Source of the DNA: Bradyrhizobium sp. Y36
Lineage (GTDB): Bacteria; Pseudomonadota; Alphaproteobacteria; Rhizobiales; Xanthobacteraceae
Reading direction: 5' to 3'
NCBI RefSeq assembly: GCF_002531575.1
Contig: NZ_NWTI01000025.1
Coordinates: forward strand, 1-64,000
Length of the DNA stretch: 64,000 bases
This document shows positions 1 to 64,000 of the stretch, piece after piece. Under the pieces are notes generated by a model. The model worked only from the letters and a program-made list of their open reading frames with translations, was not told the DNA's origin and made no database searches. The position numbers and the translations under genes were made by a program. Within the stretch, counting starts at the first letter, position 1; each line of letters begins with the position of its first letter.

Positions 1-382
1 GAAGGCGCTCGCCGAGCAGACCGCGAAGGCCACCGGCGAGATCGGCCAGCAGATCTCCGGCATTCAGGCGGCGACCAACGAATCGGTCGGCGCCATCAAG
101 GAGATCTCCTCGACCATCGAGCGTCTGTCCGAGATCTCGTCGACGATCGCCGCCGCGGTGGAAGAGCAGGGTGCGGCGACGCAGGAGATCGCCCGCAACG
201 TGCAGCAGGCCGCGCAAGGCACCCAGCAGGTCTCCTCCAACATCACCGACGTGCAGCGTGGCGCGACCGAGACAGGTTCGGCCTCCTCGCAGGTGCTGTC
301 TGCGGCACAGATGCTGTCCAACGACTCGGGCCGGCTGAAGAGCGAGGTCAGCAAGTTCCTGACCAACGTCCGCGCGGCCTGA
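1..382 (+). CDS. Methyl-accepting chemotaxis protein, C-terminal fragment (cut by window start)
   Basis: The frame is open from base 2 to a TGA at 380-382 and gives about 126 residues. It begins with [17 protein letters not shown], which directly follows the hairpin tip of the MCP signalling domain, so only the descending helix of the cytoplasmic four-helix bundle is present. It is nearly the same as the C-terminal part of the next two receptors and ends in the same VRAA tail, so the three are probably tandem duplicates. No NWETF-type CheR/CheB tether is seen. The sensor part lies outside the window. The MCP call is secure; the ligand is unknown. Confidence 0.93.
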
Positions 383-400
383 ACCTGCACCGGCCAAACG

Positions 401-436
401 ACGAGCGGCGCCGAAAGCGCCGCTCGTTCTGTTTTT
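401..436 (+). terminator. Rho-independent terminator after the first chemoreceptor
   Basis: An 11-bp perfect GC-rich stem (ACGAGCGGCGC at 401-411 with GCGCCGCTCGT at 417-427), a 5-base CGAAA loop, then TCTGTTTTT. It starts 19 bp after the stop codon. It should insulate the first receptor gene from the Aer-like gene downstream. Confidence 0.88.
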
Positions 437-613
437 GCGGCAGCGATGATATCGCCCGCAGGTAGCAATCTCTGGGATCGCCCGTGGTGTTACGGGTGGC
501 GCCTTTCACTGATGGTTAAATCGGATTAACGACAATCGAGGCGAGGGCAGCTTCGCGTTGGCGACGATCCCGTTTGAATAATCGATATTGCATTCCATCT
601 TTTGGGGAGCCTG

Positions 614-2308
614 ATGCGCAAGAATCTTCCCGTCACCGATCTAGAATATCCCGTCAGCGACGAAACGCTGATCGTCTCGCGGACCGATCTCAAGGGCAAG
701 CTCAGCTTCTTCAACGAGGATTTCATCGCGGCCGCCGGCTTCACGTCGGCGGAGCTGATGGGGCAGCCGCACAACATCGTCCGTCATCCCGACATGCCGC
801 CGGAGGCGTTCGACAATCTCTGGGACACGCTGAAGGCCGGCAAGCCGTGGCTCGGCGCCGTGAAAAACCGCCGCAAGAACGGCGACTTCTATTGGGTGCT
901 GGCGACGGCCTCTCCGATTCGTGAGAACGGCGAGGTCAAGGGCTATACTTCGATCCGCACGAAGCTGCCGGCCGACCAGCGCAAGCTCGCTGAAGAGGTC
1001 TACGCGGCGATCCGCGAGAAGAAGTCGCATGGCTATCGCATCGACGCCGGCATCATCCGCCGCCGCTCGTGGCTCGACCGCTTCAGCCTCTTCACCGGCA
1101 CGCTGAAGGCGCGCCTCGTCACCACGATGGTGCTCCAGGGGCTATTCATGCTCGCGCTCGGCATCGTCGGCGCGCTTTCCACCAGCGGCTCGACCAGCCT
1201 CATCCTGGCGGCACTGGCCGTCGTCGGCACCGCCATGGTCGGCTTTGCGGGCCTCTCAACCATGCGCGCGATCCAGGAGCCGATGCAGCGGCTCAACGAG
1301 ATCCTGGTCAATCTCGTGCAGGACAAGCTCGACAACCGCATCGTGATCGAGCGCGACGACGAGATCGGCGAGGCGCTGCGCAACCTTCAGACCGTGCAGA
1401 CCATCATCCGCTTCAGCCGCGACGAGGTGCAGGCGGTACAGCGCCGCGCCGAGACCCAGCGCAAATCCGACATGACCAAGCTTGCCGACGGCTTCGAGGC
1501 CGCGATCGGCGAGATCGTCGAGACCGTGTCGTCGGCCGCAACCGAGCTCGAGGCTTCGGCCTCGACGCTGTCCTCGACTGCGGGTCGGGCGCAGCAATTG
1601 GCAACGGCGGTCGCAACCGGCTCGGAAGCGGCTTCCTCCAACGTCCACTCGGTCGCCTCCGCCGCCGAAGAGATGTCGTCCTCGGTGCGCGAGATCGGCC
1701 GCCAGGTGCAGGACTCCTCACGGATTGCGGGCGATGCCGTCAATCAAGCGCAAGCCACCACCGAACGTGTCGGCGAATTGTCGCGCGCCGCGTCCCGAAT
1801 TGGTGATGTCGTCGAACTGATCAATGCCATCGCCGGCCAGACCAATCTGCTGGCGCTCAATGCCACGATCGAGGCGGCACGGGCCGGCGAGGCCGGTCGC
1901 GGCTTTGCCGTCGTGGCCTCCGAGGTCAAGGCGCTCGCCGAGCAGACGGCCAAGGCCACCGGCGAGATCGGCCAGCAGGTCGGCGGCATTCAGGCCGCGA
2001 CGCAGGAATCGGTCAGCGCCATCAGCGAAATCTCCGGCACGATCGCGCGTCTGTCCGAAATATCGTCGGCGATCGCGGCAGCGGTGGAGCAGCAGGGTGC
2101 TGCAACCCAGGAGATCGCCCGCAACGTTCAGCAGGCCGCCCACGGCACTCAGCAGGTGTCGTCCAATGTCGGCGACGTCCAGCGCGGCGCCTCCGAAACC
2201 GGCTCGGCGTCCTCGCAGGTGCTGTCGGCGGCGCAGATGCTGTCGCGCGATTCCAACCGTCTCAAGCTCGAGGTCGGCAAGTTCCTGAATTCCGTCCGCG
2301 CCGCGTAG
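614..2308 (+). CDS. aer: Aer-like aerotaxis/energy-taxis receptor (PAS-2TM-HAMP-MCP)
   Basis: 564 residues. An N-terminal PAS domain (about 10-125) carries stretches typical of E. coli Aer, including [17 protein letters not shown] and [12 protein letters not shown]. Then come a pair of membrane helices (about 168-189 and 194-216) with almost no periplasmic loop, a HAMP region (217-270), and an MCP signalling domain with the [16 protein letters not shown] hairpin. Aer family members bind FAD in the PAS domain and report redox state to CheA/CheW; FAD binding here is inferred. I chose ATG 614 because GGGGAG at 604-609 sits just upstream, although an in-frame TTG lies at 602. It is followed by a hairpin and then another receptor. 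Confidence 0.9.
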
Positions 2309-2339
2309 CTGCGGGTTCAGCTAAGCTCGCATGACGAAC

Positions 2340-2374
2340 AACCAAGCTGCGATCGCTCCGATCGCAGCTTGGTT
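2340..2374 (+). terminator. Strong hairpin after the Aer-like gene
   Basis: A 16-bp perfect inverted repeat (AACCAAGCTGCGATCG at 2340-2355 and its complement at 2359-2374) with a 3-base loop, 31 bp after the stop codon. No clear T tract follows, so it may be a terminator, an mRNA 3' stabiliser, or both. Confidence 0.6.
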
Positions 2375-2550
2375 GCTGCTTGCGCGGCACTTGGCAGGTA
2401 ACGATTCGATAGTCATACGATCGATGAATCGCACTGGAGGCGAGGTTCGGCGAAGATCTTTGACGTGAGTCAATCCCAAGTTGCCTAGGCCGACTATTGC
2501 TTCGCGGAAATGCTGCTTTTTATTTGTTGCCCACGATAGGACGGCGAGCC

Positions 2551-4647
2551 GTGCATTTGCGAATTGGAACGATCCTGCCTCTGATTGTCTCGGCTCTCGC
2601 CCTGATGGGAGTGGCCGCCACCGGTTACACTGCCTTCGGGGCCTATCACGACCGACAGGAGGCGAACGCCTTCGTCGAGCTCAACGGCATATCGCAACAG
2701 CTGCTGCACAGTGCGGGGCAATGGGCTCTGGAGCGGGGAATGACCAACGCGGCGCTCAACGCGCCCGAGGCCATCGCTGCAGATCGCCGCGCCGAGATCG
2801 ATCGGGTCCGTACAGCTTCGGGTCGGTCGTTCCACGATGCCGCGCAGCGCCTGCGCGGCCTGCCCGCGCTGAAATCCATCGAAACCAACATTGCGGATGC
2901 CGAGCGCGTTCTTGAAGGAGTCGAGAGCCTGCGCCGCAAGGTTGACGCTGATCTGGTCAAGCCGAGAGCCGAGCGCGATCCCGCCGTCGTCAGGGCCGTC
3001 GTTCCGGCCTTGACCGAGCTCATCGAGGTCGCCGCCAACCGGCTGCGATTGACCTTGGAGACGCTGACCGATTCGCCGTCGGCCGCGATGACACGGCTTG
3101 TCGGGCTTCGTCATCTCACCGCGGAGATGGCCGAGAATGCCGGCCGCGAGCGAGCCTTCCTCGGGGGCCTGATCAGCGCCCGTGCGAAACTTACCGCGGA
3201 CGGCATCGGCGTGATGTCCGGGTTCCGCGGTCATGTCGATCTCGCCTGGGAGACCATCTCCCCTGTCGCCCAGCGCGCCGATGTCTCGGCGGACCTTGGC
3301 AAGGCGATCAAGGACGTGGAGCAGAAATACTTCGGCACTTACGGTTCGCTGCGCGGAGACGTGATTGGTGACGGCAGGACGGGCGAATACAAAATCTCGG
3401 GCAACGACTATGTAGCGAGCGCCACGAGCGCCATCGATGCGATCCTCAAGCTTGGTCAGGCCATCGCCGCGGATGCGGATCGGGAAGCCGCCGGCCTTGC
3501 CGCAAGGAGCACGTCTAATCTGATTGCCAGCGGTGGGATCCTCCTTGCGAGCGTCGCGCTGGCGCTGCTCAGCTTCTGGGTCGCGTTTTCGCGGATCTTG
3601 CGCCCGCTGTCTGCCCTGACGGGCGCCATGGGCGAACTTGCCGCCGGCCATTTCTCCATCGTCCTGCCCGGCCTCGGCCGCAAGGACGAGATCGGCGACA
3701 TGGCGCACGCGGTCGAAGCCTTCAAGGTCAAGGCCGAAGAGAAGGCACGCGCGGAAGCCGAGGCCAAGATCACGCAGGATCGGATCGCCGCCGAGCAGCG
3801 CAAGGCCGACATGCACAGTCTCGCCGGGGCATTCGAGACCGCCATCGGCGAGATCATCGAAACGGTGTCCTCAGCGTCGACCGAGCTCGAAGCCTCGGCG
3901 GGCACGCTGAATACGACTGCAGAGCGCGCACAGCAATTGGCGGGTGTGGTGGCAGCCGCGTCGGACGAAGCATCCTCGAACGTCCAATCGGTGGCCTCGG
4001 CGACCGAGCAGCTCTCGTCCTCCGTCAACGAGATCAGCCGACGGGTCCAGGACCAGGCCCGGATGGCCAACGAGGCGGTCGGCCAGGCGGGACGAACCAA
4101 CGACAGAATCGGCGAATTGTCGCGAGCGGCCTCCAGGATCGGCGACGTCGTCGAGCTGATCGACCAGATCGCCGGCCAGACCAACCTCTTGGCGCTCAAC
4201 GCCACGATCGAGGCCGCGCGTGCGGGCGATGCCGGCCGTGGCTTCGCGGTGGTCGCGTCCGAGGTGAAGGCGCTCGCCGAGCAGACGGCAAAAGCAACCG
4301 GGGAGATTTCCCAGCACATTACCGGCATACAGGCGGCCACCCAGGACTCCGTCGGCGCGATCCGGGACATCGGCGGCTCGATCGGACGTCTGTCGGAGAT
4401 CGCCTCGGCCATCGCGGCGGCCGTCGAAGAGCAGGGCGCTGCGACCCAGGAGATCGCGCGGAACGTGCAGAAGGCGGCTCAGGGAACGCAACAGGTGTCG
4501 GCCAATGTCGGCGAGGTCGAGCACGGCGCCAGCGAGACCGGTTCAGCCTCGTCCCAGGTGCTGTCGGCAGCGCAGATGCTGTCCCGAGATTCCAATCGCC
4601 TCAAGCTCGAGGTCGGCAAGTTCCTGGACACGGTCCGCGCCGCCTGA
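2551..4647 (+). CDS. Methyl-accepting chemotaxis protein with periplasmic sensor
   Basis: 698 residues from GTG 2551, which I prefer over an in-frame TTG at 2497 because the first residues then begin the first membrane helix (about 5-27) and a purine-rich GGACGGCGAG stretch precedes it. A periplasmic region of about 290 residues follows, then TM2 (about 322-345), HAMP, and an MCP domain with [16 protein letters not shown]. The periplasmic part has two ERG/RER-containing stretches ([19 protein letters not shown]), which hints at a four-helix or NIT-type sensor, but I cannot assign a ligand. The C-terminus ends in the same VRAA tail as the two receptors upstream. Confidence 0.9.
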
Positions 4648-4816
4648 GGACGGCCTGCCGCATGGCTGTGATGTCCGTTTCGCAGTGCGGTAGCAGGGAA
4701 TTGAATGCAGGATAGTTCTGGTTATTAGCGTTTCCGGCGGTGCTCGGGTAAAGGGGAATGGGGATCGCCGTGGGGGCGGCTTCCGTAGTCTCGTTTGACC
4801 TGGATTTGCCTGGCGC

Positions 4817-7800
4817 ATGATTGCTCTGGTCCGTATCGCCTTGAGCCGGCCCTATACGTTCGTCGTGCTCGCGCTTCTGCTGCTGATCATCGGACCGCTC
4901 GCGGCGCTGCGGACCCCGACCGACATCTTCCCTGACATCCGCATTCCCGTGATCGGCGTGGTCTGGCAGTACACCGGCCTGCCGCCCGACCAGATGTCCG
5001 GCCGTATCACGACGCCGTTCCAGCGTGCGCTGACGACGACGGTCAACGACATCGAGCACATCACCGCCAATTCCTACAACGGCTTTGGCATCATCAAGAT
5101 CTTCTTCCAGCCCAATGTCGACATCCGCACCGCCAACGCGCAGGTCACCGCGATCTCGCAGACGCTGATCAAGCAGATGCCGCCGGGCGCGACGCCGCCC
5201 TTGATCCTGAACTACTCCGCCTCCACCGTGCCGATCATCCAGGTGGCGCTGTCGGGCGACGGCCTCACCGAGCAGAATCTCGCCGACATCGGTATCAACA
5301 ATCTGCGCACGCCGCTGGTCACCGTGCCCGGCGCGGCCATCCCGTATCCGTTCGGCGGCAAGCAGCGGCAGGTCCAGATCGATCTCGATCCCACCGCGCT
5401 CCAGGCCCGCGGGCTATCAGGCCAGGACGTCGCCAATGCGCTCGCCGCGCAGAACCTGATCACGCCGGTCGGCACCCAGAAGATCGGCCAGTTCGAATAC
5501 AACATCCAGCTCAACAACTCGCCGCTGAAGATCGACGAGCTCGGCAACCTGCCGATCAAGACCGTCAACGGCGCCATGGTCTATGTGCGCGACGTCGCCA
5601 CCGTGCGCGACGGCAACCCGCCGCAGACCAACATCGTCCATGTCGACGGCAACCGTTCGGTGCTGATGATGGTGCTGAAGGCGGGCGCGACCTCCACGCT
5701 CGACATCATCGCCGGCATCAAGCAGAAGGTGATCGACGTCAAGGACCAGCTCCCCGACGCGCTCAAGATCGGCTTCATCGGCGACCAGTCGGTGTTCGTC
5801 CGCGGCGCGATCCAGGGCGTCGCCATCGAGGGCGTGATCGCGGCGCTGCTCACCAGCGTCATGATCCTGCTGTTCCTCGGCAGCTGGCGCTCGACCATCA
5901 TCATTGCGGTGTCGATCCCGCTCTCGGTGCTCGGCGCCATCATCATGCTGTCGGCGATCGGCGAGACGCTCAACATCATGACGCTCGGAGGGCTGGCGCT
6001 CGCCGTCGGCATCCTTGTCGACGACGCCACCGTGACCATCGAGAACATCAACTACCATCTGGAGCAGGGCAAGCCGGTCGAACAGTCGATCCTCGACGGC
6101 GCCAACCAGATCGTGACGCCGGCCTTCGTCTCGCTGCTGTGCATCTGCATCGTGTTCGTGCCGATGTTCTTCCTCACCGGCGTTGCGCGCTTCCTGTTCG
6201 TGCCGATGGCGGAAGCGGTGATGTTCGCGATGATCTGGTCGTTCATCCTGTCGCGCACGCTGGTGCCGACCATGGCGAACTATCTGCTGCACGCCCACGT
6301 CCATCACGAGGGCGAGCCGCCGAAGTCGCGCAATCCGCTGGTCTGGTTCCAGCGCGGCTTCGAGAAGCGGTTCGAGCGCATTCGCGGTTTCTATCACGAC
6401 TTGCTCGGCCTCGCGCTGGCGCACCGCGCGGTGTTCGTGATCGGCTTTCTCTGTGTCGTCGGCGCGTCGTTCGCGCTGGTGCCGTTCCTCGGACGCAACT
6501 TCTTCCCCGCGGTCGATGCCGGCAACATCCTGATGCATGTCCGCACGCAGGTCGGCACGCGCGTCGAGGAGACCGCCAACCAGCTCGCCGACGTGCAGAA
6601 GGCCGTGCGCAAGCTGATCCCGGGCGAGATCGAGACCATGACCGACAACATCGGCATGCCGATTTCCGGCATCAACATGACCTACAACAACACCGGCGTG
6701 ATCGGCCCGCAGGACGGCGACATCCAGATCAAGCTCAGGGAAGGCCACAAGCCGACCGAGGAGCATGTGAAGGTGCTGCGCGAGCAATTGCCGCGGTTGT
6801 TCCCCGGCGTCAGCTTCGCGTTCCTTCCCGCAGACATCGTCAGCCAGATCCTGAACTTCGGCGCGCCGGCGCCGATCGACCTGCAGATCCGCGGCGCCAA
6901 TCTTGCCGGCAACTTCGCCTACGCCAACAGCCTGCTGGCCAAGGTCCGCAAGATCCCCGGAGTGGCGGACGCACGCATCCAGCAATCCCCGAACGCGCCG
7001 ACGTTCAACATCGATGTCGACCGTACCCGCGCGCAATATGTCGGCCTGACCGAACGCGACGTCACCAACAGCCTCGTGGTCAATCTCGCCGGCTCCTCGC
7101 AGGTCGCGCCGACCTACTACCTCAATCCCGACAACGGCGTGTCCTATTCGATCGTGATGCAGACGCCGCAATACCAGATCGATTCGCTCAGCGCGCTGCA
7201 GACGTTGCCGATCACGGCGGCCGGCAATGCGCAGTCACCGATCCTTGGTGGCATCGCCGACATCAAGCGCTCGGCCTCGAGCGCGGTGGTCTCGCAATAC
7301 GACATCCAGTCGATGGTGCAGATCTTCGCGACGACCTCGGGCCGCGATCTCGGCGCGGTCGCCGCCGACATCCGCCAGGTGATCGCCGACACTGCCAAGG
7401 AGGTGCCGAAGGGCTCGTCCGTGGTGCTGCTCGGCCAGGTGCAGACCATGAACGGCGCCTTCACCGGCCTGTTGTTCGGCCTGCTCGGGGCGGTCGTGCT
7501 GATCTACTTCCTGATCGTTGTGAACTTCCAGTCCTGGTCCGATCCGTTCGTGATCATCACGGCCCTGCCGGCCGCGCTCGCCGGCATCGTCTGGATGCTG
7601 TTCACGACCGGGACCACGCTGTCGGTTCCCGCGCTGACCGGCGCCATCATGTGCATGGGCGTTGCTACCGCCAACAGCGTGCTCGTGATCTCCTTCGCGC
7701 GCGAGCGCTATGCCGAACTCGGCGACCCCATTGCGGCCGCGCTCGAAGCCGGCTTCGTCCGGTTCCGCCCGGTGCTGATGACCGCGCTCGCCATGATCAT

Positions 7801-7996
7801 CGGCATGGCGCCGATGGCGCTGGGGCTGGGCGAGGGCGGCGAGCAGAATGCGCCGCTCGGCCGCGCCGTGATCGGCGGCCTGATCTTCGCAACCTTCGCC
7901 ACGCTGATGTTTGTTCCCGTGGTGTTCAGTATGGTACACAAGAAACAAGGCGCCACAGTCGCCGCCCCCTTGGAGACCTCGCATGTCGCCCACTGA
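4817..7996 (+). CDS. RND efflux transporter permease (HAE-type, AcrB/MdtB-like)
   Basis: 1059 residues, the usual length for the proton-driven RND superfamily. TM1 is at 10-30, followed by the PTDIFPDI stretch at the start of the porter domain. A block of helices follows around 330-480 and again after 860. TM4 carries the conserved acidic pair D402-D403 (GILVDDATVTIEN) used in proton relay. It should act in the inner membrane as a trimer and pump substrates from the periplasm or membrane outward. The adaptor gene starts inside its last codons. No outer-membrane channel gene is adjacent, so a distant TolC is probably used. The substrate cannot be told from the sequence. Confidence 0.93.
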   Translation: MIALVRIALSRPYTFVVLALLLLIIGPLAALRTPTDIFPDIRIPVIGVVWQYTGLPPDQMSGRITTPFQRALTTTVNDIEHITANSYNGFGIIKIFFQPNVDIRTANAQVTAISQTLIKQMPPGATPPLILNYSASTVPIIQVALSGDGLTEQNLADIGINNLRTPLVTVPGAAIPYPFGGKQRQVQIDLDPTALQARGLSGQDVANALAAQNLITPVGTQKIGQFEYNIQLNNSPLKIDELGNLPIKTVNGAMVYVRDVATVRDGNPPQTNIVHVDGNRSVLMMVLKAGATSTLDIIAGIKQKVIDVKDQLPDALKIGFIGDQSVFVRGAIQGVAIEGVIAALLTSVMILLFLGSWRSTIIIAVSIPLSVLGAIIMLSAIGETLNIMTLGGLALAVGILVDDATVTIENINYHLEQGKPVEQSILDGANQIVTPAFVSLLCICIVFVPMFFLTGVARFLFVPMAEAVMFAMIWSFILSRTLVPTMANYLLHAHVHHEGEPPKSRNPLVWFQRGFEKRFERIRGFYHDLLGLALAHRAVFVIGFLCVVGASFALVPFLGRNFFPAVDAGNILMHVRTQVGTRVEETANQLADVQKAVRKLIPGEIETMTDNIGMPISGINMTYNNTGVIGPQDGDIQIKLREGHKPTEEHVKVLREQLPRLFPGVSFAFLPADIVSQILNFGAPAPIDLQIRGANLAGNFAYANSLLAKVRKIPGVADARIQQSPNAPTFNIDVDRTRAQYVGLTERDVTNSLVVNLAGSSQVAPTYYLNPDNGVSYSIVMQTPQYQIDSLSALQTLPITAAGNAQSPILGGIADIKRSASSAVVSQYDIQSMVQIFATTSGRDLGAVAADIRQVIADTAKEVPKGSSVVLLGQVQTMNGAFTGLLFGLLGAVVLIYFLIVVNFQSWSDPFVIITALPAALAGIVWMLFTTGTTLSVPALTGAIMCMGVATANSVLVISFARERYAELGDPIAAALEAGFVRFRPVLMTALAMIIGMAPMALGLGEGGEQNAPLGRAVIGGLIFATFATLMFVPVVFSMVHKKQGATVAAPLETSHVAH

Positions 7997-9179
7997 ACCC
8001 CGCTCGCCGGTCTCGCACCGGAAACTGGGCATCTTCGGCGTGGTGGCGCTGATCGCGGCGGGCCTCGTCGTCGGCACCGGCATCCGCGCCCGCGAGGAGC
8101 AGGGCTCCAAGCTGAGGGAATGGACCGACGACCAGGCCATTCCGAGCGTGGCGGTGACGTTGCCGAGCGCCAAGGCGCTCAACGCCACCATCGACCTGCC
8201 CGGCCGGCTGGAAGCCTATTACCGCGCGCCGATTTTCGCGCGCGTCTCGGGCTATCTGAAGAGCTGGAGCGCCGATATCGGTGCGCGCGTCAAGGCAGGT
8301 CAAGTGATCGCCGAGATCGAGGCACCCGACCTCGACCAGCAGCTGCTGCAGGCGAGGGCCGACCTCGCCAGCCAACAGGCGAGTGCGCGGCTCTCGGAAG
8401 CCACGTTGAACCGGCGCAAGACGCTGGTCGCCTCAAACTTCGTCTCCGCCCAGGAGATCGACGAGCGCACCGCGGATCTCTCCAACAAGAACGCCGCGGT
8501 CAAGTCCGGCCAGGCCAATGTCGAGCGGCTGGAAGCGCTGGCCGGCTACAAGAAGATCACGGTGCCGTTCGACGGCGTGGTGACCTCGCGCGACACCGAT
8601 GTGGGCGCGCTGATCAATGCCGGCGGCGGCTCGGGACCTGCGATGTTCGTGGTCTCGGACATCACCAAGCTGCGCGTCTATGTCAACGTGCCCCAGAATT
8701 ATGTGCCGGCGATCAAGATCGGCGCCAAGGCCGTCATCACGTTGCCGGAATATCCGAACCGCACCTTCCAGGCGACGGTGGAGGCGTCCTCGCAGGCCGT
8801 CGACGTCGCCTCCGGCACCACGCGCATGCAGCTCGGGCTGGACAATTCGAACGGAGAGCTGATGCCCGGCGGCTATGCCAGCGTGAAGCTCAACCTGCAG
8901 CGCGATTCCGCCCCGCTCAGCATCCCGGCCAGCGCGTTGATCTTCAACAGCAACGGCTTGCGTGTCGCGACCGTCGGGACTGATGACAAGGTGCTGTTCA
9001 AGCCCGTGACCATCGCCCGCGACCTCGGCCGCGAGATCGAGCTCGCCTCGGGAATCGCCGCGGACGATCGCGTCATCACGGCCCCGCCGGATGGCTTGTC
9101 GGACGGCGATGCTGTGCGCGTCGTCGGCGCCAAGGGCAAGCCGGCGACGGCATCGGAAAAGCAGGCGCCGAAGGGCTGA
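7983..9179 (+). CDS. RND efflux periplasmic adaptor (membrane fusion protein)
   Basis: 398 residues from ATG 7983, overlapping the permease stop by 14 bp with GGAG just upstream; this suggests translational coupling. A single membrane helix lies near residues 17-37. A lipoyl-like half-motif follows (RAPIFARVSGYLKSW, with GARVKAGQVIAEIEAPDLD), then a short alpha-hairpin (about 115-185), the second lipoyl half, a beta-barrel and a membrane-proximal domain. It bridges the permease to an outer-membrane channel. The permease-first gene order is the reverse of acrAB. The family is certain, the substrate unknown. Confidence 0.92.
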   Translation: MSPTEPRSPVSHRKLGIFGVVALIAAGLVVGTGIRAREEQGSKLREWTDDQAIPSVAVTLPSAKALNATIDLPGRLEAYYRAPIFARVSGYLKSWSADIGARVKAGQVIAEIEAPDLDQQLLQARADLASQQASARLSEATLNRRKTLVASNFVSAQEIDERTADLSNKNAAVKSGQANVERLEALAGYKKITVPFDGVVTSRDTDVGALINAGGGSGPAMFVVSDITKLRVYVNVPQNYVPAIKIGAKAVITLPEYPNRTFQATVEASSQAVDVASGTTRMQLGLDNSNGELMPGGYASVKLNLQRDSAPLSIPASALIFNSNGLRVATVGTDDKVLFKPVTIARDLGREIELASGIAADDRVITAPPDGLSDGDAVRVVGAKGKPATASEKQAPKG

Positions 9180-9186
9180 AGCAGTC

Positions 9187-9278
9187 TCGTAGGGTGGGTT
9201 CGCGCAGCGTAACCCACCTCTTCTTTCTCCGCGATGAAAACACTGGTGGGTTACGCCTTCGGCTAACCCATCCTACGA
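9187..9278. repeat. Palindromic element, GTAGGGTGGG family
   Basis: TCGTAGGGTGGG at the left end is mirrored by CCATCCTACGA at the right. Inner arms around GGGTT/AACCC and GTGGGTTACG also pair. It fills the gap between the adaptor gene and the convergent thiolase-like gene. The same family recurs near 22.7, 28.1, 40.7 and 55.6 kb. Confidence 0.8.
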
Positions 9279-9280
9279 GA

Positions 9281-10789
9281 TCACGCCACGCGCCACGCCG
9301 GCGCACCATCCGCGGCCATCGTGATTTCGCCCAGCGATCCCACCGGCGTGCGGTTCATATCGAGCAGATGCGCCAGCGTCGCGCCATCGCTCGCCGGGAT
9401 CCGCGCCAGCGTGCGCCTATCATCTTCCGTCCGCAGCATGACCACACCGTGCTCTACATCCCCGCTGCGGCCGTAGAGCACCGTGAAACTCTCGACCTTG
9501 CCCTTGCCCGCGGCTTCGCTGACGAACTCCGGCACCGCGCGCTTGTTGCGGTCGGCTTCGCCTTGCATGCTGGTTTCCTGCGCCAGCGCCGCGCGCGGCG
9601 CGGTTTTCGCCACCACCAGCGCGTGATGCTTGGTGACGAAGCCGCCTTGTCCGTAGAGCAGGCCGAGCTTCGCGCCGTCGCGCACACGCCGCACCATCGC
9701 GCAGGCCGCATGTGTCATGTAGGTGTTGAGCGGCGCGCCGAAGAAGGTGAGGCCGCCGGTCACCGTCGGCTGCACGTCGGCGCCGAGCCCGAGCGTCCGC
9801 CGCGCCATCTTGGGTACACAGGGGAAGCAGCTATAGAGCTCGATGGCGTCGAACCTCTTGCCGTCACCGCCGGCAAGGTCCATCGCCGCTCTCAATACCG
9901 CGTTCTGCGGATGGCTCTCGTAGAACTGATCCCGCAGCAGATAATCGCGTGGCTCTTCCGCCGAGGCGCCGCCGAGCGGATAGACCAGCTTGTCCTCGGG
10001 AATCTCGAGCGCACGCGCCTTGGCAAGGCTGGTCAGCAGCAGGGCGCCGCCCATGTTGACGCTGGGGTTGGCGACCATCAGCTTGTTGTAGGGCCAGGCG
10101 ATCAGGCGGTTGTCGGCCGTCGGCGTCGTGATCTCCTCCGGCGTGTAGCGTCGCTTCAGCCAGGCATTGGGATTTTGCGCGGCGGCTTCCGAATAGCGCG
10201 ACCACAATGTGCCCGACTCCGCCATCGCCTCGCGCGGCGTCTGGCCCCAATGCGCGGCGGAGGCGGCCTCGTAGAACGGATAGACCGTGACGGGTCGGAA
10301 CACGCCGAGCGTCACCGCCAGCGGCTTCTGGAACGCCGCGCCGCGCTTGGGCTCCTCGACATCATGGGCGAACGGCGTCCATGGCAGCTTGGCGCCGGCA
10401 CGCTCCGCCTTGGTTGCGGTGGACTGCGCCTCGGCACCGCAGACGGCCGCCACCGTGCATTCGCCGCGCGCGATCCGCTTGGCGGCTTCGTGAATGTAGC
10501 GGATCGGGCTCTCGCCGCCGACCGGACCGTAATAGCAATGCGTCGGCGAGACGCCGAGGCGCTGTGCCAACAGCTGCTCCGGATCGCGATAGCGCCAGCT
10601 CAGGAAGTTGACGACGTCGAGCGACTGCACCTCGCCGAGCAGCTTTGCGCCGGCGTCCGCCTCCGCGCGCCGCAGCGCCTGTTCGAGCAGGTCGAGCGGC
10701 TCGAGACCGGCGGTGATCTCCTTGGGGCGGTCGACGATCTCGCCGATGCCGACGATGACGGGGATGCGGTCAGGTGAAACAGTCGTCAT
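9281..10789 (-). CDS. Acetyl-CoA acetyltransferase-like protein (thiolase-like with extra C-terminal domain)
   Basis: 502 residues, ATG at 10789. It begins with the thiolase-like IPVIVGIGEIVDRP and contains PSVNMGGALLLTSLAKA and FDAIELYSCFPCVP, as in SCP2/type-1 thiolase-like proteins. The last 90 or so residues form the added domain seen in these proteins. The place where thiolases carry the CxG cysteine reads LLYGQGGFVTKHH, so canonical Claisen chemistry is doubtful. It stands alone, with repeats on both sides. It probably acts on an acyl-CoA, but the reaction is unassigned. Confidence 0.8.
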   Translation of the reverse strand: MTTVSPDRIPVIVGIGEIVDRPKEITAGLEPLDLLEQALRRAEADAGAKLLGEVQSLDVVNFLSWRYRDPEQLLAQRLGVSPTHCYYGPVGGESPIRYIHEAAKRIARGECTVAAVCGAEAQSTATKAERAGAKLPWTPFAHDVEEPKRGAAFQKPLAVTLGVFRPVTVYPFYEAASAAHWGQTPREAMAESGTLWSRYSEAAAQNPNAWLKRRYTPEEITTPTADNRLIAWPYNKLMVANPSVNMGGALLLTSLAKARALEIPEDKLVYPLGGASAEEPRDYLLRDQFYESHPQNAVLRAAMDLAGGDGKRFDAIELYSCFPCVPKMARRTLGLGADVQPTVTGGLTFFGAPLNTYMTHAACAMVRRVRDGAKLGLLYGQGGFVTKHHALVVAKTAPRAALAQETSMQGEADRNKRAVPEFVSEAAGKGKVESFTVLYGRSGDVEHGVVMLRTEDDRRTLARIPASDGATLAHLLDMNRTPVGSLGEITMAADGAPAWRVA

Positions 10790-10824
10790 TGTTCTTGCTT
10801 CTTTGCTCTCTCAGAAATCTCCGA

Positions 10825-10920
10825 CCTCATCCTCAGGAGACTGCGCAGCAGGCGTCTCGAAGGATGGGCCGCGGGCTCTCATGGTTCGAGACGGCGCTTG
10901 TGCGCCTCCTCACCATGAGG
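10825..10920. repeat. Palindromic element, CCTCATCCTCAGGAG family
   Basis: The left end CCTCATCCTCAGGAG pairs imperfectly with CTCCTCACCATGAGG at the right. Inner arms GGCGTCTCGAAGG and GGTTCGAGACGGCGC also pair. It lies between two minus-strand genes. A related copy is at 13.3 kb. Confidence 0.7.
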
Positions 10921-10928
10921 ATCTACAG

Positions 10929-12062
10929 CTACTCCGCCACCAGCGCATTCATGTGCTCGACGGCTTCGGCGAACTCTTCCTTGAACTCCTGCACCACGGC
11001 GCCGGCCGACTTCACGCTGTCGATCAGGCCGACGCCCTGGCCGACGAAATAGCTGACGAGATCGCGCGCCCGCGCATTGCCGCTCGCGGCGGCGCGGTCG
11101 ATCGAGTTGAAGGCATCGCGGCTGATGATGCTCTGCAGCGGCATCGGCAGCGCGCCCGGGCTTTCGGCCGCGCGATCCCAGGCATCGGTCCAGACCGAGC
11201 GGAGCTGCCGGGCCGGCTTGCCGGTGCGGCCCTTCGAGCGCACCGCGTCGCGCGAGGACGCCGCGATCATTTTTTCGCGGAAGATTTCGCTGGTCTCGGA
11301 CTCGACGGTGGCCAGCCACACCGAGCCGGTCCACGCGCCGGCCGCGCCCATCGCCATGCAGGCCGCCATCTGGCGGCCGGTCATGATGCCGCCGGCGGCG
11401 AGCACCGGCACGTCGCGGATCGGCTTGATCGCCTTGATCACCTCGGGCACCAGCACCATGGTCGAGACCTCACCGCAATGGCCGCCGGCCTCGGTGCCCT
11501 GCACCACGAGGATATCGACGCCAGCCGCGACCTGGCGCAGCGCGTGCTCCTTGGCGCCGACCAGGGCTGCGACCGGCACGCCGTGCTTCTTGCCCATCTC
11601 GATCATCGCTTTCGGCGGCACGCCGAGCGCATTGGCGATCAGGCGGATCGGATGATTGAAGGAGACCTCGAGCAGCTCCAGCGCCGTCTTGCCGTCGAAC
11701 GGCTGCGGCTGATCGGCTGAGACCTCCGTCGTCGTCAGCTCGATGTCGTATTTCTTCAGCAGATCGCGCGTGTAGCTGCGATGCTCCTGCGGCACGCGCG
11801 CTTCCAGGCTCTTCCAGGTGACGTCCTTCTCGCCCGCGGTCGAGATGTTCTCGGGGATCAGCACGTCGATGCCGTAGGGCTTGCCGTCGACGTAATCGTC
11901 GATCCATTTCAGCTCGCGCTCGAGCGTATCGGGCGTGTGCACGGTGGCCCCCAACACGCCGAAGCCGCCGGCGCGGCTGACGGCGGCGACGATATCGCGG
12001 CAATGGCTGAAGGCGAGCAGCGGGAACTCGATGCCCAGCATGTCGCAGATCGGCGATTTCAT
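10929..12062 (-). CDS. Nitronate monooxygenase (2-nitropropane dioxygenase family)
   Basis: 377 residues from ATG 12062, with GGAG shortly upstream; the frame is open further upstream but runs into a palindromic repeat, so that extension is rejected. An FMN-binding TIM barrel is indicated by an N-terminal ICDMLGIEFPLLAF, the glycine-rich VSRAGGFGVLGA, and GTEAGGHCGEVSTM, whose AGGH is the family's catalytic/FMN-contact region. The C-terminus is an extended helical segment. Characterised members oxidise alkyl nitronates to carbonyls using flavin and oxygen. Some NMO-family proteins act in acyl-CoA desaturation instead, so the substrate is open. Confidence 0.85.
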   Translation of the reverse strand: MKSPICDMLGIEFPLLAFSHCRDIVAAVSRAGGFGVLGATVHTPDTLERELKWIDDYVDGKPYGIDVLIPENISTAGEKDVTWKSLEARVPQEHRSYTRDLLKKYDIELTTTEVSADQPQPFDGKTALELLEVSFNHPIRLIANALGVPPKAMIEMGKKHGVPVAALVGAKEHALRQVAAGVDILVVQGTEAGGHCGEVSTMVLVPEVIKAIKPIRDVPVLAAGGIMTGRQMAACMAMGAAGAWTGSVWLATVESETSEIFREKMIAASSRDAVRSKGRTGKPARQLRSVWTDAWDRAAESPGALPMPLQSIISRDAFNSIDRAAASGNARARDLVSYFVGQGVGLIDSVKSAGAVVQEFKEEFAEAVEHMNALVAE

Positions 12063-12196
12063 GGTTCTATCTCCGGAGCAGCCCTCGCGTTTTCTGGCTT
12101 TTGCTCGCAAAGCAGGGGGACGCTGGCTGATCGATGACATGCCGGATTCGGCAAGGCATCTTGTGTGTAGGCGTCGCTCGGCGTCCGACCTGACGT

Positions 12197-12302
12197 CGTC
12201 ATTCCGGGGCTCGCGCCAGCGAGAACCCGGAATCCATTTTTCCGAGCATTCCTGGCGGCGCGATGGATTCCGGGCTCGCCCTGCGGGCGCCCCGGGATGA
12301 CG
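12197..12302. repeat. Palindromic element, GTCATTCCGGGG / GGAATCCAT family
   Basis: CGTCATTCCGGGG at the left pairs with CCCCGGGATGACG at the right. Inner ACCCGGAATCCAT pairs with ATGGATTCCGGGC. It lies in the 362-bp divergent gap between nitronate monooxygenase and the YghU gene. The rest of that gap shows no gene; it should hold both promoters. Copies are at 26.4, 36.8 and 47.3 kb. Confidence 0.85.
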
Positions 12303-12424
12303 GGGAGGGGGCTTGCCATAACGAAACGGTGAGATGCCGCGCCCGGCCATGCACCTCATAGGGCTTGCCATCGGCCAATCGCGGTCTAATTAATGCAGAC
12401 GCATCTTTCTGCCGGAGCCCCCGC

Positions 12425-13300
12425 ATGACCGACACCCCCGCCTACGTGCCGCCCAAGGTCTGGACCTGGAACAAGGAGAATGGCGGGCAGTTCGCCAGCA
12501 TCAACCGCCCGATCGCCGGCCCCACCCACGACAAGGAGCTCCCGATCGGCAAGCATCCGCTGCAGCTCTATTCGCTGGCCACCCCGAACGGCGTGAAGGT
12601 CACGGTGATGCTGGAGGAGCTCCTGGCGCTCGGCCACAAGGGCGCCGAATACGACGCCTGGCTGATCAAGATCGGCAACGGCGACCAGTTCGGCAGCGGT
12701 TTTGTCGACATCAACCCGAACTCGAAAATTCCGGCGCTGATGGACCGCTCCGGGCCGGAGCCGATCCGGGTGTTCGAATCCGGCTCGATCCTGTTCTACC
12801 TCGCCGAGAAGTTCGGCGCCTTCCTGCCGAAGGACATCAAGGCCCGCACCGAGGCGATGTCCTGGCTGTTCTGGCAGATGGGTAGCGCGCCCTATCTCGG
12901 CGGCGGTTTCGGCCATTTCTACGCCTATGCGCCGTTCAAGATCGAATACGCCATCGATCGCTTCGCGATGGAGACCAAGCGTCAGCTCGACGTGCTCGAC
13001 CGGCGCCTTGCCGACAATGAATATCTCGGCGGCAAGGAGTACACCATCGCCGACATCGCGGTGTGGCCCTGGTACGGCGCGCTCGCCAAGGGGCTGGTCT
13101 ACGGCGCCGGCGAATTCCTGTCGGTGCAGGACTACAAGAACGTGCAGCGCTGGACCGACCAGATCGCGCAGCGCCCCGCCGTCAAGCGCGGCCGCATGGT
13201 CAACCGCGTCTCCGGCGATCCCGCCAGCCAGCTCCACGAGCGCCACGACGCCGGCGATTTCGACACCAAGACCCAGGACAAGGTCGCGCCTGCAACGTAA
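12425..13300 (+). CDS. yghU: Glutathione-dependent disulfide-bond oxidoreductase (YghU-type GST)
   Basis: 291 residues from ATG 12425, with GGAG upstream. It has the long N-terminal arm of Nu-class GSTs (VPPKVWTWNKENGGQFASINRP), the thioredoxin-like domain with ATPNGVKVTVMLEELL, the glutathione-binding FESGSILFYLAEKFG, and an all-helical C-terminal domain ending with AQRPAVKRG. YghU-type proteins show disulfide reductase and organic hydroperoxidase activity with two bound glutathiones in the cytoplasm. The gene stands alone between palindromic elements. Confidence 0.92.
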   Translation: MTDTPAYVPPKVWTWNKENGGQFASINRPIAGPTHDKELPIGKHPLQLYSLATPNGVKVTVMLEELLALGHKGAEYDAWLIKIGNGDQFGSGFVDINPNSKIPALMDRSGPEPIRVFESGSILFYLAEKFGAFLPKDIKARTEAMSWLFWQMGSAPYLGGGFGHFYAYAPFKIEYAIDRFAMETKRQLDVLDRRLADNEYLGGKEYTIADIAVWPWYGALAKGLVYGAGEFLSVQDYKNVQRWTDQIAQRPAVKRGRMVNRVSGDPASQLHERHDAGDFDTKTQDKVAPAT

Positions 13301-13320
13301 TTTCCCTGCGGCCTATCCGT

Positions 13321-13436
13321 CGAGACGCCCGCCTTCGGCGGGCTCCTCAGGATGAGGTGCGGAGTGCGCGGCTGCAGTTGAATGGGCGCAAATGCTGCCT
13401 AGCCTCATCCTGAAGAGGCGCGTAAGCGCCGTCTCG
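13321..13436. repeat. Palindromic element, CCTCAGGATGAGG family
   Basis: CGAGACGCCCGCC with CTCCTCAGGATGAGG at the left is mirrored by CCTCATCCTGAAGAGG and CGCCGTCTCG at the right, around a central spacer of about 45 bp. It lies between the convergent YghU and GNAT-GFA genes. It belongs to the same family as the element at 10.8 kb. Confidence 0.8.
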
Positions 13437-13476
13437 AAGGACGAGGCGCGCGCCCTGCCGCTCGCTGCCCAGCGCC

Positions 13477-14202
13477 TCAATCCGGCAGCATCTCGCCGGT
13501 GCCGCCGAGTTCCGCGGGCAGGTCGGCATATTTCGGCAAGCCATCCCTGACCGAGACCATCTTGCTCGCGTAGTTCGCGTGCAGGGTCGGCAGGTGTTGA
13601 TATCCTTTCAGCAGATTGGCGTAGACGTCGATCAGCCGCATTCGCGGATGCTCGGTCATGACGTGGCCGCCGCAGCGCTTGCAGAACTTCCGATGGGAAT
13701 GCTCGGTCTTGTTGAACGTCCCGAGCTCTGCCTCGCCCTTGATGATGCGCACGCTGTCCGACTTCCAGAGGCTGAACGCGTTGATCGGAGAGGCCGACCA
13801 CGCCTGGCAATCGGCGCAATGGCAATAGCCCGAAAACATCGCCTTGCCGGTGACCTCGACCTCGACAGCTCCACAGAAGCAGCCGGCGCGATAGCTCGCC
13901 TGCGGCTCAGCGTCCGCATCCCCGCCCTCCGCCAGGAGGTCGTTGTAGCCGGGATCCTTGCGCATGAAGTTGCGGATGAAGTCGCACTCGACGGACAGCT
14001 TGCGACCCTGCGCCCGCACCGCATCCAGCGTGGCGCGGCCGAGCTTCGAGCCGATGCCGCGGCCGCCGAGTTCCGGCGGCACCTCGGTGTGCACCAGCGT
14101 GATCGCGCCGTCGGTCTTGCGGTAGGTGACGAAGGCGATCGGCCCGTCGACGTCGAGCTCGAACCGCTCACGCTCTTCGTTGTCGCGAAAGGCTTCCGGC
14201 AT
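13477..14202 (-). CDS. GNAT (NATD1-like) N-acetyltransferase fused to a GFA domain
   Basis: 241 residues from ATG 14202. Residues 12-91 form a small GNAT unit with TLVHTEVPPELGGRGIGSKL, the acetyl-CoA loop being GGRGIGS. Residues 105-225 form a GFA/CENP-V zinc domain with CFCGA (C108, C110), YCHCADCQ (C127, C129, C132) and CKRCGGH (C174, C177). GFA proteins bind zinc and act on S-hydroxymethylglutathione or related adducts; GNAT proteins of this size are usually single-domain. The fusion suggests acetylation and thiol-adduct handling of one substrate, which is inference. The flavin reductase gene ends 20 bp upstream, so the two may be cotranscribed. Confidence 0.82.
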   Translation of the reverse strand: MPEAFRDNEERERFELDVDGPIAFVTYRKTDGAITLVHTEVPPELGGRGIGSKLGRATLDAVRAQGRKLSVECDFIRNFMRKDPGYNDLLAEGGDADAEPQASYRAGCFCGAVEVEVTGKAMFSGYCHCADCQAWSASPINAFSLWKSDSVRIIKGEAELGTFNKTEHSHRKFCKRCGGHVMTEHPRMRLIDVYANLLKGYQHLPTLHANYASKMVSVRDGLPKYADLPAELGGTGEMLPD

Positions 14203-14222
14203 CGTCGCGCTCCCGGGTTCGG

Positions 14223-14840
14223 TTATCTGGTCTTCGCGCCTTCCGCCGCCGGAAACACCACGCGGTCGTCGGTGCGGCAGTAGCGGTCGGCGAACATGCG
14301 GCCGATCGGGTGATAGCGGTCCATGTGCACCCGCATCGCCTCGTCGTCCCACAGCTCGTCGCGGATGTGGAAGTGGAGGCCTTCGCCCATGATAAGGCGG
14401 CGATCGTCGTTGACGTCGATCAGCTTCCAGAGCTTGCACTCCATCGCCCAGGGCGTGTCGGCGAGCCGCGGCACGGCGATTGTCGTCGAGGGCATGAGCT
14501 TCAGGCCGAGATAATCGGGCTCGCCGATCTCTGGCGGAAAGTCGCCGCTGCTCTCGTGCATCGCCCGAGCCAGCGGCTCATCCGCGAGATTGACCACGAA
14601 CTCGCCGGTGCGCTGGATGTTGAGGAAGGTGTCCTTGTCCTGACCGTCAGGCTTGCGGTTGGCCGCGAACATGCACAGCGGCGGATCCTCGCAGAAGGCG
14701 TTGAAGAAGCTGAACGGGGCGGCGTTGACCACCCCGGTTGGCCCGATCGTCGTCACCCAGGCGATCGGCCGCGGCAGGATGAAGGACGTCAGCACCTTGT
14801 AGCGCTCGCGTGGCGTCAGCTCGCTGGCGGCGTACTGCAT
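14223..14840 (-). CDS. Flavin reductase family protein (FMN-binding split barrel)
   Basis: 205 residues from ATG 14840, with AAGGAG at a good distance; an open extension into the repeat upstream is rejected. Family features include RPIAWVTTIGPTGVVNAAPF, SFFNAFCEDPP and the later VHMDRYHPIGRMFADRY. Such proteins bind FMN and often pass reduced flavin to a monooxygenase or act as oxidoreductases. No partner monooxygenase is adjacent. It lies 20 bp upstream of the GNAT-GFA gene on the same strand. Confidence 0.85.
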   Translation of the reverse strand: MQYAASELTPRERYKVLTSFILPRPIAWVTTIGPTGVVNAAPFSFFNAFCEDPPLCMFAANRKPDGQDKDTFLNIQRTGEFVVNLADEPLARAMHESSGDFPPEIGEPDYLGLKLMPSTTIAVPRLADTPWAMECKLWKLIDVNDDRRLIMGEGLHFHIRDELWDDEAMRVHMDRYHPIGRMFADRYCRTDDRVVFPAAEGAKTR

Positions 14841-14864
14841 GAAGGCTCCTTGAGGACGAAGCTT

Positions 14865-14944
14865 CGTAGGGCGGATTAGCCGAAGGCGTAATCCGCCATT
14901 GCGCAAGGAAAATGGCGGATTACGCTTTGCCAATCCGCCCTACG
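14865..14944. repeat. Palindromic element, GTAGGGCGGATT variant
   Basis: CGTAGGGCGGATT at the left is mirrored by AATCCGCCCTACG at the right. Inner GGCGTAATCCGCCATT pairs with AATGGCGGATTACGC. It lies in the promoter-side gap of the flavin reductase gene and is a variant of the GTAGGGTGGG family. Confidence 0.85.
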
Positions 14945-14957
14945 ATCTCTGGGCAAG

Positions 14958-15046
14958 TCGTCATTGCCGGGCTTGACCCGGCAATCCATCAATCCTGAAG
15001 AAATGCTCCCTTGGATGGATGCGCGGGTCAAGCCCGCGCATGACGA
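14958..15046. repeat. Palindromic element, TCGTCATTGCCGGGC family
   Basis: The outer ends are TCGTCAT and ATGACGA, and each half carries its own smaller hairpin (GCCGGGCTTGACCCGGC on the left, GCGCGGGTCAAGCCCGCGC on the right). It lies just after the acyl-CoA dehydrogenase stop codon, where it could serve as a 3' end structure. Confidence 0.8.
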
Positions 15047-15053
15047 GTTGTGA

Positions 15054-16331
15054 TTACGCCATGCTCAGCTCGTGGCGCCCCACCACCATCCAGTGCACCT
15101 CGTCGGGGCCGTCCGCAAAACGCAAATGGCGGACGTCCTGGTACATTTCGGCGAGCGGCGTCCAGTGCGAAATGCCGGTGGCGCCATGCATCTGAATCGC
15201 CTGGTCGATGATCTTGCAGGCGCGCTCGGGCACCATGGCCTTGACCATGGAGACCCAGACGCGGGCCTCCTTGTTGCCGAGCACGTCCATCGCCTTGGCG
15301 GCCTTCAGCACCATCAGCCGCATCGCCTCGATCTCGCAGCGCGCCTGCGCGATGATCTGCATGTTGCCGCCGAGATGGGCGATCTTCTTGCCGAAAGCCT
15401 CGCGGGTGAGGCCACGCTGCACCATCAGGTCGAGCGCCTTCTCGGCCTTGCCGATGGTGCGCATGCAGTGATGGATGCGCCCTGGTCCGAGGCGGAGCTG
15501 CGAGATCTCGAAGCCGCGGCCTTCGCCGAGCAGCATGTTCTCCTTCGGGACCCGCACGTTGTTGAAGCGCATGTGCATGTGACCGCGCGGCGCGTGGTCC
15601 TGGCCGAACACATACATGGGGCCGAGCACCTCGACGCCGGGCGTGTCGCGCGGCACCAGGATCTGCGACTGCTGCTTGCTCGGCGCCGCGTCCGGATTGG
15701 TCTTCACCATCACGATGAGGATCTTGCAGCGGGGATCGCCCACGCCCGAAATGTAATACTTCTCGCCGTTGATGACCCATTCGTCGCCGACGAGCTTTGC
15801 CGTCGTCGAGATGTTCTTGGCGTCGGAGGAGGCGACGTTCGGCTCGGTCATGACATAGGCCGAACGGATCTCGCCGTTGAGCAGCGGCTTCAGCCACTTC
15901 TCCTTCTGCTCCTTGGTGCCGACGCGCTCCAGCACCTCCATGTTGCCGGTGTCGGGCGCCGAGCAGTTCATGGTCTCCGAGGCCAGCGGGCTCTTGCCGA
16001 GCTCGGAGGCGATATAGGCGTAGTCGAGATTCTTCAGGCCCTGGCCGGTCTCGTCATCCGGCAGGAAGAAGTTCCAGAGGCCTTCCTGCTTGGCCTTGTT
16101 CTTGGCCTTCTCCAGCACTTCGAGCTGCTTCGGCGTGAAGCTCCAGCGGTCTTCCTTGCCTTCGCCGGCCTTGGCGAACTCGATCGACATCGGCTCGACG
16201 GTGTCGCGGATGAACTTCTTGACGTGATCGTAGAGCGGCCGGACCTGGTCCGACATGCGCAGGTCGTTGAGCTCGTCGCCGGGATTGAGGGTGTAGTTGG
16301 TGGTGCGGGGAATGTAGGTGTGTTTTGTCAT
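15054..16331 (-). CDS. Acyl-CoA dehydrogenase (ACAD10/11-like)
   Basis: 425 residues from ATG 16331, preceded by CGGGAGAAAC. It shows FAD/acyl-CoA contacts (SAYVMTEPNVASSD, WVINGEKYYISG) and a C-terminal helix bundle. Where most acyl-CoA dehydrogenases have the catalytic glutamate in an EGTxE motif, this one has ADGPDEVH with Asp407, the pattern of the ACAD10/11 branch. In bacterial levulinate catabolism (LvaC) and mammalian ACAD11, such enzymes act on 4-phospho-acyl-CoA. An APH-type kinase gene lies 2.5 kb away, which fits. The substrate is inferred. Confidence 0.88.
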   Translation of the reverse strand: MTKHTYIPRTTNYTLNPGDELNDLRMSDQVRPLYDHVKKFIRDTVEPMSIEFAKAGEGKEDRWSFTPKQLEVLEKAKNKAKQEGLWNFFLPDDETGQGLKNLDYAYIASELGKSPLASETMNCSAPDTGNMEVLERVGTKEQKEKWLKPLLNGEIRSAYVMTEPNVASSDAKNISTTAKLVGDEWVINGEKYYISGVGDPRCKILIVMVKTNPDAAPSKQQSQILVPRDTPGVEVLGPMYVFGQDHAPRGHMHMRFNNVRVPKENMLLGEGRGFEISQLRLGPGRIHHCMRTIGKAEKALDLMVQRGLTREAFGKKIAHLGGNMQIIAQARCEIEAMRLMVLKAAKAMDVLGNKEARVWVSMVKAMVPERACKIIDQAIQMHGATGISHWTPLAEMYQDVRHLRFADGPDEVHWMVVGRHELSMA

Positions 16332-16507
16332 TGTTTCTCCCGGTGACGCTGTGATCGAATTGGCCGGGAGAATAGTCGCAGCGCCGCCAAAGTGCGAGCG
16401 CGTATTTTCTCGCGCGGGGCCATGCCATGCGATGGAATATCGCGAGGGCGTTTGAAATGTTGTTTGAACGGGCGCGCGCTGGTCACGCCCGCGCCGCACT
16501 CTCCGCC

Positions 16508-16609
16508 GTCATCGCCCGCGAAGGCGGGCGATCCAGTATTCCAGAGGCTGCGGTGATGAAATCGAGACGCCGCGGCGTACTGGATGCCCCGGTCAAGCCG
16601 GGGCATGAC
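16508..16609. repeat. Palindromic element, GTCATCGCCCGCGAAGGCGGG family
   Basis: The outer ends are GTCAT and ATGAC. The inner left hairpin is GCCCGCGAAGGCGGGC and the right one CCCCGGTCAAGCCGGGG; TCCAGTA and TACTGGA also pair. A close copy is at 20.2 kb. It sits in the 297-bp gap upstream of the acyl-CoA dehydrogenase gene; the rest of the gap shows no gene. Confidence 0.85.
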
Positions 16610-16628
16610 AGCGGTGGTTGTGGCCAGC

Positions 16629-17009
16629 CTAGTTCGGCAGCCGATGCATCGCGCAGATCTTGTTGCCGTCGAGATCGCGCAAATATGCGAGATAGAGCTT
16701 GCCACCCGGACCCTGGCGGATGCCCGGCGGATCCTCGATCGATTTTGCACCTGCCGCAACGCCGGCCGCATGCCAGGCATCGACCTGCTCGGGCGAATTG
16801 CAGGCAAAGCCGATCGTGCTGCCGTTCGCGCAGGTTGCCGGTTCGCCGTTGATCGGCTTCGACACCGAGAATACGCCGGTCTTGGTGATGTAGAAGATGC
16901 GATGGCCGTCGACCCTGGCCGGCCGCACCTCGAGCGTGCTCAGCAAATTGTCGTAGAACGTCTTGGCCTTGTCGAGATCGTTGGTGCCGATCATGATGTG
17001 CGAGAACAT
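16629..17009 (-). CDS. VOC family protein (glyoxalase/bleomycin resistance-type)
   Basis: 126 residues, ATG at 17009 with GAGGGAATGGG upstream. A single VOC module: FSHIMIGTNDLDKAKTFYDN at the start and YLRDLDGNKICAM at the end, giving two beta-alpha-beta-beta-beta units. His4 and Glu/Asn-type positions could bind a metal, but no substrate can be assigned. It lies between two palindromic elements and upstream of the acyl-CoA dehydrogenase on the same strand. Confidence 0.85.
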   Translation of the reverse strand: MFSHIMIGTNDLDKAKTFYDNLLSTLEVRPARVDGHRIFYITKTGVFSVSKPINGEPATCANGSTIGFACNSPEQVDAWHAAGVAAGAKSIEDPPGIRQGPGGKLYLAYLRDLDGNKICAMHRLPN

Positions 17010-17029
17010 TTGCCCATTCCCTCAGTGTT

Positions 17030-17111
17030 GTAGCCCGGATGGAGCGAAGCGAAATCCGGGTCTTGCTTGCTTTTGGCCGTCCCGGATCGCGCTTCGCTCC
17101 ATCCGGGCTAC
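17030..17111. repeat. Palindromic element, GTAGCCCGGATGGAGCGAAGCG family
   Basis: GTAGCCCGGATGGAGCGAAG at the left is mirrored almost perfectly by CTTCGCTCCATCCGGGCTAC at the right, with a 30-40-bp centre. It occupies nearly all of the space between the SDR gene and the VOC gene. Confidence 0.85.
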
Positions 17112-17116
17112 GAGAA

Positions 17117-17896
17117 TCAAAACGCCGTATAGCCGCCGTCGATCACGAACGTATCCGCGGTGTGATACGACGACGCCTTGCTCATCAGATACACCGCGAT
17201 GCCGCCGAAATCGGAGGCCTCGCCGAAGCGGCGCTGCGGAATGCGCGGCATCACGTTGGCGACGAATTTGTCGTTGGCCATGATGCCTGCGGTCATGTCG
17301 CTCTTGATCCAGCCGGGCAGGATTGCGTTCGCGGTGACGCCGTGGCGGGCGAGCTCGACGCCGAGCGCGCGCACCAGCGCGTTGATCGCGGCCTTGGTCG
17401 CCGCATAATGCTCGTTGCGCGCCGTGCCGAAGATCGAGGCGAGGCTCGAGGTCGCGACCAGCCGGCCGAAGGGATCGCCGGCATTGGCGCGCTCGGTCAT
17501 GTGTTTTGCCGCGGCTTGAAAGGCGTGGAACACGCCGTCGAGGTTGGTCGCGAACATCGTGCGCCATTCCTCTTCGGTGCGCTCGATGAAGGACCTGCGG
17601 CCGCCGCCGCCGATGCCGGCATTGGCGAAGCAGCCGTCGACCCGGCCGAACACATCGAGCGTCGCCTTCATCGCGGCATTGACGGAGGCCGGATCGGTGA
17701 CGTCGCAGACGCGGGAATCGACCTTGCCTGGCAGCCCCGCCATGCTCGCGGCGGCGGCCTTGTTCTTGTCGGCGTTGCGGCCCCAGATCGAGACGTTACA
17801 GCCCTGGCCCGCGAGCGCCTGCGCGATGCCGAGGCCGATGCCGCCATTGCCGCCGGTGATCACGGCGACGCGGCCGGAGAGGTCGAAAAGGTTCAT
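17117..17896 (-). CDS. SDR family NAD(P)-dependent oxidoreductase
   Basis: 259 residues from ATG 17896, with AGGAAAC upstream. The Rossmann motif is VITGGNGGIGLGIAQAL. An NAG-type motif is present (CFANAGIGGG), with the active-site Ser in ATSSLASIFG and YAATK catalytic residues (HYAATKAAINALVRAL). The C-terminus is the usual DTFVIDGGYTAF. It probably interconverts a hydroxy/oxo group in the acyl-CoA pathway of its neighbours; in a levulinate-type route a reductase makes the 4-hydroxyacyl-CoA, but that role is inference. It is divergent from the crotonase-kinase-DUF6285 genes. Confidence 0.88.
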   Translation of the reverse strand: MNLFDLSGRVAVITGGNGGIGLGIAQALAGQGCNVSIWGRNADKNKAAAASMAGLPGKVDSRVCDVTDPASVNAAMKATLDVFGRVDGCFANAGIGGGGRRSFIERTEEEWRTMFATNLDGVFHAFQAAAKHMTERANAGDPFGRLVATSSLASIFGTARNEHYAATKAAINALVRALGVELARHGVTANAILPGWIKSDMTAGIMANDKFVANVMPRIPQRRFGEASDFGGIAVYLMSKASSYHTADTFVIDGGYTAF

Positions 17897-18063
17897 GGCG
17901 CGTTTCCTGTTCTTGCTGTGAGGCGGCATCAGCCGCTGCGCGCAAGATTGCTTGCTATGCTCTGATCACCATGGACAAGACCGCGCCAAAAATCAAATAT
18001 GCGCCCCGACAAAACGAATTCCGGTCTGCGAAACTGACGCAGTCCGCAACTGACGAGGAAACC

Positions 18064-18852
18064 ATGCAGTTCAAACACGTCACGCTCGATTTCGATGGTT
18101 CGGTCGCAATCCTCAGGCTCGACCATCAGGAGGTGATGAACGCGGTGTCCGTCGACATGCTGGGCGGCCTTGCCGAAGCGCTCGATACGATCGAGGAGAA
18201 GAAGGACGAGGTGCGCTGCGTGGTGCTGACCGGCGCCGGCCGCGCCTTCTGCACCGGCGCCAATCTGCAAGGGCGCAACAACCAGTCGAAGAAGACCAAG
18301 GCCGGGCTGACGCTGGAGACGGGTTTTCACCCCTTCCTGCGCCGCATCCGCAATCTGCACTGCCCGATCATCACCGCGGTCAACGGCCCGGCCGCCGGCG
18401 CCGGCATGAGCTTCGCGCTGCTCGGCGACATGATCCTGTGCGCGCGCTCGTCCTATTTCCTCCAGGCTTTCCGCCGCATCGGCCTCGTGCCGGATTGCGG
18501 CTCGACCTGGCTGCTGCCGCGCCTCGTCGGCCGGGCGCGCTCGATCGAATTGTCGCTGATGGGCGAGCGGTTGCCGGCGGAGAAGGCGCTGGAATGGGGC
18601 CTCGTCAACCGCGTCTATGACGACGCCGTGCTGATGGAAGAGGCGATGAAGCTCGCGCGCGATCTCGCCAGCGGCCCGACGGTGGCGCTGTCGCTGATCC
18701 GCAAGCTCTATTGGGACAGTCCCGAAAATTCCTTCGAGGATCAGCTCAACCTCGAATTCCAGTGCCAGCTCCGCGCCGGCGACACCCAGGATTTCCGCGA
18801 GGGTGTCGGCGCGTTCCTGGAGAAGCGGCCCGCGCAGTTCAAAGGCAAATGA
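18064..18852 (+). CDS. Enoyl-CoA hydratase/isomerase family protein
   Basis: 262 residues. I use ATG 18064, preceded by GACGAGGAAACC; the frame stays open upstream, but the extra residues do not look like the family. Crotonase features: VLTGAGRAFCTGANL (first oxyanion-hole loop) and VNGPAAGAGMSFALLGD (second). RIGLVPDCGSTWLLPRLVGRARSIEL is the catalytic Glu/Asp region, with Asp in place of one of the usual acids. The stop codon overlaps the kinase start by 4 bp (ATGA), so the two are translationally coupled. Confidence 0.88.
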   Translation: MQFKHVTLDFDGSVAILRLDHQEVMNAVSVDMLGGLAEALDTIEEKKDEVRCVVLTGAGRAFCTGANLQGRNNQSKKTKAGLTLETGFHPFLRRIRNLHCPIITAVNGPAAGAGMSFALLGDMILCARSSYFLQAFRRIGLVPDCGSTWLLPRLVGRARSIELSLMGERLPAEKALEWGLVNRVYDDAVLMEEAMKLARDLASGPTVALSLIRKLYWDSPENSFEDQLNLEFQCQLRAGDTQDFREGVGAFLEKRPAQFKGK

Positions 18853-19835
18853 TCGAAGCCGAGCTTTCCCGCAGCGTCCAGCGCTGGTGCAAAGGCGCGA
18901 CCGGCGCGACCTCTGCGGCCAAATTGTCGGGCGGCGCCAGTCAGGAAACCTGGCGCTTCGACATCACCCATCCCGATGGCGCGATCGGCGCGATCCTGCG
19001 GCGCTCGCCGAAGGGATATGGCGCCGCGCCGACGCGCGCGGCGGGCCTGGCCGCCGAAGCGCAGCTGATGCAGCTCGCCTTCGAGGCCGGCGTGCCGTCG
19101 CCGCGCGTGCTGCATGTGCTGGTGCCGGAGGACAATCTCGGCACCGGCTTCATCATGCAAAGGATCGAGGGCGAGACCATCGCGCGCAAGATCCTCCGCG
19201 ATGACGACTACGCGGCAGCGCGGCCGCATCTGGCGCGCCAGATCGGCGGCATTCTCGCCGGCCTCCATCGCCTGCCAAAGGACAAGCTGCCGGAGCTGCG
19301 CAGCCGCGGCGCGACCCAGGAGATCTCCGAGTTCGATCGCGATTACCGCAGCCTGAACTGGCCCAAGCCGGTGTTCGAGCTGGCGCTGCGCTGGCTCCGG
19401 GATCACGATCCCGGCCCGTCGACCGAGACGACGCTGGTGCACGGCGATTTCCGCAACGGCAATCTCATCATCGGTGCCGATGGCGTGCGCGCCGTGCTGG
19501 ACTGGGAGCTCGCCCATCTCGGCGACCCCATGGAGGATCTCGGCTGGGTCTGCGTCAACTCCTGGCGGTTCGGCGAGATCGACAAGCCCGTCGGCGGCTT
19601 TGGTTCGCGCGAGGACCTGTTCGCGGGCTATGAGGCCGCGGGCCACAAGGTCGATCCGGCGCGCGTGAAATTCTGGGAAGTGATGGGCACGCTGCGCTGG
19701 GGCATCATGTGCGGCGGCATGATGCAGCGGTTCCGCGAGGGCCCCGACCACTCCATGGAGCGCGCCATGATCGGCCGCCGTGCCTCAGAGACCGAGATCG
19801 ATCTGTTGCGGCTGCTGGCGCCGCGCGGGAGCTGA
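18849..19835 (+). CDS. APH-family kinase, ACAD10/LvaA-like (probable 4-hydroxyacyl-CoA kinase)
   Basis: 328 residues from ATG 18849 in the ATGA overlap. A protein-kinase-like fold is seen: glycine loop GGASQETW near 33, catalytic loop LVHGDFRNGNLII with Asp200, and metal-binding VLDWELAHLGDPMEDLGW with Asp218. This is the phosphotransferase type fused to the dehydrogenase in human ACAD10/11 and encoded as LvaA in Pseudomonas levulinate catabolism, where it phosphorylates a 4-hydroxyacyl-CoA. The crotonase upstream and DUF6285 downstream support that role, and an Asp-type acyl-CoA dehydrogenase is nearby. Aminoglycoside resistance is unlikely. Confidence 0.87.
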   Translation: MIEAELSRSVQRWCKGATGATSAAKLSGGASQETWRFDITHPDGAIGAILRRSPKGYGAAPTRAAGLAAEAQLMQLAFEAGVPSPRVLHVLVPEDNLGTGFIMQRIEGETIARKILRDDDYAAARPHLARQIGGILAGLHRLPKDKLPELRSRGATQEISEFDRDYRSLNWPKPVFELALRWLRDHDPGPSTETTLVHGDFRNGNLIIGADGVRAVLDWELAHLGDPMEDLGWVCVNSWRFGEIDKPVGGFGSREDLFAGYEAAGHKVDPARVKFWEVMGTLRWGIMCGGMMQRFREGPDHSMERAMIGRRASETEIDLLRLLAPRGS

Positions 19836-19838
19836 CAC

Positions 19839-20216
19839 ATGCAGGACGAGCCGACCCCGATCGAGCTGACCAAATCCGTCGCCGATTTCCTCCGCAACGA
19901 CATCACGCCGCTGATCAGCGGCCACCCGGCCTTCAAGCTGCGCGTCGCCATCAACATCCTCGACCTCGTCACGCGGCAGCTGACGCAGGAGGAGGCGAGC
20001 GATGCTGCGGAGGTCGAGCGACTGCGCGCGCTGCTCGGTGTGGACGGCTCGGTGACGGATCTCAACCGTGCGCTGGCCGAGCGGATCGCAAAAGGTGAGG
20101 TGGACCTTTCAACGCCGGGCCTTGCCGAGCATTTGTGGGCGACCACGATGGACAAGCTTGCTGTGGATCAGCCGAACTACGCCTCGTACAAGCGGGAGCT
20201 GGGCCGGGGCGGGTAG
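19839..20216 (+). CDS. DUF6285 protein, possible LvaB-like partner of the kinase
   Basis: 125 residues, ATG 3 bp after the kinase stop. Mostly helical, with ELTKSVADFLRNDITP and FKLRVAINILDLVTRQL, as in DUF6285 proteins found beside APH-type kinases. In the levulinate pathway a small protein of about 12 kDa, LvaB, is required for the kinase LvaA. Size, position and pairing fit, so I infer a partner role, but I see no catalytic motif and have not aligned the two. Confidence 0.78.
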   Translation: MQDEPTPIELTKSVADFLRNDITPLISGHPAFKLRVAINILDLVTRQLTQEEASDAAEVERLRALLGVDGSVTDLNRALAERIAKGEVDLSTPGLAEHLWATTMDKLAVDQPNYASYKRELGRGG

Positions 20217-20235
20217 GCGAGCCAGATTCCCCGCT

Positions 20236-20335
20236 GTCATCGCCCGCGAAGGCGGGCGATCCAGTACTCCGAGACGGTTGTGGCCAAATCGATAAGCTGC
20301 GGCGTACTGGATGCCCCGCCTTCGCGGGGCATGAC
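20236..20335. repeat. Palindromic element, GTCATCGCCCGCGAAGGCGGG family
   Basis: The second close copy of the 16.5 kb element, sharing the same left arm (GTCATCGCCCGCGAAGGCGG) and the GCGGCGTACTGGATGCCCCG stretch. It lies between the convergent DUF6285 and crotonase genes. Confidence 0.85.
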
Positions 20336-20378
20336 ACCGGTGATGTTGGAACGTCTCGTCCCGGTTAACGGAGAGTCC

Positions 20379-21158
20379 CTACTTCCCCACCCATTGCGGT
20401 GGCCGCTTCTCCGAGAACGCTTTCGGGCCCTCGATGTAATCCTGCGAGGCCGCCATCGCCTTCACGGCCGGATAGTCGCGCTGCTCCGCGATCGCCTGCT
20501 CCAGCGAGACGCCGAGGCCCTTCTGGATCGCCTGCTTCGACGCCCGGATCGACATCGGCGAGTTCTTGGTGATCATCTCCGCCCAGCGCAGTGCGGCGGC
20601 GAGCGCCTCGCCCTGCGGCACCACCTCGTTGACGAAGCCGAGCTCGAGACCTTCCTTGGCGCTGACATGGCGAGCGGTGAGGATCATGCCCATGGCGCGC
20701 TTCAGCCCGATCTGCCGCGGCAGGCGGTGCAGGCCGCCGGCAAGCGCAGCAAGGCCGACGCGCGGCTCGGGCAGGGCGAAGGTTGCATTCTCCGAGGCGA
20801 TGATGAGATCGCATGCGAGCGCAATCTCGAAGCCGCCGCCCATTGCGACGCCGTTCACGGCGGCGATAACAGGCTTGTCGCAGTCGAATCGCGAAGTGAG
20901 GCCGGCGAAGCCGCCCTTGTCCCAGCCGCGCTTGCCGCCCGCGGCCTGCCACTTCAGGTCGTTGCCGGCACAGAACGCCTTGTCACCGGCGCCCGTGACG
21001 ACAGCGATCCACTGTTCGGGGTCCGCGGAGAAATCGTCGAACACCTTCTGCAGCTCGAAATGCGCATCGGTGTGCAGCGCGTTGTAGACCTCGGGCCGCG
21101 ACAGCGTCACGATCGTGATCGGCCCTTTGCGTTCCACCTTGGAAAATTTCAGCTCCAT
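20379..21158 (-). CDS. Enoyl-CoA hydratase-related protein (crotonase)
   Basis: 259 residues from ATG 21158 with GGGGAGC upstream. Oxyanion-hole loops VVTGAGDKAFCAGNDLKW and VNGVAMGGGFEIALACD, then PEPRVGLAALAGGLHRLPR with a Glu in the catalytic loop. The C-terminal EGPKAFSEKRPPQWVGK is typical of acyl-CoA hydratases that release or hydrate unsaturated acyl-CoA. It resembles carnitinyl-CoA dehydratase-type crotonases; the substrate is open. It is divergent from the acyl-CoA dehydrogenase gene, with a 213-bp gap in which I see no gene. Confidence 0.88.
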   Translation of the reverse strand: MELKFSKVERKGPITIVTLSRPEVYNALHTDAHFELQKVFDDFSADPEQWIAVVTGAGDKAFCAGNDLKWQAAGGKRGWDKGGFAGLTSRFDCDKPVIAAVNGVAMGGGFEIALACDLIIASENATFALPEPRVGLAALAGGLHRLPRQIGLKRAMGMILTARHVSAKEGLELGFVNEVVPQGEALAAALRWAEMITKNSPMSIRASKQAIQKGLGVSLEQAIAEQRDYPAVKAMAASQDYIEGPKAFSEKRPPQWVGK

Positions 21159-21371
21159 CGCGCGCTCCCCGCATTGTGTCGTGAAGGAATGTTGGCCTCA
21201 TACTACCGCGGGCCGGCGCGCGCGCACCACCAAATTGCGCTGGTGCGCCTTGCGCGCCGGCACGCCTTCGCTCGCTTGACTTGCACGCGCTCTTCTCACC
21301 TTAATCGTGCGAAGCAAGAATGCGCCTAGCGCCTTAACGCAAAACGATAAAATCAATCCGGGAGAGAACCT

Positions 21372-22646
21372 GTGGATTTCTCATTGCCTGCCGATCTCGT
21401 CGCCTATCTCGGAGAGCTCGATCGTTTCATCGAACGCGAGATCAAGCCGCTGGAAGAGGCCGACGACAACATCCGCTTCTTCGACCATCGCCGCGAATGG
21501 GCGCGGACCGATTTCGAGAACGGCGGCCTGCCGCGTCACGAATGGGAAGCGCTGCTGCGCAAGGCGAAGGACCTTGCGGATGCCGCCGGGCATCTGCGCT
21601 TTCCGGTCGCGAAGCAGTATGGCGGCAAGGACGGCTCCAATCTCTGGATGGCCGTGATCCGCGAGCATTTTGCCGCGAAGGGCCTCGGCCTGCACAACGA
21701 TCTCCAGAACGAGCATTCCATCGTCGGCAACTTTCCCGTCGTCACCATGCTCGACCGCTACGGCCGCGATGACCAGAAGGCGATGATCGACGGCTCGATC
21801 AAGGGCAAGTACCGCATCACCTTTGGATTGACGGAACCGCACCACGGCTCCGACGCCACCCACATGGAGACGCGCGCGGTGCCTGCAACGCGAGACAACG
21901 TCAAGGGCTGGATCATCAACGGCGAGAAGATGTGGACGACCGGCATGCACGTCGCCACGCATTGCGCGCTGTTCGCGCGCACGTCCGGCAACGACGGCGA
22001 TGCCCGCGGCATCACCTGCTTCCTGGTCCCGGCCAAGAGCGACGGTGTCAGGATCGAGGAGTACATGTGGACCTTCAACATGCCGACCGACCATCCGCGC
22101 GTCAGCTTCACCGACGTGTTCGTGCCTGAGGATGCGCTGTTCGGCGAGGTCGGCCGCGGCCTGTCGCTGGCGCAGTGCTTCGTGCATCAGAACCGCATCC
22201 GGCAGGCCGCGAGCTCGCTCGGTGCTGCGGTCTACTGCATCAACGAAAGTGTCAAATACGCGCGTGAGCGCAAACCGTTCGGCCGGGCGCTGGCCGAGAA
22301 CCAGGCGATCCAGTTCCCGCTGGTCGAGCTTGCGACGCAGGCCGAGATGCTGCGCCTTCTGATCCGCAAGACCGCCTGGGAGATGGACCAGCTCACCGAG
22401 GAGCAGATCGAGCGCACGCTCTCCGACCGCGTCTCGATGTGCAACTACTGGGCAAACCGCCTCTGCTGCGAATCCGCCGACCGCGCCATGCAGGTCCACG
22501 GCGGCATGGGCTATTCACGCCACAAGCCGTTCGAGCACATCTACCGCCACCACCGCCGCTATCGCATCACCGAAGGCAGCGAGGAGATCCAGATGCGGAA
22601 GGTGGCGGGATTCCTGTTCGGTTATATGGGGCCGGGGAAGCACTAG
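21372..22646 (+). CDS. Acyl-CoA dehydrogenase
   Basis: 424 residues from GTG 21372, preceded by CGGGAGAGAACC. It has the FAD site (FGLTEPHHGSDATHMETR, WIINGEKMWTTGMHVATH) and QVHGGMGYSRHKPFEHIYRH. EGSEEIQM keeps the canonical catalytic-glutamate motif, in contrast to the Asp type at 15-16 kb. It should oxidise an acyl-CoA to an enoyl-CoA, passing electrons to ETF. Flanking crotonase and ligase genes suggest a beta-oxidation-like route. Confidence 0.9.
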   Translation: MDFSLPADLVAYLGELDRFIEREIKPLEEADDNIRFFDHRREWARTDFENGGLPRHEWEALLRKAKDLADAAGHLRFPVAKQYGGKDGSNLWMAVIREHFAAKGLGLHNDLQNEHSIVGNFPVVTMLDRYGRDDQKAMIDGSIKGKYRITFGLTEPHHGSDATHMETRAVPATRDNVKGWIINGEKMWTTGMHVATHCALFARTSGNDGDARGITCFLVPAKSDGVRIEEYMWTFNMPTDHPRVSFTDVFVPEDALFGEVGRGLSLAQCFVHQNRIRQAASSLGAAVYCINESVKYARERKPFGRALAENQAIQFPLVELATQAEMLRLLIRKTAWEMDQLTEEQIERTLSDRVSMCNYWANRLCCESADRAMQVHGGMGYSRHKPFEHIYRHHRRYRITEGSEEIQMRKVAGFLFGYMGPGKH

Positions 22647-22668
22647 AGGCTTGCACCGGTTTCGTAGT

Positions 22669-22762
22669 CGTAGGGTGGGCAAAGGCGCTCTCGCGCCGTG
22701 CCCACGTCTTTCCGTCCGCGTGGGCACGGCGCGCGAAAGGGCGCGCCTTTGCCCACCCTACG
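22669..22762. repeat. Palindromic element, GTAGGGTGGGCAAAG family
   Basis: CGTAGGGTGGGCAAAGGCGC at the left is mirrored by GCGCCTTTGCCCACCCTACG at the right; inner CGTGCCCACG and CGTGGGCACGGCGCG also pair. It lies between the convergent dehydrogenase and ligase genes. Confidence 0.88.
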
Positions 22763-22772
22763 GCACCGTTGG

Positions 22773-24350
22773 TCAATTCACCCGCCGGTCCTTCCCCGCC
22801 CAGTGCGGCTCGCGCAATTGTCGCCGCAGGATCTTGCCGCTCGGGTTCCGCGGCAGCGCCGGCAAAAACTCCACGCTCTTCGGCGTCTTGTAGCCGGCGA
22901 TGCGCGTCCGGGTGAAGTTGATGATGTCGGTGGCGGTCGCCTCCTTGCCCGGCTTCATCACCACCACGGCCTTCACCGCCTCGCCCCATTTCTCGTCGGG
23001 CACGCCGATCACCGCGGCCTCGGCGACATCGGGGTGATCGCACAATGCGCTCTCGACCTCTGCGGGGTAGATGTTCTCGCCGCCCGAGATGATCATGTCC
23101 TTGATGCGGTCGTGGATATAGAGGTAGCCGTCCTCGTCCATGTAGCCGGCATCGCCGGTGCGCAGCCAGCCGTCACCGCGCAATGTCGAAGCGGTCGCTT
23201 CGGGCAAATTCCAATAGCCGGCCATGTTGGAGCCCGAGCGCGTCGCGATCTCCCCGACTTCGCGCGGCGGCAGCGGCTTGCCGTCCGCATCCAGAATCGC
23301 GATCTCGACGCCCGGCAGCGCCTTGCCGGCCGAGCGCATCCGCTCCAGCCCCTCGACATGATCTTCCGGCGGCAGCGCGACGATGGTGCCGGTCGTCTCG
23401 GTCATGCCGTACATTTGCACGAAGCCGCATTTGAAGACCTCGATGCATTCCTTCAACAGCGCCGCCGGGATGGGCGAGGCGCCATACAACATGTATTTCA
23501 GCCGTGAGAAATCCACCGTCCTGGCGCGCGGCTGCCGCACCACGAACTGCATCGCCGCCGGCACCATGAACAGTTTGGTGATGCCGCTGTGCTCGAAGAA
23601 ATCCAGCACCTTGGTCGGATCGAATTCGCGCGCGATCACGCCGCGGGCGCCGTGATAGAGCCCCATCACGCCCCAGCCCGACCCGCCGATGTGGAAGATC
23701 GGCATTGCCACCAGCGAGACGTCGTCGGTGGACCAGCGGTTCCACTCCGGCTTGTCCGCGGCATTGCCCGTTTGCACCAGGTTGAGGAAGTTGGCGTGGC
23801 TCAGCATCGCGCCCTTCGGCTTGCCCGTGGTGCCTGAGGTGTAGAGCTGGATCGCGATGTCTTTCGTGTCGATCGCAACCTTCGGATCGTCGCCGCTCTG
23901 CGCATCGCGCCAGGGCGTAAAGTCCTGCCATTCCGGCGCGCCGCCCTCTGTGGTGATGACGGTGCGCACGCCGGGCAGCTGGTCCTTGATCTGCTTAACC
24001 TGGGTGATGAACTCCGGCCCGACGAACAGCACGGGCGCCTTGCAGTCGGCGACGATGAAGGCGACCTCGGGCCCGGCGAGTCGCCAGTTCACCGGCGCCA
24101 TCACCACGCCGGCCTTCATCGCCCCCATCAACAGCTCGAAATAGAGATCGCTGTTCTTGCCGAGATAGGCGATGCGATCGCCCTTCTTCACGCCCATGGC
24201 TAGCAGCGCGTTCGCGACCTTGTTGGTCTTGACGTCGAATTCGGCAAAGGATGTCGCGCGGCCTTCGAACTCGTAGGCGATGGCATTGCCGCGGCTCCTG
24301 GCGCGCTCGCGCACCATGTCGGCGAGGTCAGTCAATGGCTGTGTGGACAT
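22773..24350 (-). CDS. Long-chain-fatty-acid-CoA ligase-like acyl-CoA synthetase
   Basis: 525 residues from ATG 24350, with CGGGAGAGAC upstream; the open extension toward the GTCCCGGAC repeat is rejected. Adenylation motifs: LYTSGTTGKPKGAML (P-loop), VQMYGMTETTGTI, GWLRTGDAGYMDEDGYLY, and the C-terminal lysine region ALPRNPSGKILRRQLR. It forms an acyl-AMP and then an acyl-CoA, supplying substrate to the acyl-CoA dehydrogenases nearby. The chain type is unknown. Confidence 0.9.
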   Translation of the reverse strand: MSTQPLTDLADMVRERARSRGNAIAYEFEGRATSFAEFDVKTNKVANALLAMGVKKGDRIAYLGKNSDLYFELLMGAMKAGVVMAPVNWRLAGPEVAFIVADCKAPVLFVGPEFITQVKQIKDQLPGVRTVITTEGGAPEWQDFTPWRDAQSGDDPKVAIDTKDIAIQLYTSGTTGKPKGAMLSHANFLNLVQTGNAADKPEWNRWSTDDVSLVAMPIFHIGGSGWGVMGLYHGARGVIAREFDPTKVLDFFEHSGITKLFMVPAAMQFVVRQPRARTVDFSRLKYMLYGASPIPAALLKECIEVFKCGFVQMYGMTETTGTIVALPPEDHVEGLERMRSAGKALPGVEIAILDADGKPLPPREVGEIATRSGSNMAGYWNLPEATASTLRGDGWLRTGDAGYMDEDGYLYIHDRIKDMIISGGENIYPAEVESALCDHPDVAEAAVIGVPDEKWGEAVKAVVVMKPGKEATATDIINFTRTRIAGYKTPKSVEFLPALPRNPSGKILRRQLREPHWAGKDRRVN

Positions 24351-24468
24351 GTCTCTCCCGTGGCGTCTTGTTTTTATGCTGGGGAGTGTGGAGTCAATTG
24401 CGGGTGAAGACAAGATGGGAGAGGGGACGCTGGTTGTTGGCGCTGTCGCCACGAACAAGCGCGGTCCG

Positions 24469-24618
24469 GTGTCCCGGACCCGCTGCAGCACGTAGTGCTG
24501 CTGCGCAGAGCCGGGACCCAGCATGCGGTGACATGGGCCCCGGCTCAGCAGCGCATCACGCCGTACCGGACGATGCTTCGCATCGCCGGGGGCGCGCTGC
24601 GCTGCGTCCGGGGCACGA
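24469..24618. repeat. Palindromic element, GTCCCGGAC / GTCCGGGGCAC family
   Basis: The outer arms are GTGTCCCGGAC and GCGTCCGGGGCAC. Inner structure includes GCAGCACGTAGTGCTGC and a pairing of GAGCCGGGACCCAGC with GGGCCCCGGCTC. It lies between two minus-strand genes; related copies are at 31.5 and 51.8 kb. The rest of the 275-bp gap shows no gene. Confidence 0.8.
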
Positions 24619-24625
24619 GAGTGTG

Positions 24626-25498
24626 CTACCCCCGCTTCGCCCGATCCTTCTCGTTCTGCGCCATGATGCTGTCGCGCGCGGTTTTCCAGTCGTCGTCGCT
24701 CCAGTCACGCAGCTGGTAGAAATTGCCGCCCATGGCGAGCGCCTGCGCGCCGTCCATGGCGATGGTCTCGCCGTTGATCCAGTCGCAGCCGCCGGAGATC
24801 AGGAACGTCGCGAGGTTCTGCAACTCCTCCATGGTGCCGACGCGGCCCATCGGGTTCATCGCCTTGGTGCGCGCGCCGGCCTCGTCGCCCGGCTTGATGC
24901 GCTTGCTCATGCCCTCGGTCGGAATTTCCCCGGGCGCGATGGTGTTGAGGCGGATGCCGTAGCGGCCCCATTCGGTCGCGAGCGACATCGTCATGGCGTG
25001 GATCGCCGACTTGCTCATTGCCGACGGCACGACGTAGGGCGAGCCGTTGCGCACCCAGGTCACGGTGATCGAGACGACGTTGCCGGGCTGCTTGTCCGCG
25101 ATCCAGCGCTTGCCCACCGCATGGGTCACGTAGAACGTGCCGTGCATGACGATGTTGGCGACCGCATCGAAGCCGCGCGGCGACAGCTCCTCGGTGCGGG
25201 AGATGAAGTTGCCGGCGGCGTTGTTGATGAGGTCGGTGAGGCCGCCGTCGCGGAAGATGTTCTCCACCATTTCCTCGACCGCGAGCGCGTTGCGGATGTC
25301 GACGCCGTGGCTGGTGACGCGGCCGCCATAGAGATCCATCAGCTCGGTCGCGGTCTCGTCGCACACGATCTTGCGGCGGCCGCAGATGTGAACTTCGGCG
25401 CCGAGCTGGAGGAAGCGCGCCGCCATCGACTTGCCGAGACCGGTGCCGCCGCCGGTGACGAGGATGCGCCGGCCGGCCAGAAGATTTTCCTTGAACAT
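24626..25498 (-). CDS. SDR oxidoreductase of the 2,4-dienoyl-CoA reductase type
   Basis: 290 residues, ATG 25498, with GGGGGAAACAGCC upstream. The Rossmann motif is VTGGGTGLGKSMAARF, with NNAAGNFISRTEELSP. The usual YxxxK is absent. Instead the site reads YVVPSAMSKSAIHAM, with Ser and Lys four apart, the arrangement of mitochondrial and peroxisomal 2,4-dienoyl-CoA reductases, which use a tyrosine further upstream. It would remove awkward double bonds during oxidation of unsaturated acyl chains with NADPH. The neighbouring ligase and crotonases fit. Confidence 0.85.
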   Translation of the reverse strand: MFKENLLAGRRILVTGGGTGLGKSMAARFLQLGAEVHICGRRKIVCDETATELMDLYGGRVTSHGVDIRNALAVEEMVENIFRDGGLTDLINNAAGNFISRTEELSPRGFDAVANIVMHGTFYVTHAVGKRWIADKQPGNVVSITVTWVRNGSPYVVPSAMSKSAIHAMTMSLATEWGRYGIRLNTIAPGEIPTEGMSKRIKPGDEAGARTKAMNPMGRVGTMEELQNLATFLISGGCDWINGETIAMDGAQALAMGGNFYQLRDWSDDDWKTARDSIMAQNEKDRAKRG

Positions 25499-25614
25499 GG
25501 CTGTTTCCCCCGTAGGGATTGTCAGTTAATTGGTCGATTGACTAAATCCGGCCGCCAGCGTCCTGTAAAGCGGCAACCGGTCAAGAACAGGCAAGAACAG
25601 GGGAGAATTCATCC

Positions 25615-26424
25615 ATGGAAGAGCGCGTCTCGATCTCGATCTCGGAAGGCGTTGCCGACGTGCGCCTGGTGCGCGCGGACAAGATGAACGCGCTGGATCA
25701 GGCCATGTTCGAGGCTCTCGTCGCCGCAACCGACCGGCTTTCGAAGGACAGAAGCGTGCGCGCCGTCGTGCTCTCGGGCGAGGGCCGCGCCTTCTGCGCC
25801 GGTCTCGACATGGGACGTTTTGCCGCCATGAAGGAGAAGGGCGGCAACGGAATTCCGGGTGGCGAAAATCGCGATCTCACCAAGCGCACGCACGGCCAGG
25901 CGAACTTCCCGCAACAGGCGGTATGGGGGTGGCGTCAGCTTCCTGTTCCCGTGATCGCAGCGGTGCACGGCGTTGCCTTCGGCGGCGGCTTCCAGCTCTC
26001 GCTCGGCGCGGATATGCGCTTTCTCTCGGCGGACGCGCGGATGTCGATCATGGAGATCAAATGGGGTCTCGTGCCCGACATGGCGGGCACGCCGATCCTG
26101 GCCTCGCTCGTGCGCGACGACATCTTGCGCGATCTCACCTACACCGGCCGCATCTTCTCCGCGCAGGAGGCGATGACCTACGGCCTCGCCACGCGCATCT
26201 GCGACGACCCGCGCGCCGCCGCGCTCGACGTCGCGCGCGAGATCGCCGGCAAGAGTCCCGATGCGATCCGCGCGGCAAAACGTCTGCTGAACAATCTGTC
26301 GGTCGATCCGGGTCCGGCGCTGCTCGCGGAATCCGTCGAGCAGCAGAAGCTGATCGGCAGCGCCAACCAGACCGAGGCGGTGCGCTCGAACCTGGAGAAG
26401 CGCGCGCCGAAGTATGCGGATTGA
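25615..26424 (+). CDS. Crotonase/enoyl-CoA hydratase family protein
   Basis: 269 residues, ATG 25615 with GGGGAGAATTC. VLSGEGRAFCAGLDMGRF and VHGVAFGGGFQLSLGAD form the oxyanion hole. IKWGLVPDMAGTPILASL carries Asp where hydratases have the second acid, so an isomerase-like activity (for example on trans-dienoyl-CoA) is possible. The C-terminal part has SVEQQKLIGSANQTEAV. It is divergent from the dienoyl-CoA reductase-type SDR, which suggests a shared unsaturated-acyl-CoA role. Confidence 0.88.
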   Translation: MEERVSISISEGVADVRLVRADKMNALDQAMFEALVAATDRLSKDRSVRAVVLSGEGRAFCAGLDMGRFAAMKEKGGNGIPGGENRDLTKRTHGQANFPQQAVWGWRQLPVPVIAAVHGVAFGGGFQLSLGADMRFLSADARMSIMEIKWGLVPDMAGTPILASLVRDDILRDLTYTGRIFSAQEAMTYGLATRICDDPRAAALDVAREIAGKSPDAIRAAKRLLNNLSVDPGPALLAESVEQQKLIGSANQTEAVRSNLEKRAPKYAD

Positions 26425-26427
26425 GGT

Positions 26428-26534
26428 CGTGATTCCGGGATGCGCCAAAGGAGCAGACCCGGAATCCATCGCGCCTCATTGTCCGCCGTGAGATGGATTC
26501 CGGGCTCGATGCTTCGCATCGCCCCGGAACGACA
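26428..26534. repeat. Palindromic element, GGAATCCAT family
   Basis: CGTGATTCCGGG at the left pairs with CCCCGGAACGACAG at the right. Inner ACCCGGAATCCATC pairs with GATGGATTCCGGGC. It almost fills the gap between the crotonase and the acyl-CoA synthetase genes, both on the plus strand. Confidence 0.82.
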
Positions 26535-26560
26535 GCCGCCAACAACAAAGAAGAACAAAA

Positions 26561-28105
26561 ATGAGCGAAACGTCTGACTTCCTCGGCATCGTCTCCGGCG
26601 ACCGCCGCCGCACCCATGCCGAGGTCGCATCCCGCGCCGACCGCATCGCATCGGGCCTTGCCAAAATCGGCGTCCGCCAGGGCGATTGCGTCTGCATGCT
26701 GATGCGCAACGACATCGCGTTCATCGAAGCGGCCTACGCCGCGATGCGCCTCGGGGCCTATGGCGTGCCGATCAACTGGCACTTCAAGCCGGAGGAGATC
26801 AACTACATCCTTGGCGATACCGGCACGTCCGTGCTGATCGGGCATGCCGACATGCTGCATGCCTTGCGCGATGCGATTCCCGCAGGCGTCACCGTGCTCA
26901 GCGTGCCGACACCGCCGGAGATCCTGTCCAACTACAAGATCGATCCCGATCATCTGACGACGCCGGAGTTTGCGATCGATTTCGAACCCTGGCTCGCGCA
27001 ACACCAGCCCTACGAGGGCCCGGTCGTGCCGCAGCCGATGAACATGATCTACACTTCGGGCACGACGGGCCATCCCAAGGGTGTCCGCCGCAACGCGCCG
27101 ACGCCGGACCAGCAGGCGGCCGGCGAGCGCATGCGCGCGATGATCTATGGGCTCAAGCCCGGCGCCCGCGCGATCCTGCCGGGCCCGCTCTATCATTCCG
27201 CGCCGAACTCGTTCGGCATCCGCGCCGGCAAGCTCGGCGGCGCGCTGGTGCTGATGCCGCGCTTCGAGGCCGAGGAGTTCCTGGAGGCGATCGAACGTTT
27301 CAAGATCGACACCATCTTCATGGTGCCGACCATGTTCATCCGCCTGATGAAGCTGCCTGAGGAGGTTCGGAGGAAGTACGACGTCTCCTCGCTGCGCCAC
27401 GTCATCCATGCCGCCGCGCCGTGTCCGGCGGACGTCAAGCGCGCCATGATCGAATGGTGGGGGCCGGTGATCTACGAATTCTACGGCTCGACCGAGTCCA
27501 GCGCCGTGACCTTCGCAACCTCGGAAGACGCGCTGAAGAAGCCCGGCACGGTCGGCAAGGTCTCGCCCGGGGCGGAGCTGCGCTTCATCGGCGACGACGG
27601 CCGCGTGCTTGGCGTAGGCGAGATCGGCGAGATCTATTCCCGCATGGCGGAGCTCGCCGATTTCACCTACCACAACAAGCCGGAGAAGCGCGCCGAGATC
27701 GATCGCGACGGCTTCATCACCTCCGGCGATGTCGGCTACATCGACGCGGACGGCTATGTCTTCATCTGCGACCGCAAGCGCGACATGGTGATTTCGGGCG
27801 GCGTCAACATCTATCCCGCCGAGATCGAATCCGTGCTGCATGCCGTATCGGGCGTGCACGATTGTGCGGTGTTCGGCATCCCCGATGCCGAGTTCGGCGA
27901 GGCGCTGATGGCGGTGGTGGAGCCGCAAGCCGGCGTCACGCTCGACGCCGCAGGTGTTCGCGCGAGCCTGAAGGCGCATCTGGCCGACTACAAGGTGCCC
28001 AAGCACATCGAGATCCGCAGCGGCCTGCCGCGCGAAGACTCCGGCAAGATCTTCAAACGCCGCCTCCGCGATCCCTATTGGGAGCAGGCGGGGCGGAAGA
28101 TCTGA
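26561..28105 (+). CDS. Acyl-CoA synthetase (AMP-binding enzyme)
   Basis: 514 residues, ATG 26561 with a weak AAAGAAG upstream. The P-loop is IYTSGTTGHPKGVRR, followed by YEFYGSTESSAVTF, FITSGDVGYIDADGYVF and the catalytic-lysine region LPREDSGKIFKRRLR. It is shorter than the 22.8 kb ligase and of a different subfamily, possibly for bile-acid-like or aromatic acids; this is only an impression. It probably activates a carboxylic acid for the flanking crotonases. Confidence 0.88.
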   Translation: MSETSDFLGIVSGDRRRTHAEVASRADRIASGLAKIGVRQGDCVCMLMRNDIAFIEAAYAAMRLGAYGVPINWHFKPEEINYILGDTGTSVLIGHADMLHALRDAIPAGVTVLSVPTPPEILSNYKIDPDHLTTPEFAIDFEPWLAQHQPYEGPVVPQPMNMIYTSGTTGHPKGVRRNAPTPDQQAAGERMRAMIYGLKPGARAILPGPLYHSAPNSFGIRAGKLGGALVLMPRFEAEEFLEAIERFKIDTIFMVPTMFIRLMKLPEEVRRKYDVSSLRHVIHAAAPCPADVKRAMIEWWGPVIYEFYGSTESSAVTFATSEDALKKPGTVGKVSPGAELRFIGDDGRVLGVGEIGEIYSRMAELADFTYHNKPEKRAEIDRDGFITSGDVGYIDADGYVFICDRKRDMVISGGVNIYPAEIESVLHAVSGVHDCAVFGIPDAEFGEALMAVVEPQAGVTLDAAGVRASLKAHLADYKVPKHIEIRSGLPREDSGKIFKRRLRDPYWEQAGRKI

Positions 28106-28126
28106 CGAGGTGCCGTAGAGGCATGC

Positions 28127-28204
28127 CGTAGGGTGGGCAAAAGCGCGTAGCGCTGTGCCCACGATTTGGAAGTGGTGGGCACACTTCGCTTTGCCCACCC
28201 TACG
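28127..28204. repeat. Palindromic element, GTAGGGTGGGCAAAA family
   Basis: CGTAGGGTGGGCAAA at the left is mirrored by TTTGCCCACCCTACG at the right; inner TGTGCCCACGA pairs with GTGGGCACA. It fills most of the gap between the synthetase and the next crotonase gene. Confidence 0.85.
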
Positions 28205-28232
28205 AGATCAGGGGATAAGGAGACACTCGCAC

Positions 28233-29027
28233 ATGACCGACGCCGCAACCGAAGTCCTCTACGAAGTCGCCGACCATATCGCGACCGTCACCCTCAACGC
28301 GCCGGAGCGCATGAACACGATTTCCGGTCCGATGCTGAACGATCTGGCGCGGCTGCTGACCGAAGCCAACGAGGACAAGAACGTCCGCGTCGTCATCCTC
28401 ACCGGCAAGGGCAGGGCGTTCTGCGCCGGCCTCGATTTGCGCAAGGAGCGCGACGGCAACGGCCTCAGCGCCGCGTCCTCGCCGACCACGATCAACCTGC
28501 GCAACACGCCGCCGACGGTGTTGCAGGCGATGGACAAGCCGACCATCTGCGCAGTCAACGGCGGCGCGGCCGGCTACGGCATGGACACCGCGCTCGGCTG
28601 CGACATCCGCATCATGGCAGAGTCCGCAAAGCTCGCCGCCGCCTTCGTCAAGCGCGGCGTGGTGCCGGAATCCGGCGGCACCTGGCTGTTGCCGCGCATG
28701 CTCGGCTGGGCCAAGGCCTCCGAGCTGATCTTCACCGGCCGCACGCTCGGCGCCCGCGAATGCCTCGACTGGGGCCTCGCCAACGAGGTCGTGCCGCACG
28801 CCGAGCTGATGACCCGCGCCACCGCGATAGCCCGCGAAATCGCCGCCAACGCGCCGCTTGCCGTGCAGGCCTCCAAGCGCATGATGCGGATGGGCCTGAA
28901 CGAAAATTTCTCCGACCACGTCCACCACGTCTATCTCCAGCTCCTGCCGCTGTTCAAAACCCAGGACATGGCCGAGGGCATGAAGGCGTTCATGGAGAAG
29001 CGCGAGCCGAAATTTACGGGGCGGTAG
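28233..29027 (+). CDS. Enoyl-CoA hydratase-related protein (crotonase)
   Basis: 264 residues from ATG 28233, with AAGGAGACACTCGCAC upstream; an earlier in-frame start lies within the palindromic element and is rejected. Motifs: ILTGKGRAFCAGLDLRK, VNGGAAGYGMDTALGCD, VKRGVVPESGGTWLLPRMLG (Glu retained), and a C-terminal EGMKAFMEKREPKFTGR. It is the fourth crotonase within 11 kb. Its place after the synthetase suggests one transcription unit apart from the repeat between them. Confidence 0.88.
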   Translation: MTDAATEVLYEVADHIATVTLNAPERMNTISGPMLNDLARLLTEANEDKNVRVVILTGKGRAFCAGLDLRKERDGNGLSAASSPTTINLRNTPPTVLQAMDKPTICAVNGGAAGYGMDTALGCDIRIMAESAKLAAAFVKRGVVPESGGTWLLPRMLGWAKASELIFTGRTLGARECLDWGLANEVVPHAELMTRATAIAREIAANAPLAVQASKRMMRMGLNENFSDHVHHVYLQLLPLFKTQDMAEGMKAFMEKREPKFTGR

Positions 29028-29110
29028 CCGGCTGCGGCTATCGGACCGTCCTGGCGGGGACAAAATTCGATCCTATATAGACGGCGTCGTTGGCTCCCTC
29101 GGATTATCCC

Positions 29111-29515
29111 ATGACCCCCGTTTCCATGCTGCTCAACATCCTCTGGATCCTCATCGGCGGCGCCTGGATGGCGGCCGGGTGGCTGATCGCCGCGGTCATC
29201 ATGGCCGTCACCATCATCGGCCTGCCCTGGGCGCGGGCGGCGTTCAACATCGCCGTCTACACGCTGCTGCCGTTCGGCTCGCGTGCGGTCAACCGCTACG
29301 ATGTCACGGGTATCGAGGATGTCGGCACCGGCCCGCTCGGGCTGATCGGCAACATCATCTGGTTCGTGCTCGCCGGCTGGTGGCTGGCGCTCGGCCACTT
29401 GTTGACCGCGCTGGCGCTTGCGATCACCATCATCGGCATTCCCTTTGCCTGGGCGCATCTGAAGCTCGCCGGCATCGCGCTGTGGCCGATCGGCAAGGTG
29501 ATCGTGCCGGCCTAA
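29111..29515 (+). CDS. yccF: YccF domain-containing inner membrane protein
   Basis: 134 residues from ATG 29111; an in-frame TTG at 29090 is possible. Two YccF repeats, each a pair of membrane helices: LLNILWILIGGAWMAAGW with TIIGLPWARAAFNIA, and IGNIIWFVLAGWWLALGH with TIIGIPFAWAHLKLA. The linker has the family's LLPFGSRAV. The function of YccF is not known. It is convergent with the MFS gene, 16 bp apart. Confidence 0.9.
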   Translation: MTPVSMLLNILWILIGGAWMAAGWLIAAVIMAVTIIGLPWARAAFNIAVYTLLPFGSRAVNRYDVTGIEDVGTGPLGLIGNIIWFVLAGWWLALGHLLTALALAITIIGIPFAWAHLKLAGIALWPIGKVIVPA

Positions 29516-29531
29516 GTCGGCACATCTGAGA

Positions 29532-30728
29532 TCAAATCTCCTTCCACCAATGCCAGGTTGCGGCCATGGCCAGCAGGCCCAGCGCGCCGGTGACGGCCGT
29601 GGCGTTGTGGGATCCGATGCGGTCGGCGAGCCAGCCCAGCCAGAAGAAGCCGAGCGGACCGATGCCGATGCAGACGGTGAGGACGCCGAGGATGCGCGAG
29701 CGCATGTCCGGTGGCGAAGCGAGGTAGACCAGCGTGGCCTGCATCGTTCCAAAACCGGCGCCGCCGATCCCCGTCACGATCAACGCCGCCCCCGCGAGCG
29801 CCGGGCTCTGCGACAGCGCGAACGTCACGACCGTCACCATGTAGCAGAGCACGCCGCCGACAAAGGCCCGGCCGTACCATCTCGGGGTCAGCCACAGCGC
29901 CAGCACGAGAGCGCCTGCGAAGGCGCCGATGCCGTCCATGGTCGCGAGCAGGCCGACGCCCTCGGGGCCCAGATGCAGGCGATCGCGCCCGATCACCGGA
30001 ATCATGCTGGTGAACGGCCAGGCAAAGACATTGTAGATGATGGTCACGATCAGCACGCCGCGGATACGTTTGTCGCTGCGTGCGAGGGCGAGACCCTCGG
30101 CGATGCGCGCCAGCACGGGCCCCGCCTGCACAGCGTGAGCATGGTGTGCGCGGATCGTCAGGACGGCCGCCAGCGCCGCGCCATACATCAGCGTGCTCAA
30201 CAGCAGGACGCCTTGCAGACCCGCTCCGGCGAGCAGGGTCCCGCCGATCACGGGACCAACCATGCGGCTGGCATTGCTGGCGCCGACGTCGAGCGACATG
30301 GCGAGGCTCATCTTCTCGCGGCCGACGGCCTCGCCGATCATGACGCGCCGCACCGGATTGTCGGTGCACCAGCCGCAGCCGTTGACGAAGCTGGCGAAGG
30401 CGAGATGCCAGATCTCGAGCCGTCCGGTCGCGTTCAGGATTGCGACGATGGCGGAGGTGCCGGCCATCAGAGCCACGACGACGAAGAGCATTCGACCGCG
30501 GTCGAGGCGCTCGGCGAGCGCACCGAGAAACACGCCGAACAACCCCATCGGAAGCAGGCGGAGCATGGTCATCATGGCGACGAGAAACGCGGACTCGGTG
30601 CGCTGGTAGACGACAACCCCGACCGCGACGGTCTCCACCCAGCGGACGGTGGCGATAATCAGCCCAACCCACCACAATCGCCAGAAGTCCGGTGCGTCGA
30701 TGATCCGCCGGAACGGCGATTTGCTCAC
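29532..30728 (-). CDS. MFS transporter (EntS-like MFS_3 family)
   Basis: 398 residues from a GTG at 30728, preceded by GAGGAAACGAG. About twelve membrane helices; the loop after helix 2 reads GALAERLDRGRML, the MFS signature, with MIGEAVGREKM and NASRMVGPVIGG typical of the EntS/MFS_3 group. Such proteins export small molecules such as siderophores or drugs. No siderophore gene is nearby, so the substrate is unknown. Confidence 0.87.
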   Translation of the reverse strand: MSKSPFRRIIDAPDFWRLWWVGLIIATVRWVETVAVGVVVYQRTESAFLVAMMTMLRLLPMGLFGVFLGALAERLDRGRMLFVVVALMAGTSAIVAILNATGRLEIWHLAFASFVNGCGWCTDNPVRRVMIGEAVGREKMSLAMSLDVGASNASRMVGPVIGGTLLAGAGLQGVLLLSTLMYGAALAAVLTIRAHHAHAVQAGPVLARIAEGLALARSDKRIRGVLIVTIIYNVFAWPFTSMIPVIGRDRLHLGPEGVGLLATMDGIGAFAGALVLALWLTPRWYGRAFVGGVLCYMVTVVTFALSQSPALAGAALIVTGIGGAGFGTMQATLVYLASPPDMRSRILGVLTVCIGIGPLGFFWLGWLADRIGSHNATAVTGALGLLAMAATWHWWKEI

Positions 30729-31330
30729 AGCCTCGTTTCCTCGCGGGCACTTCTCGGCCCTTTGCTCTTCAACTACCGGAAGCGCGCCGTATGAAACAAG
30801 CCCTTTTCAACAAGCAATTCTTGGGAACCAATTGTCGGTGGGGCTCAACCTCTCGCGCTGCCTGACGGGCAAAACACGCTAGTTATAGGTCAAGGCATGG
30901 ACCTGCAAAAGATTCTGATTGACCGAATTCGCTGTTTCGGCTAAACCGCATTCCATCCCGGCCCGTCAAAAGGGACGTTTCGCGATCGTCACGATACGGT
31001 GGTTGGGATGCGATGGACGCGGTAGCGCCGGCGCGTGAGGCGGTGGCAGGGCGGGCGAGGCTCGTGAGCCGTCGCGATCCGCGGCACGACACGGCGCGGT
31101 CACAGCGGTTCTTTTCGGCATCGGGAGTGAGCACGCGCGAGCTTCCGGTTGTTCGGGGAGGGACGTCCGCGGACGGCAAAAGCGTGTGGTCCTGATGCCC
31201 GGGGTTCTGGCGTCAAGGCTTGCGGTGATGAAGCGGCCCGACCGGGTGCGCGCATCGTTCATCCGCAAGGCGACGGGGGCAATAGTGCATCGCTCCCCGG
31301 GGAGAGCGCGCCATAAGCCGTAACACCATT

Positions 31331-31431
31331 GCGCAGGGAAGGCCGGTGTCCGGCATCACCTGTGGTCACCCCGCGTGCGTTCTTCGCGTGCGGACCTTCG
31401 GGTGCCAGCCGGCGCCCGGCCTTCCCTGCGC
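31331..31431. repeat. Inverted-repeat element bounded by GCGCAGGGAAGGCCGG
   Basis: A perfect 16-bp inverted repeat: GCGCAGGGAAGGCCGG at 31331-31346 and CCGGCCTTCCCTGCGC at 31416-31431. Inside are smaller pairing arms around CGTGCGTTCTTCGCGTGCG. It belongs to a mosaic that resembles multicopy intergenic sequences of Bradyrhizobium, from memory rather than a search. Confidence 0.75.
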
Positions 31432-31526
31432 CCTTTGTTCTTGGTGAGGGCGAAAAGGCAGCAAAGCTCGGGCGAACCACGCCGCGAGATCGCGAAGACG
31501 TGTTTGTTGAAAAGGCTGCTTCTCCG

Positions 31527-31616
31527 CGTGCCCCGGACGCAGCGCAGCGCGCCGCGATTTCGCGGCATCCCGGCTCTGCGCAGCAACGCTAAGGGGCGTT
31601 GCAGCGCGTCCGGGAC
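31527..31616. repeat. Palindromic element, GTCCCGGAC / GTCCGGGAC family
   Basis: CGTGCCCCGGACGC at the left is mirrored by GCGTCCGGGACAC at the right; inner arms include GCTCTGCGCAGC. It lies 112 bp upstream of the ppc start codon. Related elements are at 24.5 and 51.8 kb. Confidence 0.8.
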
Positions 31617-31728
31617 ACAAGCGGCACCAGTGTGCACCGCTCCCAAGTTCATCTTGCGCTGCGGTAGAAAAATATCGCACACTCCCCGGACCGGGGAGCC
31701 GCAAGGAGCTCTTGAAGAGGAGCGAACC

Positions 31729-34539
31729 ATGTCCCTCCAGACCGTATCGTCCGACAGCGCCGACCAACGCGCCAACCGTCCTGAGGATGCCCAGGCGCTG
31801 GAGGCCGATGCGCGGCTGCGCGACGACATCCGCCTGCTCGGGCGCATCCTCGGCGACACCGTGCGCGACCAGGAGGGCGCCGAACTGTTCGACCTGGTCG
31901 AGCGTATCCGGCAGACCTCGATCCGCTTCCACCGCGACGAGGACCGGCTCGCCCGCCGCGAGCTCGAGCAGATCCTCGACAGCATGTCGACCTCGGAGAC
32001 GGTGCGGATCGTCCGTGCCTTCAGCTATTTCTCCCACCTCGCCAACATCGCCGAGGACCAGAACAACATCCGCCAGATGCGCGCCCGCAGCGCGGGCAAG
32101 GAGACCGGAGCGCGCGGCGGCTCCGGCGTGCTGGCGGAAACGCTCGCCCACGCCAAGGCGGCGGGCATCGGTCCCGATCAACTCCGCAGCTTTTTCAAGT
32201 CCGCGCTGGTCAGCCCGGTCCTGACCGCGCATCCGACCGAAGTCCGCCGCAAGAGCACCATGGACCGCGAGATGGAGGTCGCCAGCCTGCTCGACCGCCG
32301 CGAGCGCGTCGCGCTGACCGCGGAGGAAGCGGAGGCCAGCGACGAGCAGCTGCGTCGCGAGGTGCTGACGCTGTGGCAGACCAATCTGCTCCGCCGCACC
32401 AAGCTCACCGTGCTGGATGAGGTCGCCAACGGCCTGTCGTTCTACGACTACACCTTCCTGCGCGAGGTGCCGCGCCTCGTCAACGCGCTGGAAGACCGGC
32501 TGGAGGAGGGCGGCGAGGCGGCGGCCTCCGAGCTTGCCTCGTTCCTGCGCATGGGCAGCTGGATCGGCGGCGACCGTGACGGCAATCCCTTCGTCACCGC
32601 CGACGTGATGCGCGGCACGCTGCGGCTGCAGTCGAGCCGGGTGCTGCAGTTCTATCTGGAAGAGCTGCATGTGCTCGGCTCGGAATTGTCGATCGCGGCG
32701 CATCTGGCCGACGTCTCCGAGGAGCTGCGCACGCTGGCGGAGCGCTCGCCCGACACCTCGCCGCACCGGAGCGGCGAGCCCTATCGGCTGGCGGTCTCCG
32801 GCATCTATGCGCGCCTGACCGCGACGGCCGAGAAGCTCAAGGTCGAGATCACGCGCCGCCCGGTCGGCAAGGGCGCGCCATATGCGAGCGTGAAGGAGCT
32901 GCAGGCCGATCTCGACGTGCTGCACCGCTCGCTGATCTCCAACAACGCCCGCGTCATCGCCCGCGGCCGGCTGCGGCTCTTGCGGCGCGCGGTGGATTGC
33001 TTCGGCTTTCATCTCGCCCGGCTCGACATCCGCCAGAACTCGGCCGTGCACGAACGCACCATCGCCGAGCTGATGGATGCCGCCAACCCCGGTATGTCCT
33101 ATCTCGCCCTCGGCGAGGACGCGCGCATCTCGCTGCTGACCAACGAATTGCGCTCGACGCGCGCGCTGGTCTCCCCATTCGTCAAGTACAGCGACGAGAC
33201 CATGGGCGAGCTCAACGTATTCCATGCGGCCGCGGAGGCGCATGCGATGTTCGGCTCGGACGCCATTCCCCAATGCATCATCTCGATGTGCAAGGGCATG
33301 TCGGACATGCTCGAGGTCGCCGTGCTCCTGAAGGAGGTCGGCCTCGTCCATCCCTCGGGGCGCAGTGCCATCAACATCGTGCCGCTGTTCGAGACCATCG
33401 AGGATCTGCAGGCATCATCCGGCATCATGGACCGCATGCTCTCGCTGCACGATTACCGGCGTCTGGTCGACAGCCGCGGCAGCGTGCAGGAGGTCATGCT
33501 CGGCTATTCCGACAGCAACAAGGACGGCGGCTTCGTCACCTCGGGCTGGGAGCTCTACAAGGCCGAGATCAATCTCGTCGAAGTGTTCGAGCGCCATCAC
33601 GTCCGCTTGCGCCTGTTCCACGGCCGCGGCGGCTCGGTCGGCCGCGGCGGCGGGCCGAGCTATGACGCCATCATCGCCCAGCCCGGCGGCGCGGTGAACG
33701 GCCAGATCCGCATCACCGAGCAGGGCGAGATCATCTCGTCGAAATATTCCAACGCCGAGGTCGGCCGCAACAATCTGGAGATTCTCGCCGCCGCGACGCT
33801 GGAGGCGAGCCTGCTGCATCCGCGCCAGAGCGCGCCGCGCCGCGAATATCTGACCGCGATGGACGAATTGTCGAACCTCGCGTTCAAGGCCTATCGCGGC
33901 CTCGTCTACGAGACCGAGGGGTTCGTCGATTATTTCTGGTCGTCGACCGTCATCAACGAGATCGCGACGCTGAACATCGGCAGCCGTCCGGCCTCGCGCA
34001 AGAAGACCCGCGCCATCGAGGATCTGCGCGCCATCCCCTGGGTGTTCTCCTGGGCGCAGTGCCGCCTGATGCTGCCGGGCTGGTACGGCTTCGGCAGCGC
34101 GGTCGAGCAGTGGATCGCCGCCCACCCCGACAAGGGCATGCCGTTCCTGAAGGAGCTCTACCGGGAATGGCCGTTCTTCCGCATGCTCTTGTCGAACATG
34201 GACATGGTGCTGGCGAAAAGCTCGATCGCGATCGCCTCGCGCTATGCCGAGCTGGTGCCGGACGAAGCCTTGCGCGAAAAGATCTTCGGTCGCATTCGCC
34301 GCGAATGGCACGCCTCGATCGAGACGCTGCTCGACATCATGGGCCAGGACCGGCTGTTGCAGGGCAATCCGCTGCTGGAGCGCTCCGTGCGTCACCGCTT
34401 CCCCTATCTCGATCCGCTCAACCACGTGCAGGTCGAGCTGCTGAAAGAGCATCGCGCGCAGAACCCGGACGAGCAGGTGCTGCGCGGGATTCAGCTGACG
34501 ATCAACGGCATCTCGGCGGGGTTGCGGAATACCGGGTAG
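31729..34539 (+). CDS. ppc: Phosphoenolpyruvate carboxylase
   Basis: 936 residues from ATG 31729, with GAAGAGGAGCG upstream; the frame is open for 350 bp before this but passes through the repeat mosaic. Active-site motifs: [13 protein letters not shown] with His168, [13 protein letters not shown] with Lys598, and [14 protein letters not shown] with Arg633. The C-terminus ends in GLRNTG, matching the invariant RNTG/QNTG end of the family. It carboxylates phosphoenolpyruvate to oxaloacetate to refill the TCA cycle. It stands alone, with repeat structures on each side. Confidence 0.97.
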
Positions 34540-34549
34540 GGCGAATGGC

Positions 34550-34586
34550 GAGTAGCGAATGGAGCCCTGTTCCCCATTCGCCACTC
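34550..34586. terminator. Hairpin between convergent ppc and SMP-30 genes
   Basis: GAGTAGCGAATGG at 34550-34562 pairs with CCATTCGCCACTC at 34574-34586 with one mismatch and an 11-base loop. It lies 11 bp after the ppc stop and 15 bp before the convergent gene's stop. It could end transcription from both sides, though there is no T tract. Confidence 0.5.
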
Positions 34587-34600
34587 ACGACACGCTTCGT

Positions 34601-35713
34601 TCAACAGAAATGCGCGCCTTGCGTCTCCACATAGACCGCATACAGCGACTGGCTCGCGGTCATGAACAGGCGGTTGCGCTTCTTGCCGCCGAAACAGACA
34701 TTGGCGCAGGTCTCCGGCAACAGGATCTGGCCGATCCGCGCGCCGTCGGTTGGTGCGAACACCTGCACGCCGTCGTAGCCGGGGCCGACCCAGCCGGCAC
34801 CGACCCAGATGTTGCCCTCGGTGTCGACCCGCAGGCCGTCGGGGAAGCCCGACTTGCCGTCGAGCGTCATGTCGATCAGCTTCTTCGGATTGGACAGCTT
34901 GGCACCGTCGATGTCGTAGGCCCAAACCACGTTCTTGGCTTCGGGATAATGCGTGATGCCGGTGTCGCAGACATAGAGCTTCTTGTAGTCGTGGGAGAAG
35001 GCGATGCCGTTCGGCTTGAACGGCTCGTCGGCGACCTTGGCGAGCTGTCCCGACTGGGTGTCGAGACGATAGACGGCTTCCTTCTGGTGCGGCTGCAGCG
35101 AGCCGGTATTGGCGAGCTTGCCCTCGTAGATGCTGATCGCGCCATAGCCGGGATCGGTGAACCAGATCGACTTGTCGTTGGGATGCACGACCATGTCGTT
35201 CGGCCCGTTCAGCGGCTTGCCGCCGGCCTGCTCGGCCAGCGTCGTCAGCGAGCCGTCATGCTCGTAGCGGACGAGGCGGGTGCGCTCGGCGCTGAGCTGG
35301 CGGCCCTCGGTGTCGAAGGAGTTGCCGTTGGCCTCGTTCGACGGCTTGTGGAACTGCTCGGAGATGTGGCCGTCGTCGTCGAGATAGCGCAGCTGCCGGT
35401 TGGCGGGAATGTCGCTCCAGACGAGATATTGGCCTTGCGCATTCCACGCCGGCCCCTCCGCCCACAGGCAGCCGGTGTAGAGCCGCTTGATCGCGGTGTT
35501 GCCGACCTTGGCCTTGAAGCGCTTGGGATCGATGGCGATGATATCGGGGTCGGGATAGCGCTGCGGCTCGGCATTGGCGCCGAAGTCGCGGGCCTGCGCA
35601 TTGGAGGCGAGCAGGGTCGATGCGGCGAGCGTCGCCGCACCCTGGAGCAAGGTGCGGCGGGCGAGGCCGCCGCGTGCCGTGGTGTCGTCGGAGTTGGTCA
35701 GTATTCTTGTCAT
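34601..35713 (-). CDS. SMP-30/gluconolactonase family protein, Tat-exported
   Basis: 370 residues from ATG 35713, with GGGAGGAAACC upstream. The N-terminus carries a twin-arginine signal (LARRTLLQG, then a hydrophobic stretch and SNAQA cleavage site near 42). The rest is a six-bladed propeller: LWAEGPAWNAQGQYLVWSD, KPLNGPNDMVVHPN with the metal-binding Asn-Asp, and FPDGLRVDTEGNIWVGAG with an Asp. Family members hydrolyse sugar lactones with Ca2+ or Zn2+. Tat export suggests a folded, metal-bound periplasmic enzyme. It is not near any sugar dehydrogenase gene here. Confidence 0.88.
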   Translation of the reverse strand: MTRILTNSDDTTARGGLARRTLLQGAATLAASTLLASNAQARDFGANAEPQRYPDPDIIAIDPKRFKAKVGNTAIKRLYTGCLWAEGPAWNAQGQYLVWSDIPANRQLRYLDDDGHISEQFHKPSNEANGNSFDTEGRQLSAERTRLVRYEHDGSLTTLAEQAGGKPLNGPNDMVVHPNDKSIWFTDPGYGAISIYEGKLANTGSLQPHQKEAVYRLDTQSGQLAKVADEPFKPNGIAFSHDYKKLYVCDTGITHYPEAKNVVWAYDIDGAKLSNPKKLIDMTLDGKSGFPDGLRVDTEGNIWVGAGWVGPGYDGVQVFAPTDGARIGQILLPETCANVCFGGKKRNRLFMTASQSLYAVYVETQGAHFC

Positions 35714-35847
35714 GGTTTCCTCCCAAAGTGTGCTGGGAGGCGCACCATTCGCCTGCATTCAGGCTTAAAGCGGAGCAATCTCCGGCTGAGACAACCGGAG
35801 ATCGCAGGGCAGGGATGCCGGAAATGCGGCTAGACGGGATCCCAAGC

Positions 35848-36762
35848 CTAGACGGGATCCCAGGTGAAGATGTCGGCGGAGCGGTCGAGCTTGTAGAACG
35901 AGCCCTTCAGCGCCGGCATGCCGTGTTCCGCGATCGACTGCGGCGTCCAGCCCTCGCTCCGCTGCACCGAACGGATCGGTCGGTTCTGGCTGAACAGGAA
36001 GATCTCGTTCATGCGCACGCCAAAAATCTGTCCGGTGACGTCCTTGGCGGAATCGGAGATCAGGTAGCCGCAGAGCGGGGCGATCTTTTCCGGGCCCATC
36101 TGCTTGATCTTCTCGACCCGCGCCTTTTCCGCTTCGGTCTCGGTGGGGATGGTGCCGATCATGCGGGTCCAGGCGAACGGCGAGACGCAGTTGGAGCGGA
36201 CGTTGAAGCGTCCCATGTCGAGCGCGATCGACTTGGAGAGACCGACGATGCCGAGCTTGGCGGCGGCGTAGTTGGCTTGTCCAAAGTTGCCGATCAGGCC
36301 GGAGGTCGAGGTGAAGTGCACGAACGAGCCGCTCTCCTGCTCGCGGAAGATGCGCGCCGCGGCGTGGCTGACATAGAACGAACCCATCAGGTGGACCTTG
36401 ATGACGGCCTCGAACGCTTCCACGCTCATCTTGTGGAAGATCATGTCGCGCAGGATGCCGGCATTGTTGACGACGCCGTCGAGCCGGCCGAAATGATCGG
36501 TCGCCGTTTTCACGATCTTGCTCGCCGGAATGGCTTCCGCGACGCTTTCGAAATTGGCGACCGCGGTGCCACCGCGCTTCTTGATCTCCTCGACCACCTC
36601 TTCGGCCGGCGCCGCGTTCGAGCCTGCGCCGTCGGCGGCACCGCCGGGATCGTTGACGACGACCTTGGCGCCTTCCGCCGCACAGAGCAGCGCGATCTCG
36701 CGCCCGATGCCGCGGCCTGCGCCGGTGACAATGATGACCTTGTCTTGCAGTGATTTGCTCAT
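35848..36762 (-). CDS. SDR family 3-hydroxyacyl-CoA dehydrogenase (MFE-2-like)
   Basis: 304 residues from ATG 36762. Motifs: VIIVTGAGRGIGREIALL, VVNNAGILRDMIFHKM, FTSTSGLIGNFGQANYAAAKLG (catalytic Ser, Tyr, Lys) and a C-terminal extension ending FKLD-like. VNDPGGAADGAGSN after the second strand is the pattern of peroxisomal multifunctional enzyme type 2 dehydrogenases. It should oxidise a (3R)-hydroxyacyl-CoA with NAD. It lies downstream of the DUF35-thiolase pair, separated by a palindromic repeat, so it may supply the 3-ketoacyl-CoA for that pair. Confidence 0.88.
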   Translation of the reverse strand: MSKSLQDKVIIVTGAGRGIGREIALLCAAEGAKVVVNDPGGAADGAGSNAAPAEEVVEEIKKRGGTAVANFESVAEAIPASKIVKTATDHFGRLDGVVNNAGILRDMIFHKMSVEAFEAVIKVHLMGSFYVSHAAARIFREQESGSFVHFTSTSGLIGNFGQANYAAAKLGIVGLSKSIALDMGRFNVRSNCVSPFAWTRMIGTIPTETEAEKARVEKIKQMGPEKIAPLCGYLISDSAKDVTGQIFGVRMNEIFLFSQNRPIRSVQRSEGWTPQSIAEHGMPALKGSFYKLDRSADIFTWDPV

Positions 36763-36796
36763 GTGGGTTTCTCCGCTAGCCTTTCCAAATTCCGCC

Positions 36797-36899
36797 GTCA
36801 TTCCGGGGCGCGCCACTTGGCGCGAGCCCGGAATCCATTTCTCCGCTCGCCCGCTGCACGATGGATTCCGGGTTCGCGCTGCGCGCGCCCCGGAATGAC
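36797..36899. repeat. Palindromic element, GTCATTCCGGGG / GGAATCCAT family
   Basis: GTCATTCCGGGGCGCGC at the left is mirrored by GCGCGCCCCGGAATGAC at the right; inner AGCCCGGAATCCAT pairs with ATGGATTCCGGGTT. It lies between the thiolase and SDR genes within one operon-like run, ending 6 bp from the thiolase stop. Confidence 0.87.
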
Positions 36900-36904
36900 A
36901 GCAA

Positions 36905-38044
36905 CTACCTCTCGTTCGTGAACACGATCGTGCCCGACGCGGCGAACATGCCGCCGACGCCGTGGCACACCGAAATTGTCGCGTTCGGCACCTGCGCCGG
37001 CGCAATGCCGCGCATCTGGCGCACGCTCTCCTGGAGCGCGTACATGCCGTACATGCCCGAATGCATGTAGGAAAGTCCGCCGCCATTGGTGTTGAGCGGC
37101 AGCTTGCCGCCGGGCCGCGTGTTGCCGTCGGCGATGAACCTGCCGGTCTCCTCGTGCGGCATGAAGCCGAGATCGCCGAGGCCGAACAGCGGCAGATGGG
37201 CGAACGCATCGTAGATCATGAGATGATCGACGTCCCCGTGGCCGATGCCGGCTTCCTTGAAGGCCAGCGGCCCCGCCGTCTTGAACGCGCGCGAGGAGTT
37301 GAACGTCTCCATCTGGCTGACCATTGGCGTTTCCACGCTCTCGCCGGTGCCCATGATGTAGACGGGCTTGCGCGGAAAATCCTTGGCGCGGTCGGCCGAG
37401 GTCAGGATCAGCGCGCCGCCGCCGTCGGTGACGAGGCAGCATTGCAGCAGGCGGAACGGATAGGCGATCATGCGCGAGTTGAGCACGTCGGCGACCGTGA
37501 TCGGGTCCTTCATCATCGCCCGCGGATTCTTCGCCGCCCATTCCCGCTGCACCACGGCCACCGAGGCCAGCTGCTCGTGCGTGATGCCGTAGGTCTTCAT
37601 GAAGCGCAGCACGGGAATCGGGAACATGCTGGGCGGGCCGTAGACGCCGTAGGGTGCCTCGAACTGGCCTTGCAGGCTGTCGGCCGGGATTGAGCGCGGC
37701 GCCTTGCCGATCATCGACTTGCCGCTTTCGGCATGGGTGATCAGCACTGTCTTGCAGAGGCCAGCTTCGATCGCCGCGGCGGCGTGGCGGACGTGCAGCA
37801 TGAACGAGCAGCCGCCGACCGAGGTGCCGTCCACCCAGGTCGGCTTGATGCCGAGATAGTGGCAGACCTGCTGCGGCGTCTCGACCGCGGTGGCGAAGCC
37901 GTCGATGTCGGAGAGCTTCAGCCCGGCGTCGGCAATGGCATTGAGCGCTGCATCGGCGTGCAGCTGGAGCTGCGAGGCGTTGGGGATGACACCGAGCTCG
38001 GTGGTCTCGGCCGCGCCGACGACGGCAACCTGATTCCTGCGCAT
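36905..38044 (-). CDS. SCP2-type thiolase / acetyl-CoA acetyltransferase-like protein
   Basis: 379 residues, ATG 38044 with GAAGGGGTAAGCC. The N-terminal half contains the DGTSVGGCSFMLHVRHAA region; the C-terminal half has LPLNTNGGGLSYMHSGMYG and ISVCHGVGG, where CHG fits the CxG active-site motif. A DUF35 gene ends 3 bp upstream. Thiolase-DUF35 pairs include true thiolases and retro-aldolases such as steroid side-chain enzymes (Ltp2 type). Which reaction occurs here is unknown. Confidence 0.87.
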   Translation of the reverse strand: MRRNQVAVVGAAETTELGVIPNASQLQLHADAALNAIADAGLKLSDIDGFATAVETPQQVCHYLGIKPTWVDGTSVGGCSFMLHVRHAAAAIEAGLCKTVLITHAESGKSMIGKAPRSIPADSLQGQFEAPYGVYGPPSMFPIPVLRFMKTYGITHEQLASVAVVQREWAAKNPRAMMKDPITVADVLNSRMIAYPFRLLQCCLVTDGGGALILTSADRAKDFPRKPVYIMGTGESVETPMVSQMETFNSSRAFKTAGPLAFKEAGIGHGDVDHLMIYDAFAHLPLFGLGDLGFMPHEETGRFIADGNTRPGGKLPLNTNGGGLSYMHSGMYGMYALQESVRQMRGIAPAQVPNATISVCHGVGGMFAASGTIVFTNER

Positions 38045-38047
38045 GGC

Positions 38048-38461
38048 TTACCCCTTCGCCGGACGGAACACGGGAAGGGTGATCTTGTCGTCGAGCGCCT
38101 CGAAGGCGACCTCGAGCTTCATGTCGAGCTCGAGTGCCTCCGGCGTCTGCGGGCAGTCGATGATGTTGCTCATCATCCGCGGGCCCTCGTCGAGCTCGAC
38201 CACCGCGATCGCGTAAGGCGGGGTGAAGCCGGGCGCGGCGGGGCGGTGATTGATCACGTAGCTGTAAAGAAATCCCTTGCCGCTCGCCTTGAAGACCGAG
38301 ACCTTGCGCGAGGCGCAGGACGGGCAGAACGGGCGCGGCGGGAAGTAGACATGCGCGCAGGCGTCGCAGCGCTGCAGGCGCAGCTCGCCGGCCTTCGCGC
38401 CATCCCAGAAATGCTGCGTCTCCGGCGTCGGTTTCGGTCGCGCGCGCTGTGGCTCGGCCAT
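38048..38461 (-). CDS. Zn-ribbon OB-fold protein (DUF35), thiolase partner
   Basis: 137 residues from ATG 38461, with GGGAGGGC upstream. A four-cysteine zinc ribbon, CDACAHVYFPPRPFCPSC, follows an N-terminal helix (TQHFWDGAKAGELRLQRC). Then comes an OB-fold barrel with GFLYSYVINHRPAAPGF and PPYAIAVVELDEG. DUF35 proteins bind acyl-CoA and form complexes with thiolase-like partners. The 3-bp gap to the thiolase gene indicates a stable complex and a coupled operon. Confidence 0.9.
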   Translation of the reverse strand: MAEPQRARPKPTPETQHFWDGAKAGELRLQRCDACAHVYFPPRPFCPSCASRKVSVFKASGKGFLYSYVINHRPAAPGFTPPYAIAVVELDEGPRMMSNIIDCPQTPEALELDMKLEVAFEALDDKITLPVFRPAKG

Positions 38462-38653
38462 GTCGGAAAGCCCTCCCAAGGCAAGTCTTGATGAGGCAGG
38501 GCTTCACACCCGCCTGTTTCGATCTTGATGCGACAATCGACCATGGTGCGTCAACGGTCCAGCAATACGCATGCATGCCATCATGCGCACAATGCTTGTG
38601 TCGAACTGAGCCAGCGCTATAGATTGCGCGCGACAATATTCCGTGAGACAGAC

Positions 38654-40003
38654 ATGCCCGATTTCCCGACACTGGCGAAGCTCGCCGAAGACCTCGAAAG
38701 CGGCCGCACGACCTCCCGACAGCTGGTCGAGGCCTGCATTGCCAGAATTGCCGATCCCGCCGGCGAGGGGCAGCGGGTTTTCATCCATGTCGACAAGGAC
38801 GCCGCGCTTGCGGCGGCCGACGCAATGGACGGCTTGCGCAAGGTCAAGGCGGCGCCGTCGCGCTATGCCGGCATCCCGATCTCGATCAAGGATCTGTTCG
38901 ACATCAGGGGCCAGGTGACGCGCGCCGGCTCCCGCGCGCTCGACGATTCCTCGCCAGCCGAGCAGGACGCCGTCACGGTGGCGCGGCTGCGCAAGGCCGG
39001 CTTCGTCGTGATCGGGCGGACCAACATGACCGAGTTCGCCTATTCCGGCATCGGCATCAACCCGCACTACGGCACCCCGAAGGGCGCCTGGAACCGGGCA
39101 GAAGGCCACGTGCCAGGCGGCTCGTCCTCGGGCGCGGCGGTGTCCGTGCTCGACGGCATGGCGCATGGCGCGCTCGGCACCGACACCGGCGGCTCCTGCC
39201 GCATTCCCGCGGCCTATAACGGCATCGTCGGCTACAAGCCGACGCAGCGACGCGTGCCGCTCGATGGCTCCGTGCCGCTGTCGTTCTCGCTCGACAGCAT
39301 CGGGCCGCTGGCGCGATCGGTCAGCTGCTGTGCCATTCTCGATGCCGTGCTGGCGAACGAGCCGGTCACGGCGCTGAAGCCGCGTCCGGTGAAGGGCATG
39401 CGGCTCGCCGTGCCGACCACGATCGCGCTCGACGACCTCGATGCAGAGGTCTCCGAGACGTTCGAGCGCGCGTTGAAGTCGCTCGCCGATCACGGCGCAA
39501 TCATCGAGCGGATCGAGATGGCCGAATTCCACGATATCGGTCCGATGAACGCCAAGGGCGGCTTTGCCGCATCCGAGAGCTATGCCTGGCACCGTTATCT
39601 CATCACCGCGAAGGGCGACGTCTACGATCCCCGCGTTTCCGTGCGCATCATGCGCGGCGAGGCGCAGAGCGCGGCCGACTACATCGATCTCCTCAATGAG
39701 CGCCGCTCGCTGATCGCGCGCGTGAATGCGCGCATCGCGCCCTATGACGCGCTGGTGCTGCCGACAACCGCCAACACGCCGCCGAAGATCGCCGATCTCG
39801 CCGACGACAAGGCCTTCACCACGCAGAACCTGCGCGCGCTGCGCAACTGCACCCTGATCAACATGATCGACGGCTGCGCCATCTCGATCCCCGCGCATCG
39901 CCAGGGCGACGTTCCCGTCGGCCTGATGCTGGCGGGCGCGGGCGGCTCGGACCGCCGCATCTTCGAACTTGCTGCCGGCATGGAGACTGTCATTCGTGTT
40001 TGA
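38654..40003 (+). CDS. Amidase (amidase signature family)
   Basis: 449 residues from ATG 38654. The Ser-Ser-Lys triad is visible: Lys79 in ISIKDLFD, Ser157 in GGSSSGAA, and nucleophile Ser181 in GTDTGGSCRIPA. The protein matches the size of AS-family amidases and lacks signs of GatA context (no gatB or gatC). A DUF2848 gene overlaps its end, so the two likely serve the same unknown amide substrate. It is divergent from the DUF35 operon, with a 192-bp gap. Confidence 0.9.
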   Translation: MPDFPTLAKLAEDLESGRTTSRQLVEACIARIADPAGEGQRVFIHVDKDAALAAADAMDGLRKVKAAPSRYAGIPISIKDLFDIRGQVTRAGSRALDDSSPAEQDAVTVARLRKAGFVVIGRTNMTEFAYSGIGINPHYGTPKGAWNRAEGHVPGGSSSGAAVSVLDGMAHGALGTDTGGSCRIPAAYNGIVGYKPTQRRVPLDGSVPLSFSLDSIGPLARSVSCCAILDAVLANEPVTALKPRPVKGMRLAVPTTIALDDLDAEVSETFERALKSLADHGAIIERIEMAEFHDIGPMNAKGGFAASESYAWHRYLITAKGDVYDPRVSVRIMRGEAQSAADYIDLLNERRSLIARVNARIAPYDALVLPTTANTPPKIADLADDKAFTTQNLRALRNCTLINMIDGCAISIPAHRQGDVPVGLMLAGAGGSDRRIFELAAGMETVIRV

Positions 40004-40682
40004 CCTCACTTTCACCGTCGACGCCCAAGGTACCACCACGCCGCTGACGCTGGCGATCGACCAGATGGTCATCGCCGGTTGGACCGGCCGCGATCCCGTC
40101 GCGCGCGACAAGCACATCAAGGAGCTGCAGGAGATGGGCATTGCCCCGCCGGCCTCGACGCCGATCTACTATCGCGGCGCGGCACGGCGACTGACCCAGG
40201 AGGACAGCATCGAATGCACCGGCGGCGACTCGTCGGGTGAAGTCGAGTTCGTGCTGATCGGCTGGCAGGGCCGCATCTTCGTCGGCTGCGGTTCCGACCA
40301 CACCGATCGCAAGGTCGAGGCCTACAACGTCACGGTGTCCAAGCAGATGTGCGACAAGCCGATCGCATCCACGCTGTGGGAGCTCGAGGACGTCATCGGC
40401 CACTGGGACAAGATGATCCTGCGCTCCTACGCCACCATCAAGGGCGAGCGCGTGCTCTACCAGGAGGGCACGCTCGACGCGATGCTGCCGGTCGCCGACC
40501 TCATCGCGCGCGGCTTTGACGGCGGGAAGCTGCCCGACGGCTGCGCCATGTTCGGCGGCACGTTTGCAGCCAAGGGCGGCATCCGCCCGGCGGAGCGCTT
40601 CGACTTCGAGCTGGAAGACCCCGTGCTGAAGCGGACGATCAAGCACGGCTACGACGTGGTGACGCTGCCGGTGAGGGGCTAG
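39996..40682 (+). CDS. DUF2848 family protein
   Basis: 228 residues from GTG 39996, which overlaps the amidase stop by 8 bp; GGAG lies upstream in the amidase end. Features include DQMVIAGWTGRDPVARDKHI, VGCGSDHTDRKVEAYNVTVSKQ and a C-terminal TIKHGYDVVTLP. The Asp/His-rich centre looks like a metal or hydrolase site of the FAH-like fold, but this is only an impression. The overlap indicates translational coupling with the amidase. No function is known for the family. Confidence 0.85.
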   Translation: MFDLTFTVDAQGTTTPLTLAIDQMVIAGWTGRDPVARDKHIKELQEMGIAPPASTPIYYRGAARRLTQEDSIECTGGDSSGEVEFVLIGWQGRIFVGCGSDHTDRKVEAYNVTVSKQMCDKPIASTLWELEDVIGHWDKMILRSYATIKGERVLYQEGTLDAMLPVADLIARGFDGGKLPDGCAMFGGTFAAKGGIRPAERFDFELEDPVLKRTIKHGYDVVTLPVRG

Positions 40683-40697
40683 CTCCCTCCACGGTCC

Positions 40698-40776
40698 CGT
40701 AGGGTGGGCAAAGCGAAGCATGCCCACGTCTTACGAAGTCGTGGGCACGTCGCTTCGCGCCTTTGCCCACCCTAAG
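40698..40776. repeat. Palindromic element, GTAGGGTGGGCAAAG family
   Basis: CGTAGGGTGGGCAAAGCGAAGC at the left is mirrored by GCTTCGCGCCTTTGCCCACCC at the right with a few unpaired bases; inner GCCCACG and CGTGGGC pair. Just beyond it, near 40790-40815, is a shorter hairpin with CGTCGTTGCG and CGCAATGACG. Confidence 0.8.
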
Positions 40777-40872
40777 AGACCACTCCTCCGTCGTTGCGAG
40801 TGCGCAATGACGGGGAAATCGTCGTCGGAAATCGGGTGGCCGGGTGAACGCACCGCTGCGAAGGTGATTGCT

Positions 40873-41616
40873 ATGACAATGACCGCACGAAAATCAGCCC
40901 CATTCGCCGCCGACCTCGCTGCCCGCGTCGACGCCCTCGACTGGCCGCAGATCACTGCCGAGCTCGACTCCCAGGGCTGCGCCATCCTCAAGCGCCTGCT
41001 GACGCCGGACCAGTGCCGCGCCATCGCCGCGCTCTATCCGGACGATGCAGGCTTCCGCAGCCGCATCGTCATGGGCCGCCACGGCTTCGGCCGCGGCGAG
41101 TACAAATATTTCGCCTATCCGCTGCCTGACCTGATCGCGCAGCTACGCCCCGCGCTCTACGCGCACCTGCAAGCCGTCGCCAACCGCTGGAACGAGGCGA
41201 TGGGGATCGACATCCGCTATCCCACGGCGCACGCGGCGTTCCTGAAGCGCTGCCACGAGGCAGGGCAGGCGCGGCCAACCCCGCTGCTGTTGCAGTACGA
41301 GGCCGGCGACTACAACTGCCTGCATCAGGATCTCTATGGCGAGCACGTGTTCCCGCTCCAGGTCGCGATCCTGCTCTCCGAGCCGGGACGCGATTTCACC
41401 GGCGGCGAGTTCGTGCTGACCGAGCAGCGCCCGCGCATGCAGTCGCGCGCCGAGGTGGTTCCGCTGGCGCAGGGCGATGCGGTCGCCTTCGCCGTGCATC
41501 ATCGCCCGGTGCAGGGGACACGCGGCACCTATCGGGTTAATCTCCGCCACGGCGTCAGCCGGATTCGCTCTGGCCAGCGCCATACGGTGGGTGTGATCTT
41601 TCACGATGCCAAATGA
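40873..41616 (+). CDS. 2-oxoglutarate/Fe(II)-dependent oxygenase
   Basis: 247 residues, ATG 40873. It has the iron-binding facial triad: His151 and Asp153 in NCLHQDLYG and a distal His near 209-210 (AFAVHHRP). An Arg at about 221 (YRVNLRHGVSR) could bind 2-oxoglutarate. The fold is the prolyl-4-hydroxylase-like double-stranded beta-helix. alkB starts 10 bp downstream, so it may act on nucleic acids or repair-associated proteins, which is inference. Confidence 0.87.
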   Translation: MTMTARKSAPFAADLAARVDALDWPQITAELDSQGCAILKRLLTPDQCRAIAALYPDDAGFRSRIVMGRHGFGRGEYKYFAYPLPDLIAQLRPALYAHLQAVANRWNEAMGIDIRYPTAHAAFLKRCHEAGQARPTPLLLQYEAGDYNCLHQDLYGEHVFPLQVAILLSEPGRDFTGGEFVLTEQRPRMQSRAEVVPLAQGDAVAFAVHHRPVQGTRGTYRVNLRHGVSRIRSGQRHTVGVIFHDAK

Positions 41617-41625
41617 GCGTTCCGA

Positions 41626-42279
41626 TTGACGGCTGATCTGTTCGACAGCGTCGCCGAGGCACAGCCGTCGCGCGAGGAGATCGCGGACGGCGCGGTGCTG
41701 CTGCGCGGCTTCGTCAGGCCGATCGAGAGCGAGCTGATCGACGCGGTCCGCGCCATTGTGGCGCAATCGCCGTTTCGCCGCATGACCACGCCCGGCGGCC
41801 ACCTGATGTCGGTGGCGATGACCAATTGCGGCGAGCGCGGCTGGATCACCGATCACACCGGCTACCGCTACGATCCCATCGATCCCCGCACCGGCGCGCC
41901 GTGGCCGGCGATGCCGCCGGTGCTGCGCGATCTGGCCTTGCGCGCCGCTGAGCAGGGCGGCTTCCACGGCTTTTCGCCCGATGCCTGCCTCGTCAACCGC
42001 TACGAGCCCGGCACGCGGCTGTCGCTGCACCAGGACAAGGACGAGCTGGACTATTCGGCGCCAATCGTCTCGGTCTCGCTCGGCCTGCCCGCAACCTTCC
42101 TGTTTGGCGGCCTGGCGCGCAGCGACAAGCCGCGCCGCTTCCGTCTGGTGCACGGCGACGTCGTCGTCTGGGGCGGCCCGTCGCGGCTGGCCTATCACGG
42201 CGTCGCGCCGCTCGCCGAGGGCGAGCATGCGCTGCTCGGGGCGAAGCGGATCAATTTGACCTTCCGCAGAACGCGCTAA
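41626..42279 (+). CDS. alkB: DNA oxidative demethylase AlkB
   Basis: 217 residues, TTG start at 41626, just after the preceding oxygenase. His135 and Asp137 (LHQDKDELDYSAPIVSVSLG), His191 (SRLAYHGV) and Arg208 (KRINLTFRRT) all sit four positions beyond the matching residues of E. coli AlkB. The substrate-binding loop TNCGERGWITDHTGYRY is present. The enzyme removes alkyl damage from 1-methyladenine and 3-methylcytosine using 2-oxoglutarate, O2 and Fe(II). No ada gene is adjacent. Confidence 0.95.
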   Translation: MTADLFDSVAEAQPSREEIADGAVLLRGFVRPIESELIDAVRAIVAQSPFRRMTTPGGHLMSVAMTNCGERGWITDHTGYRYDPIDPRTGAPWPAMPPVLRDLALRAAEQGGFHGFSPDACLVNRYEPGTRLSLHQDKDELDYSAPIVSVSLGLPATFLFGGLARSDKPRRFRLVHGDVVVWGGPSRLAYHGVAPLAEGEHALLGAKRINLTFRRTR

Positions 42280-42333
42280 CGCGTTTCCTCGCCGGCCTCG
42301 CTCGTCTAAGCTCTGCAACGGGGAGGCGGCGAC

Positions 42334-43575
42334 ATGACGATCACAGGGCACACGGCCAATGCCGGGACGGCCAATCGCACCGGCCTTTATCTGGCCGCGC
42401 TGCAACTGGTATTCACGCTGGGCTGGACCACCTACGTCATCTACCTGCCGAAGCTCGCCGCCGAGGTCGGCATTGCGCCGTCAGCCGTCATCCTCATCCT
42501 GATGCTGGATCAGGCTATCTTCACCATCGCCGACACCGCAATGGGCATCGCGGCCGACAGGATCGCGCCCCATGTCGGCAGGCTCAGCCTGTTCGTCGGG
42601 CTCGTCGCTGCGATCTCGTGCGCTGCGTTCGTCGCGCTGCCGTTCGTCGCCGGGGCCGGCGTGGCGGGCCAGGGCTGGTTCATCGCGCTGATCGTGGTCT
42701 GGTCGATCACGTCCTCGGCGCTACGCGCGCCGCCGCTGACCTTGCTCGGCAAATACCGCGCCAAGCCACAGGTGCCGTTCCTCGCGGCACTGGCGCTGCT
42801 CGGCTACGGCATTGCCGGCGCGGTCTCGCCCTATCTCGGCGTGGTGCTGCGCGAGCACGATGCACGGCTTCCTTTCGTGATCTCCAGCGCGGTGCTGCTG
42901 CTCACGGCGCTCGGGCTGTCGCGGATCGAGCATGACGTGGCGCGCGACACCGTGCCGCCGAGGCCAGACGAAGCCGCAAAGCCGCTCGGTCTCGTTCCGA
43001 TCGCCTTCATCGTCGCGATGGTCGCGCTGGCGCTCGGCTACCAGTTGCACTTTGCCATGAACAGCGCGCCGTCTTACTTGCGGTTCGCCGCATCCGGTGA
43101 GCTGCAATGGCTGATGCCGGTGTTCTGGATCGGTTTCAACATCGCGATGTTTCCGGCGAGCCTCGTCGTCAAGCACCGTGGCGGCCTGATCGTGATGGGC
43201 GCTGCCGGATTGCTCGGTGCGGTCGCGATCGCGGCAGCCGAGCTTGCCGGCAGCCTCAACACGCTGATCGCGGCGCAGTTCCTCGCCGGCGCCGCCTGGG
43301 GCTGCATGCTCATGAGTGCGATCTCGGCGGCGCTTGCGATCGGCTCGACCGGTGCGGAGGGCAAGGTCACGGGCCTTGTGTTCTCCGCACTCGCGCTCGG
43401 CACCTTCGCGCGGATGGCGGCCGTCGCCGGCGGCCTGCAGAAAATGCCGGACTATGCACCGCTACTGCACTGGGCGCCGGTCGCCTGCTGGTCGGTCGCA
43501 GGCGCGGGCCTGCTCGTGATCGCGGCGGCCCGGCTACAGGGCGGTGCTCACGTCAAGGCTTCGGCGGATGGATGA
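42334..43575 (+). CDS. MFS transporter
   Basis: 413 residues, ATG 42334 with GGGGAGGCGG. About twelve membrane helices, with loop 2-3 reading ADTAMGIAADRIAPHVGR (MFS motif A variant) and a long cytoplasmic linker near 205-220. It is 54 bp after alkB but need not be related to it. Its stop overlaps the convergent TPP enzyme gene by 23 bp. The substrate is unknown. Confidence 0.85.
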   Translation: MTITGHTANAGTANRTGLYLAALQLVFTLGWTTYVIYLPKLAAEVGIAPSAVILILMLDQAIFTIADTAMGIAADRIAPHVGRLSLFVGLVAAISCAAFVALPFVAGAGVAGQGWFIALIVVWSITSSALRAPPLTLLGKYRAKPQVPFLAALALLGYGIAGAVSPYLGVVLREHDARLPFVISSAVLLLTALGLSRIEHDVARDTVPPRPDEAAKPLGLVPIAFIVAMVALALGYQLHFAMNSAPSYLRFAASGELQWLMPVFWIGFNIAMFPASLVVKHRGGLIVMGAAGLLGAVAIAAAELAGSLNTLIAAQFLAGAAWGCMLMSAISAALAIGSTGAEGKVTGLVFSALALGTFARMAAVAGGLQKMPDYAPLLHWAPVACWSVAGAGLLVIAAARLQGGAHVKASADG

Positions 43576-45181
43576 ACGCCCAGGGGCTCACTTCGGAGTC
43601 TCGCGTCACCTCGACCGAGATCAGATACGGCCCGCCGTGGCCAAGCGCTTTTTCCATCGCCGCCTTGAACTGGTTCGGCGCGGTGACGCGCGCGGCCGCG
43701 ACGCCAAAGGACTCCGCCAGCTTGACGAAATCCGGGTTGACGAGATCGGAGGCCACCACGCGGCCGTCGAAGCGCTCGCGCTGGTCGCGGCGGACATTGC
43801 CATAGGCGTTGTTGTTGAACACCAGCGTCACCACGCCGATGTTGAACTGCACGGCGGTGGCAAGCTCCTGCACGCCGAACATGAAGCCGCCGTCGCCGGT
43901 GATCGCCACCACGGGCTTGTCGGGATTGGCGACCTTGGCCCCCAGCGCGGTCGGGAAGCCCGAGCCGAGCGTGCCCTGATAGCCCGAGGTGATGAAGGTG
44001 CGCGGCTCGTAGACCGGAAAGCCGTACCAGGAGGCGAAGCCGAACTGCGACAATTCATCGGTGACGATCGCGTTGTGCGGCAGTACCTCGCGCAGGATGT
44101 TGAGATAGGCCATCTGCGGCTGGATGCGCTGGATCTCGGCTTGCGCGGCCGCGGCGGCCTCGCGGATCTCGCCGCGCCGCGTGCTGCTCCTGGCATAGCC
44201 GGCCCTCTTCACGGCTGCGGCGAGGTCGGCGGTGCCGTCCCGGGCGTCGGCGACGATGGCGACATCGGCGGCGAGCCGGCGCATCTCGGCCGGATCGATG
44301 TCGATGCGGATGGATTTGAGGCCGCTCGGCTGATAGGGCCAGCGGAAGCCGGATGCCGGCAGCTCGGCGCGCGTGCCGATCGCGATCATCAGATCGGTCG
44401 TCGGCCACAGCTTGTAGGCGGCGGCCATGGTGAGGCCGAGCTCGTGCGCGTTGGAGACGATGCCGCGGCCGCTGCGGAAGGCGACGACGGGCGCATCGAT
44501 CATCTCGGCGAGCTCGAGGATTTCGTCGCGCGCCTCGATCGCACCGCTGCCGACGAAGATCATCGGCGCCTTGCTTGACTTGATCAGCGCCGCCGCCTGC
44601 TTGACGAGATCGGGGTCGGGTTGCGGGGCGGGCAGCGGCGTCAGCACCGGAGCTGCCGCCGTTGCGGCGCGCTGGGTGAAGACGTCCCAGGGCATTTCGA
44701 CCGAGGCCGGGCCGCGCCGCCCCGACATCATCTCCTGGAAGGCGCGCGCGACGACGGTCGGCGCATTGCCTGGATATTCGATCCGGTCGGCCCATTTCAC
44801 ATAGGTACGCAAGGTCGCAAGCTGGTCCGGCATCTCGTGCAGATGGCCGCGGCCCTTGCCGAGAAACTGCGTCGGCACCTGGCCGGTGACGCACAGCACC
44901 GGCTCGTTGCAGCCGAAGGCGGTCAGCAGCGCCGCGCTGGCATTGAGCACGCCGGGGCCGGGCACCACGCTGAACACGCCGGGCTTGCCGCTGGAGCGGG
45001 CATAGCCGAACGCCATGTAGCCGCAGGCCTGCTCGTGCCGCGCGCCGATCACCTTGAGCTGGGCCTGGTGGAAGGCGTCGAAGAGGCCGTAGACCTGCGC
45101 GCCCGGCAGGCCGAACACGGTGTCGACGCCATGGGCGACAAGGCCGCTTACGATCGCTTCGCCGCCGGTGAGGGTGGTCAT
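43553..45181 (-). CDS. Thiamine pyrophosphate-dependent enzyme (acetolactate synthase-like)
   Basis: 542 residues, ATG 45181. Three domains of the ALS/POX family: an N-terminal PYR domain with catalytic Glu50 (GARHEQACGYMAFGYA), a central domain, and a C-terminal PP domain with the Mg/TPP motif ITGDGGFMFGVQELA ending in NNNAYG. It is the last gene of the hpa operon, 25 bp after the FAH hydrolase. Known hpa pathways do not need a TPP enzyme; it may process a keto acid by decarboxylation or carboligation. The exact reaction is unknown. Confidence 0.85.
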   Translation of the reverse strand: MTTLTGGEAIVSGLVAHGVDTVFGLPGAQVYGLFDAFHQAQLKVIGARHEQACGYMAFGYARSSGKPGVFSVVPGPGVLNASAALLTAFGCNEPVLCVTGQVPTQFLGKGRGHLHEMPDQLATLRTYVKWADRIEYPGNAPTVVARAFQEMMSGRRGPASVEMPWDVFTQRAATAAAPVLTPLPAPQPDPDLVKQAAALIKSSKAPMIFVGSGAIEARDEILELAEMIDAPVVAFRSGRGIVSNAHELGLTMAAAYKLWPTTDLMIAIGTRAELPASGFRWPYQPSGLKSIRIDIDPAEMRRLAADVAIVADARDGTADLAAAVKRAGYARSSTRRGEIREAAAAAQAEIQRIQPQMAYLNILREVLPHNAIVTDELSQFGFASWYGFPVYEPRTFITSGYQGTLGSGFPTALGAKVANPDKPVVAITGDGGFMFGVQELATAVQFNIGVVTLVFNNNAYGNVRRDQRERFDGRVVASDLVNPDFVKLAESFGVAAARVTAPNQFKAAMEKALGHGGPYLISVEVTRDSEVSPWAFIHPPKP

Positions 45182-45206
45182 TGCATCATTCCACTTCGAT
45201 TGTTGG

Positions 45207-46076
45207 TCAGGCTTCGTCGACGACACCGTTGCGCAGCAAGCCGATGCCCTCGGCAGCGACCTCGACGACGTCCCCGGGCTTCAGGTAACGCGGCGGATCG
45301 AACCGCGCGCCGGCGCCGGTCGGCGTGCCCGTGATGATGATATCGCCGGGGACGAGGGTTGCGAAGGTCGAGATATAGTTCAAGAGATAGCGGAACGAGA
45401 ACATCAGCCGGCTGGTGCGATCGTCCTGCCTGAGCTCACCATTCACGTGCGTGGTCAGCCTGACGTCGGCGATCTGCGATTCCCGCATATAGGGCACCAG
45501 CCAGGGCCCGAGGCTGCCGCTGGAATCGAAGTTCTTGCCCTGGGTGACGTTGAACTTGGCGTGGCGCAGCCAGTCGCGCACCGAGCCTTCGTTGCACAGC
45601 GTCAGCGCGGCAATGTGGTCGAGCGCGCTGCTTTCGGGAATGTGCCGGCCGGCCTTGCCGATCACCAGCACGATCTCGCCCTCATAATCGAGTTGAGCGG
45701 AGGCACGCGGGCGCACCAGCGGCGTGTCGTGGCCGACGAAAGAGCGCGGCGAGCGCATGAACATGCTCGGATATTTCGGCGCGTCCTGGCCGTCCTTGTA
45801 CTCCGCATTGCGGTCGGGATAGTTCACGCCGATGCAGATGATCTTCTCCGGCGCGGGCACCGGCGGCAGCCAGGTGATGTCGGCGAGCGCGTGATCCGGC
45901 GTGCGGCTGGCGGCTTCCTCGGCAAGGCTGATGAGCTTGCCGGCCGCGATCACCTCGCGCAGCGTCGGATAGTGTTTCGCATAGCGCGTGGAGAGGTCGA
46001 CGATGCCGCCCTCAAGGACGGCGCCGTAGTGGACATCACCCTTGACCGCGTACGTGGCGAGGCGAGGAAGTTTCAT
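45207..46076 (-). CDS. Fumarylacetoacetate hydrolase family protein (HpaG-like decarboxylase/isomerase)
   Basis: 289 residues from ATG 46076. The FAH fold is clear: KIICIGVNYPDRNAEY, DYEGEIVLVIGKAGRHI (metal-binding Glu-x-Glu), VTQGKNFDSSGSLGPW and VPGDIIITGTPTGAGARFDPP. In homoprotocatechuate breakdown HpaG, a tandem FAH protein in E. coli, decarboxylates and isomerises the open-ring tricarboxylate. This single-domain enzyme sits between hpaD and the TPP gene, the place expected for it. The specific step is inferred from context. Confidence 0.82.
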   Translation of the reverse strand: MKLPRLATYAVKGDVHYGAVLEGGIVDLSTRYAKHYPTLREVIAAGKLISLAEEAASRTPDHALADITWLPPVPAPEKIICIGVNYPDRNAEYKDGQDAPKYPSMFMRSPRSFVGHDTPLVRPRASAQLDYEGEIVLVIGKAGRHIPESSALDHIAALTLCNEGSVRDWLRHAKFNVTQGKNFDSSGSLGPWLVPYMRESQIADVRLTTHVNGELRQDDRTSRLMFSFRYLLNYISTFATLVPGDIIITGTPTGAGARFDPPRYLKPGDVVEVAAEGIGLLRNGVVDEA

Positions 46077-46092
46077 AGGCAGTCTATCTCTC

Positions 46093-46224
46093 TTGTCGTC
46101 CCTGCGAACGCAGGGACCCATACCGCGTGATCCATCGATAGCGCACGGTGACGATCCCCGAACGACCAATCTTCGCAAAACTCCTCCCTGTGGTTATGGG
46201 TCCCTGCTTTCGCAGGGACGACAG
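46093..46224. repeat. Palindromic element, GTCGTCCCTGCGAACGCAGGGAC type, within hpa operon
   Basis: TTGTCGTCCCTGCG at the left is mirrored by CGCAGGGACGACAG at the right, and each half forms a local hairpin (CCCTGCGAACGCAGGG; TCCCTGCTTTCGCAGGGA). It lies between hpaD and the FAH gene, in the middle of the operon. Confidence 0.85.
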
Positions 46225-46251
46225 GAAGAGAAGCTCGGCAGGTCATGGGCA

Positions 46252-47235
46252 TCAGTCCGCGACCAGCACGTCGGCCACGAATTTCGGCTCGCGCACGGCC
46301 TGGCCGCTGAACGGCGAGCCCTGCTCGAACCAGGAGCGCGGGGCCGGGGCGCCCCACAGCGTCTGGCGGCGCGGATCGCGCAGCGACCAGCGCAGCGGCT
46401 CGTGGTCGTGATCGCCGGTAAAGTAGTCGCTGGTGTAGAGTTCGAGGCGGTGTCCATCGGGGTCGCGGACATAGAGGAAGAACGCGTTCGAGATGCCGTG
46501 GCGTCCCGGGCCGCGCTCGATGTTCTTCACGAACCCTTGCGAGGCCATGACGTCGCAGAGATGGATGATGTTCATCGCCGTCGGCGTCCAGTAGGCGAAA
46601 TGGTGCAGGCGAGGGCCCTTGCCGTTGGTGATGGCGAAGTCGTGCACGTTGCCCTTGCGATGCATCCAGGCCGCGGCGATGCGTCCGTTTGGACCGTCCT
46701 CCTCGGCATATTCAGTGAGACGGAAGCCGAGCCGAGCATAGAAATCGACGGTGTCCTGCACCTCGGCGGCGAAGACGTTGAAATGATCCAGCCGCTGCGG
46801 ATGACAGCCCCGATACAAATCGTAGCGGCGGAGCAGGTGCGGCCGTCGCTCCATCGACGCATAGAGCTCGATCTGGAAGCCGAAGGGATCAGTAAACTGC
46901 AGGGTGCGGCCCTGGAAGGGCTGGTCGACGAAGGCGTAGGAGAGGCCGTTCTCTGACAGGAACGCGGCGGCCTTGTCGAGGTCTTTGTCATTGCCCACCT
47001 TGAAGCCGAGCCGGGCGCACGCCGGCGCTGCCGCTTTGCGCAGCACCAGCGAGTGATGCTGATGCTCCTCGGCGGCGCGCAGGTACACGACCTTGTCGTC
47101 GGCATCCTCGACATGCAGGCCGACGGTGGTCTCGTAGAATTCGCGGCTCAGCTTCAAATCGGTGACGTCGAGCACGACATGGCTGGAGCGGATGATGTTG
47201 AACGGCGGCTCGAAGATGTGTTGCGGTACCGGCAT
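46252..47235 (-). CDS. hpaD: 3,4-dihydroxyphenylacetate 2,3-dioxygenase (extradiol, VOC fold)
   Basis: 327 residues from ATG 47235; an open extension into the palindromic element is rejected. Two VOC modules. Metal ligands are His151 (RLDHFNVF), His212 (RLHHFAYW) and Glu265 (GHRLELYTSDY). His198 and Tyr255 match second-sphere catalytic residues of the HPCD enzyme of Brevibacterium. The enzyme cleaves homoprotocatechuate next to the diol, giving 5-carboxymethyl-2-hydroxymuconate semialdehyde. Its position right after hpaE supports the call. Other catechol dioxygenases of the same type are possible alternatives. Confidence 0.9.
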   Translation of the reverse strand: MPVPQHIFEPPFNIIRSSHVVLDVTDLKLSREFYETTVGLHVEDADDKVVYLRAAEEHQHHSLVLRKAAAPACARLGFKVGNDKDLDKAAAFLSENGLSYAFVDQPFQGRTLQFTDPFGFQIELYASMERRPHLLRRYDLYRGCHPQRLDHFNVFAAEVQDTVDFYARLGFRLTEYAEEDGPNGRIAAAWMHRKGNVHDFAITNGKGPRLHHFAYWTPTAMNIIHLCDVMASQGFVKNIERGPGRHGISNAFFLYVRDPDGHRLELYTSDYFTGDHDHEPLRWSLRDPRRQTLWGAPAPRSWFEQGSPFSGQAVREPKFVADVLVAD

Positions 47236-47254
47236 TGCGTTTCCCCTCGGTCCT

Positions 47255-47359
47255 GTCATTCCGGGGCGGCTCGCAGAGCCGAACCCGGAATCCATCGTGC
47301 AGCAGAGTTGGTGGATGAATGGATTCCGGGCTCGCGACTTCGTCGCGCCCCGGAATGAC
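47255..47359. repeat. Palindromic element, GTCATTCCGGGG / GGAATCCAT family, within hpa operon
   Basis: GTCATTCCGGGGCG at the left is mirrored by CGCCCCGGAATGAC at the right; inner ACCCGGAATCCAT pairs with ATGGATTCCGGGC. It begins 20 bp from the hpaD start and touches the hpaE stop codon, so it fills the whole hpaE-hpaD junction. Confidence 0.88.
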
Positions 47360-48898
47360 TCAAATTCCCAGTTTTTGAATCTTGTGCGTGCCCCGCGCCA
47401 GCGAGACGTGCTTGGTTTCCATGTAGAAGTCGAACGAATAATCGCCGCCGTCGCGGCCGATGCCTGAGGCCTTCATGCCGCCGAACGGCGTCGGCAGATG
47501 GCGGACGTTTTCCGAGTTCAGCCAGATCATGCCGGCCTCCAGCGCGTCCGCGACGCGCAAGGCGCGGCCGACGTCGTTGGTCCAGACATAGCCGGTGAGG
47601 CCGTAGCGGGTGTCGTTGGCGATCTCGATCGCGTCAGCCTCGTCCTTGAACGGCAGCACGGTGAGGAAGGGGCCGAACACTTCCTCCTGCGCCACGCGCA
47701 TCTTGCCGTGCGCGCCGGTGACCAGCGTCGGCTCGACATAATGTCCGCCGCCGGGGCCGTCATGGGTCTTGCCGCCGACCGCGATGGTTGCGCCGTCCTG
47801 GCGCGCGACGTCGAAATAGGAGCAGACTTTTGCCAGATGCCGCTCGTGGATCAGCGGCCCGATCTCGGTGGCGGGATCGAGGGGATGGCCGACCTTGAGC
47901 GCCTTCACGCGCGCGGTCAGCTTGTCCACGAATCTGTCCGCGATGCCTTGCTGAATCAGCAGTCGGCTCGACGAAGTGCAGCGCTCGCCGTTGAGCGAGT
48001 AGATCATGAACACGACCGCATCGAGCGCACGGTCGAGATCGGCGTCGTCGAACACGATCACGGGATTCTTGCCGCCGAGCTCGAAATGCACGCGCTTCAG
48101 GGTCGGCGCGCCCTGAATCATGATGGCCGAACCGGTCGCGCTTTCGCCGACGAAGCCGATCGCCTTGATGGCGGGATGCTCGGTCAGCGCCTTGCCGGCC
48201 TCTTCGCCGAAGCCGTGGACGGTGTTGAGCACGCCGTCGGGCACGCCGGCTTCCTTGACGAGCCTCGCCAGAATGGAAGCCGTCACCGGCGACCATTCGG
48301 CGGGCTTGTGCACGACGGTGCAGCCGGCCGCCAGCGCCGGGGCGATCTTCCAGGTCGAGAGCATGAACGGCGTGTTCCACGGCGTGATCACGCCGACAGG
48401 GCCGATCGGCACGCGCGTCGAGACGTTCCAGTGCTCGTCGCTGGGCGTGTTGAGGCCGTCTCTGGCTTCCGCGCATTTGTCGGCGAAGAAGCGGAAATTC
48501 TCGGCGGCACGGATCGCGGCCTTGGCCATGAAGCGGTAGGCCTGGCCGGTGTCGATGCATTCGAGCACGGCGATGTCGTCGGCATTGTCCTCGATGGCGT
48601 CGGCGACGCGGTGCAGAAGCTTGCGCCGCATCGCCGGGCCCATGTCGCGCCAGGATTTGAAGGCGAGCGCGGCGGCCGTTGCTGCCGCGTCGATATCCTC
48701 GGCGGTGCCGCGCGCGACGCTTGCGAGCGTTGTGCCGTCGACCGGTGATTTCGTTTCGAACGTCTCGCCGGAGATCGAGGCAACGGTCTTGCCGTCGATC
48801 ATGTGACCGATGCCGTCGGCTCGCAGCGTCTTCAGGAGCCGGGCGACGCGGTCGCGGTTGGCCTGGAACACATCGGCTTTCGGGCTGGGCTTATCCAT
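47360..48898 (-). CDS. hpaE: 5-carboxymethyl-2-hydroxymuconate semialdehyde dehydrogenase
   Basis: 512 residues, ATG 48898. Aldehyde dehydrogenase features: ITPWNTPFMLSTWKIAPAL, general base Glu273 in FELGGKNPVIV, and nucleophile Cys307 in NGERCTSSSRLL. Near the C-terminus NSENVRHLPTPFGGMKASG and DFYMETKHVSLA are typical of HpaE. It oxidises the ring-cleavage aldehyde to the acid with NAD. Its start overlaps the hpaF stop by 8 bp, so translation is coupled. Confidence 0.93.
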   Translation of the reverse strand: MDKPSPKADVFQANRDRVARLLKTLRADGIGHMIDGKTVASISGETFETKSPVDGTTLASVARGTAEDIDAAATAAALAFKSWRDMGPAMRRKLLHRVADAIEDNADDIAVLECIDTGQAYRFMAKAAIRAAENFRFFADKCAEARDGLNTPSDEHWNVSTRVPIGPVGVITPWNTPFMLSTWKIAPALAAGCTVVHKPAEWSPVTASILARLVKEAGVPDGVLNTVHGFGEEAGKALTEHPAIKAIGFVGESATGSAIMIQGAPTLKRVHFELGGKNPVIVFDDADLDRALDAVVFMIYSLNGERCTSSSRLLIQQGIADRFVDKLTARVKALKVGHPLDPATEIGPLIHERHLAKVCSYFDVARQDGATIAVGGKTHDGPGGGHYVEPTLVTGAHGKMRVAQEEVFGPFLTVLPFKDEADAIEIANDTRYGLTGYVWTNDVGRALRVADALEAGMIWLNSENVRHLPTPFGGMKASGIGRDGGDYSFDFYMETKHVSLARGTHKIQKLGI

Positions 48899-49289
48899 GG
48901 GCGGCTTCCGCTTTCAGGGCGTCGTGGATGTTGTTGCGCTTCCAGCTGGTGTCCTTGTCGTTGATCTGCATGTCGAACGACAGGGCGAACTTGCTGGCAG
49001 CGAAGACGGGATCGAGATGTCTTGAGAGCGCCTGGAAGATGTGCTCGCCGGCTTTCTGACGCGTGGGAAGGTCGCGGCCCTCGCCGATGCGCAGCACCAT
49101 GTCGAGGAAGCCGTAGTCGTTCCGCGCGTCGGCGATCGCATAATGCTCGCAGCGGATGGCGCGCACGCGGATGCCGCCGAGCGGGAAGATGCCGGTCTCG
49201 ACCGCCGCCTTGCGCACGACCTCGCACACCAGCTTCATGTCGAGACGGCTGTCGAGATTGGCCGAATATTCGATGGTGAAATGCGGCAT
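48891..49289 (-). CDS. hpaF: 5-carboxymethyl-2-hydroxymuconate delta-isomerase
   Basis: 132 residues, ATG 49289 with GGGAGTGAAACC. It belongs to the tautomerase superfamily: the protein begins MPHFTIEYSANL, and Pro after Met removal is the catalytic base, as in CHMI. The fold repeats, with ADARNDYGFLDMVLRIGEGR in the middle. It moves the double bond of the ring-opened acid for the next decarboxylation. It sits 32 bp after hpaH. Confidence 0.92.
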   Translation of the reverse strand: MPHFTIEYSANLDSRLDMKLVCEVVRKAAVETGIFPLGGIRVRAIRCEHYAIADARNDYGFLDMVLRIGEGRDLPTRQKAGEHIFQALSRHLDPVFAASKFALSFDMQINDKDTSWKRNNIHDALKAEAAHG

Positions 49290-49321
49290 CGCGGTTTCAC
49301 TCCCTGTGTCGTCTCATTGCT

Positions 49322-50128
49322 TTACGCGAAGTAGCAGCTGACCGAGCCGTAGGCGCCATAGTCGGCTTGAATTGTGTCGCCCTTGCGGGTCTCGATCGGA
49401 CGGATGAACGAGCCCGCGAGCACGACTTGCCCGGGCTCCAGCGCAAGGCCGAGCGGCGCGATCTTGTTGGCGAGCCAGGCCACGGCCGTCGCAGGATGAT
49501 TGAGCACGCCGGCGGCAAGGCCGGTCTCCTCGAGCTGGCCGTTCTTGAAGCACAGCGCGCCGATCCAGCGCAGGTCGGCGTCGAGCGGGCGGATCGGCCG
49601 TCCCCCGAGCACGATGCCGGCATTCGCGGCATTGTCGGCGATGGTGTCGTAGATCTTGCGCGTTGCCTTGGTCTTGGGATCGACGCGCTCGATGCGGGTG
49701 TCCAAAATCTCCAGCGCCGGCACCACGAAGTCGGTGGCGTTGAGCACGTCGAACAGCGTGCAGTCGGGGCCTGCAAGGCGCTTGCTCATGACGAAGGCGA
49801 GCTCGGCCTCGACGCGCGTCGCGATGAAGCGCTCGGTCGGGACCAGGCCGCCATCGGAAAAGAACATGTCGTCGAGCAGCACGCCGGAGTCCGGCTCGTT
49901 GATATCGAGCGCGCTCTGCATCGCCTTCGAGGTCAGGCCGATCTTGTGGCCCTTGACGATGCGGCCCTCCGCGATCTTGACGTCGACCCAGGCCTTCTGA
50001 ATCGCGTAGGCATCGGCGATGGAGATGTGGGGGAAGTCCTGCGAGAGCTGGCGAATCTGCGTGCGGGTCTTCTCCGCCTGGTGCAGACGCCGCGCGCAAG
50101 CTTGGATATCGTCGTTGGAAAGCGCCAT
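49322..50128 (-). CDS. hpaH: 2-oxo-hept-4-ene-1,7-dioate hydratase
   Basis: 268 residues from ATG 50128. It belongs to the MhpD/HpaH hydratase family of the FAH superfamily: [65 protein letters not shown] and a metal-binding Glu pair in that stretch. It adds water to the oxo-heptenedioate, giving the substrate of the HpaI aldolase. It is the first gene of the minus-strand hpa operon, next to the palindromic operator. Confidence 0.92.
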
Positions 50129-50160
50129 TTGTGATCTTACAAATTGGGGTGCCGGGAGAT

Positions 50161-50176
50161 ACTTAACATGTTAAGT
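50161..50176. promoter_or_regulatory. Perfect 16-bp palindrome, probable HpaR operator
   Basis: ACTTAACATGTTAAGT is a perfect palindrome, 33-48 bp upstream of hpaH and 64 bp upstream of hpaR. MarR-family repressors such as HpaR bind dyads of this size in the hpa intergenic region, and the location between the divergent operon and its regulator gene fits. The site is AT-rich, unlike its surroundings. Binding by HpaR is inferred. Confidence 0.75.
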
Positions 50177-50181
50177 GAATG

Positions 50182-50187
50182 CGTCAA
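50182..50187 (-). promoter_or_regulatory. Putative -35 box of the hpaH operon promoter
   Basis: On the minus strand TTGACG lies just before the palindrome, so the palindrome would sit in the spacer and at the -10 region. No -10 box is strong. If correct, a repressor bound at the palindrome would block RNA polymerase. Confidence 0.4.
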
Positions 50188-50239
50188 ACACAATTCCGGC
50201 TTGCTGCACTGCAAACGTTTGGCGGCTTGAAAGGGCGTC

Positions 50240-50758
50240 ATGGTGAAGAGACCGGCTGATCCTGCGAACGGAAGCGCCCCCGCCGCGCGGCAGGTGCCGA
50301 TGCGCGATTTCTCGCGTTCGCTGCCGATGTCGCTGCTGCGGGCCCGCGAGGCGGTGATGCGGCAGTTTCGTCCTTCGCTGCGCGAGCACGGCTTGACCGA
50401 GCAGCAATGGCGCATCCTGCGCGCGCTGGCGGCGATCGAAGCGGTCGAGGTCACGGAACTGGCGCGCACCGCCTTCCTGCTCGGGCCGAGCCTGTCGCGC
50501 ATCCTGCGCGATCTCGAGGCGCGTCATCTGGTCGAGCGCAAGACCGCGAAAGCCGATCAGCGACGCAGCATGGTCTCGATCTCGAAGGAGGGCGTGAAGC
50601 TGATGGCCTCGGTGGCGCCCACATCGGAAGCCATCTATGCCGAGATCACGCGGCGCTTCGGCGCGCGCAAGCTCGCCGAATTGCAGGACATGCTGGGCGC
50701 GCTCGAACAGAGTCTTGCAGAGCTCGGCGGCGCCGAAGAGGCAAGTTCCGAGGAGTGA
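50240..50758 (+). CDS. hpaR: MarR-family regulator of homoprotocatechuate degradation (HpaR)
   Basis: 172 residues, ATG 50240 with GAAAGGGCG. A winged helix-turn-helix: LREHGLTEQQWRILRALAAI, EVTELARTAFLLGPSLSRIL (recognition helix) and the wing VERKTAKADQRRSMVSISKEG. Opposite orientation to hpaH, as in E. coli W, where HpaR represses the meta operon until homoprotocatechuate or an analogue binds. It likely also controls its own gene through the shared palindrome. Confidence 0.9.
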   Translation: MVKRPADPANGSAPAARQVPMRDFSRSLPMSLLRAREAVMRQFRPSLREHGLTEQQWRILRALAAIEAVEVTELARTAFLLGPSLSRILRDLEARHLVERKTAKADQRRSMVSISKEGVKLMASVAPTSEAIYAEITRRFGARKLAELQDMLGALEQSLAELGGAEEASSEE

Positions 50759-51010
50759 CAGCAGATATGCGCGTCCGGGTGACGCAAGCCATGGACATGA
50801 ATGCGCATTTTCGCGCAAATAGTGACCCAGGCTGGCGGTCGATCAGGCGCCGATTCCCGGCGCCAGAAGGCGGCCGCATAGGCGTTGCGTCATTGCGAGC
50901 GTAGCGCGGCGGCCCGGTTCGCGGTAACAGCGGGGGCGTGCTGTCGCGGCGCTCGTCATGGTGACGAAGGTCCAATTAACACGGTCCAAACAACAAAGAA
51001 GGAAGGCAAC

Positions 51011-51787
51011 GTGGCGAACAAGGTCAAGGAAATCTGGAAGTCGGGCAAGGCCGTGGTCAACGCGTGGCTCGCAATTCCCTCCGGCTTCTCGGCCGAGATG
51101 ATCGCGCAATGCGGCTTCGACAGCGTCACCGTCGATATGCAGCATGGCGTGCAGGACTATCTCTCGATGGTGCAGTGCTTCCAGGCGATGGACAAGCATC
51201 CGGTCACCCCGATGGTCCGCGTGCCCTGGAACGAGCCCGGCATCATCGGCAAGGTGCTCGACGGCGGCGCCTATGGCGTGATCTGCCCGATGGTCAACAC
51301 GCCGCAGGAAGCGAAGAACCTCGTCTCCTATGCCAAATATCCGCCGCAGGGCGTCCGTTCCAACGGCCCGATCCGCGCCGGCATGTACGGCACCGCCGGC
51401 TCCTATCAGAAGACGGCGAATGCCGACACGGTGCTGCTGCCGATGATGGAGACCCGGACCGCGGTCGAGAACATGGAAGCCATCCTCGACGTCGAGGGCA
51501 TCGACGGCGTCTATATCGGCCCGTCCGATCTCGGCTTCTCCTACGGCCTCGAGCCCAAGCTCGATCGCTCGGAGCCCGAGATCCTCGCGATCTACGAGAA
51601 GATCATCAAGGAATGCGGCAAGCGCGGCCTCAACCCGGGCATTCATTGCAGCGGCGCGGAAGGCGCGGCGCGCGCCATCAACATGGGCTTCAAGCTGGTG
51701 ACGCTCTCGAACGAGGTCGGCCTAATGACCACCTACGCCAAGATGCAGGTCAACGCGACCCGCAAGGATTCCGGCGGCAAGGCGTAA
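51011..51787 (+). CDS. hpaI: HpcH/HpaI family aldolase (4-hydroxy-2-oxoheptanedioate aldolase)
   Basis: 258 residues from GTG 51011, with AAGGAAGG upstream. Class II metal-dependent aldolase: AIPSGFSAEMIAQCGFDSV, catalytic VDMQHGVQDY (Asp and His), metal-binding Glu in LLPMMETRTAVEN and Asp in IGPSDLGFSYG. It splits 4-hydroxy-2-oxoheptanedioate into pyruvate and succinic semialdehyde, the last hpa step. It lies 252 bp after hpaR, a gap with no gene; near 50889 there is a single repeat-like half site CGTCATTGCGAGCG. Confidence 0.9.
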   Translation: MANKVKEIWKSGKAVVNAWLAIPSGFSAEMIAQCGFDSVTVDMQHGVQDYLSMVQCFQAMDKHPVTPMVRVPWNEPGIIGKVLDGGAYGVICPMVNTPQEAKNLVSYAKYPPQGVRSNGPIRAGMYGTAGSYQKTANADTVLLPMMETRTAVENMEAILDVEGIDGVYIGPSDLGFSYGLEPKLDRSEPEILAIYEKIIKECGKRGLNPGIHCSGAEGAARAINMGFKLVTLSNEVGLMTTYAKMQVNATRKDSGGKA

Positions 51788-51796
51788 TGCTCTTTC

Positions 51797-51934
51797 TGTG
51801 TCCCGGACGCGATGCAGCGCGCAGCGCTGCTGCGCAGAGCCGGGACCCAGAAGGCTGCGAAGTACATGACGTGACAACTGGGCCCCGGCTCGGCAGCGCA
51901 CCGTTTCACGCTGCGCTGCGTCCGGGGCACGACA
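51797..51934. repeat. Palindromic element, GTCCCGGAC / GTCCGGGGCAC family
   Basis: TGTGTCCCGGACGCGATGCAGC at the left is mirrored by CTGCGTCCGGGGCACGACA at the right, with inner pairing of GAGCCGGGACCCAG and TGGGCCCCGGCTC. It lies between hpaI and the UxaA-type gene. Confidence 0.82.
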
Positions 51935-51957
51935 CTTGAAGACCCAAGGAGACTCCC

Positions 51958-53481
51958 ATGACCATCAGCCCCGTCATCCGCCTGCATCCCGATGATGGCG
52001 TGCTGATCGCGCGCGCCAGCCTGCCGCCGGGCACGGTCGTCGCCGACGGCGTCACCACGGTCGAGCGCATTCCCTCCGGCCACAAGGTCGCGATCAAGCC
52101 GTTCGCGGTGGGCGAGCCCGTCATCCGCTACGGCCAGATCATCGGCTTTGCGACCCAGGCCATCGCGCCGGGCCAGCACGTGCATGTGCAGAACATCGGC
52201 ATGGGCGATTTCGCCAAGGACTATGCCTATTGCGCCGACGTCAAGCCGACGCCGAATTTCGATCTGCCGGCGACCTTCGAGGGCATCCGCCGCCCCGACG
52301 GCCGGGTCGCCACGCGCAACTATATCGGCATCCTCACCTCGGTGAATTGCAGCGCGCATGTCGCGAGCCTCGTCGCCGACGTCTTCAAGAAGAATCCCTT
52401 CACCGGCGACAATCCGCTGGCCGAATTCCCCAATGTCGACGGCGTGGTCGCGCTGACCCACAAGACCGGCTGCGGCATGACGCAGAACGAACCGCTGGCG
52501 CTGCTCCGCCGCACCCTCGGCGGCTATGCGCGGCACGTCAATTTCTCCCATGTCATCGTGCTTGGCCTCGGCTGCGAGGTGAACCAGATCGGCGGTCTCA
52601 TGGAAGAGCAGAAGCTCGCCGGCCGCCTGCGCGCGATGGACATCCAGGAGGTCGGCGGCACCCGCAAGACCGTGGAGGCCGGCATCGCCTTCGTGCGCGA
52701 GGCGCTGGCCGACGCCAACAAGGTCAAGCGCGAATCCGTGCCGGCGAGCGAATTGACCGTGGCCCTGCAATGCGGCGGCTCCGACGGCTATTCCGGCGTG
52801 TCGGCCAACCCGGCGCTGGGTGCGGCCAGCGATCTCATCGTCCGCCACGGCGGCACCGTGATCCTGTCAGAGACGCCGGAGACCTATGGCGCAGAGCATC
52901 TGCTCACCCGCCGCGCCGTCAGCCGCGAGGTCGGCGAGAAGCTGGTCGACCTGATGCGCTGGTGGGACGAATACACGGCGCGGGAAGGTGCGGAGATGAA
53001 CGCCAATCCGAGCCCGGGCAACAAGGCCGGCGGTCTCACCACCATCCTGGAGAAGTCGCTGGGGGCGATGGCGAAGGCCGGCACCACCAACCTCGTCGAG
53101 GTGCTGCGCTACGCCGAGCCCATCACCAAGAAGGGTTTCGTCTTCATGGACACGCCCGGTTACGACCCGGTCGCGGCGACCGGCCAGGTCGCCGGCGGCG
53201 CCAATCTCGTCTGCTTCACCACCGGCCGCGGCAGCGTGTTCGGCTGCAAGCCGGCGCCCTCGATCAAGCTTGCCACCAACACGCCGATGTACAAGCGCAT
53301 GGAAGAGGACATGGACGTCAATTGCGGCACCATCCTCGAAGGCGAGGAGAGCGTGCAGGAGTGCGGCCAGCGCATCTTCGATCTCATTCTCAAGACGGCG
53401 TCGGGCCAGCCGACCAAGAGCGAGAGCTTTGATTTCGGCGGCGCCGAGTTCGCGCCCTGGGTGCTCGGCGCGACGATGTAG
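51958..53481 (+). CDS. UxaA family hydrolase (altronate/galactarate dehydratase-like)
   Basis: 507 residues, ATG 51958 with AAGGAGACTCCC. An N-terminal SAF domain (about 1-95; IRLHPDDGVLIARASLPPG) is followed by the large dehydratase domain: FEGIRRPDGRVATRNYIGI, THKTGCGMTQN, LGLGCEVNQIGGLM and LQCGGSDGYSGVSANPALG. Such enzymes dehydrate aldonates with Fe or Mn, giving 2-keto-3-deoxy acids, so the product is a typical aldolase substrate. It follows hpaI on the same strand, but after a 170-bp gap filled by a repeat. Sugar specificity is unknown. Confidence 0.88.
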   Translation: MTISPVIRLHPDDGVLIARASLPPGTVVADGVTTVERIPSGHKVAIKPFAVGEPVIRYGQIIGFATQAIAPGQHVHVQNIGMGDFAKDYAYCADVKPTPNFDLPATFEGIRRPDGRVATRNYIGILTSVNCSAHVASLVADVFKKNPFTGDNPLAEFPNVDGVVALTHKTGCGMTQNEPLALLRRTLGGYARHVNFSHVIVLGLGCEVNQIGGLMEEQKLAGRLRAMDIQEVGGTRKTVEAGIAFVREALADANKVKRESVPASELTVALQCGGSDGYSGVSANPALGAASDLIVRHGGTVILSETPETYGAEHLLTRRAVSREVGEKLVDLMRWWDEYTAREGAEMNANPSPGNKAGGLTTILEKSLGAMAKAGTTNLVEVLRYAEPITKKGFVFMDTPGYDPVAATGQVAGGANLVCFTTGRGSVFGCKPAPSIKLATNTPMYKRMEEDMDVNCGTILEGEESVQECGQRIFDLILKTASGQPTKSESFDFGGAEFAPWVLGATM

Positions 53482-53668
53482 TCGCGCCCGGCGCAAATCG
53501 CTGCCGGGATCTGCAGCCCTCAAGGAGGGGGCTTACGTAACTTTACGGAGGTACCGCGTAGCCGCACGGGTTCCTTCGGTCACCTATGATTAATAGTTCC
53601 CGTCGTAATTCTTGAGTCACGCGGGCCACTCCTTCGAGGGCGCTGCCCTTCGACAGGATACGTCAACG

Positions 53669-54190
53669 ATGACGCATGCGGTAAGGCCAAATGGCGTGGA
53701 AAATCTCCTCGGTGAGGAGGAGCTGATCGTCTCGAAGACCGATCTCAAGGGCCGCATCACCTACGCCAACGACGTGTTTCTTCGCATGGCGAAGTATCCC
53801 TGGAAGGAGCTGATGGGCGCGCCCCACAGCCTGATCCGCCATCCGGACATGCCGCGCTGCGTCTTCAAGCTGCTGTGGGATACGCTGCAGGCCAAGCAGG
53901 AAATCTTCGCCTACGTCGTCAATCTCGCCGCGGACGGCAGCCATTACTGGGTGTTCGCCCATGTCACCCCGACGCTGGACGATCGCGGCAACATCATCGG
54001 CTATCACTCCAATCGACGCAGGCCCGATCCGGCGCCGGTCGAGAAAATCAAACCGATCTACAAGGCGCTCTGCGCGGAAGAGGCTCGGCACGCCAATGCC
54101 AAGGAGGGCATGCGTGCAGGCTTCGACATGATGGTCGGTCTGCTCAAGCAAAACGGTGTCGGTTACGATGAATTTGTGCTCTCTCTCTAA
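53669..54190 (+). CDS. PAS-only sensor protein (CetB/Aer-PAS-like)
   Basis: 173 residues from ATG 53669; an in-frame TTG at 53612 is possible. One Aer-type PAS domain: [20 protein letters not shown], then [33 protein letters not shown] and a helical tail ending YDEFVLSL. The HPDMP-W stretch matches that of the Aer-like protein at 614-2308. It lacks membrane helices and a signalling domain. Its 3' end overlaps the next receptor by 23 bp, in another reading frame, and the overlap includes a (CT)5 tract. Campylobacter CetB/CetA is a split receptor of this kind. Confidence 0.88.
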
Positions 54191-55472
54191 GTCGCAGGGA
54201 GCGACTGCCGCCGCGTGTCTTCTCGCCGGCGTCGCGTTCGTGGTCTCGCTGCTCGGCGGAAGCGGAATCATCAGTGCAGCGCCGCTCGGTGCGGCGATCC
54301 TGCTGCTCGGCTACGCGCTCTGGTGCCAGCACCGTATGGCTGTGGCCGTCGACGAGGTCGCTGATGTCTGCCGCAAGGCGGCGCGCGGCGATCTTGAAGC
54401 GCGGATCCTGAGCGAGCGCCAGGCCGGGCGGATCGGCGCCATCCAGAAGTCGGTCAACGACATGCTCGACATCGCCGACGCCTTCGTCCGCGAGGCCTCG
54501 GCATCGATGGACTATGCCAGCCGCGGCAAGTATTTCCGCAAGATCCTCGCGCGCGGATTGCCCGGCTCGTTCCGCCGCTCGGCGACCGTCATCAACGCCG
54601 GCACCGACAGCCTCGGCCGCCGCGTGGTCGAGATCGGCGACCTTGCAAAGCAGTTCGGCACGCATCTCGACAAGGTTGCAGGCAGCCTCATGAGCGCAGC
54701 GGCCGACCTTGAATCCGACGCCGGCCAGATGGCGGCGGCGGCGGAGATGACGAACCGCCAGACCTCCGGCATGCGCAGCGCGTCCGATCAGGCCTCGAGC
54801 AATGTTGCGACGGTGGCGAGCGCGGCCGAACAGCTCGCATCCTCGATCGCCGAGATCAGCCGCCAGGTGGCCGGCTCGACCACGAGCACGGGGCGCGCCG
54901 TCGACGAGGCCAATCGTGCCGGCAATGAAATTCGCTCTCTCGCGGATGCCGCGATGCGGATCGGCGACGTCGTCAAGCTGATCAGCGAGATCGCCTCGCA
55001 GACCAACCTGCTGGCGCTCAACGCGACCATCGAGGCGGCGCGGGCAGGCGAGGCCGGCCGCGGCTTCGCGGTGGTGGCCTCCGAGGTCAAGAGCCTCGCC
55101 AACCAGACCGCGAAGGCGACCGAGGAGATCAGCGCCAAGGTCGGCGAGATGCAGCAATCGACCAGCACTTCGGTCGCCGCCGTCGAGGCGATCGCGCAGA
55201 CCATTGCCGAGATCGACGGCATCACCGCGAGCATCGCGGCCTCGATCGAGCAGCAGGGCTCCGCGACGCGTGAGATCGCCCGCAACGTTCACGAAGCTAC
55301 CGCCGGCACTTCGCAGGTCTCCTCCAATGTCAGCGGCATCAGTGACGCCGCCGCCGACACGGGCCGCGTCGCCAGCCGCGTCAACAGCGCCTCCGAGCGC
55401 GTCCACGGCGAGGTCGAGACGCTCCGCCGCGAAGTGACGCAGTTCCTGCAGCGGCTCACCACGGCGGCGTAG
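54168..55472 (+). CDS. Sensorless transmembrane chemoreceptor (CetA-like), partner of the PAS protein
   Basis: 434 residues from ATG 54168. Two membrane helices (about 11-31 and 35-53) with a tiny loop, a HAMP-like region, then an MCP signalling domain with [16 protein letters not shown]. There is no periplasmic or cytoplasmic sensor, so it probably takes its input from the overlapping PAS protein. The MCP tip is less like the receptors at 0-4.7 kb, and it ends in TTAA, not VRAA. Adding one CT unit before codon 8 would fuse it to the PAS gene as a single Aer-like protein of about 601 residues. Confidence 0.88.
54179..54188 (+). repeat. (CT)5 dinucleotide tract at the PAS/MCP junction
   Basis: Five CT units end the PAS frame (CTC TCT CTC TAA) and also encode Ser-Leu-Ser near the MCP start. 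The MCP frame is +1 relative to the PAS frame. With six units the PAS frame would read CTC TCT CTC TCT AAG and run straight into the MCP. Simple tracts of this kind can slip during replication; five units is short, so slippage is only possible, not shown. Confidence 0.8.
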
Positions 55473-55551
55473 GGTTTTCGCAAATGCGCCGTGATGGCCG
55501 GGACAAGCCCGGCGATCACGCTGCTGCGCGGCCCATCACCAAAGGCAGAGC

Positions 55552-55648
55552 CGTAGGGTGGGCAAAGGCGCGCGCTTGCGTGCCGTGCCCACGAACTCTC
55601 ACAAATCAGATACAGATCGTGGGCACGCTTCGCTTTGCCCACCCTACG
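55552..55648. repeat. Palindromic element, GTAGGGTGGGCAAAGGCGC family
   Basis: CGTAGGGTGGGCAAAG at the left is mirrored by CTTTGCCCACCCTACG at the right; inner CGTGCCCACGA pairs with TCGTGGGCACG. It lies in the 288-bp gap between the chemoreceptor and the DUF2126 operon. The gap also has a small hairpin near 55493-55519 and no gene. Confidence 0.87.
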
Positions 55649-55760
55649 ATACTTTTCGGGTCGCCCGCACCTTACCTAGGCACGCTCTGCCCGTTGTTAG
55701 TGCTTGATCGCTTTGACATCAGGTGTTCTGCTCAAAAAAGCTGCTGGAGCACCGCACCCC

Positions 55761-58700
55761 GTGTCGATCTACGTCGCACTGCATCACGTCACGCACTACA
55801 AATACGACCGCCCGATCGATCTGGGACCGCAAACCATCCGCCTGCGCCCGGCGCCGCATACGCGCACGCCGATCCTGAGCTATTCGCTCAAGGTCACGCC
55901 ATCCAACCATTTCGTGAACTGGCAGCAGGATCCGCAAGGCAACTGGCTCGCTCGCTACGTCTTCCCGGAGAAGACCACCGAGCTGAAGTTCGAGGTCGAT
56001 TTCACGGCGCAGATGACCGTGGTCAACCCGTTCGACTTCTTCGTCGAGCCCTATGCCGACAGTTTTCCGTTCGACTATCCGAAAGATCTCAAGACGGAGC
56101 TTGCGCCGTACCTCGAGACGGTCAAGCCCGATCGCCTGTTTGCGAAATATCTCGATACGATCCCGCAGGAGGCGCCGAACACCGTCAACTTCCTGGTCGA
56201 GCTCAATCGCCAGCTCCAGAGCAGAATCCGCTACATCATCCGGATGGAGCCGGGCGTGCAGACGCCGGAGGAGACGCTCGCCTCGGGGGCCGGGTCATGC
56301 CGCGACTCCGCCTGGCTTCTGATCCAGACCTTCCGGCATCTCGGGCTCGCCGCGCGTTTCGTCTCCGGCTATCTGATCCAGATCCGCCCCGACATCGATC
56401 CGATCGAAGGGCCGCCGGAAGTGGAGAGCGACTTCACGGACCTGCACGCCTGGGCCGAGGTCTATCTGCCGGGCGCCGGCTGGATCGGCTTCGATGCGAC
56501 CTCGGGCATGCTCGCGGGCGAGGGCCACATCCCGGTCGCCGCCACGCCGCATTATCGCTCGGCCGCGCCGATCTCCGGCGGGGCCGGCTTTGCCGAGGTC
56601 GAGTTCGCCTTTGACATGAGCGTTCGCCGCATCCGCGAGGCGCCGCGCATCACAAAACCCTTCTCCGACGACTCCTGGGCACGGCTCGACGATCTCGGCG
56701 AGCAGGTCGACGGCGATCTCGCGAGCGCCGACGTGCGGCTCACCATGGGCGGCGAGCCGACCTTCGTCTCTGTCGACGATCTCGAGGCGGCGGAGTGGAA
56801 TACCGAAGCCGTCGGCCCGACCAAGCGCGCGCTGGGCGACGATCTGATCCGCCGCCTGCGCGATCGTTTCGCGCCCGGCGGTCTGCTGCATTACGGCCAG
56901 GGCAAATGGTATCCGGGCGAGAGCCTGCCGCGCTGGGCCTTCGGTCTCTACTGGCGCAAGGACGGCGTGCCGATCTGGAAGAATGCCGATCTCATCGCCA
57001 GGGTCGAAAATCCGCAGCCCGCCGCGGCGAAGGACGCCGAGGCCTTCATGGAGGGCACGGCACTGCGGCTCGGGCTCGATCCCGGCTACATCATGCCGGC
57101 CTATGAGGACACCGCGCTCTGGCTTCAGAAGGAAGCCGAGCTTCCGGCCAATGTCGATCCCTCCGATTCCAAATTGTCCGATCCGGAGGCGCGCGCGCGC
57201 ATCGCGCGGGTGTTCGAGCAGGGCCTCGACAAGCCACGCGGCTTCGTGCTGCCGGTGCAGCGCTGGAACGCGCCGCCGCGCTGGCGCAGCGAGCGCTGGC
57301 AATTGCGGCGCAATCATCTGTTCCTGACGCCGGGCGATTCACCGCTCGGCCTGCGCCTGCCGATCGGTTCGCTCGGCTACGTCCCGCCCAACCAATATCC
57401 CTACATCGTCGAGCGGGACCCCTTGGAGCCGCGCGGCAAGCTGCCGGTGTTCACGCTCGCGGCGCGCCCGGAAGCGCCGCCGCGGGTCGCGCCCGAGCAT
57501 CTCAACACGTCGGTCCCGGTCCGCACCGCGATGTCGGTCGAAGTCCGCGACGGCGTGATCTGTGCCTTCATGCCGCCGGTCGAGCGCATCGAGGATTATC
57601 TCGAGCTGGTCGCGGCGTTAGAGGCGACCGCCGAGGAGATGCAGCTCCGGGTCCATGTCGAGGGCTATCCGCCGCCGTTCGATCCGCGCATCGAGGTCAT
57701 CAAGGTGACGCCCGACCCCGGTGTCATCGAGGTCAACATCCAGCCGGCAAAGAGTTGGCGCGATGCTGTCGAGATCACCACCGGTCTCTACGAGGACGCC
57801 GGAAAGGTGCGTCTCGGCGCCAACCGTTTCCTGGTCGACGGCCGCCACACCGGCACCGGCGGCGGCAATCACGTCGTGATCGGCGGCTCGAGCCCGCAGG
57901 ACTCGCCGTTCCTGCGCCGGCCCGATCTGCTCAAGAGTCTCGTGCTGTACTGGCAGCGGCATCCCTCGCTGTCCTATTTCTTCTCCGGTCTCTTCATCGG
58001 CCCGACCAGCCAGGCGCCGCGCATTGACGAAGCCCGTCACGACAGCATCTACGAGCTCGAGATCGCGCTTTCGCACGTGCCGCCACCGGGCTATCAGGCG
58101 CCGCTGTGGCTGGTGGACCGGCTGTTCCGGCATCTGCTCGTCGACATCACCGGCAACACCCACCGCGCCGAGATCTGCATCGACAAGCTGTATTCGCCGG
58201 ATGGTCCGACCGGCCGTCTCGGCCTCGTCGAATTCCGCGCGCTCGAAATGCCGCCCGACCCGCGCATGTCGCTGGCGCAGCAGCTTCTGATCCGGGCGCT
58301 GATCGCAAAGATGTGGCGCGAGCCGCAAGCCGGCAAGTTCGTGCGCTGGGGCACCGCACTGCACGACCGCTACATGCTGCCGCATTTCATCTGGGAGGAT
58401 TTTCTCGACGTTCTCACCGAGCTGAAGCAGTTCGGCTATCCGTTCGAGGCGGAGTGGTATCTGGCCCAGCTCGAATTCCGCTTCCCCGCCTTCGGCCGCG
58501 TCCATCACGGCGGCGTGACGCTGGAGCTGCGGCAGGCGCTGGAGCCCTGGCACGTGCTGGGCGAGGAGGGCTCGGCCGGCGGCACCGTGCGCTATGTCGA
58601 TAGCTCGGTCGAGCGGCTCCAGGTCAAGGCGGAGGGCTTCGTCGAGGGCCGCCACATCGTCACCTGCAACGGTCGCCGCCTGCCGATGACCTCGACCGGC

Positions 58701-59030
58701 CGCTCGGGCGAGGCGGTGGCCGGCGTCCGCTTCAAGGCCTGGCAGCCGGCCTCGGGCCTGCACCCGACCATTCCGGTCCACGCGCCGCTGACCTTTGACC
58801 TGATCGACAGCTGGAACGGCCGCTCGCTCGGCGGCTGCGTCTACCACGTCGCCCACCCCGGCGGGCGCAACTACGACACCAAGCCGGTCAACACCTACGA
58901 GGCCGAGGCGCGGCGGCTGGCGCGCTTCCAGGACCATGGCCATACGCCGGGCCCGATCCAGCCGCCCCCCGAGGAGCGCACAAATGAGTTCCCGCTGACC
59001 CTCGACTTGCGGACTCCGCTCCTGCAATGA
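55761..59030 (+). CDS. Transglutaminase-like / DUF2126 protein
   Basis: 1089 residues from GTG 55761; a frame-open TTG at 55704 is less likely. The N-terminal beta-sandwich ([19 protein letters not shown]) leads into a transglutaminase core with Cys180 ([14 protein letters not shown]), His229 ([10 protein letters not shown]) and Asp245 (WIGFDATSG). The remaining 800 residues are DUF2126, a region that in other bacteria occurs only with this neighbourhood. Papain-like transglutaminases can cleave or crosslink peptides. It opens a tight operon with the ATP-grasp/alpha-E gene, 27 bp away. Confidence 0.9.
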
Positions 59031-59057
59031 GTATGATGGTGGGGCAGGGAGAGGCGC

Positions 59058-61583
59058 ATGGCCGAGGGCGCAGCCGAAGAGAACGACAAGGCGGGCAGGG
59101 CGCAGGCTCCGCGTGAAGGCCAGCGCCGGTTCGCGCAATGGGTCCGCGACTATCGCCGCCTGCCTGGTATCCCTGACGAGTTCCTGGGCCCCGACGGCGC
59201 CCCGCGCGCGGTCTGGAGCCGCTTTTTCGATGCCTTCGGCGCGCTCGCCCCCGACGAGATCGAGCGACGATTCGGCATGGCCGATCGCCACCTCCGCGAG
59301 GCCGGTGTCACCTACCGTGCCCCCGGCGACAGCGCCGACCGACCCTGGTCGCTGAGCCACCTGCCGCTTTTGATCGGCGAGGCCGATTGGCAGCAGCTAT
59401 GCGCCGGCATCACCCAGCGCGCCGAGCTGCTCGAGCGCGTGCTGCGCGACATCTATGGCGAGAGCCGGCTGGTCGCCGAGGGGGCGCTGCCGGCGGCCGC
59501 GATCGCCGGCAGTCCCGAATACCTGCGTCCCGTCTGCGGCGTGCCGCCGCCGGGCGGGCGCTATCTGTCGATCTATGCCGCCGATGTCGGCCGCGGACCC
59601 GACGGGCGCTGGTGGGTGCTCGGCGACCGCACCCAGGCGCCGTCGGGGGCGGGCTACGCGCTGGAGAACCGCCTGGTGCTCTCGCGCGCCTTCTCCGACC
59701 TCTACAAGTCGATGAACGTGCCGCGCGTCGCGCCGTTCTTCGAGGCGTTCCGCGACAGTCTTCGCGCACGCGCCGACCGCGACGAGCCGCGCATTGGCGT
59801 GCTGACGCCCGGCAGCTTCAGCGAGACCTATTTCGAGCACGCCACGCTGGCGCGCTATCTCGGCTTCCTGCTGGTCGAGGGCGACGATCTCGCCGTCAGC
59901 GACAACCGCATCCACATCCGGACCGTCGCCGGCCTCAAGCGGCTCGACGTGCTGCTGCGCCGCGTCGATTCCAATTCGCTCGATCCGCTCGAGCTCGATG
60001 CCTCCTCGCATCTCGGCGTGCCCGGCCTGATCGACGTGTTGCGCAAGGATGGCGTCGTCGTCGCCAACATGCCGGGCTCCGGCGTGCTGGAGGCGCGGGC
60101 GCTGCTCGGCTTCCTGCCGGCGCTCAGCCGCCGCCTGCTCGGCGAAGAGCTGAAGATGCCGCATATCGCGACTTGGTGGTGCGGCCAGCGCAGCGCGCGC
60201 GAGGAGGTGCTGGCGCGGCTTGACGAGGTCGCGATCGAAGGCGCCTACCGGCGCGGCGTGCCCGGTCTCGACCGCGCGGGGCCGGTGCTCGCGAGCGAGC
60301 TGGATGCCGGCGATCGCCAGCGCCTGGTCGACGCCATCAATACGCGCGGCATGGACTATGTCGGCCAGGAGGTGGTGCGGCTCTCGACCATGCCGGTGTG
60401 GGAGCAGGGCCAGATCACGCCGCGTCCGTTCGTGCTGCGCGTGTTCGCCGCGGCAACGCCGGACGGCTGGGCCATCATGCCCGGCGGCTTCTGCCGTATC
60501 GCCGAACAGGCCGACGCGCGCGCGGTGTCGATGGGCGACGGTGCGCGGGCCGCCGACGTCTGGATCGTCTCCGACAAGCAGGTCTCGACCGCGACCTTGC
60601 TGCCGGCGACCGACAAGGTCCGCATCCGCCGCATCGCCGGCGTGCTGCCGAGCCGGGCCGCCGACAATCTGTTCTGGCTCGGCCGCTATCTCGAGCGCGC
60701 CGAGGCGACGCTGCGCCTCGTGCGCGCCTTGGGCTCGCCGAGCGGGCCCAACAAGGGCACCGCGGCCTCGCAGCAAGCCGCCGAGCGCATCCAGCGCCTG
60801 CTGGTGGCCTGGGGGGCGGTCTCGCAGACATCGCGCACCGCGCCGGGACGCATCGTCGCCGAGGCGTTGCAAAGCCCGGACCGGTTCGGCTCGGCGCTGT
60901 CGCTGGTGCGCGCGGCACAGCGCACGGCGACCTCCTTGCGCGAGCGGCTGTCGCCCGACGCCTGGCAGGTCATCACCGAGATGGCCGAGCGCCTCGCCTA
61001 CGAGGTCGAGGACGACGACAGTGTGGTGAGCGCGGCAGAGCTGACCTTGCAGGAGCTGGCGAGCCTGGCCGGCCTTGCGCAGGAGAACATGAACCGTGCC
61101 GCCGGCTGGCGCTTCCTCGACATCGGCCGCCGCACCGAGCGCGCCATCAACACCATGCGCTTCACGCGCCAGTTCGCCTATGACGAGGCCGGCGACGAGG
61201 ATCTCGATATCCTGCTGACGCTGGTGGATTGCCAGATCACCTACCGCTCGCGCTATCTGCTGGCGCCGATCCTGGCGCCGGTGCGCGACCTTGCCGTGCT
61301 CGACGGCTACAATCCGCGTTCGGTGGCATTCCAGGTGACGACGCTGAACGAGCACATCGCCGCGCTGCCGAGCCTGAAGGAGCACGGCCTGATCGAGAAG
61401 CCGCAACGGCTCGCGGTGGCGCTGCAGGCGACGCTTGCAACGGCCGAGGCCGAGAAGCTCGAGGTCAAGACGCTGTTCGCGCTGGAGCAGGACCTGCTCA
61501 GCCTCGCGGATGCGATCGGGCAGCACTACTTCCCGCACGGTCCCAACGCGGCCCGGCCGGAAAAGCTGACGGGGCTGGCGTGA
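59058..61583 (+). CDS. Circularly permuted ATP-grasp type 2 protein fused to alpha-E domain
   Basis: 841 residues from ATG 59058, with GGGAGAGGCGC. Residues about 60-510 are the circularly permuted ATP-grasp (former DUF404/DUF407): RRFGMADRHLREAGVTYRA, LERVLRDIYGESRLVAEGALP, TQAPSGAGYALENRLVLSR and the later FVLRVFAAATPDGWAIMPGG. From about 528 an alpha-E domain starts (LPSRAADNLFWLGRYLERAE). These are often two separate genes; here they are one. ATP-grasp enzymes form peptide-like bonds, so the pair is predicted to make or attach a small peptide. The product is unknown. Confidence 0.9.
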   Translation: MAEGAAEENDKAGRAQAPREGQRRFAQWVRDYRRLPGIPDEFLGPDGAPRAVWSRFFDAFGALAPDEIERRFGMADRHLREAGVTYRAPGDSADRPWSLSHLPLLIGEADWQQLCAGITQRAELLERVLRDIYGESRLVAEGALPAAAIAGSPEYLRPVCGVPPPGGRYLSIYAADVGRGPDGRWWVLGDRTQAPSGAGYALENRLVLSRAFSDLYKSMNVPRVAPFFEAFRDSLRARADRDEPRIGVLTPGSFSETYFEHATLARYLGFLLVEGDDLAVSDNRIHIRTVAGLKRLDVLLRRVDSNSLDPLELDASSHLGVPGLIDVLRKDGVVVANMPGSGVLEARALLGFLPALSRRLLGEELKMPHIATWWCGQRSAREEVLARLDEVAIEGAYRRGVPGLDRAGPVLASELDAGDRQRLVDAINTRGMDYVGQEVVRLSTMPVWEQGQITPRPFVLRVFAAATPDGWAIMPGGFCRIAEQADARAVSMGDGARAADVWIVSDKQVSTATLLPATDKVRIRRIAGVLPSRAADNLFWLGRYLERAEATLRLVRALGSPSGPNKGTAASQQAAERIQRLLVAWGAVSQTSRTAPGRIVAEALQSPDRFGSALSLVRAAQRTATSLRERLSPDAWQVITEMAERLAYEVEDDDSVVSAAELTLQELASLAGLAQENMNRAAGWRFLDIGRRTERAINTMRFTRQFAYDEAGDEDLDILLTLVDCQITYRSRYLLAPILAPVRDLAVLDGYNPRSVAFQVTTLNEHIAALPSLKEHGLIEKPQRLAVALQATLATAEAEKLEVKTLFALEQDLLSLADAIGQHYFPHGPNAARPEKLTGLA

Positions 61584-62458
61584 TCTACGACATCCGCCAC
61601 GTCACCACTTACGAATACGAGAACCCGGTCAGCTTCGCCCGCTGCACGCTGCGGCTGGAGCCGCGCAGCGGCGACGGCCAGGAGCTGATCTCGCACCGTG
61701 TCGAGATCCGTCCGCGCCCCGCCGAGCGCACCGTGCGGCGCGATTTCTTCGGCGCGCTGACCGAAAGCATCGTGATCGAGGCCGCGCATCGCAACTTGCG
61801 GATCGACTCGCGCTCGCGCGTCTCGGTGTCGCGCCAGCCGCCGGCGCGCGATGCCGCAAGCCCGCCCTGGGAGAGCGTTCGCGACATCGCCTTCGAGGCG
61901 ACCAGCCTCGGGCCGGCCTCGCCGGTCGGCTATGTCTTCGCGAGCCCGCTTGTGCCGGTGCTGCGTCCGGTCAGCACCTATGCCGCCGAGAGCTTTCCGC
62001 CGGGCACTGGCATCCTCAAGGGTGCAGTCGATCTGATGCACCGTATCCGCACCCAGTTTCGCTACGATCCGAAGGCGACGGTGATCTCGACGCCGCTCAC
62101 CGAGGTCTTCGACAAGCGCCACGGCGTCTGCCAGGACTTTGCCCATGTGATGATCGCGGGCCTGCGCGGGCTCGGCCTGCCGGCCGCCTATGTCAGCGGA
62201 TATCTGCGTACCATTCCGCCGCCGGGCCAGCCGCGCCTGCAAGGCGCGGACGCCACCCACGCCTGGGTGTCGCTGTGGTGCGGAGAGAAGCTCGGCTGGG
62301 TCGATTTCGATCCGACCAACGATCTCCTGGTCGGCAACGACCACATCGTGCTCGCGGTCGGCCGCGACTTCTCCGACGTCTCGCCGGTCGACGGCATCAT
62401 CGTCGGCTCGCCGAAGCAGAAGCTGGGCGTCGCCGTGGATGTGGTCGCGGTGGAGTAG
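61580..62458 (+). CDS. Transglutaminase family protein
   Basis: 292 residues from GTG 61580, which shares GTGA with the previous stop codon. An N-terminal beta-domain (IYDIRHVTTYEYENPV) precedes the papain-like core with Cys184 (HGVCQDFAHVMI), His227 (DATHAWVSLW) and Asp244 (VDFDPTND). It differs from the 55.8 kb protein in lacking DUF2126. With the fused ATP-grasp/alpha-E enzyme it probably trims or transfers the peptide product; this is inference from conserved neighbourhood. The gene ends the operon. Confidence 0.9.
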   Translation: MIYDIRHVTTYEYENPVSFARCTLRLEPRSGDGQELISHRVEIRPRPAERTVRRDFFGALTESIVIEAAHRNLRIDSRSRVSVSRQPPARDAASPPWESVRDIAFEATSLGPASPVGYVFASPLVPVLRPVSTYAAESFPPGTGILKGAVDLMHRIRTQFRYDPKATVISTPLTEVFDKRHGVCQDFAHVMIAGLRGLGLPAAYVSGYLRTIPPPGQPRLQGADATHAWVSLWCGEKLGWVDFDPTNDLLVGNDHIVLAVGRDFSDVSPVDGIIVGSPKQKLGVAVDVVAVE

Positions 62459-62562
62459 GGCGTACTCATAAGCGTCGGCTTGGCAACGCAAGGCGGAAGT
62501 CGGCCATTTTGAATGTGATCGGCAGCTTTTGACCCAAAGCGGACCTGTGTGGGAGCCTTATC

Positions 62563-62742
62563 CTAGTTCGTTTTTGGCCATTTCCATGTAGCTATCAGAT
62601 ACGCGGAAAGACCCAAAATTGCGGCCCACAGTACGATCCGAATCGGCTTCGACTCGCCGCCATCGACGAGGCCGTATAGCGTCAGGAGAAAGTAAACGAC
62701 TCCGCATCCTAGCAGGGTCCATTTCAACGCGCCTCTCGACAT
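62563..62742 (-). CDS. Small two-helix membrane protein, function unknown
   Basis: 59 residues from ATG 62742 (an in-frame TTG at 62754 would add four). Two hydrophobic helices: WTLLGCGVVYFLLTLYGLV and IRIVLWAAILGLSAYLIATW, with a short acidic/glycine loop between. It ends in KWPKTN. No family is recognised. The stretch looks lower in GC than its neighbours, and the gap before it (62459-62562) contains AGCTTTTGACCCAAAGCGGA, a sequence I recall as common between genes in Bradyrhizobium. Confidence 0.5.
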   Translation of the reverse strand: MSRGALKWTLLGCGVVYFLLTLYGLVDGGESKPIRIVLWAAILGLSAYLIATWKWPKTN

Positions 62743-62936
62743 TGCAGAACCCAATCAATCCCCGACCGCGTCAGTTTGCCCATCTCTTTCATACCATAGC
62801 GATTTCGGACTGTGGCCCATCTTCGACCTAAGGTGATGGACGCCAACGCGCAGCTATCAGAGGCGGAGCGGACCTTACAAGAAGTGCAGCGCGGGTTTTT
62901 GAAAGTATGCCGCTGGAAGCGGTCTTCGTTTGCCGA

Positions 62937-63761
62937 TCACCGAACCATGGTCTCGCGATCCCAGGCCTGATAGTCGGGCGAGCCTTCGATGCGGATCGGA
63001 CCCTCGTAGCCGTATTCCACCATGTGCACGGTCACATAGTCGTCCCCGAAGAACACGACGCCATAGGATTGCGGCAGGTCGGACGCGCTCAGCAATTTGG
63101 TCTCGGAGAACAGCGGGTAGCTCGCGTGATTGGTGCCCCGCAGCGACGAGACGGGAACGCCTGCGACCGAACCGGCTAGCGGCAAATGACAATGCCCGAA
63201 GAAGACGTGACGGATCTTTGACCGGTTGCGGCCAAGGACACGCCGGAACGGAGCGTCGTCGAGCAGGCGGATCTGGTCGAGCGGGGCGAGATGCACCGGC
63301 ATCGGGTTATGGTGCATGAACAGCAGGAACGGCCCGTCATGCTCGGCAAGCCGCGCCTCGAGCCAGCCGAGGCGCTCGTCGCAATAGCGGCCGGCATGCG
63401 TCTCCGGATGGGCGGTGTCGAGGAACAGGCAGCGGCCGGCGGCGGTATCGTGCACGCCCTGGACGAAGCCGTTCTCGTCGGCGAGTTCGGGGAACACGCC
63501 GAGGAAGGCGTCGCGCCGATCGTGGTTGCCGATGCACAGCCGGACCGGCAGCGGATATGCGTCGAGGCGCTGCTTGAGCCAGTGATAGTCGGCGGCATCG
63601 CCCCAATCCGAGAGATCGCCGGTGATCACCAACACCTCGGCGTCGTGATGGTCTTTCAGGGCGTGCGCGAGCGCCCGCTCGAAATTGGCGCGCGGATTGC
63701 GGCCGCCGATGGTCGCGCCGGGCGCCGTCAGGTGAATGTCGCTCAGATGCAGCAGCTTCAT
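62937..63761 (-). CDS. Metallophosphoesterase (phosphodiesterase, GpdQ/CpdA-like)
   Basis: 274 residues from ATG 63761. The five calcineurin-type motifs are clear: HLSDIHL, TGDLSDWGD, IGNHDRR, FMHHNPMP and FFGHCHLPL. They coordinate two metals for hydrolysis of phosphodiesters. It follows a solute-binding protein gene of an ABC transporter, with an intervening hairpin, as in glycerophosphodiester uptake systems (ugp-type), so a glycerophosphodiesterase is plausible; cyclic nucleotides are an alternative substrate. Confidence 0.88.
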   Translation of the reverse strand: MKLLHLSDIHLTAPGATIGGRNPRANFERALAHALKDHHDAEVLVITGDLSDWGDAADYHWLKQRLDAYPLPVRLCIGNHDRRDAFLGVFPELADENGFVQGVHDTAAGRCLFLDTAHPETHAGRYCDERLGWLEARLAEHDGPFLLFMHHNPMPVHLAPLDQIRLLDDAPFRRVLGRNRSKIRHVFFGHCHLPLAGSVAGVPVSSLRGTNHASYPLFSETKLLSASDLPQSYGVVFFGDDYVTVHMVEYGYEGPIRIEGSPDYQAWDRETMVR

Positions 63762-63781
63762 CGTTCGTCTCCATTCTTGCG

Positions 63782-63807
63782 GCACGGGGCGCCGTGGCGC
63801 CCCGTGC
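63782..63807 (-). terminator. Intercistronic hairpin between solute-binding protein and phosphodiesterase genes
   Basis: An 11-bp perfect stem, GCACGGGGCGC at 63782-63792 with GCGCCCCGTGC at 63797-63807, and a 4-base loop. There is no T tract downstream on the minus strand, so it is more likely an mRNA-stabilising or attenuating hairpin that keeps the binding protein more abundant than downstream products. Confidence 0.6.
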
Positions 63808-63826
63808 TTGGCTGACGTCGTGATGC

Positions 63827-64000
63827 TCAGCGCGCGGCGCCGGTGGTCTTCGGCAGCAGCTTCTGCACATCCGCCGTCATGTCGGCGAGGACGGCGTCGG
63901 GCTCATTGGCGCGGGCGCCCGAGATGATCGCGTTGAGGTGATCCTTGATCACGTCGGTGATCTTCAGGCCGTTGTCGCCGGGGAAGGCGTACCATTTGGT
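63827..64000 (-). CDS. ABC transporter extracellular solute-binding protein, C-terminal fragment
   Basis: The last 57 codons, ending at TGA 63829-63827 on the minus strand; the rest is outside the window. It includes TKWYAFPGDNGLKITDVIKD and ends in LLPKTTGAAR, as in C-terminal helices of family 1 (UgpB-like) periplasmic binding proteins. The call relies on a short stretch and the phosphodiesterase neighbour. Confidence 0.65.
   Translation of the reverse strand, partial: TKWYAFPGDNGLKITDVIKDHLNAIISGARANEPDAVLADMTADVQKLLPKTTGAAR

Follow-up and report, generated by a model that had tools for sequence, protein, structure and literature searches.

Analysis of a 64,000-nucleotide stretch of Bradyrhizobium DNA (the window) points to a stable energy-taxis receptor made of two proteins, as in CetB/CetA systems, an identification that we regard as very probable. 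The receptor would be composed of the products of two genes which, like every window feature described below, lie on the forward strand: a cetB-like gene (53669-54190, from ATG at 53669 to TAA at 54190) encoding a stand-alone PAS sensor of 173 amino acids with the C-terminus YDEFVLSL, and a cetA-like gene (54168-55472, from ATG at 54168 to TAG at 55472), whose product of 434 amino acids would carry a membrane hairpin, a HAMP-like region, and an MCP signaling domain. The two genes share 23 nt (54168-54190), where frame 0 gives the last residues of CetB and frame +1 the first residues of CetA. Pfam recognizes PAS in the product of the cetB-like gene and MCPsignal in that of the cetA-like gene, such that a PAS-only protein is encoded beside an MCP lacking a sensor. 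The original prediction had described just such an overlap of a PAS-only gene with the start of a chemoreceptor, and had offered three interpretations, namely a stable split receptor, a slip-prone on/off fusion, and a +1 frameshift site. The arrangement is as it was described, and the first interpretation is strongly supported by the co-occurrence of both proteins, the conservation of the PAS protein, its Aer-PAS fold, and the lack of any fused frame among the loci searched, while the other two interpretations gained no support. The split itself, its conservation, the co-occurrence of the partners, the FAD-pocket residues, the fold, and the dual coding discussed below are all read from sequence or from structure prediction.

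Several characteristics mark the first protein as a CetB. Firstly, its PAS core spans residues 24-112 (53738-54004; Pfam boundaries) and is followed, in an AlphaFold2 model with a mean pLDDT of 95.2, by C-terminal helices at residues 121-139, 144-162, and 166-172 (54029-54184), the last of which ends in YDEFVLS. The best fold match of this model is the PAS domain of Escherichia coli Aer (8DIK; TM 0.93 by target length, rmsd 1.0 over 124 columns, 40% identity), and the same domain is the best match of the CetB sequence profile (E 6.6e-35). Secondly, Herz et al. (2025; PMC12442639) name eight residues that surround FAD in Magnetospirillum gryphiswaldense CetB2, and seven of these (H54, R58, F67, W71, N86, V100, and R117) are identical in the window protein, where they occur at a constant offset of one as H53, R57, F66, W70, N85, V99, and R116. 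The sole mismatch among the eight is N55 of CetB2, which corresponds to S54, and R116 is the only counterpart to fall just outside the PAS core. Six of the seven matching residues are invariant among 63 aligned homologues and V99 is nearly so; additionally, R57, H58, and D60 are as in E. coli Aer. The YDEFVLSL ending, which had appeared to be conserved when a single sequence was viewed, proved to be so in the same 63 homologues, Y166 being invariant and D167, E168, and F169 nearly invariant.

The second protein had been described as a chemoreceptor with two membrane helices and no sensor of its own, and its AlphaFold model agrees: N-terminal helices at residues 5-28 and 33-72 lead into long receptor helices, and the model of the window protein contains no distinct sensor domain. 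A two-helix membrane hairpin is accordingly predicted at about residues 5-28 and 33-51 (54180-54320) from the modeled helices and from hydropathy, which yields one membrane segment for the window protein in a simple scan and two in another; among the first 28 Bradyrhizobium loci, the simple scan finds two segments in 23. The MCP signaling domain occupies residues 240-398 (54885-55361; PF00015, E 6.3e-32). The Pfam HAMP family (PF00672) is matched by 23 of 48 homologues; the window protein gives no match to it, even with the E threshold relaxed to 0.1. Elliott and colleagues are said to have listed, in 2009, nine conserved HAMP/signaling residues in CetA. A second class of pair was also observed, in which CetA has no predicted membrane helix and a median length of 387 amino acids; this class accounts for 75 of 262 pairs, 55 of them with separate rather than overlapping genes (examples include L030, at 2083-3231, L061, and L064), and its members are apparently, judging from prediction, cytoplasmic two-protein receptors.

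Further support for a dedicated pair can be found in the distribution of the two proteins. Of 149 related genomes, counting that of the window itself, 51 hold strong relatives of the PAS protein (E 1.2e-46 or better; 30 at the level of the genus and 21 at that of the order), and the N-terminal part of CetA finds matches in the same 51 genomes, mostly as the next gene. In one genome (G136) the two genes lie about 5.5 kb apart, and one genome of the order (G143) holds a weak PAS relative with 35% identity and no CetA match. Across the genus, sampled as one genome per species, the PAS gene is present in 85 of 265 genomes at E 1e-50, so that roughly one in three of the sampled Bradyrhizobium species would have a bipartite energy-taxis receptor; since 180 genomes gave no match at this threshold, the pair is dispensable. 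Profile matches were obtained in 66 of 385 genomes of the class (E 1e-30) and in at least 158 of 398 genomes of the phylum (E 1e-25), both counts including the PAS domains of single-chain Aer-like proteins. In a set freed of repeats, a CetA follows closely on the same strand for 262 CetB copies. Excluded from this tally were loci that repeat others (L031-L060, L090, L091, L114, and L128), copies sharing an identical 180-nt junction, CetB matches below 150 bits, and those that stopped short of profile position 165.

These data also bear on whether the partnership is exclusive. It is conceivable that CetA uses other partners or that CetB serves other receptors, as might be suggested by 17 CetB copies for which no CetA lies downstream within the fetched DNA (in the case of L212 the DNA ends at the gene) and by Campylobacter jejuni, where an additional CetB paralogue is encoded 5' of cetA (PMC2628428). 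Against this stand the coincidence of CetA matches with strong CetB matches in all 51 genomes and the finding that the genome from which the window derives contains a single CetB, the only other candidate being the Aer-like PAS at E 1e-8, and we consider a non-exclusive pair to be very unlikely. Copies of CetB without a CetA directly downstream include L139, L112, L125, L148, and L155, and two cetB-like genes lie close together in L119, L139, L140, and L166.

The window contains, in addition to the pair, a single-chain Aer-like receptor gene (614-2308), in which Pfam finds PAS and MCPsignal in one frame; a further chemoreceptor-like open reading frame lies 3' of it (2497-4647). The presence of a single-chain gene with the same domain order invites the idea that the pair is a recently broken Aer-like gene, that is, a pseudogene in which a frameshift cut one receptor in two. 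Both halves of the pair are nonetheless conserved in many families, the split form is the only one found with this type of CetA, the PAS domain of the Aer-like gene is merely 41% identical to CetB, and CetB possesses, in its AlphaFold2 model, C-terminal helices of its own. Such an origin is thus rejected on the conservation of the split form, and we assign it a negligible probability.

Fused and split versions of the receptor were compared, as the original prediction had proposed, and the split version alone was recovered from the loci examined. No frame matching both the CetB and the CetA profile was present in 346 fetched loci, nor in eight further loci chosen for their long PAS frames (six weaker matches in frames of 439-851 amino acids and two PAS copies in frames of 299 and 259 amino acids), for a total of 354. 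Profile searches for fused homologues covered 385 genomes of the class and 398 of the phylum and scored the best eight or nine candidates per genome, a design that a rare PAS-MCP fusion could have escaped. Among the matches listed, one PAS match with an E-value no higher than 1e-60 lies in a frame of more than 500 amino acids (G491, 587 amino acids; L121, 2424-3599), and this candidate was rejected as a fusion because its N-terminal part matches HD domains and not CetA. The CetB-like PAS is situated at the C-terminal end of that HD-domain-matching frame; in two other loci, L347 (G624) and L352 (G170), a CetB-like PAS begins a frame of 439-468 amino acids that has no CetA profile match.

The preferred reading of a stable split receptor must also account for the (CT)5 tract located in the overlap. 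The tract (CTCTCTCTCT) lies at 54179-54188, its only occurrence in the window, and its position and the arithmetic of read-through are both as first described: one extra CT unit would fuse the frames, 1804 nt plus 2 giving 602 codons including the stop, or about 601 residues. With 0.13 occurrences expected and at least one occurrence in 11 of 100 shuffles, the tract taken alone is unremarkable; the conservation of the junction that surrounds it is, on sequence comparison, not a product of chance. Junctions were collected from 87 Bradyrhizobium loci in 86 genomes, and in 62 of the 87 the PAS frame ends in the same 27 nt. Seventy-nine junctions are of the YDEFVLSL type, five have KSAA-type C-termini, one reads YARFVLGL, and two (L340 and L088) are unscored, being counted among the 87 loci and not among the junctions as the frame found in each ends at an upstream frame break. 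In these two genomes (G1049 for L340 and G040 for L088, the PAS relative of G040 being split into two pieces) the break falls within cetB ahead of the junction and could reflect either real decay or an assembly error; both termini of L340 are still readable at the junction, and its cetA also appears to be frame-broken near its end.

Were the receptor phase-variable, such that gain or loss of a CT unit toggles split and fused forms, variation in unit number would be the expected trace. The repeat does sit exactly within the overlap, where one added unit would join the frames. Yet five CT units are kept in 74 of the 79 Bradyrhizobium junctions of the YDEFVLSL type, the remaining five are interrupted by one substitution that leaves both frames intact, and none of the 79 has gained or lost a unit. 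Similarly unfavorable to a switch are the absence of dual-profile frames from the 346 loci noted above, the rarity of CT runs of at least 7 nt in pairs whose genes do not overlap (5 of 69), and the tract itself, which is just 10 nt long and is forced when both termini are kept. The slip-prone on/off fusion was therefore abandoned, and phase variation at this locus is extremely improbable.

The tract is best explained by dual coding, provided that both peptides matter. When all codings of the CetB terminus VLSL-stop were enumerated together with CSLSK of CetA in the +1 frame, a single one of 2592 was found to work, and it is the one observed (GTGCTCTCTCTCTAA); when VLSL-stop is coded alone and codings are weighted according to local codon use, 1.3% contain a CT run of at least 8 nt. 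As only one DNA solution is permitted for both termini, the tract can be accounted for without a slippage switch. Comparison of overlapping and separate pairs is in keeping with this reading, although tallies of overlapping pairs differ with the filter applied (79 + 101 for CT runs, 183 for motifs, and 79 + 100 for the ribosome-binding core). The motif SL[SF][KR] occurs near the start of CetA in 132 of 183 overlapping pairs vs. 0 of 69 separate pairs, and hence looks like a by-product of the CetB end read in another frame. The CetB end, for its part, also occurs where the genes do not overlap: a loose Tyr-Asp-x-Phe motif is found in 40 of 69 separate pairs vs. 176 of 183 overlapping ones. CT runs of at least 7 nt are present in 76 of 79 overlapping pairs inside Bradyrhizobium vs. 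46 of 101 outside. Some cases fall outside the dual-coding explanation: among pairs ending in [FL]SL, 19 of 140 overlapping ones lack a CT run of at least 7 nt and 5 of 15 separate ones have such a run.

The tract, near-invariant in the genus, might also be read as the site of a programmed frameshift, +1 or, at the CT repeat, -2, which would add small amounts of a CetB-CetA fusion to the two separate proteins, and reasoning from the sequence a two-base backward slip would re-pair the same CUC codon and enter the CetA frame. The conservation of the tract is, however, already covered by dual coding, and 69 pairs have no overlap at all. Moreover, in eight motif-bearing pairs in which the cetB stop is displaced downstream (cetA ATG at -29, -32, or -38), the SL codons track the CetA ATG and not the stop, a spacing that also bears on whether both peptides matter for dual coding. 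No positive evidence for the proposed +1 site thus emerged, and we judge a programmed frameshift to be very unlikely. Equally doubtful is its possible consequence, namely that slippage of the ribosome at the repeat (-2 or +1) supplies a minor fusion and with it a mixed array of split and single-chain receptors within a single cell. The dual-coding reading carries a wider caution for repeat-based scans for phase variation, as two overlapping frames can impose a repeat that resembles a switch.

The geometry of the overlap is itself conserved. In the window the cetA ATG sits within the CetB Asp-Glu codons, and in 174 of 176 motif-bearing overlapping pairs its A coincides with the second base of the CetB Tyr codon (84 pairs) or of the next codon (90 pairs), a constancy that is partly built in, as the overlapping class was selected by the offset of the ATG from the cetB stop. 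That the cetA start is embedded in the conserved Tyr-Asp-Glu codons of CetB in many alphaproteobacteria is a small new detail, and it offers a clean case of overprinting that may be useful for studies of translational coupling and receptor stoichiometry. Within Bradyrhizobium the overlap is codon-locked: the modal codon is used in 96% of cases over the last eight cetB codons vs. 81-88% in other blocks, as expected under dual coding. This comparison rests on 68 distinct sequences. The set began as 81 loci, of which two (L340 and L341) were skipped, and RHPD was missing from its modal position in 11 of the other 79.

A ribosome-binding 4-mer core 5' of cetA is found in 13 of 79 overlapping pairs in Bradyrhizobium, near the background of 19% of 786, vs. 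79 of 100 other overlapping pairs, in which it lies inside cetB codons, and 45 of 69 separate pairs. The near-background frequency suggests that translation of cetA in Bradyrhizobium is probably coupled to that of cetB, an arrangement that would help to balance the amounts of the two proteins.

Taken together, these observations and analogy with characterized relatives allow a mechanism to be proposed. The two genes would share a transcript; CetB most likely binds FAD through its PAS domain and thereby senses the electron-transport redox state; the signal would be passed to CetA by direct contact; and CetA, as a predicted membrane-hairpin/HAMP-like/MCP protein, would control CheA and so taxis. 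The CT tract would be an outcome of the two reading frames and play no part as a slippage switch. Energy taxis plausibly matters for life in soil and in nodules. No publication on a Bradyrhizobium CetB/CetA pair was found in the literature searched: the available part of PMC9664959 names the FixL PAS of B. japonicum and CetA/CetB of C. jejuni and no Bradyrhizobium pair, and Bradyrhizobium is absent from the available part of a 2026 review of aerotaxis (PMC13401364). Overlapping cetB and cetA genes as a kind are already published, from Magnetospirillum, and thus known.

Comparison with known systems places the pair closest to three receptors. In M. gryphiswaldense, the genes cetB2 and cetA2 overlap, seem to be co-transcribed, and are both needed, and CetB2 and CetA2 interact and use FAD (PMC12442639); the window pair shares with it an alphaproteobacterial PAS-only CetB, seven of the eight FAD-pocket residues, and an overlapping cetA with (here predicted) membrane helices. 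An earlier example is the co-transcribed CetA/CetB of C. jejuni (PMC2628428), in which the domains of Aer are likewise divided between a PAS protein and a hairpin-HAMP-MCP partner; unlike in the window, the gene order there appears to be reversed, with cetA before cetB, as implied by a remark on polar effects. Finally, the window pair has in common with E. coli Aer (8DIK) the FAD-type PAS fold, the R57/H58/D60 residues, and, by prediction, the overall PAS-membrane-HAMP-MCP scheme. E. coli Aer is a single chain, however, whereas the window encodes this scheme as two proteins, CetB and CetA, and holds a single-chain Aer-like receptor as a separate gene.
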